This document shows positions 1-46,106 of a DNA stretch of 46,106 nt, piece after piece. This stretch comes from Gammaproteobacteria bacterium. GTDB taxonomy: Bacteria; Pseudomonadota; Gammaproteobacteria; Pseudomonadales; Azotimanducaceae. Numbering within the stretch: position 1 is the first letter of the stretch; every line of letters begins with the position of its first letter. Position numbers and translations under genes: made by a program. The DNA lies in contig JAPOYV010000076.1 of the NCBI GenBank assembly GCA_026706385.1, positions 1 through 46,106 of the forward strand. Reading direction: 5' to 3'. Below the pieces are notes generated by a model. That model was given only the letters and a program-made list of their open reading frames with translations, made no database searches and was not told the origin of the DNA.

Positions 1-154
1 GTCCGTGGACCATGAGGCGCTGGACCCAGGACCGCGCGCCGCCGGCGCGGACGCGCAGCATGAGCCCGTTGCCGTCGACGTGGCTTCCGGGACCGGCATG
101 GCGCACCATGCGTGCGGAGAGGGCGTTGCGCTTGAGCCTGGGCATGCGCGGCAT
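1..154 (-). CDS. Tyrosine-type integrase, N-terminal fragment (runs off window)
   Basis: The minus strand from the ATG at 154 reads about 51 codons to the window edge. The translation contains LKRNALSARMVRHAGPGSHV, then DGNGLMLRV and GARSWVQRL. This is the pattern of the DUF4102 N-terminal domain of prophage and integrative-element integrases, where a 'DG.GL.LRV...G.KSW..R' core follows a short basic start. The catalytic tyrosine-recombinase domain would lie outside the window, so activity cannot be judged. A second in-frame ATG lies at 145. The truncation is by the window, not by visible mutation. It suggests the left flank is, or borders, an integrated element. Family assignment is from motif recognition only. 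Confidence 0.7.
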   Translation of the reverse strand, partial: MPRMPRLKRNALSARMVRHAGPGSHVDGNGLMLRVRAGGARSWVQRLMVHG

Positions 155-374
155 CCGTTCCGGCGGAGAGGACGCAAGGCTACACGAATCGTGAGTCAAA
201 TCACAACAAGACCCACAACAAAATCTGGCGTCCGCTCGTCACAGGATGACACGGGGAGGCACCGCTAGGTACGCATGATGTGTCGTTTTAATACTGATAA
301 AACAGTGGTTTTCTTGAGTATCGCAAGTGTAGGAGGGTGCAGCGCAGACGCAGGACCGACCGCCGGGAGGCTCA
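155..374. other. Upstream region of the integrase, no gene seen
   Basis: The stretch is AT-richer than the rest of the window, especially 275-330. It includes a small inverted repeat, GTTTTA(N7)TAAAAC, near 288-306. On the minus strand TTGCGA and TTTTAT are about 18 bp apart and could be a weak integrase promoter, but this is speculative. I see no coding frame and no tRNA end that would serve as an attachment site. Confidence 0.3.
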
Positions 375-431
375 ACTCACACAAGCACTACCGGCCGCGC
401 CGCCGCCGGATTCCACCGGTGGCCCTGGACG

Positions 432-599
432 GCGAGTTCGGGTCTGTGGTTCGACGGCTGGAAGGGGCGCGGTCCGCCGCCGGGCCGCTACGCGGACGCG
501 GACCGCGAGCCGGAGGTCGCGTCGCCGCGGACGTGGCTGCTGTCGAAGGGCTGGCGGCGCATCGGGCTGGTTGATCCGTCCGAGGTGCCGGGGAGCTGA
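432..599 (+). pseudogene. Possible 3' remnant of an unidentified gene
   Basis: A plus-strand frame ending with TGA at 597-599 reads GLWFDGW, then PRTWLLSKGWRRIGLVDPSE before the stop. Its Trp-rich, non-repetitive composition looks more protein-like than the Arg/Pro-rich alternatives in other frames. No good start codon with a ribosome binding site is visible in this frame, so it could be the tail of a decayed gene or chance. Its position 30 bp before IS21-end-like repeats hints at a mobile-element context. I do not recognise a family. Confidence 0.22.
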
Positions 600-628
600 C
601 CCTCGCGGCTCGCCGGTGGTTGCCGTGT

Positions 629-714
629 GGCGACTGAAACACTGGACCACGCCTGGCAGTCCCGAGGGCTTCTCACTCCTGGCAACTGAAAACTGCACAC
701 TCCGGGCGATTGAA
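629..714. repeat. Three IS21-end-like direct repeats
   Basis: Three copies of the core GGC(G/A)A(C/T)TGAA occur at 629-638, 681-690 and 705-714. The second continues as AACTGCACAC and the first as ACACTGGACC. On the minus strand these read like TTTTCAGTTGCC and TTTCAGTCGCC. Multiple terminal repeats of this general look occur at the ends of IS21-family elements. No istA or istB gene is nearby, so at most an isolated end or remnant is present. Confidence 0.35.
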
Positions 715-719
715 CGTAA

Positions 720-889
720 GACGCTTCGAACGCCGCTGGGCCAGCATTGGCGGCTCGGGCGATCCGCACGACGTAGGCGGGTTATCCACGCCTTGTCCAC
801 AGTGCCGATCCCTCATCTTGACCCCCGGCGCTGGGGGCACGGGGTGGACAACCCTTTCGACGCCTTACGCGTCGCGCTTGGCCCCGTTC
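720..889. other. Intergenic stretch with DnaA-box-like 9-mers and a GC hairpin
   Basis: No coding frame is convincing here. TTATCCACG (782-790) and TTGTCCACA (793-801) each differ by one base from the DnaA box TTATCCACA and lie 11 bp apart in the same orientation. A third related 9-mer occurs inverted near 843-851. CCCCC(N6)GGGGG at 822-837 can form a hairpin but has no T-tract, so it is not a good terminator. Confidence 0.3.
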
Positions 890-2041
890 TTACCGCCGGA
901 ACGCGCTCCCCATTAGGTCCTCGAAGTTGCCGCGAAAGAAGCGATCCCGGTCCCCATCCGACAACGTCGCGGTCGAGCGATCGAACCGTCCGTACGGGTT
1001 GCGACCGCCTTCGACGTGCGGATAGTCCGACGAGAACATGCAGATCCCCGGCGCGGACTGCTCGACGATCCAGGAGGTGGGTTCCGTGGGGTAGGGGGTG
1101 ACGCGCACTTGGCGCGTGATGTACTCGCTCGGCCTCAGCTTCAGTTCCTGGAGTCGCGTCTCATGCCTTCCGAACGCCTCGAGCGCGGCGTCGAGTTGGC
1201 GCATGAAGCCCGGCAGCCAGAGCGCGCCGAGTTCGATCACGCCGACTTTGAGCTTCTCGAAGCGGTCCAGGACGCCGTCGAGGATCAGCATGGATAGCGC
1301 CTGCATGGGACCGTGCGGGATCGCCATGTAGGAGATCGAGCGGAAGTTTTCTTCGCCGCCGTGGAAGTCGGGGACCGGAGGCAGGCCGTTGTTCTTATGG
1401 GCGCGCGGCAGTACGCGGTCGGCGGCACCGACGTGGAAGAGGATCGGCAGTCCGGCATCGACCGCCTGCGACCAGACCGCGTTGAGGGCGACGTGGCTGG
1501 TGGCGTGGTTCTTGGGGCAGAGCCACGGTACGAGGAGTGCCTGGATGCCAAGCTCGATGGCCTCGGACGCGACTTTGGGTGCGCGCTCGAGATCGGCCAG
1601 CGCCACATAGCCAACGGGCAGCAGCCGGACATCCACCGAGCAGAACGCGACTTGCGCGCGATTCGTCGCGGACGCTGCGCCGTACAGCAGGTCGATGTCG
1701 TCGCCGTGCTCCAACTCCTCGAGCCAGACGTTGGGCGAGGTCGGGAATACGAGCTGACTGGCGACGCCGATCAGGTCGAGCGCCTCGCTGCGGTCGTCGC
1801 GGCGGAAGGACCCCGTCGCGGCGTGGTTCTTGCGCAACATGATTTCGTCCGCGTTGGCGTCGCGATAGGCCGGATCGTCGTGACGCGCGACGGTGTCAGC
1901 GAGTGCTGCAGCGTACCGGGTGCCGAATCGCGCGTTGAAGGCGTCGCGCACGCGGTGCTCGGCGAAGTCGTCCAGCCAATGGGCAAGTTCCATGACGTGG
2001 GAGTCGGCGTCGTGGACGACGCGGTCGGCGATATAGGGCAT
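890..2041 (-). CDS. Amidohydrolase family protein (Amidohydro_2)
   Basis: This 383-aa protein belongs to the metal-dependent TIM-barrel amidohydrolases of the Amidohydro_2 type, which include ACMSD-like decarboxylases and hydrolases. The N-terminal metal motif is HDADSHVME (about residues 9-17). A central barrel-strand histidine lies in LFHVGAADRV and the late motif is SSDYPHVEGG, where the Asp and His are typical metal or active-site residues. Length fits the family. The start is ATG at 2041 with no strong ribosome binding site. Two more paralogues of this family lie in the window (9598-10752 and 21204-22442). The substrate cannot be deduced. Confidence 0.88.
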   Translation of the reverse strand: MPYIADRVVHDADSHVMELAHWLDDFAEHRVRDAFNARFGTRYAAALADTVARHDDPAYRDANADEIMLRKNHAATGSFRRDDRSEALDLIGVASQLVFPTSPNVWLEELEHGDDIDLLYGAASATNRAQVAFCSVDVRLLPVGYVALADLERAPKVASEAIELGIQALLVPWLCPKNHATSHVALNAVWSQAVDAGLPILFHVGAADRVLPRAHKNNGLPPVPDFHGGEENFRSISYMAIPHGPMQALSMLILDGVLDRFEKLKVGVIELGALWLPGFMRQLDAALEAFGRHETRLQELKLRPSEYITRQVRVTPYPTEPTSWIVEQSAPGICMFSSDYPHVEGGRNPYGRFDRSTATLSDGDRDRFFRGNFEDLMGSAFRR

Positions 2042-2086
2042 GGCGGGGTCGGCGGCGACGTTGCGGGGATTCTAACGCCGCCCCGG

Positions 2087-3748
2087 TTACCCGGATGCGC
2101 GCTGAATCGTGTGCACGTGGTAGGGCTCGAGCGTGTCGATGGCGCCCTCGGGTTCGCCCCGTCGCCATTCGAACAGCCGGACCGTGACGGAACCGGGATC
2201 GATGTCGAGCAGCGCGAAGCCGTTCTTCTCGCGGACGCTCGCCACGTCCTCCACCTCGAGGCCGCTGGCGACCAGCGGCGGTGTGCCGCGGGCCCGGGAG
2301 GGCCAACCGACGCCGGTGCCCAACGGACCCGTCAGAATGGCATGGACCGGGTTCGGCAGGGCGAGGTCCTGGCTGTGCCGGATGCGGACATGGCCCGTGG
2401 CGTGCAGGTCACCGGACAGGACGACGCCTGCACGCTTGGGTTGTCCGCCAAGGGCGGCGAGGAGCCGTTGGTGCTGCAGGAACCAGCCGCGCTGCCAGAG
2501 GAACTTGCGTCGTGCCGTGGTGAGCCGGAACGTCTTCTCGCCGTCCGGCCGCATTTGCGCCACGGCAGTGTCGCCCTCGCCCGTGTCGGCGACGTCGGGG
2601 TACCACTCGCGCCACTTGCCCGCCGTCCAGCCGAACGGGTGGGACGGCACATGGAAGACGTGCCGGACACGCTGATCGGCGGTTCGGGCGACGAGCCACG
2701 CTTCCGACTCGGGCGGCACCAGGCCGGCGACGTCCCCCTTGAGGCTCACGAACCGGGCGCAGTCGTAGATCAGCGCCTCGGCGAGGTTGCCGTAGCGGAA
2801 CGTGCCGAAGCTCTCCGAGATGCCGGGCCCGCGGTCGCCGGCGCCTGCGCCGGACATCAGCACGGGGCGGTCTGGATCGGGCAGGAATTCGGGCATGAAC
2901 AGCTCGCGCGTGAATCGCGCAAAGGACAGTTGGTATTCATGGGGCGGCAACGTGACGAACCGACCGGTCGCCTCGTCATTCTCGAAGTAGTCGTGGTCGT
3001 CCGAGACGAAGTAGCTCGGCGTGGAGCGCAGCATGACCCCGTAGAGGTCCGCGAATTGGGGCTCGACGGCGTTCTTGATGGCGGCTTCGTTGACGGTGCC
3101 CTTGGCGGGAAGACCGGGGTCGAGCATGCCGCGCGAGGTATACCAGGCGTGGGCTCGCTCGCGGACATCCTCGCGGGCCGATTCAAGCTGGGTGCGCTGG
3201 TCCCAGTAGATGTGATCGCCGATGGCGATGGCGGCATCGGGCGCGAAGGACAGGGCGCGCCTGAGCAGACGGCGGCGCAGCGCCAGGGATAGAAACGGCT
3301 GGACGTCGCCGGGGTACGCCGGATAGCCCCCGGCGCAGGTATACGCCAGCAGGCGAACCGATGTCGGCTGCGCGTCGGGGGCCGGGTAGGTCTTGAGGGG
3401 CCACGGGTCGGTGAGCGGCGCCTGGCCGTCCGTCAGTTGCAGCGTGTACTCGTGGTCGGGCTTGAGGCCGCCGACGTCGAAGGCGAAATAGCGGCCCTCG
3501 GAGTCGGTCATCCGTGCGCGCACGCGCATGTCGGCGTTCGCAAGCACCGGCGGCGGCCGGGGCGAGCGAAAGGAGCACTTGATCAGGAAGCGGTCGTGAT
3601 TGGCGGCGGGCACGAGGTGTTTGAGGTCGCCCGACCACCAGCCGTCGTCGGCTCGCTCGCTTGCCGACGAACGCGCCATGGGCACGAGCGCCAAGGCTGC
3701 CGTCGCGCCGCTGGCGCGGACAAACCGACGCCGGTTCCAGTCGGCCAT
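2087..3748 (-). CDS. PhoD-like metallophosphatase, Tat-exported
   Basis: The 553-aa product starts at ATG 3748, preceded by a clear GGGAGGGG ribosome binding site. It opens with a twin-arginine signal (NRRRFVRASGATAALAL). The body carries alkaline phosphatase D-type metallophosphatase signatures: IGDHIYWDQRT, FVSDDHDYFEND and, late, LSGDLHATGHV. These are metal-binding Asp/His motifs of the calcineurin-like fold. It should act in the periplasm on phosphodiesters or phosphomonoesters. A longer frame upstream of 3748 exists but would bury the Tat signal, so I prefer this start. It lies 45 bp upstream of the amidohydrolase on the same strand and may be co-transcribed. Confidence 0.85.
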   Translation of the reverse strand: MADWNRRRFVRASGATAALALVPMARSSASERADDGWWSGDLKHLVPAANHDRFLIKCSFRSPRPPPVLANADMRVRARMTDSEGRYFAFDVGGLKPDHEYTLQLTDGQAPLTDPWPLKTYPAPDAQPTSVRLLAYTCAGGYPAYPGDVQPFLSLALRRRLLRRALSFAPDAAIAIGDHIYWDQRTQLESAREDVRERAHAWYTSRGMLDPGLPAKGTVNEAAIKNAVEPQFADLYGVMLRSTPSYFVSDDHDYFENDEATGRFVTLPPHEYQLSFARFTRELFMPEFLPDPDRPVLMSGAGAGDRGPGISESFGTFRYGNLAEALIYDCARFVSLKGDVAGLVPPESEAWLVARTADQRVRHVFHVPSHPFGWTAGKWREWYPDVADTGEGDTAVAQMRPDGEKTFRLTTARRKFLWQRGWFLQHQRLLAALGGQPKRAGVVLSGDLHATGHVRIRHSQDLALPNPVHAILTGPLGTGVGWPSRARGTPPLVASGLEVEDVASVREKNGFALLDIDPGSVTVRLFEWRRGEPEGAIDTLEPYHVHTIQRASG

Positions 3749-3871
3749 CAACCCCTCCCGTCTACGACACCGCGAGACGCGAAGCATGCCACTTCACTGC
3801 GCACCCGACGACCGTCGCACGTTTCAGCGTATGCTTCACCGGCTCACTCCGCACCACTTGGGAAATCACGA

Positions 3872-4624
3872 ATGCGCAACACCGTCAAAGAAAAGCTCGC
3901 TGCCGGCCAACAGGTGATCGGCGGCACCATCGACACGCCCGACCCGGACGTCTACTGCGCCATGGCGCGCGCCGGGTTCGACTTCCTGTGGATCGAGATG
4001 CAGCACAGCCCGTTGTCGTACCAGGAGGTCGCGCGGATGATCTGGGCCGGGCGGGATCTGCCCGCCATGCCGTTCATCCGGGTGCCGGATGCCACCGAGG
4101 GCGACATACAGAAAGCGACCGACATCGGCGCCCTCGGCATCATCGTGCCGATGGTGGTCGAGGTGGAGAAGATCAAGGCGGCGGCGCACTTCATGAAGTA
4201 CCCGCCGGCCGGGGCACGCAGCCTGGGTGGCGGCCAGTACGGCGCGCTCTACGGCGGCAGCTACCGTGCTGAAGCCAACGACAACATCGCCCTCGTGGCC
4301 ATGATCGAGTCGCCCGCGGGGGTCGAGAATGCGGCCGAGATCGCGTCGGTGCCCGGGGTCGACGTGGTGTTCTCGGCGGCGACCGACCTCAGCAGCTTCT
4401 CCGGCCATCGCCAGGGGGAGCCGGCGTATGAGGAGCTGATCACGCGTATTCGCGACGAGACGCTGAACGCGAACCGCAAGGTCGGCGGGCCATTGCAGTG
4501 GCGGACCCGGGAAGGATTCAGCTTCTTCCAGGCCCCGAGCGCGCCAGCGATGATTTCGCGCGGCGCACGCGAGTTCCTGAAGAGCGAGGAAACGGTGGCA
4601 CCGACCGAGGGCACGGAGCGGTAA
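3872..4624 (+). CDS. HpcH/HpaI-family aldolase
   Basis: The 250-aa product matches class II HpcH/HpaI pyruvate aldolases, which cleave 2-keto-4-hydroxy acids. Visible features are the N-terminal KEKLAAGQQVIGG block, DFLWIEMQHSP (metal or substrate strand), the RVPDA loop, GALGIIVPMV and the MIESPAGVEN motif, whose Glu is a metal ligand in the family. GGQYGALYGG corresponds to the phosphate or carboxylate-binding loop. The frame is open upstream, but ATG 3872 gives the usual family length. The gene is divergent from the PhoD-like gene and converges on the DUF6491 gene with 2 bp between the stop codons. Confidence 0.88.
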   Translation: MRNTVKEKLAAGQQVIGGTIDTPDPDVYCAMARAGFDFLWIEMQHSPLSYQEVARMIWAGRDLPAMPFIRVPDATEGDIQKATDIGALGIIVPMVVEVEKIKAAAHFMKYPPAGARSLGGGQYGALYGGSYRAEANDNIALVAMIESPAGVENAAEIASVPGVDVVFSAATDLSSFSGHRQGEPAYEELITRIRDETLNANRKVGGPLQWRTREGFSFFQAPSAPAMISRGAREFLKSEETVAPTEGTER

Positions 4625-4626
4625 GG

Positions 4627-5169
4627 TCAGTCGGAGCTCCGCGTCCGGCGCCTCTCTTGGCGCCGGGTTTCCTTCGCCATGTCGCTGACCTCCTGCCGCT
4701 CGGCGACGGCGATGCGGAGCGCCTCGACCTGGATCTCGTCAACGGGCTCGAAGTCGCCGAGCCGGCACTCGGCCGTGATTGCGATCCTGCTGAAGTACGG
4801 AACGCCACGGAACGGATCGAGTCGACAATAGGTGCCCGCATAGGCGCGGAAACGCAGGATCATCTCCTGTTCTAACCCGTAGCATTGGGAGGTGAGTTGA
4901 TTCAACCACAGCTCGCCTCGCCGGCCGTGGAACAGGACGAGCGTCTCGTCGAGGACTTCGACGTCGTCGACGTCCCGGATCCGAACGCACTTCTTCTGCT
5001 CCCGGTATTCGCTCTCGGAAAGGGGGTTGTTGAGAATCTCGTCGAGGTCGATGGGCGCGGGTTCCGGCATCGCGTCCTGCTCGTCGGCATCGGGCCCTTG
5101 CGCTTCCTCGCCTTGCGCGGCGAGGCCGAAGAAGCCGATCAGGACCAGAACGAGGAACGCGCGGGGCAT
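4627..5169 (-). CDS. DUF6491-like exported protein
   Basis: The 180-aa product begins with a hydrophobic signal segment (AFLVLVLIGFFGLAAQGEEA). A cysteine-containing domain follows: CVRIRDVDDVEVLDE, then SQCYGLEQEM, GTYCRLDPF and ECRLGDFEPV. This order of short Cys motifs resembles DUF6491 proteins of proteobacteria, whose function is unknown. The C-terminus is a charged Arg/Glu-rich tail. ATG 5169 is chosen because upstream codons are Arg-rich and unlike a protein start. It is the last gene of the nine-gene minus-strand run and begins 5 bp after the SDR stop. A role in the pathway is not evident. Confidence 0.75.
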   Translation of the reverse strand: MPRAFLVLVLIGFFGLAAQGEEAQGPDADEQDAMPEPAPIDLDEILNNPLSESEYREQKKCVRIRDVDDVEVLDETLVLFHGRRGELWLNQLTSQCYGLEQEMILRFRAYAGTYCRLDPFRGVPYFSRIAITAECRLGDFEPVDEIQVEALRIAVAERQEVSDMAKETRRQERRRTRSSD

Positions 5170-5174
5170 CGTCG

Positions 5175-5990
5175 CTAACGTCCCGGGGGACGGTACACCG
5201 TGATCGGCCGGCGCCGCGTAAGCCAACGCGGCTGCGCACGCCACGGTCGTCCCAGGGTCATGCCGCCGTCGAGGATGAAGGCCTGTCCGGTGGCGAACCG
5301 CGACTCGTCGCTGACCAGCCACAGCGCCAGGTTGGCGATCTCCTCCGGTTCGCCGACCCGCCCGAGCGGTTGCGCGTCGGCCATGTCCTCGTCGAAGGCG
5401 TCGCGGTCCTGGCGCCCCATGGCCAAAGGCGTCGCGATCACGCCGGGGCAGATGGCGTTGATGCGCACCTCGTGCTCGGCGAGTTCGACCGCGGTCGTGC
5501 GTGTCAGCGCGATGACGGCCGACTTCGCCGTGCTGTAGAGGTGCGGTCCCCAACCGGCCTCCATGCCGGCGATGGATGCGGTGTTGACGATCGAACCGGA
5601 TCGTTGCCGCTGCATCACCGGGGCGGCGTGCTTGATGCCGAAGAAGACGCTCTTCAGCAGGACGTCCATGGTGATGTTGTAGTCGTCCTCGGTGGTCTCG
5701 GTGATCGGCCCGAGTGCACCGCCGAAGCCGGCGTTGTTGTACATGGAGTCAAGCCGGCCCCAGGTCTCGACCGCGAGGTCCACCACGCCCTTGACCTGGT
5801 CCTCCCGGGTCACGTCCACGCGCGAGAAGAGGCAGGCATCGCCAAGCTCGTCTGCTAGCGCCTCGCCTTCGTCGACCTTGAGGTCCGCGATGACGAGGCG
5901 CGCGCCTTCGCCGACGAAGCGCCGAGCCGCCGCGGCGCCCATGCCGGTGGCGGCACCGGTGATGACCGAGACATGGCCCTTCAGTCTCAT
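5175..5990 (-). CDS. SDR-family NAD(P)-dependent oxidoreductase
   Basis: This 271-aa classical short-chain dehydrogenase has the cofactor motif TGAATGMG near residue 11 and DVT for adenine binding. It also has NNAG, the catalytic Ser in NTASIAG, Tyr/Lys in YSTAKS and ICPGVIATPL after the active site. About 30 residues beyond the usual C-terminal ILDGG motif form a basic extension. The start ATG 5990 overlaps the stop of the upstream HAD gene (ATGA), which indicates translational coupling. The context suggests oxidation of a hydroxy intermediate in a CoA-linked catabolic pathway. The substrate is unknown. Confidence 0.9.
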   Translation of the reverse strand: MRLKGHVSVITGAATGMGAAAARRFVGEGARLVIADLKVDEGEALADELGDACLFSRVDVTREDQVKGVVDLAVETWGRLDSMYNNAGFGGALGPITETTEDDYNITMDVLLKSVFFGIKHAAPVMQRQRSGSIVNTASIAGMEAGWGPHLYSTAKSAVIALTRTTAVELAEHEVRINAICPGVIATPLAMGRQDRDAFDEDMADAQPLGRVGEPEEIANLALWLVSDESRFATGQAFILDGGMTLGRPWRAQPRWLTRRRPITVYRPPGR

Positions 5991-6688
5991 GCGGAACAGA
6001 GCTGGTCGGCGAGGTCGCGGTAGTCCTCGGCGCGCACCTCGAAGCCCGTGGTCTCGCCCCGGCTGCCCATCTCTTCGAGTTTCGGCTTGACGTAGGCGGC
6101 CTTGAAGCCGGCCCGCTGCGCGGCAGCGAGGTCGCCTGGATGCACGGCTACCATCATGGTCTCGGCTGGCGTGACTCCGAGCAGCCGTGCCCCGGCATGG
6201 TACGCGGCGGCATCCGGCTTGTAGGCGCCCAGGAACTCGCAGGATATGTAGGCGTCCCAGTCGATGCCGGCGTGCTTCGAGCTGTCCACGACGATGGCGA
6301 GCGACAGCACGGTGAGTATCGACACGACGTAGTGTTCCCGCAGGCGGGGCAGCGACTCGGGGACGTCCTCCCAGACGCCGAGACGATGCCAGACGGTATT
6401 GAGTTCGTCGCGGTCGGCGTCCGACAGCTCGAGCGCCGGGTACTGGGCCGCCAACTCGTCGAGCACGGCCCGGTGCAGCGCGTCCGCGTTCTGCCACGGC
6501 AGCTTGCCCTGGCGGACTTCGGCCAGCTTCTCGAACATGCGCCGGCGCCAGGTGAACGCGAAGGCGCGATCGTCCACCTCGACTTGACGCTCTTCGGCCA
6601 AGTCGCGGACGGCCGCCCGGGTGGCCGTCTGCCAGTCGAATACGCTGCCGCCGACGTCGAAGGTCAGGGCCTTGATGCCATCGATCAT
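5987..6688 (-). CDS. HAD-superfamily hydrolase, haloacid dehalogenase type II-like
   Basis: The 233-aa product has the HAD nucleophile motif TFDVGGSVFDW (Asp near residue 10). A cap domain follows, then the late motifs CEFLGAYKPD (Lys) and VAVHPGDLAAAQRAG (acidic loop). The layout is that of type II L-2-haloacid dehalogenases, but the usual Ser-Asn-Gly of motif II is replaced by a TVLSLA segment and the DxxGT motif reads DVGGS. Dehalogenase activity is therefore uncertain, and a phosphatase-like role is possible. ATGA overlaps link it to both neighbours (the ACS gene upstream and the SDR downstream). Confidence 0.8.
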   Translation of the reverse strand: MIDGIKALTFDVGGSVFDWQTATRAAVRDLAEERQVEVDDRAFAFTWRRRMFEKLAEVRQGKLPWQNADALHRAVLDELAAQYPALELSDADRDELNTVWHRLGVWEDVPESLPRLREHYVVSILTVLSLAIVVDSSKHAGIDWDAYISCEFLGAYKPDAAAYHAGARLLGVTPAETMMVAVHPGDLAAAQRAGFKAAYVKPKLEEMGSRGETTGFEVRAEDYRDLADQLCSA

Positions 6689-8376
6689 GCGGTTCTCTCC
6701 ACTGGCGTGACTTGATCGCGTGCCCAACGATAGTCCGCCTTGCCGTTCGGACTGCGCAGGATCTCGTCGATGAACACGAACCCCTTCGGCAGTTTGTAGC
6801 GGGCGATGTGCTTCGCGCACTCGTCGAGCAGGCTTTCCTCGGTGGCGCGCTTGCCCGACTTGAACTGCACGATGGCGACCACCTCGTTGCCCCAGCGCTC
6901 CGAGGGGCGGCCGGCGACGACCGCGTCGTAGACGTCCGGATGATGCTTGATGGCCTGCTCCACTTCCTCGGCGAAGATCTTCTCGCCGCCGGAGTTGATG
7001 GTGACCGACTCGCGGCCGTGAAGTTCCAGCGTCAAGTCGGGCAACAGTCGGACCTTGTCGCCGGGAACCGAGTAGCGCACGCCGTCGACCACCGGGAACG
7101 TCTTCCTAGTCTTGTCCGCGTCTCCGAGGTAGCCGAGCGGGATGTTCCCGGTGCGCGCCCACCAGCCCAAGCCGTCGTGGCCGGGTTCGAGGACCGCGGT
7201 CAGGTCGTCGTTCAGCACGGCGTTGTGGGCGGAGAGGGTGAACCGTCCGGTTGCGGCACCCGACTTGGCGTTGCTGGTGTGCGACGCCTGGCCGCCGGTC
7301 TCGGACGACCCGGCACTGTCGATGATGTTGATCTGCGGGAGCGTCTCGATGAGCTCGCGCTTGATGTTGGCGGTCATGATCGCGCCGCCGGTGATGACGT
7401 TGCGCAAGGTTCGGCACTTCGAGCCTTTGTTGCGAAGTGCATCGAGGAGCGGTCGCGCGAAGGCATCGCCCACGAGGAGGAGGTTGTTGACGCCCTCGCG
7501 TTCGATGATGTCGACCACGCTCGGCGCGTCGAAGCGCTTGACCTCGTCCTGGATGACCACGGTGCTTCCGGTGTTGAAGGCCTGGAACGCGGCCCAGTGG
7601 CCGGCGCCGTGCATGAACGGCGGGGCGGGCAGCGTCTTGCGGTGGCTGCCGGTGGCGCGGTCGATGTAGCCGTCGATGTTGTCGATGACCTGGCCGTTGG
7701 TACGCCGCGCGCCCAGGCTCGCGATCAGGATGTCGCTGTGTTTCCACAGGACGCCTTTCGGCATGCCCGTCGTGCCGCCGGTGTAGATGATGTAGAGGTC
7801 GTCGGCATGCCACTCGAGATCGGGCTTGGCCGGGCTGGCGCCCGCCAAGGCGCTCTCGAACTCGACGGCGCCGTCGAGCAGCTCGCGCGGTTCGTCGTTG
7901 ACCTGGAGGAGCAGTTCGAGGGTTGGGACCTGTTCGCGAACGGCGGCCACGTGGTCGGCGAGCGAACTGTGGAAGACGAGCGCACGGGTCTTGGCGTCGT
8001 TCAACAGGTAGACCAGCTCTTCGTCGACATAGCGGTAGTTGACGTTGAACGGCGCGACCCGGGCCTTGTAGGCGCCGACCATGGCTTCGAGGTACTCGTT
8101 GCCGTTGTAGAGGTAGATGCCGAGATGGTCCTGGCCCGACTCCCAGTCCCTGAGGTCGGCGCGCTCGGCGTGCAGTCCTAGCCCACGGCCCGCGAGGAAG
8201 TTGGCGAGCCGGCGGGTCCGCTCGGTGAACTGCCGATAGGTGAAGCGCCGGTCGCGGAAGACGATGGCTTCGCGGTCCGGGACGGCGTCCGCGATGGCCT
8301 CGTTGACGGTGGCGAGGTTGAAGTGCAAGGGGCGTTGCTCGTCTGTGTGGCCGCGGAACGCCGGATTGTAGTTCAA
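6685..8376 (-). CDS. AMP-dependent acyl-CoA synthetase
   Basis: The product activates a carboxylic acid to its CoA thioester through an acyl-adenylate. Motifs are the P-loop-like YIIYTGGTTGMPKGVLWKH, SAGSSETGG, the hinge motif LHGRESVTINSGGEKIF and the C-terminal catalytic lysine in SPNGKADYRWA. No in-frame ATG suits. I use TTG 8376, 4 bp after the VOC stop (563 aa). TTG 8328, just before HFNLATVNEAI, is an alternative that matches the usual family N-terminus. ATGA overlap joins it to the HAD gene. It resembles FadD3/FadD17-type synthetases. It is likely the CoA entry step for the nine-gene operon. Confidence 0.87.
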   Translation of the reverse strand: MNYNPAFRGHTDEQRPLHFNLATVNEAIADAVPDREAIVFRDRRFTYRQFTERTRRLANFLAGRGLGLHAERADLRDWESGQDHLGIYLYNGNEYLEAMVGAYKARVAPFNVNYRYVDEELVYLLNDAKTRALVFHSSLADHVAAVREQVPTLELLLQVNDEPRELLDGAVEFESALAGASPAKPDLEWHADDLYIIYTGGTTGMPKGVLWKHSDILIASLGARRTNGQVIDNIDGYIDRATGSHRKTLPAPPFMHGAGHWAAFQAFNTGSTVVIQDEVKRFDAPSVVDIIEREGVNNLLLVGDAFARPLLDALRNKGSKCRTLRNVITGGAIMTANIKRELIETLPQINIIDSAGSSETGGQASHTSNAKSGAATGRFTLSAHNAVLNDDLTAVLEPGHDGLGWWARTGNIPLGYLGDADKTRKTFPVVDGVRYSVPGDKVRLLPDLTLELHGRESVTINSGGEKIFAEEVEQAIKHHPDVYDAVVAGRPSERWGNEVVAIVQFKSGKRATEESLLDECAKHIARYKLPKGFVFIDEILRSPNGKADYRWARDQVTPVERTA

Positions 8377-8380
8377 GCGG

Positions 8381-8800
8381 TCACGCGTCGGCGTTCTGCA
8401 GGTCCTCACCGAACAACAGAACATGCCCATCGGGGTCGACAACCTCGAACTCCAGCAGTCCGTAGAAGCGCTTGACGCACTCGGTCGCCTGCCAGCCTCG
8501 GTCGATGACCGCCTGGCGCAGCGCCTCGGCGTCCTCGACGTAGAAGTAGTAGTTCGATTGCGGATACTGGCCGTCCACCTTCTGCGCTTCGGGCACGTAG
8601 GTTCCACTTGCCAGCATGACCCGGGCGCGACCGTTGGCGAGTGCCGCGAAGCCCGTGGCCCCGACGTCGTCGTCGCGGCCGGTGACCTCGAACCCCAGGA
8701 CATCGGTGTAGAAAGGAATCGACGCTTGCACGTCGGCGCACATCAGCAGCGGAACGAGGTCAAGGAACGGTGCCGGACCGGTCTGGCTGTCGTCGGTCAT
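8381..8800 (-). CDS. VOC-family (glyoxalase/bleomycin-resistance-like) protein
   Basis: The 139-aa product has the paired beta-alpha-beta-beta-beta layout of vicinal oxygen chelate proteins. The first half is LVPLLMCADVQASIPFY, and the second half ends in EVVDPDGHVLLFGED, which holds a canonical metal-ligand Glu. It starts at ATG 8800 behind a strong AAAGGAG site. The start lies inside the 3' end of the alpha/beta hydrolase gene (41-bp overlap). It may be an isomerase, dioxygenase-like or resistance protein. The sequence does not decide. Confidence 0.82.
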   Translation of the reverse strand: MTDDSQTGPAPFLDLVPLLMCADVQASIPFYTDVLGFEVTGRDDDVGATGFAALANGRARVMLASGTYVPEAQKVDGQYPQSNYYFYVEDAEALRQAVIDRGWQATECVKRFYGLLEFEVVDPDGHVLLFGEDLQNADA

Positions 8801-9617
8801 CGTGTCTCCTTTGCGGGGTTGTATACGGGGAGAGAAAGTCGCGGACCTCGCCCCAAAGCGGGGCGTGTTCGAGGAACGCGTTATGGGCGAGGTCGTATTG
8901 GTGGAACTCGACGCGCTCGCCGAGCGCCTCGACCATGGCTGTGCTTTCCGAGAACGGGATCACGAGGTCGGAGGGCGAAGCGAAGGCGAGTGTGCGCGGC
9001 ATCGTTGCCGCCACCGACTCGGCGTCGAACGGATGCCGGAGCAGCCAGCGGATCGGGAAGATCGGGAAACGGCTGCGCGCGATGTGCTCGACGCTCCGGT
9101 ACGGGCTGATGATGACGAGCGCATCGGGCGAGGTGTCCGCCGCAGCCAGCGCGGCGACCCCGGAGCCGAGGCTCATGCCGAACAACACGAGGGGCCGGTC
9201 GGGATGACGCTGCCGTACCCAATGGACGATGGCCCTTGCGTCGTCCACTAGGTTCCGTTGGGACGGCGTTCCCGTGCTCTGGCCGAAGCCGCGGTAGTTC
9301 ATCAGGACCGCAGTCGCGGGGAAGTTCGCCCAGCGCGGGATGTTCCCGGACACTTCCTCGGCGTTGCCACCGAAGTAGACAACCAGTGGTCCGCCGCTGC
9401 GTTCGTTGACGATCCAGCCGCGCAATATCTCGCCCGCATTGTGGATCTCGACCGAGTCCGCCGCCGGGTGGAATGGCGGGTAGGTCAGGGGCTGCGGGTG
9501 GAAGATCAAGCGCTCCTGCAGCGCCCAGAGGAGCACGCAGAACGCGAGGTAGATGCCACCGCCGACCAGGACGATGCGTAGGGCGATGGCGAGGACGTCA
9601 GGCGGGATAGAGATCAC
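8760..9617 (-). CDS. Membrane-anchored alpha/beta hydrolase
   Basis: The protein has about 285 aa. An N-terminal membrane segment (LAIALRIVLVGGGIYLAFCV) is followed by an alpha/beta hydrolase fold: YFGGNAEEV (oxyanion loop region), MNYRGFG, the nucleophile elbow GMSLGSG, Asp in SDLVIPFSES and His in LAHNAFLE. It resembles ABHD13/BEM46-type serine hydrolases. The start is taken as GTG 9617, which overlaps the end of the amidohydrolase gene by 20 bp. Codons further upstream are Ser/Arg-rich shadow. The 3' end overlaps the VOC gene. The likely substrate is an ester or thioester at the inner membrane. Confidence 0.82.
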   Translation of the reverse strand: MISIPPDVLAIALRIVLVGGGIYLAFCVLLWALQERLIFHPQPLTYPPFHPAADSVEIHNAGEILRGWIVNERSGGPLVVYFGGNAEEVSGNIPRWANFPATAVLMNYRGFGQSTGTPSQRNLVDDARAIVHWVRQRHPDRPLVLFGMSLGSGVAALAAADTSPDALVIISPYRSVEHIARSRFPIFPIRWLLRHPFDAESVAATMPRTLAFASPSDLVIPFSESTAMVEALGERVEFHQYDLAHNAFLEHAPLWGEVRDFLSPYTTPQRRHDDRRQPDRSGTVP

Positions 9618-10752
9618 GGAAGTTCTGGCCGAAGAACCGCGCCTGGTCCCTGGCGTCGGTGTCGGCGAGGGAGCGCGAGAACCGGCCGATGGGGTCGCGG
9701 CCGCCCTCGGCATGCGGATAGTCCGACGAGAACAGGTACAGCTCCGGCGTCGACTCGCGGACCAACGCGCCGACGTCCTCGAACGGATAGGGCGTGAAGC
9801 GGAGTTGGTCGCGGAACTGCTCCGAGGGCTTGCGCTCGAATTCGGCGAGATGGGGTTCGGATCGCGCCCAGATGTCATGCGCGTGGTCGAGGCGGCGAAT
9901 GGTGTCCGGCACCCAACCCGCGCCGAGTTCGATCACGCCGCCCCTCAAGGCCGGGAATTTCTCGAGCACGCCGTCGAGTACGAGTACCGAGATGAAGCGT
10001 TGCGCCGCCTGGAAGATCACCGTCAGATCCTTCGACCCGATGACTTCGGCCCGGCCACGCGCGCTTTGCCGCTCGGAGTGGCCGTCGTTCATCCACTCGT
10101 TGGGGATCGACAACGTGGAACTGCCGACGTGCTGGATGAACGGCACGCCGGCCTCGGCGAGCCGTGCCCAGATCGGGTCGTGGGCAGGATGACCCGGGGA
10201 CCGCCCGCCGGGGGCACGCGATGGTATCCAGATCGCGCCCAGGCCCAGATCGAGGGCGTCGTCGATCAGTTCCTGCGCCCGTTGCGGTTCGTCGAGCGGC
10301 GCGAGGGCAACGCCAATCAGGCGTTCATCGGCGGCGCAGAACTCCGCCATGGAACGGTTGTGTGCCGCGGCCGCCGCATAGCGGGCCGTGACGTCCGCCG
10401 TATCGAAGATCTTCGTTGCGCAGAACGACGAGAAGACGACTTGGCGCTTGAACCCGAGGAGATCCAGGGCGACCCCGCGTTCGGCTCCGTTGAAGGCACC
10501 GAGTGCGTCATGCCACTTCGGGCCACGCGTCAGCCGATCGCCGAGCGCCGTCAATTCGGCAACGGTCTCGGCGCTGTGCGCGTGCGCGCCCTCGAAGGAC
10601 CGCATCCGGTCGCCGACATCCGCCAAACGGATGTCGCTCAGGTCGGGGATGCGCCCGCGCATCGCCTGTGGCACGTTGCGGGCCAGGAAATCCGGCAGCT
10701 CCATCAGGTGGCTGTCGGCGTCGTAGATGACGCGATCGCCGGCGTAGGTCAT
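9598..10752 (-). CDS. Amidohydrolase family protein (Amidohydro_2), paralogue 2
   Basis: The 384-aa product is a close relative of the 890-2041 protein. It shares the metal motif YDADSHLMELPDF, the barrel histidine in FIQHVGSS and the late motif SSDYPHAEGGRDPIGRF. Both continue with a similar C-terminal FRDL or FEDL stretch. Start ATG 10752 lies 18 bp after the MaoC-like gene, in the middle of the nine-gene run. In CoA-linked pathways such enzymes act as decarboxylases or hydrolases. Which applies here cannot be told from sequence. Confidence 0.87.
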   Translation of the reverse strand: MTYAGDRVIYDADSHLMELPDFLARNVPQAMRGRIPDLSDIRLADVGDRMRSFEGAHAHSAETVAELTALGDRLTRGPKWHDALGAFNGAERGVALDLLGFKRQVVFSSFCATKIFDTADVTARYAAAAAHNRSMAEFCAADERLIGVALAPLDEPQRAQELIDDALDLGLGAIWIPSRAPGGRSPGHPAHDPIWARLAEAGVPFIQHVGSSTLSIPNEWMNDGHSERQSARGRAEVIGSKDLTVIFQAAQRFISVLVLDGVLEKFPALRGGVIELGAGWVPDTIRRLDHAHDIWARSEPHLAEFERKPSEQFRDQLRFTPYPFEDVGALVRESTPELYLFSSDYPHAEGGRDPIGRFSRSLADTDARDQARFFGQNFRDLYPA

Positions 10753-10770
10753 GACGGACCTAAGAGGCGG

Positions 10771-11190
10771 CTAAGGCAGTGCGACGACCGCGTGCCCGGG
10801 ACAGGTCGCGCCACCGTCCTGGTTGACGACGTTGATGTCGAGGTAGACGCGCTGCTCACCGTCCTCGGTGCGCTTGTCGGTAACCTCGCCGATCACGGTC
10901 AGCACGTCGTCCTTCTGGTTGATCGCCCGGTACTGGCAGCCGACCTCGCGGACCACGCCGGTGTCGCCGATCCACGCGTGCAAGGCGTTGACGATGTAGG
11001 CGTAGCGCAGGTTGCCCATGCCGAACGCCCCCTGCTCGTTGCCGGCCCGGCGGCCGGCTTCGTCGTCCATGTGGAACGGCACGAATTCCTCGTTCACCGC
11101 GGCATAGCGGTTCCACTCCGCAAAGCTGGTTTTGCGCGACCACTTGGGCAGCGTGTCGCCCACGTTCACGTTCTCGAAGTTGACGCTCAT
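10771..11190 (-). CDS. MaoC-like hydratase/dehydratase
   Basis: The 139-aa hotdog-fold protein has an N-terminal NVNVGDTLPKWSRKTSF block, followed by WNRYAAVNEEFVPFHMDDEA. The latter holds the hydratase-2-like Asp/His region (compare D-x4-H in R-hydratases). The C-terminal half is VTVIGE-like (VLTVIGEVTDKR), ending in CPGHAVVALP. Start ATG 11190 has a GAGG site. It follows the FAS1-like gene by 13 bp. The adjacent pairing of an N-type and a C-type hotdog gene suggests a heteromeric enoyl-CoA hydratase, as in actinobacterial ChsH1-ChsH2. That is an analogy, not shown here. Confidence 0.8.
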   Translation of the reverse strand: MSVNFENVNVGDTLPKWSRKTSFAEWNRYAAVNEEFVPFHMDDEAGRRAGNEQGAFGMGNLRYAYIVNALHAWIGDTGVVREVGCQYRAINQKDDVLTVIGEVTDKRTEDGEQRVYLDINVVNQDGGATCPGHAVVALP

Positions 11191-11203
11191 CTTTCCCTCT
11201 TGC

Positions 11204-11698
11204 TCAGTAGCGAATGCCGATGGAGAACCGCGTGCGCACCAGTTCGTCGTCCTGGTTGCGCCACTCGATCTCCGAGCGGACGTAAAGAGTATGACCCAAT
11301 CGCCCCTCGCGCTCCCACCAGTCGACGAGGCGGTTGCGCGCGCTGACCACGTCGCCAGGGCGCATGGGGACGCCGTAGGTGTCGGTCTGGCCGCCGTTCA
11401 TGCCGGTCAGTGGCTTGCCGTCGGGACGGCGGCCGGCCAAACCCGGCGAGCCACCGCGACTGCGCCGCTCCACGGGCCAGGCGAACGGATTGAAGTCCGG
11501 TGGCGCCACGATGCCGCCCCACTGCGTCGTTGCGGCGTAGTCGGCGTCCCAGTAGATGCGCGGCGGCTGCTCGGGATAGAAGGTCGCCATCGCCCAGCGC
11601 CGGATGTCGGTGTCCGTGATCGGCGGTGCCGTCCACGGTTCGCCCCATTGCCCTTGCGCGGCACGCATCTCGTCGGTGACGTAGGTCAGTTCGGTCAT
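11204..11698 (-). CDS. FAS1-like/MaoC N-terminal-type dehydratase
   Basis: The 164-aa product resembles MaoC_dehydrat_N (FAS1-like dehydratase) domains. Marks are TDTDIRRWAMATFYPEQPPR, the APPDFNPFAW proline-rich segment, GMNGGQTDTYGVPMRPGDVV and the strand LYVRSEIEWRNQDDELVRTR. ATG 11698 gives a standard N-terminus; another in-frame ATG lies at 11725. As the first gene of the operon, it sits directly downstream of the tandem dyad repeats at 11726-11761, so its promoter is the likely control point for the whole run. Confidence 0.8.
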   Translation of the reverse strand: MTELTYVTDEMRAAQGQWGEPWTAPPITDTDIRRWAMATFYPEQPPRIYWDADYAATTQWGGIVAPPDFNPFAWPVERRSRGGSPGLAGRRPDGKPLTGMNGGQTDTYGVPMRPGDVVSARNRLVDWWEREGRLGHTLYVRSEIEWRNQDDELVRTRFSIGIRY

Positions 11699-11725
11699 GG
11701 GTTGGCTGGTCCCTCGCTGGCGCAT

Positions 11726-11761
11726 GTACTACGCCAGTACACGTATGTACTGAGCCAGTAC
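11726..11761. promoter_or_regulatory. Tandem dyad-symmetric operator candidate
   Basis: Two 15-bp units, GTACTACGCCAGTAC (11726-11740) and GTACTGAGCCAGTAC (11747-11761), each have the perfect dyad GTACT-N5-AGTAC. They repeat with a 21-bp period, two helical turns, which suits two dimers bound on one DNA face. They lie between the divergent nine-gene operon and the exported amidase, 28-63 bp upstream of the operon's first ATG. The regulator is not identified and no regulator gene is adjacent. Confidence 0.55.
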
Positions 11762-11824
11762 GCGTTGTCGCCGATGCGTCGATTATGGCTCAATGACCGA
11801 CGCGCCGACATTCGAGGACGTTCC

Positions 11825-12302
11825 ATGGACCGCGACGAAGCTGGCGGCGTCTCAAGGCGGAAGATCGTCAAGTCCGCTATCGTGCCAGTTGTCCTGGCTA
11901 CCCTGCCCAGGAGATCAGCAAGCGAGTCCACGACCATGGCCACCTCTGAAGACCAACTCCCGTACCTCTCGACCACCGCCCAGGCCGCGCTGATCGGCGG
12001 CGGAGAACTCGCGAGCGAAGAGCTTACTGCGCGCTATCTGGAGCGGATCGAGCGCTTCAATCCTCGACTGAACGCGGTGGTCGCCTTGGCGGACGATGCC
12101 CGCGAGCGGGCTCGGGACGCCGATCGAGCGCTTGCCGAAGGGCGCTCGCTTGGTCCGCTGCACGGCGTGCCCATGACCATCAAGGACTGCTTCGACACGG
12201 CGGGCGTGGTCTCAACCTGGGGCACGATGGGCCGCAAGGACTTCGTGCCCGATGCCGATGCGACGGTGGTGGCGCGCCTCAAGGCGGCGGGCGCGATCCT
12301 CC
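11825..12302 (+). pseudogene. Exported amidase, 5' half (split by IS1595 element)
   Basis: This frame starts at ATG 11825 with a GAGGA site and a twin-arginine-like signal (SRRKIVKSAIVPVVLAT). It then enters an amidase-signature-family N-domain: ERIERFNPRLNAVVALADDA and GPLHGVPMTIKD, where the Lys is the catalytic-triad lysine. The frame breaks at the IS boundary after AAGAIL. Joined across the element to 15768, minus one target duplication, it gives one 513-aa amidase with AGAILLGKTNTPEFT across the junction. The truncated product lacks both catalytic serines and should be inactive. Confidence 0.9.
12295..12302. repeat. 8-bp target-site duplication, left copy
   Basis: GATCCTCC directly abuts the left terminal inverted repeat and is repeated exactly at 15760-15767. 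Eight base pairs is the length typical of IS1595-family insertions. Confidence 0.95.
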
Positions 12303-12326
12303 GGTGATTATGCACTTGACAAAGTG
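12303..12326 (+). repeat. Left terminal inverted repeat of the IS1595 element
   Basis: The left end reads GGTGATTATGCACTTGACAA followed by AGTGA. It matches the reverse complement of the right end at 22 of 24 positions. The differences are C/T at base 13 and T/C at base 22. Confidence 0.93.
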
Positions 12327-12345
12327 AAAAACCGTGCGGTATCAT
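12316..12345 (+). promoter_or_regulatory. Inward promoter overlapping the left TIR
   Basis: A consensus -35 box TTGACA (12316-12321) lies inside the terminal repeat. An 18-bp gap separates it from TATCAT (12340-12345), five of six matches to the -10 consensus. It points at the transposase, leaving a leader of about 160 nt. TIR-embedded promoters couple transposase expression to end occupancy by transposase, but that regulation is only inferred. Confidence 0.65.
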
Positions 12346-12509
12346 TTGCTTATGGTGTCCGAAGCGTCCTTTTCACTTCCTAGCAGGGCATCGACCTTGC
12401 GCATGATCCGCTTGCCGAAGATCGACTCCATCAGCGTATGGTCGTCGGCTTCCATCGCCGCCTTGGGCACCTTCCTTCGCTTCCTTTCAGCCTTGGGAGA
12501 TTGAGTCAT
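12342..12509 (-). CDS. Possible 55-aa basic protein antisense to the transposase leader
   Basis: The frame starts at ATG 12509 and shares the tetranucleotide CATG with the divergent transposase start at 12508. A GGAG lies about 9 bp upstream. The product begins MTQSPKAERKRRKVPKAAME and contains HTLMESIFGKRIMRKVDALL, a plausible amphipathic helix. It covers nearly the whole leader of the transposase gene, where no plus-strand gene casts a shadow. No family is recognised. It could be a regulator of transposition or a chance frame. Confidence 0.4.
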   Translation of the reverse strand: MTQSPKAERKRRKVPKAAMEADDHTLMESIFGKRIMRKVDALLGSEKDASDTISK

Positions 12510-13410
12510 GGCCGGTTTCTCCATTGTGGATTTGATCGACAAGTACGAGTGCGACGACAAGTGCCGCGACGCGCTGGAACAACTGCGCTGGCCGGACGGC
12601 GTGTGCTGCACCCGCTGCGGATACATGGACGTTCTGGAACTGCCCAAGCACGACCGTTGGGAGTGCAAGGGCTGCGGCTACCAGTTCAGCGTGACGAGCG
12701 GAACGATCATGCACGACACGCACCTTCCGCTCCGCAAGTGGTTCCTCGCCATCTACCTCATGTGCGAGTCGCGCAAGGGCGTAAGCGCAAACCAGTTGAA
12801 GCGCACTCTCGGGGTCGCTTACCGCACCGCCTGGTATCTCTGCCACCGCATCCGCGAGGCAATGGGCAACGACCCGCTCAACGGTCGGACGCTGGTCGGC
12901 ATCATCGAGGTCGACGAAACGTTGGTCGGCGGGCGAGTCAAGAAAGGCGAGAATCCGCGGAGCAACAAGACGCTGGTCGCCGGTGCCATCGAACGCGGCG
13001 GTCGCGTCCGAATCGAGAGAATCCCGGACGCCAAGCGCCGCACCCTGCACGACTTCATCGACCGCTCCATCAGCGACAAGGCCGAGGCCGTCTACACCGA
13101 CGAACTGGCGTCCTACCTCGGCCTCGCGGACGGCAAGATCAGACACGAAACCGTCAACCATTCCGAGGAAGAATGGGTCGTCGGAGACGTGCATACCAAC
13201 AGCATCGAAGGCGTGTGGTCGCTGTTCAAGCGGTCGATAGTCGGCGCGTTCCACAAGATGAGCGCCAAGCACATGGACCGCTACCTTGAGGAATTGGAGT
13301 GGCGCTTCAACAACCGCAACAACCCGCACATCTTCCGCGACACGCTGGCCCGGATCGTCAAGACCGACCCCATGACCTACCGGGAACTTGTCGAGGGTGA
13401 AGCGGCCTAG
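12508..13410 (+). CDS. IS1595-family (ISXO2-like) transposase
   Basis: The 300-aa product has an N-terminal zinc ribbon with Cys34, Cys37, Cys53 and Cys56 (CTRCGYMD ... CKGCGYQF). The ISXO2-like DDE domain follows: Asp136 in IEVDETLVGG, Asp198 in VYTDELASY and the late HTNSIEGVWSLFKR motif (Asn231/Glu234). The C-terminus is RYLEELEWRFNNR, also characteristic of the family. All expected residues are present, so it should be active. Start ATG 12508 has GGGAGA about 7 bp upstream. Expression is probably driven from the promoter inside the left TIR. Confidence 0.95.
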   Translation: MAGFSIVDLIDKYECDDKCRDALEQLRWPDGVCCTRCGYMDVLELPKHDRWECKGCGYQFSVTSGTIMHDTHLPLRKWFLAIYLMCESRKGVSANQLKRTLGVAYRTAWYLCHRIREAMGNDPLNGRTLVGIIEVDETLVGGRVKKGENPRSNKTLVAGAIERGGRVRIERIPDAKRRTLHDFIDRSISDKAEAVYTDELASYLGLADGKIRHETVNHSEEEWVVGDVHTNSIEGVWSLFKRSIVGAFHKMSAKHMDRYLEELEWRFNNRNNPHIFRDTLARIVKTDPMTYRELVEGEAA

Positions 13411-13423
13411 CGGTCGCACCGCT
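13409..13423 (+). terminator. Weak hairpin at transposase stop
   Basis: AGCGGT-CGC-ACCGCT forms a perfect 6-bp stem overlapping the transposase stop codon, in the 38-bp convergent gap before the HNH gene. There is no U-tract, so it is at best a weak or bidirectional terminator or an mRNA 3' stabiliser. Confidence 0.3.
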
Positions 13424-13448
13424 CCCATGTGGCGCACAAGACTGGCCT

Positions 13449-14057
13449 TCATCGTTCCGGCCCCTGCAGCCGCGCCATCCGACATTCGCCAAGGATGGCT
13501 TCCAAGGCATCGCGCTCGGCATGGTCAACCGATAGCTGCCACTTCCGCTTGACCTGTATCCAGCGTCGCGCATACCAGCAGCGGTTCTCGTCGGGCAACC
13601 AGTCCGCCGGGTCGAAGGCGCGCTTCTGACGCCGGTTCACTTCGGGCGATGCTAGGGTGAGATTCAGCAGATCGCGGGCGAAGCCACGCCTTGCATCCTT
13701 CGACCTAGCACAAAGGCCGCTGTCGTGCGCTTCCGACCGAGGCACGATGTGTTCGATATCGGTTTCCCGGATGCTGGCGAACCGACGTCGCGTGTAGGGC
13801 GACCAGACGCCGCCCTGCTGTTCGACGATCTCCCGTTCGATGGACGCCGGATAGGAGTAGTCGGCCGCCTCGTAGACGGAACAGCGACTTTCGTTCTCGA
13901 CTGCCAGACCGCGCCACGTTTCGGCGGTCGATGGCAAGGCAAAGAGCGCCACTAGAGCAGGGATGGTTGCTGCGCCGACTCCGACCCTATGCGTCGTCAG
14001 GCTGGCCGCGGAGCGACCACGGCCCCGGAGCCGACGCCGCCCGCAAAGTGTATGCAT
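13449..14057 (-). CDS. HNH endonuclease with signal peptide (passenger gene)
   Basis: The 202-aa product starts at ATG 14057, inside a TIR-like sequence. It has a long basic N-region and a hydrophobic segment (VGVGAATIPALVALFALPST) that looks like a cleavable signal ending near Ala45. The catalytic region is DIEHIVPRSEAHDSG (His103 with the DxEHIVP pattern), followed by FARDLLNLTLASPEVNRRQK (Asn132/Asn141). Late WLPDENRCWYA and the long Arg/Lys region resemble DUF1524/GmrSD C-terminal-type or secreted HNH nucleases. Export suggests scavenging or antagonism rather than a restriction role. It is not IscB: no RuvC domain is present. Confidence 0.8.
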   Translation of the reverse strand: MHTLCGRRRLRGRGRSAASLTTHRVGVGAATIPALVALFALPSTAETWRGLAVENESRCSVYEAADYSYPASIEREIVEQQGGVWSPYTRRRFASIRETDIEHIVPRSEAHDSGLCARSKDARRGFARDLLNLTLASPEVNRRQKRAFDPADWLPDENRCWYARRWIQVKRKWQLSVDHAERDALEAILGECRMARLQGPER

Positions 14058-14062
14058 TTGAC
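14051..14062 (+). repeat. Internal TIR-like 12-mer
   Basis: TATGCATTTGAC is identical to bases 7-18 of the right terminal inverted repeat as read inward from 15759. It is oriented like the left TIR and sits at the junction between the HNH gene start and the structured intergenic region. It may be a relic of an older transposon end. Confidence 0.5.
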
Positions 14063-14092
14063 GCAGACAGCCCAAGGGCGTAGCGTGGAAAG

Positions 14093-14227
14093 CGGATTGC
14101 GTGTTTGGCGTGCTGCCCCTTGCCGGGTTGCCCGCTGAATAAGCCGGGTCAACGCCGGGAGTAGCTACCCGTCGCCGGACGAATAGGCGGGGCTTCTCGC
14201 ACAGCACGCTGGCAGATGCGCAATCCG
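14093..14227 (+). ncRNA. Structured RNA candidate, nested stems (HEARO/omega-RNA-like?)
   Basis: This lies in the 366-bp region with no gene between the two cargo genes. A closing stem CGGATTGCG (14093-14101) pairs with CGCAATCCG (14219-14227). Inside it GCGTGCTG (14108-14115) pairs with CAGCACGC (14202-14209). Next CCCC-TT-GCC (14116-14124) pairs with GGC-GGGG (14186-14192). The core holds GTTG-CCCG (14127-14134) with CGGG-T-CAAC (14145-14153), loop CTGAATAAGC, and a CGGG/CCCG hairpin (14156-14171). Further hairpins follow at 14231-14247 and 14265-14280. The architecture and the GAATAAGCCGGG-like core recall HEARO RNAs, the guide RNAs of IscB nucleases, but that is recollection, not a search result. 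Strand is inferred from the loop sequences. Confidence 0.5.
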
Positions 14228-14401
14228 ACAGCCCGGCGCCATCGGGCGGACGGGCAAAGAGCCGAGGGACGAATGTCCCTTGCTGAGCCAACAACCAAGA
14301 ACAGACGCCCCTCGGCGATGCAACCCAACCCGGAGATTGGGCGCGTCGCGAAGTGTACGTAGCACCGAAACGGCTGTTCAAGCGGAAACTGCGTCGCCGC
14401 C

Positions 14402-14420
14402 CGTCTCCCTTTCGGAGACG
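14402..14420 (+). promoter_or_regulatory. Hairpin sequestering the ribosome binding site
   Basis: CGTCTCC (14402-14408) and GGAGACG (14414-14420) form a perfect 7-bp stem with the loop CTTTC. The GGAG inside the 3' arm is the only good ribosome binding site for the ATG at 14424. Folding would block translation, for example in read-through transcripts. Confidence 0.45.
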
Positions 14421-14423
14421 AAG

Positions 14424-15143
14424 ATGAAGAAGCGACTGCTCGCACCCCTTGCCCTGATGGCCGCGACCACCAGCGCCGACCCCGACGTCCACGGCAGAAT
14501 CGGCGACGCCTTCGCACGGAAGGCGCTTCACAAGACGTGCCTCTATCCCGATCCCGTCTACGCCCCGTCGCTGCGCGTCTGCGGCAACAAGGTCGCATCC
14601 AAGGGCGGGGTCGTTCCCCGCAGCTTCGGGCCAACGGTGACCTTTGCCGGAACCATCTACGAAGACCAGGGGTTGGCGTCGATCTTCAATCTCGTGGTCA
14701 CCGAGCGGGACGGAGATCCCGAGCTGAGGAAGCGGCTGAACGTCCTTGTGCACTTCGACGCCATCGAGTCGGCGGAAGCCGGAGAAGCCCGCTACATCTT
14801 CGACGTCGTTCCCGAGTACGGGCAGGCCGCGCCGTATGGCCCCTACGGCCTTGTCCGGCCCTACTTCTATGTGGGCATCGACGCCGAGTCGCACGGCTGC
14901 GGGTTCGGGGTCAAGCACCGACTTACTTGGGCGTTCTGTGATGCCGACACCACGCAGTCCGCCATCAACACGGTGGCGGCCGGGATCAACAGGGCGTTGC
15001 AGTACGGCTTGGACGCCACGTCGTGCCGCCACCGTGGGGTGTTGATTGGCACCCGCGTCGACGGGCATTCGCCGGTAACGTGGGAAATGCGCCACTACGA
15101 CGACATCGAAGTCGGCGAGTGTTCGGACCCCGACAAGCATTGA
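14424..15143 (+). CDS. Exported six-cysteine protein of unknown function (passenger gene)
   Basis: The 239-aa product begins with a signal-like MKKRLLAPLALMAATTSADP. The mature part has six cysteines (KTCLYP, RVCGNK, HGCGFG, AFCDAD, TSCRHR, GECSDP), which suggests periplasmic disulfides. Segments such as VTFAGTIYED and FNLVVTERDGD look like beta strands, but I recognise no family. Start ATG 14424 has GGAG 7 bp upstream, held in a hairpin. The gene lies between the RNA candidate and the convergent membrane-protein gene, wholly inside the IS1595 element. Immunity to the neighbouring nuclease is one possibility, with no direct evidence. Confidence 0.65.
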   Translation: MKKRLLAPLALMAATTSADPDVHGRIGDAFARKALHKTCLYPDPVYAPSLRVCGNKVASKGGVVPRSFGPTVTFAGTIYEDQGLASIFNLVVTERDGDPELRKRLNVLVHFDAIESAEAGEARYIFDVVPEYGQAAPYGPYGLVRPYFYVGIDAESHGCGFGVKHRLTWAFCDADTTQSAINTVAAGINRALQYGLDATSCRHRGVLIGTRVDGHSPVTWEMRHYDDIEVGECSDPDKH

Positions 15144-15166
15144 GTGCGTCTGCCGACCAATGACCA

Positions 15167-15709
15167 TCATTCGATGAACCAATCACCAAAGACCAGGTGT
15201 AGCGTCGCGGTGAAGCGGGCTGGTTGCGCAAACGGATCAAAATTCAGCGTGTAGGTTACGAATCCATCTACCTTGACCGGATGTGCCCTATCCTGAATGC
15301 GTTGGTCTGAGAACTGTAGTCGGTAGTGTTCAGGCACGCGCAACTGCACGCCCACCGTGTGCACGCTGTCGTCGGGGACTTCCACCATTACGGACTCGCC
15401 ACTTCGTCGCGAGACGGTCAGAACGTCGCCGATTCGACGTCCCTCGTCGAAGTTGAAAACGAACCATCTGACGCCCACGCGTCGCTTCATTTTCCATCTG
15501 CGATAAACACCGAGCGTTGTCGCCCATTTGCCGACGTCCTTGCGGTAGATCACGAGTCCCGACAAACCCCACAGACCTAATCCGGCCACTGAACTCCAGA
15601 ACGGAACCCATGTTGCGAGTCCGCCAGTCATGGCGTACTCCACGACCCCAGCACCGGGACCGGGAATGAGAAGGGCGCAGACGCCGAACAAGACGAACGA
15701 CTTAGACAT
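15167..15709 (-). CDS. Two-TM membrane protein of unknown function (passenger gene)
   Basis: The 180-aa product has two N-terminal membrane segments (about residues 4-25 and 34-56). A basic patch, YRRWKMKRRVGVRWFVF, follows, then a soluble beta-rich C-domain (VLTVSRRSGESVMVEV, VGVQLRVPEHYRLQF). No family is recognised. Start ATG 15709 lies 27 bp inside the right TIR. Its base composition is less GC-biased than neighbouring host genes, consistent with cargo acquired elsewhere. It faces the exported cysteine protein, with 23 bp between the two stops. Confidence 0.6.
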   Translation of the reverse strand: MSKSFVLFGVCALLIPGPGAGVVEYAMTGGLATWVPFWSSVAGLGLWGLSGLVIYRKDVGKWATTLGVYRRWKMKRRVGVRWFVFNFDEGRRIGDVLTVSRRSGESVMVEVPDDSVHTVGVQLRVPEHYRLQFSDQRIQDRAHPVKVDGFVTYTLNFDPFAQPARFTATLHLVFGDWFIE

Positions 15710-15735
15710 GACGGCGAACCATGACCCCGCTGGCT

Positions 15736-15759
15736 CGCTTTGTCAAATGCATAATCACC
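15736..15759 (-). repeat. Right terminal inverted repeat of the IS1595 element
   Basis: Read inward from 15759 on the minus strand it is GGTGATTATGCATTTGACAA followed by AGCG, matching the left end at 22 of 24 bases. It also holds TTGACA but lacks a -10 at suitable spacing. Confidence 0.93.
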
Positions 15760-15767
15760 GATCCTCC
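15760..15767. repeat. 8-bp target-site duplication, right copy
   Basis: GATCCTCC immediately follows the right terminal repeat and matches the copy at 12295-12302 exactly. Confidence 0.95.
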
Positions 15768-16831
15768 TGGGGAAGACCAATACACCGGAGTTCACGCTCT
15801 CGTTCGAGACCCACAACAACATCCACGGCTTCACCAACAATCCCTACGACCTCGACCGCTCGCCCGGGGGCAGCAGCGGGGGTGCGGCTGCGGCGATCGC
15901 TGCGGGGCTCACCTCTTTCGACATCGGCACCGACTACGGCGGCAGTATTCGCGTGCCGTCGCATTCCTGCGGCACTGTGGGCATCAAGCCGACCAGCGGC
16001 AGCGTGCCGCGCACCGGGCTCTGCCTGCCGCCCGGCATGCTGACGGACTTCCTTAGCCACGCCGGGCCCATGGCGCGGACCGTTGACGACCTCGAGCTCA
16101 TCCTCTCGGTCATCTGGGGACCGGACGGCCTCGACACGCGCATCCAGCCGATTCCGCTCGCGGTGTCCGGCGGCGTGAACCTGGCGGGTCTGCGCTGCGC
16201 CGTGATGATCGACAACGGCGTTGCGACGCCGGACGAGGAAACCGTTGCCGTGGTCGAGCGCGCCGAAGCAATCCTCGACCGGGCCGGGCTCGTGATGCGT
16301 CGGGATCGGCTCGACGCGGTGGAGGAGACCACCTCACTCGGTGGCGGCTTCTGGCCGGTGGGCGCCCATGCGGGTGTACGCGCGCTGCTCGACGAGGCCG
16401 GGACCGCGGTCGCGGACTACGGCAACAACTGGTTCAGGCAGTTCGCGGCGTCGCCCGCGGCCGACGAGATTCCGGCGGCGGCGCTGGCCCGCCAGTTTGC
16501 GCGGTTCGAGGACTATCGCCGCCGCATGCAGCAGCACATGGCGCGCTACGACGTGCTCATCTCGCCGGTCAACGCGCACCCGGCCCCAAGGCATCCCGCG
16601 CCCGGCGACTCGCCGTTTCCGACGGAGGATGCGAGTTACACCGAGGCGTACGATCTGACCGGCTGGCCCGCAGGCGTCGTGCGGGGCGGCACGTCGTCGG
16701 ACGGCATCCCGATCGGCGTCCAGGTGGTGGCCAACCCCTGGCGCGAGGACATCGTGCTTGCCGTGATGAGGCACCTGGAGGCGTCGTTGCCGGTGTTCGC
16801 GGGGCCGGACGAGGGCCCGTGGACGTCGTAG
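15768..16831 (+). pseudogene. Exported amidase, 3' half (split by IS1595 element)
   Basis: The frame resumes with GKTNTPEFTLSFETHNN and carries the amidase-signature core. SPGGSSGGAAAAIAAG holds the cis-serine. DIGTDYGGSIRVPSHSCG holds the nucleophile serine in the GxSxR setting. The rest is a normal C-terminal domain ending WPAGVVRGGTSSDGIPIG, then EDIVLAV. No start codon precedes the signature motifs, so alone it is non-functional. Precise excision would restore 514 codons including the stop. No other lesion is seen, which supports a recent knock-out. It is convergent with the DUF2235 gene, with no gap. Confidence 0.9.
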
Positions 16832-17965
16832 CTAAACGGAGCTCAGGCGTCGGGCCATTCTTCGCAGTCGCCACCGCCAAGGGAGCCGATAGCGGCGCAG
16901 CCCGCCAATCCCGCGGATCGGCGGGCTGAAGCGACCGTCACCCAGCCACAGTCTGAAGTCCAGATCGCGTAGCGCCGGGGGCCGATAGTCCGCGACGCCG
17001 TCGACGCGCTGCTTCACCGAGTAGTGCAGCACGGGCAGCGTGTCCGCAGGATCCCTGTTGCCGGCGTGGATGTCGCGCACGTTGCGGTCGAACAAGGTCG
17101 AGTCGAAGCGCCTATGGACGTGGATCCCGGCATCGAAGCGTGGCTCCAAGGCGACGTCGTCGGCGGCGATCACAGTGCCGTCCGCATCGGGTCGTGTGGC
17201 CGAAGCGCCGTCCGTGACGACGAGGTCGCGGCCGAGTGCGCGTTGGCAGGACCCGGCCATGAAGGCGAGCGTCAGGTCGGACAACCCGTCATTCCAGTAG
17301 CCGCCGCCGACGTCGCCGTGGGCGCCCGGGAACCAGATTTCGGTGACGCGCTCCTCGTCGTCGGCATCCGTGTCGATCAGCGTCGGCGTGAAGGCCACGC
17401 GGTCCTCGTCGATGGCGACGACGTGCACCGCCCGTTGCACGCGCTCGTGCAAGGCCCCCTGCTCGACGACGACGTCGCTCGAGATCAGGCTCCCCATGGC
17501 AGCGACCGTGTCGAAAACGCCAAGGAAGGCCACCCGCCGCCGCTCGTCGGCTTCGAGAAGGATGGTCGCGAACTTGCGCGCCAGCGCGGCGCCACGGCTG
17601 AAGCCAAACACGACGATCCTGTCGCCCGGCTGGTAGGCGTCCGTCAAGTCGGCTTCGGCCTCGGCGAGGATCTGCGCGGGATCGTCCCAGGGCCAGATGC
17701 GTTCAACCGCTTGCCTTGCTTGACGGAACCCCCAAAGCAAGCCGTCCTGGCGGGTGCCGATGCCGTTGTAGTAGAAGGCCTTCTGCTGGCGGCCGCTCCG
17801 CGTCTGCACAGGGGGCTGCGGTTCGATGCCGCCGCCGAGCAGAATGTGCAGCTTGAAGACGTTGCTGATGCTCTCGTCCTGCTTGAAGCCGTCGGCGTCG
17901 GCGGGCTCGTTGCCCGTGCCGTCGAAGCTGAAGACCAGGGTCTGGCCGGGGTCGTTGCGGGACAC
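16832..17965 (-). CDS. DUF2235 alpha/beta hydrolase (Tle1-like phospholipase fold)
   Basis: The product of about 377 aa starts with VFSFDGTGNEP, the DUF2235 hallmark. It continues with FYYNGIGTRQDGLLWGF, the nucleophile elbow VFGFSRGAALAR (GxSxG), FLGVFDTVAAMGS, and EIWFPGAHGDVGGGY with a late Asp/His pair. The family includes type VI lipase effectors (Tle1) and many uncharacterised cytoplasmic hydrolases. No T6SS gene is nearby, so an effector role is not supported. GTG 17965 is favoured by an AAGG site 8 bp upstream; TTG 17971 is the alternative. It follows the MFS gene by about 24 bp and is probably co-transcribed. Confidence 0.83.
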   Translation of the reverse strand: MSRNDPGQTLVFSFDGTGNEPADADGFKQDESISNVFKLHILLGGGIEPQPPVQTRSGRQQKAFYYNGIGTRQDGLLWGFRQARQAVERIWPWDDPAQILAEAEADLTDAYQPGDRIVVFGFSRGAALARKFATILLEADERRRVAFLGVFDTVAAMGSLISSDVVVEQGALHERVQRAVHVVAIDEDRVAFTPTLIDTDADDEERVTEIWFPGAHGDVGGGYWNDGLSDLTLAFMAGSCQRALGRDLVVTDGASATRPDADGTVIAADDVALEPRFDAGIHVHRRFDSTLFDRNVRDIHAGNRDPADTLPVLHYSVKQRVDGVADYRPPALRDLDFRLWLGDGRFSPPIRGIGGLRRYRLPWRWRLRRMARRLSSV

Positions 17966-17989
17966 GCTCAAGCCTTCGGCGGCGACGCT

Positions 17990-19234
17990 TTAGGCCTCGG
18001 CCCCGTGGCCCTTGTCGATCTTCTTGAGTTCGGGGAACCACCACCCGATTGCGGCCATGGAGACGGCCAGCAGAACTGCGCTCAGCAGCAAGGCGACGTC
18101 GATCCCGATGAACTCGGCAGCGGCGGCGACGGGGAACATGCCGAGCGGCATGATGCCGTGGGTCATCATCATGATCGCCATGACGCGACCGCGGATTTCC
18201 GGCTTGATGGCGAGCGTCACGACGCTCATGTTGAGGGAGCCGACCAACGAACTGAAGACGCCGATGAAGATGCCGAAGATCATGGCCGCGACGAGGCCTG
18301 GCGACAACGCGAACGCCGCCACGCCCCCGGCCCAGATGTAGGTCGCCGCGAACAGCACACGGCCCTTGCCGCCGATGTCGCCGAGTCGCGCGAGGGTGAG
18401 CGCGCCGATCAGCGAACCGACGCCGAACGCCGTCATCAGGTAGCCCAGGGTGTCCGGACCGCCGTCGATCACTTCCTTGTTGAACGCGGGTGCCAGGAAG
18501 GTCGGTGCGAAGCCGAACATGAACGGCACGATGCCCATGACCAGGAGGCCGAGGATGATGCGCTCGCGGCCCATGTAGCGGAAGCCCTCGGCGATGTCCT
18601 CGATCATGCCGGCGTTGGTCTGCGCCCTCGGGTCGCCGGTGTAGTGGAGCATCGCCGTCGCAGCCACCGATACGAGGTACATCGCCGCGATGACGTAGAA
18701 CACGAGGCCCACGCCCGTTGCGGAAGTGTTGTCGCCGCCCGCGAACCAGGCGATCAGCAAGCCGGCGAGCGATGGTCCGGCCACGCGCGAAAGGGAGTAG
18801 GTGGAACTCTGCAAGGCCATCGCGTTGACCACGAGGTGCCTTGGCACGATCTCGGGTATCACCGCCGAGCGGGCCGGCATGGAGAACGAAAGGATGGTGC
18901 CGTTGAAGAGCCCAAAGTAGATGAAGTGCCAGAACGTCACATCGCCGCGGTAGATGATGACGGCGAGCAGCACGGTTGCCGCCGTGTTGAGCAGTTGCGC
19001 GCCGATCATGATCGGCTTCTTGCGCATACGGTCGGCGATGACGCCGCCCCACAGGGAGAACACGAAGGACGGCAGCATGAACGACAGGATGACCCACGCG
19101 AGAGCCATCGGCGAACTGGTGATGTCGTAGATCAACCAGCCGCGGGCCACCATCTGCATCTGCATCGCGAAGGAGGCGACGAGGTTGGCGATCCACAGCA
19201 GGCGGAAATCGCGGATCGCCAGCGCGTCGAACAT
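17990..19234 (-). CDS. MFS transporter
   Basis: The 414-aa protein is a twelve-helix major facilitator. It begins with the common MFDALAIRDFRLLWIANLVA start and has the loop 2-3 motif GGVIADRMRKKPIMIGAQ. Hydrophobic helices run through to WWFPELKKIDKG at the C-terminus. The second half opens with GFRYMGRERIILGLLVMG, like the DHA3 group of efflux pumps (enterobactin/multidrug exporters). ATG 19234 is used; upstream in-frame sequence is low-complexity. The substrate is unknown. It is transcribed together with the DUF2235 gene and divergently from the DUF4143 ATPase, with 265 bp between starts. Confidence 0.88.
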   Translation of the reverse strand: MFDALAIRDFRLLWIANLVASFAMQMQMVARGWLIYDITSSPMALAWVILSFMLPSFVFSLWGGVIADRMRKKPIMIGAQLLNTAATVLLAVIIYRGDVTFWHFIYFGLFNGTILSFSMPARSAVIPEIVPRHLVVNAMALQSSTYSLSRVAGPSLAGLLIAWFAGGDNTSATGVGLVFYVIAAMYLVSVAATAMLHYTGDPRAQTNAGMIEDIAEGFRYMGRERIILGLLVMGIVPFMFGFAPTFLAPAFNKEVIDGGPDTLGYLMTAFGVGSLIGALTLARLGDIGGKGRVLFAATYIWAGGVAAFALSPGLVAAMIFGIFIGVFSSLVGSLNMSVVTLAIKPEIRGRVMAIMMMTHGIMPLGMFPVAAAAEFIGIDVALLLSAVLLAVSMAAIGWWFPELKKIDKGHGAEA

Positions 19235-19448
19235 GCGCGCTCGTCCGGCAACGGCGAACGGCGCAGAGTCCGACGCCGCGTCCGACGGTGTAGGGGAAGG
19301 TGACGACCGCTGCCCTACCGGGCGGCGGTTGCCTAGCACGAAGGGGCCTTGACGCCCATGGCCGTATGGCCGCCTTGTCGTCGAGTCGACGGAGCGGCCA
19401 TTGTACTCGCTTGGCCGGTTCGTGTGGTCGGCCTGGCCGTGTCGACTG

Positions 19449-19479
19449 TGAAAATTGGACGGTAGACGTCCAATTTTCA
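19449..19479. promoter_or_regulatory. Perfect 13-bp palindrome in the DUF4143 ATPase promoter
   Basis: TGAAAATTGGACG (19449-19461) and CGTCCAATTTTCA (19467-19479) are exact inverted repeats around GTAGA. The left arm contains TTGGAC, a -35-like hexamer, 17 bp before the weak -10-like CATGAT. The dyad ends 20 bp before the ATG at 19500. It is a likely operator for autoregulation, or an mRNA hairpin. Confidence 0.6.
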
Positions 19480-19499
19480 TGATATTGTGCCGCGCAGAG

Positions 19500-20657
19500 A
19501 TGATCCCCCGCGAAGAACAGCTTCGAACTCTGCAACGGCTCTTGCGGACCAACCCGGTCGTGGCGCTTCTCGGTGCGCGGCAGGTCGGCAAGACGACGCT
19601 CGCAAGGCAGATCGTCCAACGCCGGAGCCGTTCTCATTACTTCGACCTCGAATCTAGCGCCGATCTCGCCCGGCTCTCGGACCCGTTGCTCGCTCTCGAA
19701 CCGCTACGCGGACTGGTGGTCCTGGACGAAATCCAACGCCGGCCGGAGTTGTTTCCCACAATGCGCGTCCTCGCCGACCGGCGACCGCTGCCAGCGCGAT
19801 TCCTCGTGCTCGGCAGCGCATCGCCGGATTTGCTGCGGCAAAGTTCGGAGTCGCTGGCTGGACGCGTCGCCTACCACGAACTGCCATGTCTGTCCCTGTC
19901 GGAGACCGGCCCGGGTCGGATCGATCTACTCTGGTTGCGAGGCGGTTTCCCGCGCGCCTTCACGGCCCGCAGCCATGCGGAGAGCGACAGGTGGCGCAGG
20001 AACTTCGTGGCCACGTTTCTAGACCGCGACCTTCCGGGACTCGGCATCGCCGTTCCCGCTACGACGATGGAACGCTTCTGGACGATGCTCGCCCATTACC
20101 ACGCCCAGGTGTGGAACGGTTCGGAGCTTGGCCGCGCGTTCGGCGTCTCGCACCATGCTGTACGCCGGTACCTAGATACCCTGGAAGCGACATTCATGGT
20201 CCGCGTCCTAAAACCGTGGAGGACGAACCTGGGCAAACGTCAAGTCAAGTCGCCCAAGGTCTACATCAGAGACTCCGGCTTGCTGCACCGGCTGCTCGAT
20301 GTGAGAGATCGCGTCGCGCTGGAACGTCATCCCAAAGTGGGTGCGTCGTGGGAGGGCTTCGTCATTGAGAACGTCATTCGCGCAATCGGCGCGGAACCTG
20401 GGCGATGCTACTTCTGGGCGGCGCACGCGGGGCCCGAGATCGACTTGGTCGTGCAAACCGGCGCGGGGCGGCTGCGCGGCTACGAGATCAAACGGACGAG
20501 CGCACCCGCAGTGACGCGCTCGATGCGCTCGGCGATGGCAGATCTCGAACTGCGATCTCTCGACGTGATCCACGCTGGCGACCGCACATTCCCTCTCGGC
20601 AAGAACATCCGCGCCGTCGCTGCGGGACGGTTGCTGGAGGACCTGGCGAAGGTCTGA
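19500..20657 (+). CDS. AAA-family ATPase with DUF4143 C-terminal domain
   Basis: The 385-aa product has Walker A GARQVGKT (residues 25-32), Walker B GLVVLDEIQRRPELF (about 71-85) and sensor LVLGSASPDLL. A middle winged-helix-like region (GRAFGVSHHAVRRYLDTLE) precedes the DUF4143 domain. That domain has KSPKVYIRDSGLLHRLLD, WEGFVIENV and the nuclease-fold-like EIDLVVQTG...YEIKRTSA. The biological role of this widespread family is unclear; association with toxin-antitoxin-like or mobile functions has been proposed. ATG 19500 matches the conserved family start. A perfect palindrome lies directly upstream. It is a single-gene unit. Confidence 0.9.
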   Translation: MIPREEQLRTLQRLLRTNPVVALLGARQVGKTTLARQIVQRRSRSHYFDLESSADLARLSDPLLALEPLRGLVVLDEIQRRPELFPTMRVLADRRPLPARFLVLGSASPDLLRQSSESLAGRVAYHELPCLSLSETGPGRIDLLWLRGGFPRAFTARSHAESDRWRRNFVATFLDRDLPGLGIAVPATTMERFWTMLAHYHAQVWNGSELGRAFGVSHHAVRRYLDTLEATFMVRVLKPWRTNLGKRQVKSPKVYIRDSGLLHRLLDVRDRVALERHPKVGASWEGFVIENVIRAIGAEPGRCYFWAAHAGPEIDLVVQTGAGRLRGYEIKRTSAPAVTRSMRSAMADLELRSLDVIHAGDRTFPLGKNIRAVAAGRLLEDLAKV

Positions 20658-20762
20658 TACGAGAATGCCACCCGGAGTCAGCGAGCAGGGAACAGGCCCT
20701 TTGGGCGCGCCTCTTGCCCGCCACTGCGCGCCGCTGTGCAAGGCGAGGCGTGGCCTAGTCGG

Positions 20763-21140
20763 CTATTGCTCGACCCACCAGCCCTTGACGATCTCGCCTT
20801 CGATTTCGACGTGGACGGTGTGGACCTCCTCGTCGGACACGTCGATCGAGAAGAGCAGGAACAGGTGCACCTCGGCGTCGGTCTCGCGGCGCGATACGTA
20901 GCGCATCACTTCGTTGCCGCGGGCGTTGACGTAGCTGCTGTCCGGGTTGCCGAGATGATCGAGGATCCAGTCGCGGGTCGTGGTCCCGCTCTGGATCCGG
21001 TCGATGGAGTCCATGGCGGCACCGCCGTGGCGCCATCGCGAATCGCTCTGCACCGTCAGCAGGCATCCGGCCGTGACGACGCCGGCGACGATGACGATTA
21101 GCGCGCTCCGAAGTCGGCGCAGGTGGCTTCTTTTTGGCAT
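20763..21140 (-). CDS. Lipoprotein with BamE/SmpA-like domain
   Basis: The 125-aa product has a lipoprotein signal (ALIVIVAGVVTAGC, lipobox TAGC). A short domain follows: IDRIQSGTTTRDWILDHLGN and EVMRYVSRRET, then FSIDVSDEEVHTVHVEIEG. This resembles BamE/SmpA-type (OmlA) folds, where 'I..G.T...V...LG.P' is the signature. Start ATG 21140 follows a strong AAAGGAGG. It is likely anchored in an outer or inner membrane leaflet. It is not the canonical bamE by context, so I give no symbol. The 105 bp between it and the DUF4143 stop hold nothing recognisable. Confidence 0.75.
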   Translation of the reverse strand: MPKRSHLRRLRSALIVIVAGVVTAGCLLTVQSDSRWRHGGAAMDSIDRIQSGTTTRDWILDHLGNPDSSYVNARGNEVMRYVSRRETDAEVHLFLLFSIDVSDEEVHTVHVEIEGEIVKGWWVEQ

Positions 21141-21203
21141 GCGGATGCCCTCCTTTAAGTGAACCCGGACCCACACTCTACGACGTACTGGCTGAACGGT
21201 TCC

Positions 21204-22442
21204 TTAACAGCGTCGGATGTACTCCTGGACGTCGCCTTGATCGTGGTAGCGCTCCGGGATCGGCAGCCGGAAAACGCGCGCGGCGTTGAGGCCGAGGATC
21301 TTGGCGCGTTCGCCGTCGTCGAGTTGCCCCATGGTGCGCTCGATCGCGGCGGCCGAGTGCGGCCACGTGCCCTCGTGGTGCGGATAGTCGTTGGCCCACA
21401 TGAAGTTGTCGACAAGGCCATGCTCGCGGGCGAGATCGAGACCGGGCTTGTCCTCCTGGAATGTGGCGAAGCCGCGGTCCCTGAAGAAATCGCTCGGCAA
21501 CTGCGAGAGCTTCGGACGGACGAACATGTGGTGCTTGCGGTAGGCCTCGTCGAGCGCCCAGATGGCCCATGGCACCCAGCCGATCCCCGCTTCCACGCTG
21601 CCGAAGCGAAGTCCTGGGAAGCGCTCGAGCGCACCCGAGGCGCACAGGTTGGCGATCGGCTCCATGGTCGGCGCCAGCGAGTGCACGGCGTAGTTCACAA
21701 CCGCGCCGCCGTTGCCGCGGGATGTGCGGGGATCGCGGCCCGTGGAGACGTGGAACGTGATCGGCAGGTCGACTTCCTGGATGCACGCCCACAGGGGATC
21801 GAACTCGGGCAGGTTGTAGTTGGCAGCCTCGTGGTCGGGAGCGCCCCAGACTGGTTTGCAGGGCAGCGACAGGCCCCGGAAGCCGAGCGCCGCCACGCGT
21901 TGGATCTCCGCAATCGCACCGTCGATGTCGGCGGCCGCCACGCAGCCCATGGGGCAGAGGCGGTCGTTGTAGTCGGCGAACGTCTCCCACGCCCAATCGT
22001 TGTACACCCTGCACATGGCCTGGCTGAACGCGGGGTCGGGCGTCGCCCAGATGGTCAGCCCTTTGTTCGGAAAGAGGATCTCGGCATCGACACCGTCCAA
22101 CGCGAGGTCGTGGAGGCGCTGCTCCGGCGTCTCGCCGGCGCCGTTGCGCAAACCGTCCTCACCGTCGAAGCGGATGTTGCGGATCCGCACGGGACGAAAG
22201 CCTTCGGTCTTCTGGTACTTGCGGCCTTCGGCGTCCACAGCGACGCCGGGAAGGCGGTCGCGGAACCGCTCGTCGATCCGCTGCCGCCACAGGTCCGCCG
22301 GCTCCTGGACGTGGCCGTCGGTCGAGACCATGAAGTACTTGTTGGGATCGTCCGGACGGGCCGTGCGTGTCCAGCCTTCGACGCCGGGCGTCGCCAGGCG
22401 CCAGGCGTTGTTCTCGTCCGGTGCGGGGAGGGGGGTCGGCAT
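21204..22442 (-). CDS. Amidohydrolase family protein (Amidohydro_2), paralogue 3
   Basis: The 412-aa product is a longer member of the TIM-barrel amidohydrolase family. The N-terminal metal motif is VSTDGHVQEPADLW (Asp and His), the mid-barrel histidine lies in ITFHVSTGRDP and the late active-site motif is ANDYPHHEGTWPHS. Insertions relative to the two other paralogues lie between residues 60 and 110. Such STDGH.QEP proteins are often annotated as predicted metal-dependent hydrolases. ATG 22442 has a GAGG about 8 bp upstream. The gene follows a 2-hydroxyacid dehydrogenase gene by 36 bp on the same strand. Confidence 0.87.
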   Translation of the reverse strand: MPTPLPAPDENNAWRLATPGVEGWTRTARPDDPNKYFMVSTDGHVQEPADLWRQRIDERFRDRLPGVAVDAEGRKYQKTEGFRPVRIRNIRFDGEDGLRNGAGETPEQRLHDLALDGVDAEILFPNKGLTIWATPDPAFSQAMCRVYNDWAWETFADYNDRLCPMGCVAAADIDGAIAEIQRVAALGFRGLSLPCKPVWGAPDHEAANYNLPEFDPLWACIQEVDLPITFHVSTGRDPRTSRGNGGAVVNYAVHSLAPTMEPIANLCASGALERFPGLRFGSVEAGIGWVPWAIWALDEAYRKHHMFVRPKLSQLPSDFFRDRGFATFQEDKPGLDLAREHGLVDNFMWANDYPHHEGTWPHSAAAIERTMGQLDDGERAKILGLNAARVFRLPIPERYHDQGDVQEYIRRC

Positions 22443-22478
22443 GGCTATACCTCGCTCACGGTGACGTGAATGGTCTGG

Positions 22479-23513
22479 TTAGGCGTCAGGTACGTTGGCC
22501 CACCGGCCCGGGTCGCTGTGACGCATGATCGCGATCGTCTTGATGACGTCGGGGTTCGTCAAGCCGTGCGGTTTGCCGCCCGCCAGCACGAAGATGATGT
22601 TCTCCGCCTGCATGACGGCCGTCTCCGCGACGAAGATCGCGGACATCGCGGCGATATGCGGGGTGATGTAGCAGTTCGGCAGCTTGAGCAGCCGGCTGGA
22701 CGAGGGCAGCGGCTCCACTTCGGTCACATCCAGGGCGGCAGCCTCGATCTCCCCGTTTTCCAAGGCGTCGGCCAGATCCTCTTCGTTGACGATCGGTCCT
22801 CGCGCCGTGTTGACCAGAAGCGCGGTCGACTTCATCCGCTTGAACGTCTCGGCATTGAACAGATACTGCGACTCGCTGGTCGCGGCGCTGTGGATGGTGA
22901 TGCAGTCGGCTTCGCGGGTCAGGGTCTCGAAGTCCACGAGTTGGACGCCGTAGAGGTCGCCGGCGAGCTGTCTCACGTAGGGATCGAAGGCGAGGATTCG
23001 ACTGACCCCGAAGCCGCGCATGCGCATCGCGAACGCGCGTCCGATGTTGCCGAAGCCGACGATGCCGACGGTCTGCCCCGACAGCCGCCGCATCTTCGGC
23101 GTGAAGGCGCCCATGGCGCGCGGATTGTCCGCCCAGTTGCCCGCACGGGTGTTGGCGACCGAGTCGTAGACCCGCCGGGTCAGCGAGAGCATCAGGGCCA
23201 TGGCGTGGTCGGCCACCTCGGTGGTATTCGACCCCGGTACGTTGCACACCATCACGCCGAGTTCGGTGGCGGCGTCGTGGTCGATCGAATCCACGCCGAC
23301 CCCGAATCGGCTCACCGCCTTGAGGTTCGGGCACCCCTCGAGCACATGCCGCGACGTCAGCGGCCAGATGCCCACCTGCGCCCCGTCGGCATCGCCGATC
23401 AGTTCGATCATCTCGTCCTCGGTCCGGCAACCGCCTTCGACGATCTCGATACCCGCCGCCTCGTAAAGCTCCCTTTGCCGCCCTTGGGCGCGGCCCTGCA
23501 ACGCTACTTTCAC
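22479..23513 (-). CDS. D-isomer 2-hydroxyacid dehydrogenase (phosphoglycerate dehydrogenase-like)
   Basis: The 344-aa product has the NAD-binding motif GIVGFGNIGRAFA. The catalytic residues are Arg in LVNTARGPIV, Glu in DVTEVEPL and His in ITPHIAAMS. SRFGVGVDSID and VPGSNTTEVADHA match the SerA-like group. The protein lacks a C-terminal ACT domain, so it is not full-length SerA. The start is GTG 23513 behind GGGGAGAT. Its substrate is probably a D-2-hydroxyacid. It is divergent from the CoA-transferase operon, with 230 bp between starts. Confidence 0.87.
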   Translation of the reverse strand: MKVALQGRAQGRQRELYEAAGIEIVEGGCRTEDEMIELIGDADGAQVGIWPLTSRHVLEGCPNLKAVSRFGVGVDSIDHDAATELGVMVCNVPGSNTTEVADHAMALMLSLTRRVYDSVANTRAGNWADNPRAMGAFTPKMRRLSGQTVGIVGFGNIGRAFAMRMRGFGVSRILAFDPYVRQLAGDLYGVQLVDFETLTREADCITIHSAATSESQYLFNAETFKRMKSTALLVNTARGPIVNEEDLADALENGEIEAAALDVTEVEPLPSSSRLLKLPNCYITPHIAAMSAIFVAETAVMQAENIIFVLAGGKPHGLTNPDVIKTIAIMRHSDPGRWANVPDA

Positions 23514-23743
23514 GACATCTCCCCGAGTGCTAAGTGTCAAAGGGTGTGATTGTGCCTTGAATCGAGTGGGACATGTGCGCTGACGCGTGGTCTCGCCTGA
23601 CGCCGGCCGGGGTGAGACCCATGCGGATCGCGACGCCGGCCATCGGGTGCCGAAAAGAAGTGTCAATGGGCGCGCTTGGGTGCGTCGCGCGTCGTCGCGA
23701 GATGGGGTATTTTCACGCGCTTGCGAAGGTGTGGAGACGCACT

Positions 23744-24919
23744 ATGTCCGTTGCCGCCGAGGCTGCGGCAGATGCCGCGGCAGAAACCGCGGCGGAACCG
23801 GATGCCGCGCTGGTCGGCATCAAGGTGCTCGATGTCGCCGGCACGATCGCCACCGGGTATTGCGGCAAGCTGTTCGCCGACCACGGGGCGGACGTGATCA
23901 ACGTCGAGCCGCCGGGCGGTTTCGAGACGCGCCGGGAACCCCCGTTCGTTCCCCGCGTCGATGCCCCCGAGAACAGCGCGCTGCACGCGTACTTGAACAC
24001 CAGCAAGTCGAGCGTGGTGCTCGATGCCGAGGCTAACCCTCGCGAACTCAAGGAGTTGGCGCGCGGCGCGCAGGTCGTCCTGGACGACGGGTCTTTCGAG
24101 GTCGCGGACTTCGCCGACTTGGCACCGGACGTCGTGGTGTCCACGATCACCTGGTTCGGTCGGACGGGTCCGTATGCCGAATTCCAGGGCGCTGGCGCCG
24201 TGTGCTGGGCGCTCGCCGGGCTGGTGCGAAACGTGGGTCCTGCCGAGGGTCCGCCGATCATCGCCGCCGGTTGCGGCGCGGAGATCGTCGGCGGCCTCAC
24301 CGCGTACATCGGCACCCTTGGCCAGGTCGTCGCTCGCGAGATGGGCAATGCGTCGGGCCCGGCCCGGCTCGACACGAGCATCCTCGAGGCGAACCTCTGC
24401 TTCACGGAGGTCGGCGGCGTCGGGGGCTACCGCAGCGGACATCGCGGCAGGCGGCTGGGGATCAACCGGTTCGCGCCAACCTACCCCTTGGGCGTCTACG
24501 CCTGTGCCGACGGTTGGCTCGGCGTGACGGCGTTGACACCGAGCCAATGGAAGAGCTTCTGCACATTGCTCGACATGGAGGAGTACGCCGACGTGCCGCA
24601 GTACCAGACCGCGATCGGTCGCCTCTACGACTACGACGTCTTGGAACCGGTCATCAAGGAACAGGTTAAGGATCGGTCGTCGTGGGAGCTGGTCCGACGA
24701 GGCCAGGACATGCGCATCCCGCTGGCACCGGTGCCGACGATGGAGGAACTCTTCGTCACCGACCAGTACGTCGCCCGCGATGCCTTCGGCGAGGTCGCCA
24801 CCGCGACGGGGCAGACGTTCAAGGCACCGTCGACGCCGTTTCGCCTGTTCAAGACGCCGGGGGCTTCGGGTGGCCGTGCGGCCCGGCTGGGCGAAATGAA
24901 CGCGGAATTGCTGACATGA
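23744..24919 (+). CDS. CaiB/BaiF-type CoA-transferase family protein, catalytic Asp not conserved
   Basis: The 391-aa class III CoA-transferase-like protein has an Ala/Glu-rich start, then VGIKVLDVAGTIATGYCGKL and LFADHGADVINVEPPGG, the family N-terminal block. Mid-protein TWFGRTGPYAEFQGAG follows. The helix that carries the catalytic Asp in Frc/CaiB reads GCGAEIVGG, with no Asp at that place, and TGRGQ is replaced by NASGPARLD. It is likely a non-catalytic or partner subunit. Start ATG 23744 has GGAGA 7 bp upstream. Its stop overlaps the next start (ATGA). Confidence 0.87.
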   Translation: MSVAAEAAADAAAETAAEPDAALVGIKVLDVAGTIATGYCGKLFADHGADVINVEPPGGFETRREPPFVPRVDAPENSALHAYLNTSKSSVVLDAEANPRELKELARGAQVVLDDGSFEVADFADLAPDVVVSTITWFGRTGPYAEFQGAGAVCWALAGLVRNVGPAEGPPIIAAGCGAEIVGGLTAYIGTLGQVVAREMGNASGPARLDTSILEANLCFTEVGGVGGYRSGHRGRRLGINRFAPTYPLGVYACADGWLGVTALTPSQWKSFCTLLDMEEYADVPQYQTAIGRLYDYDVLEPVIKEQVKDRSSWELVRRGQDMRIPLAPVPTMEELFVTDQYVARDAFGEVATATGQTFKAPSTPFRLFKTPGASGGRAARLGEMNAELLT

Positions 24920-26139
24920 GTCGGCCGGGTCTGCTCGATGGCGTGCGCGTCGTCGACCTGTCCATGGGCTGGGCCGGCCCGTTGGCCGCTAGGCATCTCG
25001 CGGACATGGGGGCCGACGTGATCAAGGTCGAAGGCTGCGTGCGCTTCGACTGGTGGCGCGGCTGGGAAGCGACCCAGGAATGGATCAACGAGGGCGGCGC
25101 CGAGAAGTCGTCCGCCTTCAACATGGTCAACCGAAACAAGCGCGACGTGACGCTGGACTTGAGTACGGAGCGCGGCAGCGAACTCTTGAAAGGCCTCGTC
25201 GCCATCTCGGACGTGGTGGTCGAGAACTACTCGTCGGCCGTCCTGACCAAGCTTGGTCTGCACTACGAAGTGCTGAAGGAAGCCAATCCCGAGATCATCA
25301 TGATCTCCATGCCGGCGTTCGGCACGGACGGCCCCTGGCAAGGCTACAGGGCCTACGGCTCCACCGTCGAACAGGCTTCGGGGTTGCCGCACCTGTCCGG
25401 CAACGCCGATGACCCGCCGACCATGGTGCATGTCGCCCTCGGCGATGCGGTCGGCGGGATCACGGGCGGCGCGGCGCTCATGACGGCATTACGCAATAGG
25501 CATCGAACCGGGCGAGGCCAGTATCTCGACCTCTCGCAGTCGCAGGGCCTGTTCCCGGTGGGCATCCAGGGCATCCTCACCCAGTCGGCGACCGGCAAGC
25601 CGCCCGCTCGGCTCGGCAACCGCTCGGCCCGTTTCGCGCCCAGGGGCGTCTACCCGTGTGTCGGAGACGACGAGTGGATCGCCATCGAAGTCCGCTCCGA
25701 GACCGAGTGGCGGGCGCTCAAGGATTTCGCGGATCTGCCGGACCTGGGGCCGGTCGAGGAGCGGCTGCGACGCGTGGACGAGGTCGATCTCGCGGTCGCG
25801 GCCTTCACGCGCGGGCAGGTCGCAGAAGTCCTGATGTTCGAGCTGCAGGCCCTCGGGATCCGCGCTGGCCATGTTGCCAGTGGCCTCGAGCTTGCCAGCG
25901 ACCCGCATCTGTCGGCGCGCAGCTTCTGGAAGTTGATGGAGCGCGAATACGTCGGCGAGCTGCCGCATCCCGCCGCGCCCTATCGGCAGGGCGATGAGCC
26001 GTTCGACATCGACCGTCCGGCGCCGACCCTGGGAGAGCACAATCGCGAGGTGCTGAGCCAACTCTTGCAGCTGACCGACGCGGAGATCGACGACCTCGAG
26101 GCGGAAGGCATCATCGGCAACAAGCCCCGGCTCGAATGA
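24916..26139 (+). CDS. CaiB/BaiF-type CoA-transferase, catalytic Asp present
   Basis: The 407-aa class III CoA-transferase has GVRVVDLSMGWAGPLAARHL, then GADVIKVEGCVRFDWW, the CoA-binding NRNKRDVTLDL and MPAFGTDGPWQGY. ALGDAVGGITGG supplies the putative catalytic Asp177, 21 residues before TGRGQYLDLS, the same spacing as in active family members. The C-terminal GLELASDPHLSARSFW is typical. It would move CoA between carboxylates through a covalent aspartyl-CoA intermediate. ATGA overlaps join it to both neighbours, so the three genes are translationally coupled. Confidence 0.9.
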   Translation: MSRPGLLDGVRVVDLSMGWAGPLAARHLADMGADVIKVEGCVRFDWWRGWEATQEWINEGGAEKSSAFNMVNRNKRDVTLDLSTERGSELLKGLVAISDVVVENYSSAVLTKLGLHYEVLKEANPEIIMISMPAFGTDGPWQGYRAYGSTVEQASGLPHLSGNADDPPTMVHVALGDAVGGITGGAALMTALRNRHRTGRGQYLDLSQSQGLFPVGIQGILTQSATGKPPARLGNRSARFAPRGVYPCVGDDEWIAIEVRSETEWRALKDFADLPDLGPVEERLRRVDEVDLAVAAFTRGQVAEVLMFELQALGIRAGHVASGLELASDPHLSARSFWKLMEREYVGELPHPAAPYRQGDEPFDIDRPAPTLGEHNREVLSQLLQLTDAEIDDLEAEGIIGNKPRLE

Positions 26140-28448
26140 CGCCGCCACTCGCCGGCATTCGCGTCGTCGACGCGACCACGCGCTGGGGAGACCTGGCCGG
26201 GCGGATCCTTGCCGAGCTTGGCGCCGAGGTCTACAAGGTCGAACCGCCGGAAGGCTGCGATTCGCGTCACGTCGGTCCGTTCGACGGTGAAGAGTCCCTT
26301 TACTGGGCTTGCGTCGGGGCCGGCAAGCGGAGCACCGTGACCGACGACTTGACGTCGCTCCTAGGCGACGCGGACGTGTTCATCGAGTCGGGACGGCGCG
26401 GCGATTTGGCCGCGGCGTTCCCGCACCTGGTCCATGTCTCGGTGACCCCGTTCGGTCTCAGCGGACCACTGGCTGGTGCGCCGGCGGCGGAGGTGACGGT
26501 CGAAGCCGCCGGCGGGCTGATCGACCTGCAGGGCGACCCGGACCGGGCACCCGTGCCGATGGGTGCCATGCCGCAGGCCGCGTTCCACGCCGGGGCGCAG
26601 GCCGCAGCCGATGTGGTCGTGGCGTTGTTCGAGCGCGAACGTTCCGGCCGGGGACAGCATTTGGATGTCTCGGCCCAGGCGTGCGTCGTCTGGACACTGA
26701 TGAACGCCACCGGCTTTCCGCCCAACACCGGCGGCAACCCCCCGAGCAGCAGCGAGTTCCGCGGACAACCGCGCGCAAACACCGTTCAACGGCTGGACTT
26801 GCCCGGCATCGTGCAATGCCGCAACGGGCTCGTCCAGGTTCGCTTCCAGATGCGCATCCTGGGGGAGCGCAGCTTCGACGCCCTGCTGCGCTGGGTGGAG
26901 GCCGACGGCGGGCCTGTGCCGGACGATGTCCGCGGCATGGACTTAAGCCGGTGGCTGTCGCAGGCGCGCAAGGGCGAGTTGGACCTTGGGCGTGCGCAAG
27001 TCGCCGCGGACTTGATCGTTGACCTCCTGGCCACGAAGACCAAGCAGGAGATCCAGGCCTATGCTGCCGAGCATGGCCTGACCGTGGCGGCGATCCATAC
27101 CGTCGAAGACCTCCTCGTCGACCCGCACCTCGCCGACCGGGATTTCTGGGTCAGGAACGGGAATCGGGTGCATGCGGGACCGTTCGCGCGGCTGTCGCGC
27201 ACGCCGCTTTCGGTGAACCGTGCGGTACCGGCCCTGGGGTCCACCGCGCATCCACCGGCTCGCGCCCGGCCGGTCGCGGACGTCGACGCGCCCGGCACGA
27301 CTGTGCCGCCGTCTCCATTCGAGGGCTTGAAGGTGGCCGACTTCAGTTGGGTCGGCGTCGGCCCGATGATCGGCAAGGCCCTGGCCGACCACGGCGCGAC
27401 GGTGGTGCGCATCGAGTCTCCCGGCAGGCTCGACCTGTTGCGGACGGTGCCGCCGTTCAAGGACGGCGTGCCGGGACCGGACCGCGCGCAGTTCATGGCC
27501 AACTTCAATACCTCGAAACTCGGCATGACCATCGATCTCAAGAACGCGGAAGGCAGGCGGCTTGCACGGCGGATGGCGGACTGGGCCGACGTGGTGCTGG
27601 AGAGCTACTCGCCGGGCACGATGGCCCGTTTCGGCCTCGACTGGGCGATGCTGTCAGCCGACCGCGACGATCTCGTGATGCTCTCGACGTCGATGCGCGG
27701 GCAGACGGGGCGGGAGCGGAAATACTCGGGGTTCGGCGGCCAAGGGTCCGCGATCGGGGGGCTCTACGCACTGGTCGGCTGGCCAGACAGACCGCCTTGC
27801 GGACCCTGGGGCGCCTACACGGACTTCATCACGCCGCGCTTCGGCGTGGCAACGCTGGCGGCCGCGTTGCTGCACCGTCGGCGCACGGGCCTCGGTCAAC
27901 ACATCGACTTGTCGCAGATCGAGTGCGGCATCCGCTTCCTCGAGCCCTTGATCCTCGACTATGCCGCGAATGGGCAGGTGGCGACGCAGCTAGGGCAGGG
28001 CTCGCCAGCCCTCGATCCCCATGGCGTGTTCGCGTGCCAAGGGGAGAACCGCTACGTGGCAGTCGGCGTCGAGACATCGACCGAGCGGAGCGCCCTGGCC
28101 AACGTGGTGGGTGGGGATGAACTCGCCGATTGGTGCCGCAACCGCGATGCGTTCGAGGCGGCAACAACACTGCGACGGGCGGGCGTGCCGGCGTACGTCG
28201 TGCTAAGGCCGAGCGACCTCTACGACGACCCGCAGCTCGCGCATCGCGAGTTTTTCGTCACCCTCGAGCACCCGGTGATGGGCGCAACGCCGTACGACGG
28301 CCCGGCGACGATCTACTCGCGCACGCCGCAACGGTTGCGGTCCGCGGCGCCTTGTCTCGGCGAGCACAACGAGCGGGTGCTAGCCGAACTGCTGGGGCTG
28401 TCTCATGCCGAGGCAAGCCGGCTTCGAAACGCAGGCGCGTTGGGTTAG
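26136..28448 (+). CDS. Tandem two-domain CoA-transferase fusion
   Basis: The 770-aa product contains two complete CaiB/BaiF domains. Domain 1 (about 1-385) begins LAGIRVVDATTRWGDLAGRI and ends before a proline-rich linker. Domain 2 (about 390-770) begins FEGLKVADFSWVGVGPMIGK. Domain 1 has Ala where the catalytic Asp is expected 21 residues before SGRGQ. Domain 2 has Asp563 (GAYTDFITPRFG) at exactly that spacing before TGLGQ. The fusion thus pairs a degenerate and an apparently active half, mirroring the two separate genes upstream. The start overlaps the preceding stop by 4 bp. Class III enzymes form interlaced dimers, so a pseudo-heterodimer within one chain is plausible. Confidence 0.88.
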   Translation: MTPPLAGIRVVDATTRWGDLAGRILAELGAEVYKVEPPEGCDSRHVGPFDGEESLYWACVGAGKRSTVTDDLTSLLGDADVFIESGRRGDLAAAFPHLVHVSVTPFGLSGPLAGAPAAEVTVEAAGGLIDLQGDPDRAPVPMGAMPQAAFHAGAQAAADVVVALFERERSGRGQHLDVSAQACVVWTLMNATGFPPNTGGNPPSSSEFRGQPRANTVQRLDLPGIVQCRNGLVQVRFQMRILGERSFDALLRWVEADGGPVPDDVRGMDLSRWLSQARKGELDLGRAQVAADLIVDLLATKTKQEIQAYAAEHGLTVAAIHTVEDLLVDPHLADRDFWVRNGNRVHAGPFARLSRTPLSVNRAVPALGSTAHPPARARPVADVDAPGTTVPPSPFEGLKVADFSWVGVGPMIGKALADHGATVVRIESPGRLDLLRTVPPFKDGVPGPDRAQFMANFNTSKLGMTIDLKNAEGRRLARRMADWADVVLESYSPGTMARFGLDWAMLSADRDDLVMLSTSMRGQTGRERKYSGFGGQGSAIGGLYALVGWPDRPPCGPWGAYTDFITPRFGVATLAAALLHRRRTGLGQHIDLSQIECGIRFLEPLILDYAANGQVATQLGQGSPALDPHGVFACQGENRYVAVGVETSTERSALANVVGGDELADWCRNRDAFEAATTLRRAGVPAYVVLRPSDLYDDPQLAHREFFVTLEHPVMGATPYDGPATIYSRTPQRLRSAAPCLGEHNERVLAELLGLSHAEASRLRNAGALG

Positions 28449-28457
28449 GCGCACGGC

Positions 28458-29651
28458 CTAGTTTTCAAACTGTCGCCGTAGGGTTTCCCACAAGGGGTTC
28501 GGTCCTCTCGGCTTGAGAGGTTCCGGGTCTGCGCCCTGTTCGACCGCCTGCCAGTACCGCCAACCCATCCTGTGACCGGGCGGAATCTCATAGTCGAGTC
28601 CAGTCCATGCGCCGCTACCGCGGAAGGCGTAGAACGCCCAGTGCCAATCGCGCTGGTTGTAGATGTGGATGAGGTCGGCCAGGTAGGCCGCTGCTCCCTC
28701 GAGGCGACGGTCGTACCAGAACTCCGAGGCGATGATGCGATTCGCAGGTATGTCGTATGTCTTGGCGAACGCCTCCACCGCAAGCACCTCCTGCGCAAGG
28801 CGATCTCTGGTCCAGAACTCGGTAGGGCCGTCCCACGACGTGGGCACGCGATCCGGATACGCGTATCGGCCTTGATTGACGCGATAGGTGGTCATCTGCC
28901 ACGGGCCGGGATTGTGGAAGGCGTACAAGACCCGATCGTCGGCTACGGGCCGGTTGTGCGCGAAGGCCTGCGGCGATGCATAGAACCAGCCGTCGAGGAT
29001 GATGGGGGTGTCCGCATCGACCGAGCGGATCGCGTCGACCATGTCCCGGTTGAATCGGTTGAGGTCCGCTGGCGTGTCTTGGATGCCCTCGAACCACTCG
29101 GCGAAGTTCCTATCCGGCGCGTCGAAACCGAATGCCTTGTCGGGGTGCGGTTCGTTGAGCGGGTTGTAGCCGACGATGGCGGGATGTGCCTTCAGGCGTG
29201 CGGCGAGTTGTCTCCAGAACTCAAAGGCTTGACGATGGAAATCCCAGTCCTTCCAGAGTCGCGTGTCGTCCTGGTCGTCGTTCAGTTGTCGCCAGCGCGC
29301 GCCGGGCAAGCTGAGCATGGCCAGGACGACCTCGATGCCGTTGCGCTGGGCTTCGTCGAGGGCCTCGGTCAATAGAGCCAGGTCGGTCTCGTTGATCTCT
29401 CCAAAGTTGTCGGCGTTGCCAATCAGGAAGTCCCTGTCTTCGGCAGGCCAAGCGTCCGGCAGGAGACGAACGTAGTCGAGGCCTAGATCCCCCGCGGCAA
29501 CGTACCACTCTGGGCGGTATTGCGCGTTTTGTTGATTGGCACCTTTGCGCTGGGCATCCCAATAGCTGAGTTTGGATGTCTCAGCGTGCGCACCGCTCGC
29601 GCAGAGCAGCGTGATGCACAGCAGTGTTGGCGTGCGCCGAGTGCTAACCAA
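28458..29651 (-). CDS. Secreted GH5-like glycoside hydrolase
   Basis: The 397-aa product has a signal peptide (LLCITLLCASGAHA, cleavage near 23) and a TIM-barrel glycosidase body. GYNPLNEPHP contains the acid/base Glu167 of clan GH-A. IIASEFWYDRR supplies the nucleophile Glu310. ILDGWFYASPQA and YAFHNPGPWQM are aromatic substrate-binding segments. It resembles the cellulase (GH5) superfamily; polysaccharide specificity is unknown. The start is a TTG at 29651 that overlaps the upstream oxidoreductase stop by 8 bp. No ATG fits the signal peptide. It is the last gene of a sugar-related minus-strand group. Confidence 0.83.
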   Translation of the reverse strand: MVSTRRTPTLLCITLLCASGAHAETSKLSYWDAQRKGANQQNAQYRPEWYVAAGDLGLDYVRLLPDAWPAEDRDFLIGNADNFGEINETDLALLTEALDEAQRNGIEVVLAMLSLPGARWRQLNDDQDDTRLWKDWDFHRQAFEFWRQLAARLKAHPAIVGYNPLNEPHPDKAFGFDAPDRNFAEWFEGIQDTPADLNRFNRDMVDAIRSVDADTPIILDGWFYASPQAFAHNRPVADDRVLYAFHNPGPWQMTTYRVNQGRYAYPDRVPTSWDGPTEFWTRDRLAQEVLAVEAFAKTYDIPANRIIASEFWYDRRLEGAAAYLADLIHIYNQRDWHWAFYAFRGSGAWTGLDYEIPPGHRMGWRYWQAVEQGADPEPLKPRGPNPLWETLRRQFEN

Positions 29652-30710
29652 ACCGCGCCGCGTTGATCTCGGTCAGCAAGCGCATCGCCTGCATCGACTC
29701 CGCCTCGTCGTACTGCGGGCACACGGTCAATCCAGCCGCTAGGCAGCGATGCACCGCTTCCGCCTGGTACAGGAACCCGTGTTGGTTCGGGAACCACGTG
29801 GGCATCCCGACGTTGCCGGGCAGCGGGTATTCGAAGTGCTGAACGGGCGCGGGTACGTTCCGTGTCCGGTAGCGTGATGGCACGCCGCCGGGGGGCGGCA
29901 CGCGGATGGTGATCTCTGTCGGGCAGTGGCCGGGCTGCTGCAGGGTGATTCGCCCGAGCGAGCCGACGATCTCGGTGACTTCGGCAAGTTCGGAGTTGAA
30001 AGGCGGGAAGGTGAAAGCGAGCCGTTGACGACGACCGGATCGGATAACACCGCCACCTTGCCCTCGCCGTACTCGACGATCGCGCCGCCACCTTGGCGAC
30101 CGGTGGCGACGACGCGCGTGGGCGTCGCCTCGGCACCGAACCCCAGTGGCCCTGCCTGGATGGTGTAGATCGGATCGAAGAAGTCCGACTGCACCAGCGA
30201 CACGTCACCTATCACCCCGGCACGAATCGCGAACCGGGCGTGCTCGACGGCCGGGAAGAAGCGCGTCCACATCGCGTCCTGGAGCATGACGCCCTGGGCC
30301 TTGGCGGCGGCGTACATCTCGGCCGCGTCGTCGGCGTTCACAGCGAGCGGTTTTTCGCAGAGAACGTGCTTGCCGGCTTCGATCGCGAGCAGGGTGTGTT
30401 CCTTGTGCAGTCGGGTGATGGTGCCGACGTAGACGATATCCACGTCCGGCGCGGCCACCATGTCCGCGTAGCTGTCGTACGCGGTTCCGATGCCGTGCCG
30501 ATCAGCGAACGCCTGCGCGCGGTCCTTGTCGCGCGCTGCCGCCGCGACAGTCGTCGCGCCCGGGACTTGCTGCAGACACCAGACCCATTGCGCGGAGATG
30601 TTGCCGGTGCCAAGAATGCCCCAGCGCAGTGGGTGGGCAATGTCCTTCGCATCGGTAACGCCTTGGCGAACGTCGAGCGGGGTGGACGGCGGCAGGTCGT
30701 TGTTGGCCAT
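29644..30710 (-). pseudogene. Gfo/Idh/MocA-family oxidoreductase with a frameshift
   Basis: From ATG 30710 (GGAG 9 bp upstream) the frame encodes a canonical NAD-binding start, WGILGTGNISAQWV, then HVLCEKPLAVNADDAAEMY and MWTRFFPAVEHAR. After AVLSDPVVVNG the reading frame turns into Ser/Arg/Pro-rich nonsense. The family-like sequence continues in the -1 frame: LAFTFPPFNSELAEVTEIVG, GRITLQQPGH, then QYDEAESMQAMRLLTEINA, ending at 29644. One missing base near 30015-30045 (around a GTCGTCGTC run) explains it. Joined, the protein would have about 355 aa, normal for the family. It could be a real pseudogene or an assembly error. Confidence 0.85.
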
Positions 30711-30725
30711 GGGCTTGAACTCCGC

Positions 30726-31688
30726 TCAGACGTAGGGCACGCCCTGGGTTTCGACGTAGAGCGCGTACAGCGACTGCGAGCCGGTCATGAACAGGCGATT
30801 GCGCTTGACGCCGCCGAAGCAGACGTTGGAGACCACCTCGGGCAGATGGATCTCGCCGATCTTGGCGCCGTCCGGCGCGAAGACGTGCACGCCGTCGTAG
30901 CCGTCGCCGCCCCAGCCGGCGGCAGACCAGACGTTGCCGTCGATGTCGACGCGGATGCCGTCGGAACTGCCGTTGCCCATGTCGCAGAAAACGCGGCCGT
31001 TGGCGAGCGTTTTGCCGTCGACGACGTCGAAGGCGCTGATCGTGCGCGGATAGCCGCGCTTGTGCGACGAGCCCGTGTCGACGATGTAGAGGATCGTGTG
31101 GTCCGGCGAGAACGCGAGGCCGTTGGGCTTGACCAGCGTATCGTCGACGATGGTCGCTTCGAGCGTATCCGGGTCGATGCGGAAGGTGTACTCCGGAATC
31201 TCCAGGGGCGCCTTGTGGCCCTCGTAGTTGACCAGGCTGCCGTAGCCGGGGTCGGTGAACCAGATGCCGCCGTCCGGATGCACCACGACGTCGTTCGGCG
31301 CGTTCAGCCGCTTGCCGTCGAAGCTGTCCATCAGCACGGTGATTGTGCCGTCGTGCTCGGTGCGCGTGACGCGCCGCGCGCCGTGCTCGCAGGTGACGAG
31401 CCGGCCCTGCCGGTCGCGCGTATTGCCGTTCGCGTTGTCGGCGGGGTTGCGGTACTCGGTGACCTCGCCCGTGATCTCGTCCCAGCGCAGGATGCGGTCG
31501 TTGGGGATGTCACTCCACAACAGCGCTCGGGCGTCGCCGAACCAGACGGGCCCCTCCGCCCAACGGCAGCCGGTGTAGAGCCGCTCGACGGCGGCGCTGC
31601 CGATCACGTAGCGGCGGAATCGGCGGTCGATCACGTGGACGGCCGGGTCGGGGTAACGCACGGGTTCGCGCCAGTCGCGGGTAGTCAT
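30726..31688 (-). CDS. SMP-30/gluconolactonase family protein
   Basis: The 320-aa six-bladed propeller lactonase has the metal-site Glu in RWAEGPVWFGD, Asn in RLNAPNDVVVHPDGGIWFTD, Asn in LVKPNGLAFSPD and Asp in SDGIRVDIDGNVW. These four are the known ligands in SMP-30/DrpA-like enzymes. It hydrolyses sugar lactones, which fits the neighbouring sugar oxidoreductase and GH5-like genes. ATG 31688 is preferred to the upstream in-frame codons, which overlap the divergent pyrF promoter region. The oxidoreductase start is 15 bp downstream. Confidence 0.88.
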   Translation of the reverse strand: MTTRDWREPVRYPDPAVHVIDRRFRRYVIGSAAVERLYTGCRWAEGPVWFGDARALLWSDIPNDRILRWDEITGEVTEYRNPADNANGNTRDRQGRLVTCEHGARRVTRTEHDGTITVLMDSFDGKRLNAPNDVVVHPDGGIWFTDPGYGSLVNYEGHKAPLEIPEYTFRIDPDTLEATIVDDTLVKPNGLAFSPDHTILYIVDTGSSHKRGYPRTISAFDVVDGKTLANGRVFCDMGNGSSDGIRVDIDGNVWSAAGWGGDGYDGVHVFAPDGAKIGEIHLPEVVSNVCFGGVKRNRLFMTGSQSLYALYVETQGVPYV

Positions 31689-31753
31689 CTTGAGTGCAAG
31701 CTGCCTCGTTGCCCTAGAATCGGCGCCGTAGTTTAGCGGCATCGGGACCGGTC

Positions 31754-32584
31754 ATGCCCCGCACGTTCCAGGGAAAAATCCGCGACGCTCAGGATCGGTC
31801 CGACTCGGCGCTGTGTGTTGGCCTCGACCCCCGAAGTGATCGACTGCCCAGTGCTTGTCGGCGCGCAGCCAAGCCGTTCCTCGCGTTCTGCCAGCAGGTC
31901 GTGGACGCCACCGCGGACCTGGTCTGCGCCTTCAAGCCGCAGTACGCCTGCTTCGCAGCGACGGGCGCATTCGACGAGTTGCGAACGCTCATCGCCTACA
32001 TCCACGAAAACCACCCGGACGTGCCGGTCATTCTCGATGCCAAGCGCGGAGACATTGGCGATGTGTCGGCGTTGTACGCGAAGGAAGTTTTCGAGGTCTT
32101 CGACGCGGACGCGGCGACGGTCAACCCGTATCTCGGTTGGGATGCGGTCGAACCGTTCACGCGCGTCCCCGGGCGTGGTGCGATCGTCCTCTGCCACACC
32201 TCGAACCCCGGCAGCCCGTGGCTGCAGGAGTTCCCGGAGGGGGCACCGGTCTACCTGCGCGTCGCCGAACGCGCTGCGAAGGAAGACGCCGGCAACCTGG
32301 CGCTTGTCGTAGGGGCGACGTTCCCCGAGCAACTCGCCGCCGTTCGCGCCAAGGCACCGGACGTGCCGTTCCTCGTCCCCGGCGTGGGGGCGCAGAGCGG
32401 CGACCTCGAAGCCGTTTTCGCCAATGGCCTGGCCGCGGACGGCAGCGGCCTCGTCGTCAGCGCCTCGCGCAGCGTGATCTTCGCGGGGCGCGGCACCAAC
32501 TGGATCGACGGCGTGGCCACGGCGGCGACGGTCTTGCGGGACGACATGCGGCGCGCGCGGGACGCTGCCATCGCCGCGAGGTAA
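31754..32584 (+). CDS. pyrF: Orotidine 5'-phosphate decarboxylase (type 2)
   Basis: The 276-aa product catalyses the last step of UMP synthesis, OMP to UMP. The motifs are [21 protein letters not shown] and the catalytic [11 protein letters not shown] (Asp-Lys-x-Asp network). [14 protein letters not shown] and [12 protein letters not shown] follow, with the phosphate-binding RSVIFAG near the end. The length and these variants match the subfamily 2 enzymes. ATG 31754 lies 65 bp from the divergent lactonase start. TAGAAT (31715-31720) may be its -10 box, with a poorly spaced -35. It stands alone, away from other pyrimidine genes. Confidence 0.95.
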
Positions 32585-32673
32585 CGGGCGACGAGGACGT
32601 CCGCGCTACCTGTGCGCGGTGGCGTGCGCAGGCACGCGGCTTGATAATCGCGCCTTTGCCCACGGACCTCGAC

Positions 32674-33858
32674 ATGCCCGACAACGCCGCATTCGCCTGG
32701 GACGACCCCCTGCTGCTCGACGATCAGCTCGCCGAGGACGAACGTCTCGTCCGCGACACGACGCGCCAGTACGCCCAGGACAAGCTGATGACGCGGGTAC
32801 TCGAGGCCAACCGGCGCGAGCACTTCCACCGCGAGATCATGAACGAGATGGGCGAGTTGGGCTTGCTCGGTGCCACTTTGCCGGCCAAGTACGGTTGCGC
32901 TGAGGCGAGCTACGTCTGCTACGGGCTGATGGCCCGCGAGGTCGAGCGCGTGGACTCAGGCTACCGGTCGGCGATGAGCGTGCAGTCTTCGCTGGTCATG
33001 TATCCGATCTACGCCTACGGCGACGAGGATCAGCGCATGCGCTACCTTCCCAAGCTGGCGAGCGGCGAGTGGGTCGGCTGCTTCGGCCTCACCGAGCCGG
33101 ATCACGGTTCCGACCCCGGCGGCATGGTCACCCACGCCGAGAAGACGGGCGACGGCTACCTTTTAAACGGCGCCAAGATGTGGATCACCAACGCACCGAT
33201 CGCCGACGTCGCCGTAGTCTGGGCGAAGCTTGACGGGCGAATCCGCGGCTTCGTCGTCGAACGCGGCACGCCCGGCTTCTCGACCCCCAAGATCGAGGGC
33301 AAGATGAGCCTGCGATCGTCGGTGACGGGCCAGATCGTCCTCGACGACGTCCTCGTACCAGCCGCGAACATGCTGCCGAACGCTGGTGGCTTAAGCGGTC
33401 CCTTCGGCTGCCTCAACCGGGCCCGCTACGGCATCGCCTGGGGTGCAATGGGCGCGGCGGAGTTCTGCTGGCACGCGGCCCGCCAGTACACGCTCGACCG
33501 GTCGCAGTTCGGCCGCCCCTTGGCGGCCAATCAACTGATCCAGAAGAAGCTCGCCGACATGCAGACCGAGATCACCCTCGGCCTGCTCGGCTGCCTGCGC
33601 ATGGGCCGGCTGCTCGACGACGACCGGTTGCCGGTCGAGAGCATCTCTCTGTTGAAGCGCAACAACTGCGGCAAGGCCCTGGACATCGCGCGCATGGCCC
33701 GCGACATGCACGGCGGCAACGGCATCTCGGACGAGTACCACGTGATCCGACATGTGATGAACCTGGAGACCGTGAATACCTACGAGGGCACGCACGACAT
33801 CCACGCGCTCATCCTCGGTCGCGCACAGACCGGGATTCAGGCGTTCACGGGCGGGTGA
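32674..33858 (+). CDS. Acyl-CoA dehydrogenase, glutaryl-CoA dehydrogenase type
   Basis: The 394-aa flavoprotein begins with [20 protein letters not shown], a start shared with glutaryl-CoA dehydrogenases. It has [48 protein letters not shown] and the flavin/active-site end [19 protein letters not shown], whose Glu is the catalytic base. The [14 protein letters not shown] stretch supports the GcdH assignment (glutaryl-CoA to crotonyl-CoA plus CO2). ATG 32674 lies 89 bp after pyrF. A link to the CoA-transferase operon is possible but not shown. Confidence 0.9.
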
Positions 33859-33892
33859 GCGGCGGCTTCCGCTGGTGCCGAAGACGTCTGGC

Positions 33893-34141
33893 CTACGGTT
33901 GCTTGGTGATGGCCGCGCCGAGTTCGACGGTGCGCAATCGGTCGTCCAGCTTGGCCATGTCGGTGCGCAGTTCCGTACGCAGCTTGTTCATGTCGGCCCT
34001 GAGTTCGGTGCGGAGATTGCCGATTTCGCGACGGATCTCGGCGTGCTCTGCGCGGGACTCCGCCTGAAACGAACGCGAATCCGCCCAACTTGCGGCCGCG
34101 ACGCCGAGAAGCGTGGCACCGACACCGAGAATGGCGACCAT
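33893..34141 (-). CDS. Small membrane-anchored coiled-coil protein
   Basis: The 82-aa product has one N-terminal membrane helix (MVAILGVGATLLGVAAASWA). A charged heptad-like region follows: AEHAEIRREIGNLRTELRAD, then repeats of LRTELR-D-M-KL. The short internal duplication (LRTELRADMNK / LRTELRTDMAK) suggests an extended coiled coil facing one side of the membrane. It resembles many unassigned small proteobacterial proteins. ATG 34141 with a GAGCGAG upstream is chosen. Longer upstream codons look non-coding. It is convergent with the acyl-CoA dehydrogenase gene. Confidence 0.6.
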   Translation of the reverse strand: MVAILGVGATLLGVAAASWADSRSFQAESRAEHAEIRREIGNLRTELRADMNKLRTELRTDMAKLDDRLRTVELGAAITKQP

Positions 34142-34407
34142 CTCGCTCGATAGCCTGCGGAGCGAGTGATTCTCACCTGGCAACCTGTCTGAGTCCGCAG
34201 TCACGACCTGGCTCCATCGACGACCAATGTCAACTACGCTAGCCAGTGTCGGCCAGCTTGTCGTGAGGACATTGACCATGTGCATTGTAGGACACCGTGG
34301 GCTCGCCGTGTAGGTATTTCTCCGCATAAGCGTAGGAAAACGGCTCGTCAAGCGGTTCCCAACAATCGGCTAACATCCTGTGCACGGACCTGTTCCCGGA
34401 GGGATCG

Positions 34408-35697
34408 ATGAGCGGCGAACTTGACGGCTTGCGGGTGCATGGGGATTGCGACGTGGGATGGGACGCGATGACGCCCCCGAACGAGGTCGTCGACGAATAC
34501 GGCGTCCCCGCGCAAGGCCCGGGCTTCGGCGAACCCGATCCGCGGGTCCCGTCGCGCCGCGTCTACGACGACCCCGAGGTGGTTGCCCTGCGCGAACACC
34601 TGAAGGCCAACAACGGCATCCGCGGCCTTGAGATCTGTTCGCCCGACGAGGTGGAACGGGCGGCGCGGATCTACCGCCGGGATGGCTTCGTCGTGGTGCG
34701 CGACTTGCTGAATCCGGAGCAGTTGGGGCGCATCCGCCAAGGCTGCGCCGAAACCCTCGCCGAGATGCTCTCGCAGCCGGGCTACCCGGGCCGCAAGTAC
34801 GTCGCGGAGAGCGGTCGCCTGGCCCACCGCTACTGCTACGGCACGTCCTCGTCGTCCCGCCAGATGCTGCACCATCCGGCCTGGGTCCAGATGATCGACC
34901 TGCCGACCGCGACGCCGATCCTCGTCGAGATCTTCGCAACCGACGACTATCTGGTTTGGGGCGCCGGCGGCGACCTGTCGATTCCGGGCGCCATCGAATA
35001 CCAGCATCTGCATACCGACGGCGTCGATGGGCAGAGCCGGGAGGAGGGCGACCGGCGTTTGGCCTTCGCTCGCCGTCAGGGCCTCGACATCGAGGCGGGC
35101 AAGTCGTTCGAGGAACTCGACTTCCGAACCCAGCGGCTAGTTATGGATCGCTCGCCAGGTGGTGTGACGATCAACTTCGTGATGACGGACTTGACCTGGG
35201 AGAACGGCCCGATCCGGCAGATCCCGGGCACGCAGACCGCGACGCAGCCGCCGCCCGTGCCTGCGGAGGAGCCCGAATGGATGCGTCTGTCGACGCTCGT
35301 CGGAGCCCCGGCCGGCGCGGGCATCCTGCGCGATACGCGCTGCTGGCACGGCGCGACGCCGAACCTGTCCCGGGAGATTCGTGCGCTGCCCAGCGTCGAG
35401 TTCTCGGCGGGCTGGCGTCAGGGGCGTGGCTTCCAGAAGACCATGCCGCATGAGATCTGGGAGTCGCTGTCGCCGCACGGCCAGCGCCTCTGCCGCTTCG
35501 TCAAGCAGGCGCCTGGCGTGTGGCCGTACGGTGCCGGGGACATGCAGCCGTTGGCCAGCAAGCGCCGCGAGGGATACCGGAAGGGCGCGGGTACCAACGG
35601 AACCGTGAGGACGGTGTACACGGATCCACGCTCGGCCGGAACGGCTGTCCGCGTCTTCAACCAGGACGCTGCCGGCGCCGACCAGGGCGGTTATTGA
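34408..35697 (+). CDS. Phytanoyl-CoA dioxygenase (PhyH) family protein, large
   Basis: The 429-aa Fe(II)/2-oxoglutarate-type dioxygenase has YRRDGFVVVRDLLNPEQLGR, the usual PhyH N-terminal block. The facial triad His and Asp lie in YQHLHTDGVDG and the distal His in RDTRCWHGATPN, followed by Arg residues for 2-oxoglutarate. It is about 100 residues longer than common PhyH proteins, with N- and C-terminal extensions. ATG 34408 follows a strong CGGAGGGA. It is transcribed toward a GPH sugar transporter 35 bp downstream. The hydroxylation substrate is unknown. Confidence 0.87.
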   Translation: MSGELDGLRVHGDCDVGWDAMTPPNEVVDEYGVPAQGPGFGEPDPRVPSRRVYDDPEVVALREHLKANNGIRGLEICSPDEVERAARIYRRDGFVVVRDLLNPEQLGRIRQGCAETLAEMLSQPGYPGRKYVAESGRLAHRYCYGTSSSSRQMLHHPAWVQMIDLPTATPILVEIFATDDYLVWGAGGDLSIPGAIEYQHLHTDGVDGQSREEGDRRLAFARRQGLDIEAGKSFEELDFRTQRLVMDRSPGGVTINFVMTDLTWENGPIRQIPGTQTATQPPPVPAEEPEWMRLSTLVGAPAGAGILRDTRCWHGATPNLSREIRALPSVEFSAGWRQGRGFQKTMPHEIWESLSPHGQRLCRFVKQAPGVWPYGAGDMQPLASKRREGYRKGAGTNGTVRTVYTDPRSAGTAVRVFNQDAAGADQGGY

Positions 35698-35732
35698 GCG
35701 CATCCGAGCGCAAGCGGAGCCAAACCCAGAGC

Positions 35733-37064
35733 ATGACGGGCGTGACTGCGAATACCCGGTTCGCCTACGCCGTGGGCGACCTCGGCATCAATCTCTACTT
35801 CATGTCCGCGATGACGTTCCTGCTCATCTTCTACACGGACGTCTTCGGACTTTCGGCACAAGTGGCGGCGTGGGTATTCCTCGTCGCGCGGGTGATCGAT
35901 GCCGTGACCGATCCGCTGATGGGCTACCTGGCCGATCGGACGCGCAGCCGGTGGGGCAAGTTGCGCCCGTACCTGCTGTTCGGGCCGGTGCCGCTGGCGC
36001 TGATCTCCCTGGCGACGTTCACCGTCCCCGATTTCGGCGACGCCGGCAAGATCGCTTGGGCGTACGTCACCTACATCCTCTTCGGCATCGTCTACACGGT
36101 GGTCACCATTCCCTACGCGGCGATGACCGCCGTGCTCACCGACAACCACCACGAGCGCACGAAGCTCTCGACCTTGCGCATGGCGTGTGCGTTCGCCGGT
36201 GGCTGGGGTGTCTCGGTCGGCATGATGCCGCTGGTTGGCGTGCTTGGCGGCGGGGCCGGGGGCTGGATGTGGACGATGGCCCTTTTCGGTGTCGCCGCGA
36301 CGGCGCTGCTCTGGTGGACGTTCGCCGGCACCCGGGAGCGGACCGTGGCGACGCCTGCCCAGCCGATCTCTCTGGCCGAGGCGGGCCGTGTGCTCGTGAC
36401 CAATCCGCCGCTGGCCGTCGTCATCCTGGTGTTCGTCCTCGGCATGCTGGCGTTCACCTTCCGCCAAGCTTCGGCACCGTTCTATTTCAAGTACAACGTC
36501 GGCCGCGAGGAATTGGTCTCACTCTATTTCAGCGTCACGCTCGGTGTGATGTTCCTCGGCCTGGTGGCGATCCCCGCGTTGTCCGCGCGGCTCGGGAAGG
36601 CGGGGGCGATCCGCGTCGGCGCCGTCGTCGCGATGCTCGGCGGCGTCGGCTTCTACCTGACGCCGGCGGACAACGTGGTGATGGTATTCGTCTGGGGTGC
36701 GCTGCTGTCACTGGGCGGAGCGCCGGTGGCGGTGCTCGGCTGGGCGATGATCCCGGACACGGTGGAGTATGCGCAGTGGCGGACGGGCGCCCGCGCCGAT
36801 GGTGTGATCTTCTCTACCGCGAGCTTCTTCCAGAAGATGGGCAAGGCGCTGGGCGGCTGGGCGGTAGCCGCGCTACTCGCGTGGTTCGGTTACGTCGCCA
36901 ACCAGCCGCAGACGGCCGAGTCGCTGCACGGCATCCTCGTACTGATGTCGATCTGCCCGCTCTTGGTCAACGTCGTCTTGCTGGGCGCGACGTTCCTCTA
37001 CCGCCTCGACGGCAAGACCCACGAGGGAATCGTCGCCGAGTTGCGCGAGCGCGCCGGAGCTTAG
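35733..37064 (+). CDS. GPH-family (MelB-like) sugar:cation symporter
   Basis: The 443-aa membrane protein has the glycoside-pentoside-hexuronide signature DPLMGYLADRTRSRWGKLRP after helix 2. It also has VTIPYAAMTAVLTDNHHERT in the helix 4 region and a late MIPDTVEYAQWRTGARADG motif, conserved in the family. Eleven to twelve hydrophobic helices are evident. ATG 35733 begins MTGVTANTRFAYAVGDLG, the standard N-terminus. It probably imports a glycoside or uronide with Na+ or H+. Co-transcription with the upstream PhyH gene is likely. Confidence 0.9.
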   Translation: MTGVTANTRFAYAVGDLGINLYFMSAMTFLLIFYTDVFGLSAQVAAWVFLVARVIDAVTDPLMGYLADRTRSRWGKLRPYLLFGPVPLALISLATFTVPDFGDAGKIAWAYVTYILFGIVYTVVTIPYAAMTAVLTDNHHERTKLSTLRMACAFAGGWGVSVGMMPLVGVLGGGAGGWMWTMALFGVAATALLWWTFAGTRERTVATPAQPISLAEAGRVLVTNPPLAVVILVFVLGMLAFTFRQASAPFYFKYNVGREELVSLYFSVTLGVMFLGLVAIPALSARLGKAGAIRVGAVVAMLGGVGFYLTPADNVVMVFVWGALLSLGGAPVAVLGWAMIPDTVEYAQWRTGARADGVIFSTASFFQKMGKALGGWAVAALLAWFGYVANQPQTAESLHGILVLMSICPLLVNVVLLGATFLYRLDGKTHEGIVAELRERAGA

Positions 37065-37077
37065 ACACGCGCCCGGC

Positions 37078-38061
37078 TCAGGCCGTGGCGATCGCGAACA
37101 CGGCGGGCATGCCCTCGCCGCACAGCGACCAGACGGCATCGTTGCTGACGCGCCAGACCTCCCCCGTGTCCGTGCCGACCAATACGCCGCCCGCGTTCTC
37201 GGGATCCACGGTCAAGCCGTGGAAGTTGGCCGCGCTCGGCGAGTGGGCGGCGTCGCACAACGAGCGCCACGACTCGCCGCCGTTCTCGGAACGGAACAGC
37301 ATCGCCTCGGCGCCGTTCTCTTGGCCGTAATGCGAGAAGGCCGTCGGCGCGCTCGCCACCGTCAGGCCGTGCGGTGCCCGGTGGTCGATGCACATCGGTC
37401 GCGAATAGCGTGGCGTGATGCCGCGCCACGCGTAGGTCCAGGACTCGCCGGCGTCCTCGGATCGGAATACGCCGGCATTGCCTTCGACCATCTCGGCGAC
37501 GCCGTCGAGGCGGCCGTAACCGGTTGACGCGTACAAGGTATCGGGAGAGGCGGGATGGGCGAACATCATGTGCAGGTCCGGGTTGTCGCCGGGTAGGACG
37601 ACGGACCAGGTCTCGCCAGCGTCGTCCGAGGTCGCAATGCCGCCCACCTCGACGCCGACGCGAAGCCGGTCACCGTCGACGACCAGGGCGCGTGCGCGGC
37701 CGTCCACCGGCGGGTTGAGCGGTACGCACCAGCCGCCGTCGGCGGCGAGCCGCGCCAGCGACTCAAGCTCTGTCCAGGTCGTGCCCTCGTCGTCGCTTCG
37801 GTACAGCCCCGTCGGCGCGGTGCCCGCGTAGAGCAAGCCGGCGCCGTCGTCTCGGATTTGCCAGATCTCCTTGCCCTCCAGGCCGGACGGCGTCCAACTG
37901 CGACCTCCGTCGTCCGATGCAAACAGTCCGTCGCCTGTGCCGGCGAACAGACGCGAATCGACCCTGGCCATCTCCCGGACGCCGCGACTCTCCAACACCT
38001 GGTCCACACCGTCATCGGTGACCGTAAACACACCCCGGGTCGTTCCTGCACAGATCCTCAT
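37078..38061 (-). CDS. Asp-box (BNR) beta-propeller protein
   Basis: The 327-aa product contains five Asp-box repeats: FASDDGGRSW, YRSDDEGTTW, ATSDDAGETW, FRSEDAGESW and FRSENGGESW. They mark successive propeller blades, as in sialidase-like and photosystem-assembly-like repeat proteins. No sialidase catalytic Arg triad or FRIP motif is seen, and there is no signal peptide, so it is likely a cytosolic propeller of unknown function. ATG 38061 has a GGAGG 7 bp upstream. It follows the CoA-binding protein gene by 16 bp in the same direction. Confidence 0.82.
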   Translation of the reverse strand: MRICAGTTRGVFTVTDDGVDQVLESRGVREMARVDSRLFAGTGDGLFASDDGGRSWTPSGLEGKEIWQIRDDGAGLLYAGTAPTGLYRSDDEGTTWTELESLARLAADGGWCVPLNPPVDGRARALVVDGDRLRVGVEVGGIATSDDAGETWSVVLPGDNPDLHMMFAHPASPDTLYASTGYGRLDGVAEMVEGNAGVFRSEDAGESWTYAWRGITPRYSRPMCIDHRAPHGLTVASAPTAFSHYGQENGAEAMLFRSENGGESWRSLCDAAHSPSAANFHGLTVDPENAGGVLVGTDTGEVWRVSNDAVWSLCGEGMPAVFAIATA

Positions 38062-38077
38062 GGCATTTCCTCCACTA

Positions 38078-38557
38078 CTAGTAGACCTCACGGCGGGCCG
38101 AAACCACATCCGTGTTGAACCCCAGCACGTGCATCCGCCCGATGTAGCGCGCGTGCTCGATCTTGAAGCAGCGATCCATCACCACGTCGAGGCCGCCGTT
38201 CACCGCGATGTCCGCGCCCTCGAAGCTAATGACGCCGAACTGCAGCCAGAGCGCCTTGGCACCGACCGCGACCGCCTCCTCGGCAATACCGGGCACGGCG
38301 GCGGGCGCTCGGAACACGTCGACCACGTCGACGGGCTCCGGGACAGCCGAGAGGCTCGGGTACGACTTGTTGCCAAGCACTTCCTCTTCGCGCGGATTCA
38401 CGGGGATCACCTTGTAGCCGTGCCGGGCGGCGTAGAAACCGACGAAGTTGCTGGCGCGTAGGTGGTTGGACGACAGGCCGACGATGGCGACGGTGCGCGA
38501 GCTGTGCAGCAGGCGCTGGATGATCTCGGGGTCCTGGTACTGCGTCGTGTCCGTCAC
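38078..38557 (-). CDS. CoA-binding (YccU-type) protein
   Basis: The 159-aa Rossmann-fold protein has RTVAIVGLSSNHLRASNFVG (nucleotide-binding turn), GYKVIPVNPREEEVLG and YPSLSAVPEPVDVVDVF. WLQFGVISFEGADIA and the terminal VVMDRCFKIEHARY are all typical of the CoA_binding_2/YccU family. Exact function is unknown; CoA or NAD(P) binding is expected. The start is GTG 38557, overlapping the stop of the upstream sulfhydrylase gene (GTGA). The pairing with an O-acetylhomoserine sulfhydrylase suggests a link to sulfur metabolism. Confidence 0.88.
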   Translation of the reverse strand: MTDTTQYQDPEIIQRLLHSSRTVAIVGLSSNHLRASNFVGFYAARHGYKVIPVNPREEEVLGNKSYPSLSAVPEPVDVVDVFRAPAAVPGIAEEAVAVGAKALWLQFGVISFEGADIAVNGGLDVVMDRCFKIEHARYIGRMHVLGFNTDVVSARREVY

Positions 38558-39858
38558 TGTTGCGTCCCTATGCGCGCGAACCCTTGTTCGAGGTCCCAGA
38601 TCAGGTCGTCGGCGTCCTCGATGCCGATCGACAGGCGGATGGTTCCCGGACCGATGCCGGCGGCGGCCAACTCCTCGTCGTTGAGTTGCCGATGCGTCGT
38701 ACTCGCCGGGTGGATGATCAGGCTCTTGGCGTCGCCGACGTTGGCGAGGTGAGAGAAGAGCCTGGTGCCGCGGATGAAATCTTGCCCGGCCTCGCGACCA
38801 CCTTCGAGGTCGAAACAGAAGACCGCGCCCGCGCCTTTTGGCAGGTACTTGGCCACGAGGGCGCAGTACTTCGGATTCATGGCCGGGTGCCGCACGGCGG
38901 AGACGTCGTCGCGTTCCCCGAGCCACTTGGCGACCGCGAGAGCGTTGCCGACGTGCCGGTCCATGCGCAAGGGCAGGGTCTCGAGCCCTTGCAGGAAGAG
39001 AAACGCATTGAACGGACTCATCGCGCCGCCGAGATCGCGCAGGGTCTCGGCGCGCAGTTTCATCAGGTAGCCGTAGCCGCCGAACGTCTCGTGGAACTCG
39101 AGCTCGTGGTAGGCCGGCGACGGGTCGGCAACGATGGGGAAGTTGCCGTTCGACCAGTCGAATTCGCCGGAATCCACGACGGCACCCCCGATGCTCGTGC
39201 CGTGGCCGCCGAGGAACTTGGTGACCGAGTAGACGACGATGTCCGCACCCCACTCGATGGGCCGGCACAGGTACGGCGTCGCGAACGTGTTGTCCACCAT
39301 GAGCGGGATGCCGGCGTCTTTGGCGATGACCGCGACCGCCTCGATGTCGAGTATGTTGCCGGCCGGGTTGCCGATGGTCTCGGCGTAGAGGATCTTGGTC
39401 TGGTCGGTGAGCGCTTTGCGCCACGCGGAGAGATCGTCCGGGTCGACGAAGGTCAGGTCGACGGCGAGCTTGCGCGAGAGGTGCTTGAGCTGGGTGACCG
39501 TGCCGCCGTAGAGGGCGGAGGATGCAACCATGTGGTCGCCCGGGGTCAACAGCGTGAAGAGCGCCGCCGACTGCGCAGCCATGCCGCTCGCGAAGGCGAC
39601 GGCGCCGATGCCGCCATCGAGGTTGGAGAGGCGCTCCTCCAACGACGCGACGGTTGGATTCATGATGCGCGAGTACGTGTTGCCGTACTCCTGCAGGTTG
39701 AAGTACGCCGCGGCGGATTCCGGATCCTCGAAGACGTAGCTCGAGGTCTGGTAGATCGGTATGGCGCGTGCACCCGTGGACGGCTCCGGACGCGCCCCAG
39801 CGTGGATTGCGCGGGTGTGGAAACCGAAGGTGTGGTCGGGCTTGAATTCGTCGTTCAT
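38554..39858 (-). CDS. O-acetylhomoserine sulfhydrylase-like PLP enzyme
   Basis: The 434-aa member of the Cys/Met-metabolism PLP family begins GFHTRAIHAGARPEPSTGAR. It has YQTSSYVFEDPESAAA, YSRIMNPTVASLEERL, MVDNTFATPYLCRP and the PLP lysine in YSVTKFLGGHGTSIGG. The length and ETFGGYGYLMKLRAETLRD support O-acetylhomoserine aminocarboxypropyltransferase (MetY-like), forming homocysteine or methionine precursors, rather than cystathionine gamma-synthase. ATG 39858 is used. It is coupled to the YccU-type gene and is 6 bp after the epimerase stop. Confidence 0.92.
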   Translation of the reverse strand: MNDEFKPDHTFGFHTRAIHAGARPEPSTGARAIPIYQTSSYVFEDPESAAAYFNLQEYGNTYSRIMNPTVASLEERLSNLDGGIGAVAFASGMAAQSAALFTLLTPGDHMVASSALYGGTVTQLKHLSRKLAVDLTFVDPDDLSAWRKALTDQTKILYAETIGNPAGNILDIEAVAVIAKDAGIPLMVDNTFATPYLCRPIEWGADIVVYSVTKFLGGHGTSIGGAVVDSGEFDWSNGNFPIVADPSPAYHELEFHETFGGYGYLMKLRAETLRDLGGAMSPFNAFLFLQGLETLPLRMDRHVGNALAVAKWLGERDDVSAVRHPAMNPKYCALVAKYLPKGAGAVFCFDLEGGREAGQDFIRGTRLFSHLANVGDAKSLIIHPASTTHRQLNDEELAAAGIGPGTIRLSIGIEDADDLIWDLEQGFARIGTQQ

Positions 39859-39864
39859 CGTACT

Positions 39865-40611
39865 TCAGTCAATGAATGGCTGGCCCTCGGGCCAGACGTC
39901 CCGCGGCAGAAACCCCAGTACTTCCGTGGTCCGCCCCAGGTCGATCCTCGCCTTGCGGGCGGGCTTGCTGGTCGCGAACAGGACTTCGAAGCGCGAGGGC
40001 TCGAGATCGGTGTCGACGCAGGCGGTGAAGAACCGGCCGGCGTCCGTGTGGCTCAAGTAGACGTCGGTGCCGACCGGGCTGGCCAGCAATTCCTCGGCGT
40101 GCGGTTTCGAACGTGGCAGCCAGCCGAGGCGCGCGGCGATCACCGAGATGCCGTAGACCCGGGCATACATCTCGCCGATGTCCTCGGCCCAGAGCTTCGT
40201 CAGGGCGTAGTGGTTGACCACGCGCGGCCCGTCCTCGAGGGTGACGGGTCGGTTCCAGCGATGTCCGGTGACCACCTGTACGGAACTCGTCAGTACCAGG
40301 CGCGGAACGTTAGCGCGACGTGCCGCGTCGCAGACGTGGTACAGGCCGCGGACGTTCGGCTCGATCAGTTCATCGATGAAGTCGGCCTCGTCCGGGGTCG
40401 CGGCCAGGTGGATGATGGCATCCTGCCCCTCGGCGGCGCCCTGGACGGTTTCGCGGTCCATCAGGTCGGCCACGAGCGCGGTCTCGACGCCGGGCGTGGG
40501 TCGCCGGTCGAAGCCGGTCACCCTGTGGCCGGCGTGGGTAAGTGCGGCGCACACTGCGTTACCAACACCACCCGCGGACCCGGTCACCAGGACCGACTTG
40601 GCAACGGCCAT
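39865..40611 (-). CDS. NAD-dependent epimerase/dehydratase (extended SDR)
   Basis: The 248-aa product has VTGSAGGVGNAV (GxxGxxG cofactor loop), DLMDRETVQ, IHLAATPDEADF, LTSSVQVVTGH and the catalytic YALTKLWAED (YxxxK). It is short for an epimerase and lacks a long C-terminal substrate domain, similar to uronate dehydrogenase-type proteins. Start ATG 40611 follows GGAGG. It is divergent from the Gfo/Idh gene, with 64 bp between starts. It may convert a sugar or sugar acid. The substrate is unknown. Confidence 0.85.
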   Translation of the reverse strand: MAVAKSVLVTGSAGGVGNAVCAALTHAGHRVTGFDRRPTPGVETALVADLMDRETVQGAAEGQDAIIHLAATPDEADFIDELIEPNVRGLYHVCDAARRANVPRLVLTSSVQVVTGHRWNRPVTLEDGPRVVNHYALTKLWAEDIGEMYARVYGISVIAARLGWLPRSKPHAEELLASPVGTDVYLSHTDAGRFFTACVDTDLEPSRFEVLFATSKPARKARIDLGRTTEVLGFLPRDVWPEGQPFID

Positions 40612-40675
40612 TGCGTTCCTCCATTGGATTGCGTCCATACTAAGTGATCCGTCAATGTCCCGCATAAGGAGAGTC

Positions 40676-41656
40676 ATGCTGCGCGCTGCCGCGATGAGCC
40701 GATGGCACGTCCACGCCGACCAGTACGTCCGCGAAATCCGCGAGCACCCCGACGCCGACATCAGCGTCGTCTGGGACGAGGACGCGGAACGCGGCGCTGC
40801 GTGGGCGGCGGAGCTCGGGGTGCCGTTCGAACCCGACCTGCACCGGGTGCTGCAGCGCGACGACGTGGACGCCATCAGCGTGACGACGCCGACGAGCATG
40901 CATCCCGAGGTGATGGTCGCAGCGGCTAACGCGGGCAAGCACATCTTCACCGAGAAGGTGCTGGCGACCGGCATGGCAGACGCGCGCCGGATCGCCCGCG
41001 CCGTCGAAAAAGCCGGCGTTCAGTTCTGCATCTCGTTTCCGCGCCGGACGATCCCGGCGGCGCTGTATGCCAAGCAGGCCGCTGAGCAGGGCTTGTTCGG
41101 CGACATCACGGCGGTGCGCATCCGCATCGCTCACGACGGTGCGGTCCGGGACTGGCTGCCAGCACACTTCTACGATCCGGCGACCACCGGCGGCGGCGCG
41201 ATGATGGACCTGGGCGCGCACGGCATGTACCTCTGCCGCTGGCTGCTCGGCAAGCCGGCGCGGATCGTGTCGGTATTCAACACCGTGACCGGTCGCGCCG
41301 TGGACGACAACACGGTGTCGGTCATCGAGTTCGCGAGTGGTGCCATCGCCGTCAACGAGACGTCTTTCACAAGCTTCGGCGGTGCCTATACATTGGAGAT
41401 CGACGGGACCGAGGGCGGCTACCGCATGCTCTCGCCAGGCGATGTGCAGGTGCGCTCCAAGCACCTCTACGGCACAAAGTGGCAGGAGCCGGCTACTCTT
41501 CCGGCGGCGCACGCCAAACCGGTCGATCAATGGATCGCGGGCTGCGTCTCGGGTGCGCCGATCGAGTTCACGATCGAGGACGCGGTGGACCTGACCGAAC
41601 TCATGGCGGCGGCGTACCAGGCCGCCGAGTCCGGGAAAAGCGTCGCGTTCTCGTGA
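40676..41656 (+). CDS. Gfo/Idh/MocA-like oxidoreductase, atypical cofactor motif
   Basis: The 326-aa product has the Gfo/Idh/MocA layout: DVDAISVTTPTSMHPEVMV, AGKHIFTEKVLAT (in place of CEKP), a C-terminal domain with GGGAMMDLGAHGMYLCRWLL and INETSF-like strands. The N-terminal GxGxxG loop is replaced by RAAAMSRWHVHA, so NAD(P) binding may be altered. Start ATG 40676 has AAGGAG 5 bp upstream; an ATG further upstream at 40655 is less well supported. Its stop overlaps the GTG of the next gene, so the cassette 40676-43517 is coupled. Confidence 0.85.
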   Translation: MLRAAAMSRWHVHADQYVREIREHPDADISVVWDEDAERGAAWAAELGVPFEPDLHRVLQRDDVDAISVTTPTSMHPEVMVAAANAGKHIFTEKVLATGMADARRIARAVEKAGVQFCISFPRRTIPAALYAKQAAEQGLFGDITAVRIRIAHDGAVRDWLPAHFYDPATTGGGAMMDLGAHGMYLCRWLLGKPARIVSVFNTVTGRAVDDNTVSVIEFASGAIAVNETSFTSFGGAYTLEIDGTEGGYRMLSPGDVQVRSKHLYGTKWQEPATLPAAHAKPVDQWIAGCVSGAPIEFTIEDAVDLTELMAAAYQAAESGKSVAFS

Positions 41657-42513
41657 CGGCCACAATCCAGCGCTTCCCACCGGACGAGGCCAAGTGCGCC
41701 GCGCAGGCCGTTGTCGAAGACGGTTGCGTGATTCTCGAGGGCGCCATCCCGGTGGCGCCGCTTGCGGCGTTGCGGCGGCGGATGGATCGCGACACCGTGG
41801 ATCTGTTGCGTTTCTGCGCGACCATCGGCGGCAATCCACGCGAGCGCGGCCACCTGCAGCAGGGCCCGCCGCCGTTCGCCGACTACGTGTTTGGCGACGT
41901 GGCGATGAACCGTTACGTGAACGCCCTCGCGCAGGCGCTCTTCGGCGGCCGTCCGCAACTCACGTTCTACAACGGCAACACGAACTGTCCTGGCAGCGTC
42001 CGTCAGCGTCTGCACATGGACGGTCGTCATAGCACCGCTCCCGGCGAACCGGCGGCGCCGACGTCCGCGGTGGTGGTCAACATCCCGCCCGGCGGCATGG
42101 ACGGCGGCAATGGTGCCATCGAGCTTTGGCCCGGTAGCCATCGGGTCACGGTCCATGGCGAGCAGCAGGGCGTCCCTCCGGACATGGAAGCCCAGCGTCG
42201 CGGTACTCGGGCCCCCGAGAATCCACGTGCCGTACCGGGCGATGTCCTGATCCGCGACGTTCGGCTTTGGCATCGCGGCGTTCCGAACAACGCCACGCGG
42301 CCGCGGCACATGATCGCGCTCATTCTCTCGGCGCCGCGGGATGACGAGAGATCGGGTCGAACGCTCCGTTTCGGCCGCGGCTGCGAAGGCGCACTCGAGG
42401 GGCGCGGCGTGGACACCAACGCGGCCTACGTGGACGAACCGGTGGACTACCTGTTCGGACCGACCAAGCGCATCTACCGACACAGGCTCAATGCGAAGGG
42501 AAGAGCGGCATGA
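41653..42513 (+). CDS. Phytanoyl-CoA dioxygenase (PhyH) family protein
   Basis: The product of about 286 aa has the PhyH double-stranded beta-helix features. VVEDGCVILEGAIPVAPLAA is the N-terminal block and QRLHMDGRHSTA holds the His-x-Asp iron ligands. NGAIELWPGSHRV, then PGDVLIRDVRLWHRGVPN, holds the distal His. The start is GTG 41653, overlapping the upstream stop (GTGA). No ATG precedes it in a sensible place. It is the second PhyH enzyme in the window, much shorter than that at 34408 and not obviously its duplicate. The hydroxylated substrate may be the oxidoreductase's product. Confidence 0.86.
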   Translation: MTATIQRFPPDEAKCAAQAVVEDGCVILEGAIPVAPLAALRRRMDRDTVDLLRFCATIGGNPRERGHLQQGPPPFADYVFGDVAMNRYVNALAQALFGGRPQLTFYNGNTNCPGSVRQRLHMDGRHSTAPGEPAAPTSAVVVNIPPGGMDGGNGAIELWPGSHRVTVHGEQQGVPPDMEAQRRGTRAPENPRAVPGDVLIRDVRLWHRGVPNNATRPRHMIALILSAPRDDERSGRTLRFGRGCEGALEGRGVDTNAAYVDEPVDYLFGPTKRIYRHRLNAKGRAA

Positions 42514-43517
42514 GCGATACGCAACTGGACCTCGCCTCGCCCGGCCGGACGGTCCAAGAGAACATCGACCTGGCGCTCCTGGCGGAGAGCCGCGGCTGGG
42601 GCGGATTCTGGGTGGCGGAGACGACGGGCGCGGACGCGGTGACCACTGCATCGGCGGTCGCGGCCCGACTCGCGACAGGCCGGGTGGGGACGGCCATCGT
42701 GCCGATGCAGACCCGCAACCCGATGCTGCTGGCCATGTCCGCGGCCGCCATCGGCCAGATCGCCCCGGGCGGTTTCACCTTGGGGCTCGGCACCAGTACG
42801 CCGATCATCGTCGAGGACTGGCACGCGACGCCGTGGGGCGACTCGCCCTTGGCGCTGACCCGGGAGTGCGTCGATTTGACCCGGCGCCTGTTGGCTGGCG
42901 AGCGGATCACCACGGAATCCGGTCGCTGGCGCTTTCGGCGCGCACAACTCTTGGCACCCCCGGAGTCGCCCCCGCCCATCTACCTAGGGGCGCTCAATGA
43001 CCGGATGCTGGAGCTGGCCGGGGAGATAGCCGACGGCGCGATCCTGAACTTCGTAACCGTCGCCGACGTCGCCCACGCCAAGGACCGCATCGCAGCGGGA
43101 GCGGCCCGTGTCGGGCGCGACCTCGACGGGTTCGAGTTGATGGTGTTCTTCCGGGCCACCGTGACCGACGACTACGCGCGCGTCCGCCACCGCTACCAGC
43201 GCGAATTGCTCACGTACGTGATGGCGCCGGTCTACGAGCGCATGTTCGCCCGCGAAGGCTTCGCCGAAGCGTGTGCCGAGGTGCAGGAGCTGTGGCGGGC
43301 CAGGGAACGGGATCGAGCGCTTGAAGCGATTCCGCAAGCGTTGATCCGCGAGCGCACGCTCGTCGGCGACGCGGCGGAGATCCGTGAACGCCTCGCGGCG
43401 TACGCCGCGGCCGGGATGGACTCGTCGATGGTGTTCCCGGTGGCGATCCCAGACGAGGACTACGTCACCGATGCCGCGCGAACCATCAAGGCCATGGCGC
43501 CCGGAGGAGCGGCCTAG
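42510..43517 (+). CDS. LLM-class flavin-dependent oxidoreductase (luciferase-like)
   Basis: The 335-aa bacterial-luciferase-like monooxygenase or F420/FMN-dependent reductase has LLAESRGWGGFWVAETTGAD, IVPMQTRNPMLLAMSAAAIG and GGFTLGLGTSTPIIVEDWH. PPPIYLGALNDRMLELAGEI follows; these are the TIM-barrel strands of the LLM class. Start ATG 42510 overlaps the PhyH stop (ATGA). The trio Gfo/Idh-PhyH-LLM looks like a small oxidative pathway. The next 176 bp, to the kinase stop, hold no gene or convincing terminator. Confidence 0.88.
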   Translation: MSDTQLDLASPGRTVQENIDLALLAESRGWGGFWVAETTGADAVTTASAVAARLATGRVGTAIVPMQTRNPMLLAMSAAAIGQIAPGGFTLGLGTSTPIIVEDWHATPWGDSPLALTRECVDLTRRLLAGERITTESGRWRFRRAQLLAPPESPPPIYLGALNDRMLELAGEIADGAILNFVTVADVAHAKDRIAAGAARVGRDLDGFELMVFFRATVTDDYARVRHRYQRELLTYVMAPVYERMFAREGFAEACAEVQELWRARERDRALEAIPQALIRERTLVGDAAEIRERLAAYAAAGMDSSMVFPVAIPDEDYVTDAARTIKAMAPGGAA

Positions 43518-43693
43518 GGCCACGGGTCCGACGCGACATCGCGGGTTGTCGTCGGCTGGCAGTCGCAATCGTGCTGATGAATCTGGTGCACGAACGTGCC
43601 TGCAGCGGCAGCATTGTGCGCGAACCGTCTGGCAGGGCGCCTGTGTCGGCAGGCTGGTCGTCGGTCACAGTCGTACCCGAATCCGAGCCGCCG

Positions 43694-45016
43694 TCACTGG
43701 CTCCGTTGCTGAACCCACGAAAGGCGCGCCCTCATTTCCCCGTCGTAGTCCGTCAGATCGAACGACCACCCGTTGTGTTCGCAGAGCCGGTGCACAATCT
43801 CCAGGCCAAGGCCCCTCCGCGGACTGGCCGATGGCGAGTTCGCGGCAACACCTTCACTTCGGTTGCAGACCGTCATTTCGTAGGCTGCGAGGCGGATCAC
43901 GATCATCGGCCGCTCGTTCTGCGGTCCGTGCTCAACGGCGTTGCGGATGAGGTTGCCGACCACGGTCGCGAATGCCAGCGCGTGGCCCTGGAACACCGGG
44001 TCGGCGTCTGCCCGGATGTCCGCCAGGCCATCCTTTGAACGCAGACGAGGCTCGCAGTCCTCGACCGCCTTCTCAACCACCGCCCGGACCCGGATTTGCT
44101 CGTCTTCCACCAGCCGATCATTGGACTCGCGGGCCAGGGACAGGAACATCCCGATGGTAGAGCGCATGTCCGCATTGGCGCCTCGAATCCGCTCGAGAAC
44201 GCTCCGCACCCGTTCCGATTGTTCCTCCCGCTCCAGCAACTCGAGGGCACCGCCAATCACCGTCAGGGGGGTTCTCAATTCATGGCTCGCCGCGGCTGTG
44301 AAGCTCCGCTCGCGTTCGATGAACGCGCAAATCCGTGTCACCATCTTCTCGATTGCGTTGGCCAGCAGGCCGGCTTCGTTCCGGCCGAAGCGATGCGCTG
44401 CGATCCGCTCTCGATCCGACTCGCTGACGCGCTCGGGATCGAGCTCCGCCACGATCCCCGCCAGACGCACCATTGGCTCCACGCTGGCCCGGCCGATCAG
44501 GAGTCCGACCGCCATCGCGCCAAGCCCGACCAGCAGCGCCAGGACGGCAAGTCCGGCATACCACACCACATCCTCCGAGGATGGCGCCTCGATGCCCGCC
44601 ACGTCGAACACCAGGAACCGGGCCGCACCGGGAACGTCCGCGTGCAGTACCGCGACGTGGAGTTCCTCCTCAGTGAATTCGTAGAACCCGACAGCCGGCG
44701 ATGCGACAGCCCATTGCACAAGATCCGACGGTAGTTCCCGGGCGTCCCGGTAACTCGTGACGAAGGGCCCCGCAGGGCCGCCGAATTCCAACTGCGGCAG
44801 GTCCTGCGCGGAGTCTGGCCGTGCCGCTCCGCCAGCGGCTTGAACTCGCCGTCGATAGTTCTCGGCGATCAACTCGAGCTGCTGTTCCAGCACTCGGTCT
44901 TCCGCGATTCGAAGCGCGCTGAACGCGGCTAGGCCCCAGACCGTGCTCAGCAGCAGCGACGACACCGCGAAAGCGAACGCGATACGCGTTCGCAGGCTGC
45001 CGCGAAGGTCAATCAT
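43694..45016 (-). CDS. Sensor histidine kinase
   Basis: The 440-aa kinase has TM1 (about 12-32), a periplasmic sensor of about 115 residues and TM2 (about 152-175). A HAMP-like region is followed by HisKA with SFTAAASHELRTPLTVIGG (phospho-His245). HATPase motifs are NLIRNAVEHG (N box) and GLGLEIVHRLCEHNGW (G2). ATG 45016 overlaps the end of the response-regulator gene by 8 bp. With the regulator it forms a two-component system transcribed away from the TonB-receptor gene. The periplasmic domain gives no ligand clue. Confidence 0.92.
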   Translation of the reverse strand: MIDLRGSLRTRIAFAFAVSSLLLSTVWGLAAFSALRIAEDRVLEQQLELIAENYRRRVQAAGGAARPDSAQDLPQLEFGGPAGPFVTSYRDARELPSDLVQWAVASPAVGFYEFTEEELHVAVLHADVPGAARFLVFDVAGIEAPSSEDVVWYAGLAVLALLVGLGAMAVGLLIGRASVEPMVRLAGIVAELDPERVSESDRERIAAHRFGRNEAGLLANAIEKMVTRICAFIERERSFTAAASHELRTPLTVIGGALELLEREEQSERVRSVLERIRGANADMRSTIGMFLSLARESNDRLVEDEQIRVRAVVEKAVEDCEPRLRSKDGLADIRADADPVFQGHALAFATVVGNLIRNAVEHGPQNERPMIVIRLAAYEMTVCNRSEGVAANSPSASPRRGLGLEIVHRLCEHNGWSFDLTDYDGEMRARLSWVQQRSQ

Positions 45017-45686
45017 CGGGATCCAACAACCGGTATCCGACCCCATGCACCGTTCGCAGCATCCGCTCCCCGCAGGGCGATTCCATGGTCCGGCGAAGCT
45101 GGTACACGTGCGATCGCAACGCGTCGCTTGCCGGACACTCGTCGCCCCACAGGAGCGTTTCCAAGTCGGCGCGCGTCACGACTTCCGGGGAGGCCTCCAT
45201 CATCTTCTCCAGAATCGTGAACCCCACCGGGTTCAGCGCTATGCGCCGACCGCCCCGTGAGACCTCCCGGGTGCCCCTGTCGAGAGTCAGATCCCCGACG
45301 ACGAGCCGCCGCGCGTGGTGCCCCTTGCGGCGGTCGTGCAGGGCACGCAGCCGGGCCAGCAACTCCTGCATCGCAAAAGGCTTGACGAGGTAGTCGTCGG
45401 TGCCTGCTCGAAAGCCATCGAGCTTGTCCGGCAAGGTGTCGCGAGCCGTCAGCATCAGAACCGGCACTTCGGACTTCGCCCCAGCGCGTAGCTCGCGGCA
45501 AACGTCCAGTCCGTCCATGCCCGGCAGCATCAAGTCGAGGACGATGACGTCGTATTCGCCAACGAGCGCGAGGTGCAGTGCTTGCGGGCCGGTGAAGGCG
45601 AAGTCGAGGACATGACCGAACAGCTCGAGGTAGTCGCCGATGTTCCGGCAAATGTCGCGGTTGTCGTCGACCACCAGCACTCGCAT
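45009..45686 (-). CDS. OmpR-family response regulator
   Basis: The 225-aa regulator has a receiver domain: MRVLVVDDNRDI (acidic pair Asp7/Asp8), phospho-acceptor Asp51 in VIVLDLMLPGMDG, Thr in LMLTARD and Lys in DDYLVKPFAM. A winged-helix effector domain follows, with LNPVGFTILEKMMEASPEVV and LRSHVYQLRRTM, ending VHGVGYRLLDP. ATG 45686 follows GGAGG and gives the usual length. ATG 45713 (adding MSEFPSEDR) is also served by a GGAG. It is coupled to the histidine kinase. The target genes may include the adjacent TonB receptor. Confidence 0.93.
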   Translation of the reverse strand: MRVLVVDDNRDICRNIGDYLELFGHVLDFAFTGPQALHLALVGEYDVIVLDLMLPGMDGLDVCRELRAGAKSEVPVLMLTARDTLPDKLDGFRAGTDDYLVKPFAMQELLARLRALHDRRKGHHARRLVVGDLTLDRGTREVSRGGRRIALNPVGFTILEKMMEASPEVVTRADLETLLWGDECPASDALRSHVYQLRRTMESPCGERMLRTVHGVGYRLLDPDD

Positions 45687-45739
45687 GCGATCCTCCGAGG
45701 GGAACTCGCTCATCGTGGCTCCAAGTCCGGGGGTGGGCG

Positions 45740-46106
45740 TCACCAGGAGCGTTCGAAACGTAGACCGAGCAGAGGCTGCACCTCGCCGCCGTCCTCGACG
45801 ACCGTTCCGTGACTGATGTTGAACTCGGTTTCCTCGGACGTATTGGCGCCGGTCACGTTGACGAGATCGGCGAACGCAACGACGTCGACGGGCCCCAAGC
45901 TGCGCCGGTAGTCGACGCGCACATTGAACAGGTTCAGTCCGTCGCGTCGTTCCGTGTTTTGTCCCGTCGTCTCCTTCGCGTAGCGTAGCGGTCCCCCGTT
46001 CCCCAACACGTCCGCGTGGATCAGGAAGGTGTCTTCCGGCCGCCCGGCCAAGTACTTCCACCGGGCACCCACCTTCCACCGGTCGCTGATCTGCCACTGG
46101 ACACCC
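45740..46106 (-). CDS. TonB-dependent receptor, C-terminal part (runs off window)
   Basis: About 122 codons remain of a larger gene. The sequence alternates hydrophobic and polar residues, as in outer-membrane strands: WKVGARWKYLAGRPEDTF, LNLFNVRVDYRRSLGPVDVV, FADLVNVTG and NISHGTVVEDGGEVQPLLG. It ends LGLRFERSW, with the terminal aromatic residue needed for barrel assembly. TonB-dependent receptors end exactly so. The N-terminal plug and TonB box lie outside the window, so the substrate is unknown. It is followed by the two-component system on the same strand, 53 bp downstream. Confidence 0.72.
   Translation of the reverse strand, partial: GVQWQISDRWKVGARWKYLAGRPEDTFLIHADVLGNGGPLRYAKETTGQNTERRDGLNLFNVRVDYRRSLGPVDVVAFADLVNVTGANTSEETEFNISHGTVVEDGGEVQPLLGLRFERSW

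Follow-up and report, generated by a model that had tools for sequence, protein, structure and literature searches.

An IS1595-family transposon carries a structured RNA

The window, by which we mean the whole stretch of 46,106 nucleotides analysed here and from whose first letter all plain coordinates below are counted, contains a transposon with a structured RNA in its cargo. The following elements surround the RNA:

12303..15759 (+): IS1595-family transposon carrying the RNA (ends and repeat by eye, transposase by profile)
12508..13410 (+): IS1595 (ISXO2-like) transposase (PF12762, E 5.4e-37; NF033547, E 2.1e-62)
13452-13994 (-): cargo HNH protein (GmrSD_C domain match)
14273..14362 (+): short ORF of 29 aa preceded by GAGG; the closest start codon to have a Shine-Dalgarno (SD) sequence, and the presumed target (from sequence)
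14424..15143 (+): cargo protein with a signal-peptide-like start; second candidate target (from sequence)

The transposon is bounded by perfect 11-bp inverted ends (GGTGATTATGC...GCATAATCACC) and flanked by an 8-bp target repeat, GATCCTCC, at 12295-12302 and 15760-15767, all recognized by eye. Neither the protein encoded at 14424-15143 (+) nor a further cargo protein at 15167-15709 (-) matched Pfam or NCBIfam at E up to 0.1. The GmrSD_C-type HNH protein encoded at 13452-13994 (-) has a signal-peptide-like start, which is unexpected for a restriction enzyme subunit. Directly before the RNA, GTGTATGCATTTGACG at 14045-14067 looks by eye like the inverted end of the transposon (..TTATGCATTTGACAAAG). 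An internal copy of that end may thus have supplied the -35 element of the RNA, and the cargo might represent a nested second unit.

The + strand of 14058-14300 folds at -117.9 kcal/mol compared with -98.9 (sd 4.8) for shuffled sequences (z -3.98, 0/200 as good), while the - strand gives z -1.89 with 9/200 shuffles as good. The shuffle test, the relatives described below and the surrounding transposon bear out the proposal of the initial annotation that a structured RNA sits on a mobile element. The end given there (14423) lies too far downstream: the RNA stops near 14247, and 14273-14362 is the short ORF, which begins 75 nt past the conserved core. The start of this ORF is common to the related genome G014 (G014:C248) at 81% DNA identity. 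Because of that match 14259-14360 was initially read as RNA, and this candidate for a second structured module was dropped as the reading frames show the start of the short ORF.

Being large and structured, and lying on mobile DNA near an HNH gene, the RNA invites comparison with HEARO/omega-RNA (RF02033), and the initial annotation had proposed a guide of this kind lacking its IscB. In the window no Rfam family was matched at gathering score, and HEARO was still not listed when the threshold was relaxed to E 5 for 12300-15770 and to E 10 for 14060-14270. The neighbouring HNH protein is of the GmrSD_C type, and protein family searches of the cargo found no adjacent IscB (RuvC and HNH). Likewise, no IscB or HNH family was present in the 25 families shown of the 39 Pfam families matched by 102 proteins downstream of relatives. 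A HEARO-like guide is thus extremely improbable and close to refuted. The window was likewise without a match to the C4 antisense RNA model (RF01695), whether scanned at gathering score or permissively. Weak window matches to DUF3800-XI, L4-Archaeoglobi, cow-rumen-1 and MIAT, far under their cut-offs, were judged to be chance, as were below-cut-off matches of relatives elsewhere (HgcC, tmRNA, and Xist_exon1 at 20.2 bits overlapping the L213 core).

The RNA belongs to a family with a patchy distribution

Comparison with relatives divides the RNA and its surroundings into the following parts:

14058..14086 (+): predicted sigma-70-like promoter, TTGACG at 14058-14063, 17 nt, TAGCGT at 14081-14086 (sequence; a family-wide feature)
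14092..14115 (+): A1, 5′ arm of stem P1 (A1:A′ anneal at -38.4 kcal/mol)
14113..14197 (+): conserved core, the stretch modelled by covariance models R1 (75.5 bits, E 1.4e-15) and R2 (67.4 bits), the window sequence being among those used to build both
just before G14122, after U14121 (+): putative RNase P cut (RNase P-like signature)
14122..14127 (+): B1, 5′ strand of the pseudoknot, GCCGGG (comparison of relatives)
14131..14135 (+): 5′ strand of P2, CCCGC (2/5 P2 pairs covary significantly)
14157..14170 (+): P4 hairpin, GGG-AGUAGCUA-CCC (covariation at alignment pairs 51-63 and 53-60)
14187..14191 (+): 3′ strand of P2, GCGGG (covariation)
14202..14227 (+): A′, 3′ arm of P1, presumably also the antisense arm (annealing and complementarity tests)
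14232..14237 (+): B′, 3′ strand of the pseudoknot, CCCGGC (comparison of relatives)
14238..14241 (+): GCCA, the tail following the pseudoknot stem (of the RCCA type found in RNase P substrates; sequence)
14243..14247 (+): B2, CGGGC, a competitor able to pair with GCCCG at 14231-14235 (sequence)

A DNA search of 97 genomes (the window's own genome and relatives) gave weak matches in 76 of them at E up to 1, many of which are noise. Within this set, 14112-14197 recurs at 72-76% identity in six genomes (G008, G011, G002, G048, G010, G007) and at a second site in the own genome. A blastn search of plasmids and phages with 14086-14260 found no DNA relatives, and a 23-base stretch shared exactly with three genomes of another genus was dropped, with no further similarity seen by eye.

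Model R1, built from fifteen cores, matched 45/206 genomes of the host's family (eight of the 45 had supplied the fifteen seeds), in 5/37 genera and with up to 16 matches per genome. R1 was applied to 100 of 108 sources (eight with short flanks being left out), and the resulting 102 matches were used to build R2. The own genome contains seven R1 matches at E up to 0.01 and six R2 matches at E up to 0.1. Under strict filters R2 matched 8/390 genomes of the order, three of these eight outside the host's family, and 3/398 genomes of the phylum, one of them the own genome. The distribution across order and phylum is patchy.

A DNA pattern scan of named genomes returned at least 119 stretches, of which 80 were turned into loci. 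Among the pattern matches listed, R2 matched 60/80 loci (65 matches in total), some of which coincide with loci that carry G handles. Sorted by the taxon names in their records, the R2-positive loci among the matches listed belong to Alphaproteobacteria (17), Gammaproteobacteria (16), Acidobacteriota (11), Gemmatimonadota (7), Limisphaerales (4), Binatia (3), Nitrospirales (1) and 'Proteobacteria' (1). We take the Limisphaerales loci to be Verrucomicrobiota and the Nitrospirales locus to be Nitrospirota, which gives six phyla among the matches listed. Judging by their bin codes, many of these records are presumably sponge metagenome bins. In IMG/VR, one of five pattern contigs was matched by R2.

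Two loci contain a pair of copies in opposite orientation, 1.2-4.1 kb apart: L145 at 1201-1263 (+) and 2503-2564 (-), and L222 at 300-388 (-) and 4524-4612 (+). Genus g8 (G106, G107, G120; L123, L140, L151, L154) holds many copies per genome, with 16 in G106, and by eye several of these precede paralogous proteins starting MKTLRKLLAGT or MNTLRKLLAGT. At L151, arm A1 looks by eye like that of another copy, yet A′ still fits its own start region.

Relatives define a fold with a pseudoknot

The core of the window RNA is a member of a genuine structured RNA family, and its relatives give a fold in which stem P1 varies in sequence, the inner stems covary and 14122-14127 forms a pseudoknot with 14232-14237. 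The 9-bp stem (14093-14101/14219-14227) and the 8-bp stem (14108-14115/14202-14209) of the initial annotation are both present, but together they form the one interrupted stem P1. In contrast, its 'CCCC-TT-GCC' stem is an alternative seen in the single sequence: relatives pair GCCGGG at 14122-14127 with CCCGGC at 14232-14237, and CCCGC at 14131-14135 with GCGGG at 14187-14191. The layout is therefore not nested without conflict, as had been described, since the GCCGGG:CCCGGC pairing is a pseudoknot that reaches outside the closing stem. The single-sequence fold of the window RNA differs from the conserved fold.

P1 has no conserved sequence. Nevertheless, its two arms anneal at a mean of -28.5 kcal/mol when taken from the same locus, compared with -13.8 across loci, and for 94/100 loci the own arm pair falls in the best 5%.

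The inner stems covary among homologues in three sets of sequences. With 15 sequences aligned by MAFFT and a hand-drawn structure, six pairs change on both sides (shuffled mean 2.1, 0/500). With 102 model-fitted sequences, an alignment that leans to the covariance model, 15/15 pairs change on both sides (shuffled mean 11.0, 2/500), with 174 cells versus 52.3 and 90.7% of cells paired versus 76.9%. A stricter R-scape-like test, in our own implementation, took 149 MAFFT-aligned cores and redistributed the substitutions along a tree from FastTree. Considering all column pairs, E fell below 0.5 only for 53-60 (0), 19-84 (0.05), 21-82 (0.13) and 51-63 (0.43). Considering only the 22 proposed pairs, E was below 0.05 for 19-84 and 21-82 of P2 and for 51-63 and 53-60 of P4; 36-72 of P3 (0.078) and 11-95 of the pseudoknot (0.065) were borderline, and the other 16 of the 22 were not significant. 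Within P4, G-C alternates with A.A. The strongest covariation is at 53-60 in the P4 loop, where the pair closing UAGCU is either G-C or A.A, a pattern suggestive of a conserved loop motif.

Four of the six pseudoknot pairs hardly vary, which leaves little room for covariation there. Among 100 loci, with B′ located by motif, the strands are GCCGGG/CCCGGC in 47, GUCGGG/CCCGGC in 29, GUCGGG/CCCGAC in 14 and GCCGGG/CCCGAC in none. Pair 11-95 is C-G in 64, U-G in 61, U-A in 18 and G-C in four of 149 sequences, giving 98.7% paired.

Between the covarying stems lie segments that are very conserved outside stems (GAAUACAACAG, UAGCU and CGAAUAGG), a feature that speaks for the main rival explanation considered here, an orphan riboswitch. 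Its core would bind a small molecule; ligand would favour P1 and the pseudoknot, freeing the start region of the downstream gene, while in the ligand-free state A′B′ would pair with B2A2 and translation would be off. We regard a riboswitch as unlikely for reasons given in the following sections.

The RNA takes a leader position before genes without a common pathway

A good -35/-10 pair is found within 75 nt before the core in 68/152 unique loci with upstream sequence, compared with 1-9 of about 150 at twelve control offsets (nine further upstream, three downstream). On the other side, 82/140 loci have a same-strand start 50-110 nt after the core, defined as an ATG with a Shine-Dalgarno-like sequence and an ORF of 60 or more codons, compared with 18 in a divergent control and 22 in a later sense window. 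The RNA of this family often lies between a promoter and a gene start.

The downstream proteins often have signal-peptide- or lipoprotein-like starts by eye. The 102 that were searched match 39 Pfam families, the biggest being DNA methylase (4), CsgG (4) and LRR (3) among the 25 families shown; because these 39 families account for at most 56 member-matches, at least 46/102 proteins match none. An attempt to deduce a ligand from gene content revealed no theme, with no Pfam family in more than four of the 102 proteins. The occurrence of several copies per genome ahead of different genes would suit a riboswitch, but this spread of families and the unmatched remainder argue against one because they leave it without a common pathway.

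The window RNA is a far relative of sRNA-Xcc1

Permissive scans with the Rfam model of sRNA-Xcc1 (RF02221) matched three of 21 sources, all divergent members: L294 at 37.2 bits (E 0.001), L159 at 33.7 (E 0.007) and L293 at 28.3 (E 0.13), the gathering cut-off being 53. All three matches overlie an R2 match on the same strand. The same scans gave no match in the window, nine close homologues and 8/11 divergent sources. Elsewhere in the own genome RF02221 gave one match of 20.9 bits (E 1.0), off every R2 place. The outer helix of the RF02221 model corresponds to the pseudoknot B1:B′ of the window branch, and since L293, L294 and L158 have P1 too, they bridge the window branch and sRNA-Xcc1.

Canonical sRNA-Xcc1 sequences were retrieved with the Rfam consensus from four plasmid records, 16 phage records and 191/5,426 E. 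coli genomes, and 11 loci were taken. All 11 pass the RF02221 cut-off, and R2 finds 4/11 in place (E 2e-4 to 0.03). All nine annotated loci have a gene start 34-46 nt past the RF02221 match; seven of these nine genes are ant, anti-repressor, KilA-N, ORF6N (twice, one protein) or BRO and two are hypothetical. We take KilA-N, ORF6N and BRO to be antirepressor-type domains.

The two branches share the core AAUACAA...CC/GG..GAAUA, an inner stem, an outer helix (B1:B′) followed by RCC, the leader position, complementarity of A′B′ to the start region of the gene, and carriage by phages or mobile DNA. In the canonical loci A′B′ pairs with its own start region at -22.1 versus -14.6 kcal/mol, a comparison of ten loci (two of them almost identical, one with its start codon chosen by hand) without a permutation test. 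They differ in that the window branch has the upstream stem P1, usually the P4 hairpin, and other kinds of downstream genes; the window RNA itself lacks a family match and has P1 in place of a local 3′ hairpin. No P1 was seen in the canonical loci (own -13.1, others -14.0), and the two branches therefore cannot switch in exactly the same way. The RF02221 matches of L294, L159 and L293, although below the cut-off, support the view that the window RNA is a far relative of sRNA-Xcc1. The best explanation of these sequence likenesses is that it represents a new, P1-bearing branch of an sRNA-Xcc1 RNA superfamily.

An E. coli prophage locus (L305) holds isrK, C4 and sRNA-Xcc1 RNAs in a row, at 462-649 and 1486-1569, where the C4 RNA precedes a Rha gene and sRNA-Xcc1 precedes an ORF6N gene. 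A similar cluster of C4, isrK and sRNA-Xcc1 in Xylella is tabulated in a published paper.

Across the family, A′ complements the start of the gene behind it

When A′ was compared with the 70 nt after B′ in 100 loci, own pairings reached -19.7 versus -15.4, with 22/100 in the best 5% and eight the best of all. This result is modest, and target pairing is far weaker than P1. In 60 loci with A′ tested against the start region, none of 5,000 permutations was as good in either of two composition groups; L107, L079 and L049 are examples of strong A′:A2 pairing. For the larger test 90 of 167 rows qualified (B′ motif, unique core, ATG 55-110 nt on). Own A′B′ paired with the start region at -25.6 versus -20.4 in 67 GC-rich loci (z -12.9) and at -21.3 versus -14.1 in the 23 other loci (z -9.2), with 0/10,000 permutations as good in each case. 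Coverage of the SD bases was no greater for own A′ (0.67) than for foreign A′ (0.646), and the idea that SD masking is under selection was abandoned as inseparable from composition. The complementarity of A′ to A2, the segment of the start region facing it, is therefore locus-specific, without excess SD coverage.

A′ thus has two mutually exclusive partners, A1 and A2, a further point in favour of a riboswitch. In simple duplex energies P1 and the pseudoknot reach -38.9 versus -28.2 for the alternative pairing, and they beat A′:A2 in more than three quarters of the 90 loci, so that in most loci the leader appears to be more stable in its folded form.

For the window copy, A′B′ pairs with the start of the short ORF (14273-14362) at -23.7 kcal/mol, no better than other 37-nt cargo stretches (mean -21.1, sd 4.9), with the region of ATG 14424 at only -16.5 kcal/mol, and with the whole of 14238-14300 at -30.3 kcal/mol. 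The target pairing of this copy may be weak, decayed or aimed elsewhere.

A role in trans would place the targets elsewhere in the genome, the position before a gene being incidental to mobile cassettes. In its favour, sRNA-Xcc1 was reportedly presented as a trans-acting sRNA, as the title of Chen 2011 has it, and papers, as far as their available parts go, predict many distant targets, for the Xylella copies even plant targets. Against it, complementarity to the adjacent downstream gene exceeds that to the downstream regions of other loci, and same-strand starts are over-represented at a fixed distance. We consider a purely trans-acting sRNA quite improbable. Rather, the RNA probably switches off the gene directly behind it by pairing with its start region, in keeping with the possible role as a regulator that the initial annotation had offered.

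The pseudoknot is followed by an RNase P-like signature

U-1, G+1 paired with C72, and RCCA are marks of RNase P substrates. After removal of 27 of 167 rows (duplicate, without B′ motif or out of register), RCC follows the pseudoknot in 95/140 loci, NCC in 110/140 (background 5.8%) and NCCA in 57 (background 1.6%); this tail lay outside R1 and R2. U-1 is present in only 70/140 loci of the window branch. The window copy has U14121 (U-1), G14122 (G+1) and GCCA. As read from the printed sequences, the canonical loci have U-1 and G+1 in 11/11 and RCC in 10/11, three of them RCCA, these loci having been fetched by a consensus that includes the tail.

According to the available part of one report, an artificial pseudoknot aptamer is cut by RNase P RNA only with an RCCA-type tail (PMC12710915). 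The C4 antisense RNA, as described in another, is released from a larger transcript by RNase P, and its variable loops bind the target in such a way that the ribosome-binding site there is occluded (PMC5320573). In phage P1, a C4 RNA precedes an antirepressor-type gene (PMC8201110). The sections available for sRNA-Xcc1 describe a discrete 88-nt RNA with mapped ends (PMC2996969) and, in Xanthomonas cassettes, a position upstream of symE (PMC12444791). The 87-position model RF02221 begins at B1, which fits a cut there and equally a transcription start.

These observations bear on the riboswitch alternative. The window branch resembles translational riboswitches in its conserved core, variable P1 and competing pairing near the start codon, but differs in that its downstream genes share no pathway and in its RCC(A) end, for which a riboswitch has no role. 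The published discrete 88-nt RNA and the canonical members preceding antirepressor-type genes, as C4 does in phage P1, also argue against it, as far as these partly available sources go.

Instead, the tail signature, the C4 precedent and the start of RF02221 at B1 favour a C4-like antisense RNA directed at its own gene. With C4 (RF01695) the window branch shares a conserved scaffold with variable arms, which in C4 bind the target and occlude a ribosome-binding site and here would act likewise; C4 is a different Rfam family, and the RNase P maturation described for it in the available text is predicted for the window branch. On balance, we hold by a small margin of confidence that the RNA is a C4-like antisense RNA, cut from a leader and silencing its own gene.

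The RNA would have a promoter of its own and form the leader of transcripts that continue into the gene or genes behind it. The core stems P2, P3 and P4 would hold the pseudoknot B1:B′ such that it imitates a tRNA end, with G+1 paired with C and followed by RCC(A). A cut by RNase P immediately 5′ of B1 is probable and would leave an RNA of about 120 nt in the window, compared with 88 nt for sRNA-Xcc1. Arm A′, aided by B′, would then bind A2 and B2 in the start region of the gene behind it and block translation, and in the window branch the leader arm A1 would compete for A′ through P1. As with C4 of phages P1 and P7, every mobile gene would get its own silencer.

Discussion

The window RNA belongs to a kind already known. 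Its branch reaches six phyla among the matches listed, and Rfam scans gave the window core no credible family. In the open-access literature, which leaves Chen 2011 aside, the P1-bearing branch, the branch-wide pseudoknot, the self-target and the RNase P readings were not found and may be new; the available parts of PMC2864571 and PMC8201110 were among the texts covered, and a search of that literature with exact consensus strings of the RNA returned no paper.

A broader proposal, which we put forward tentatively and rate somewhat below an even chance, is that sRNA-Xcc1 and the window branch form a cross-phylum superfamily of RNAs with tRNA-end-mimicking pseudoknots, matured by RNase P, that act as private antisense silencers travelling with mobile or accessory genes. 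The carriers would include phage antirepressor genes, integron cassettes, IS1595 cargo and exported proteins of apparently sponge-associated bacteria. If true, the superfamily would extend past phage C4 as a portable, immunity-like module. If the leaders act on the neighbouring gene, the predictions of distant and plant targets for sRNA-Xcc1 need rereading, and E. coli would allow tests of a general means by which mobile genes bring along a silencer of their own.
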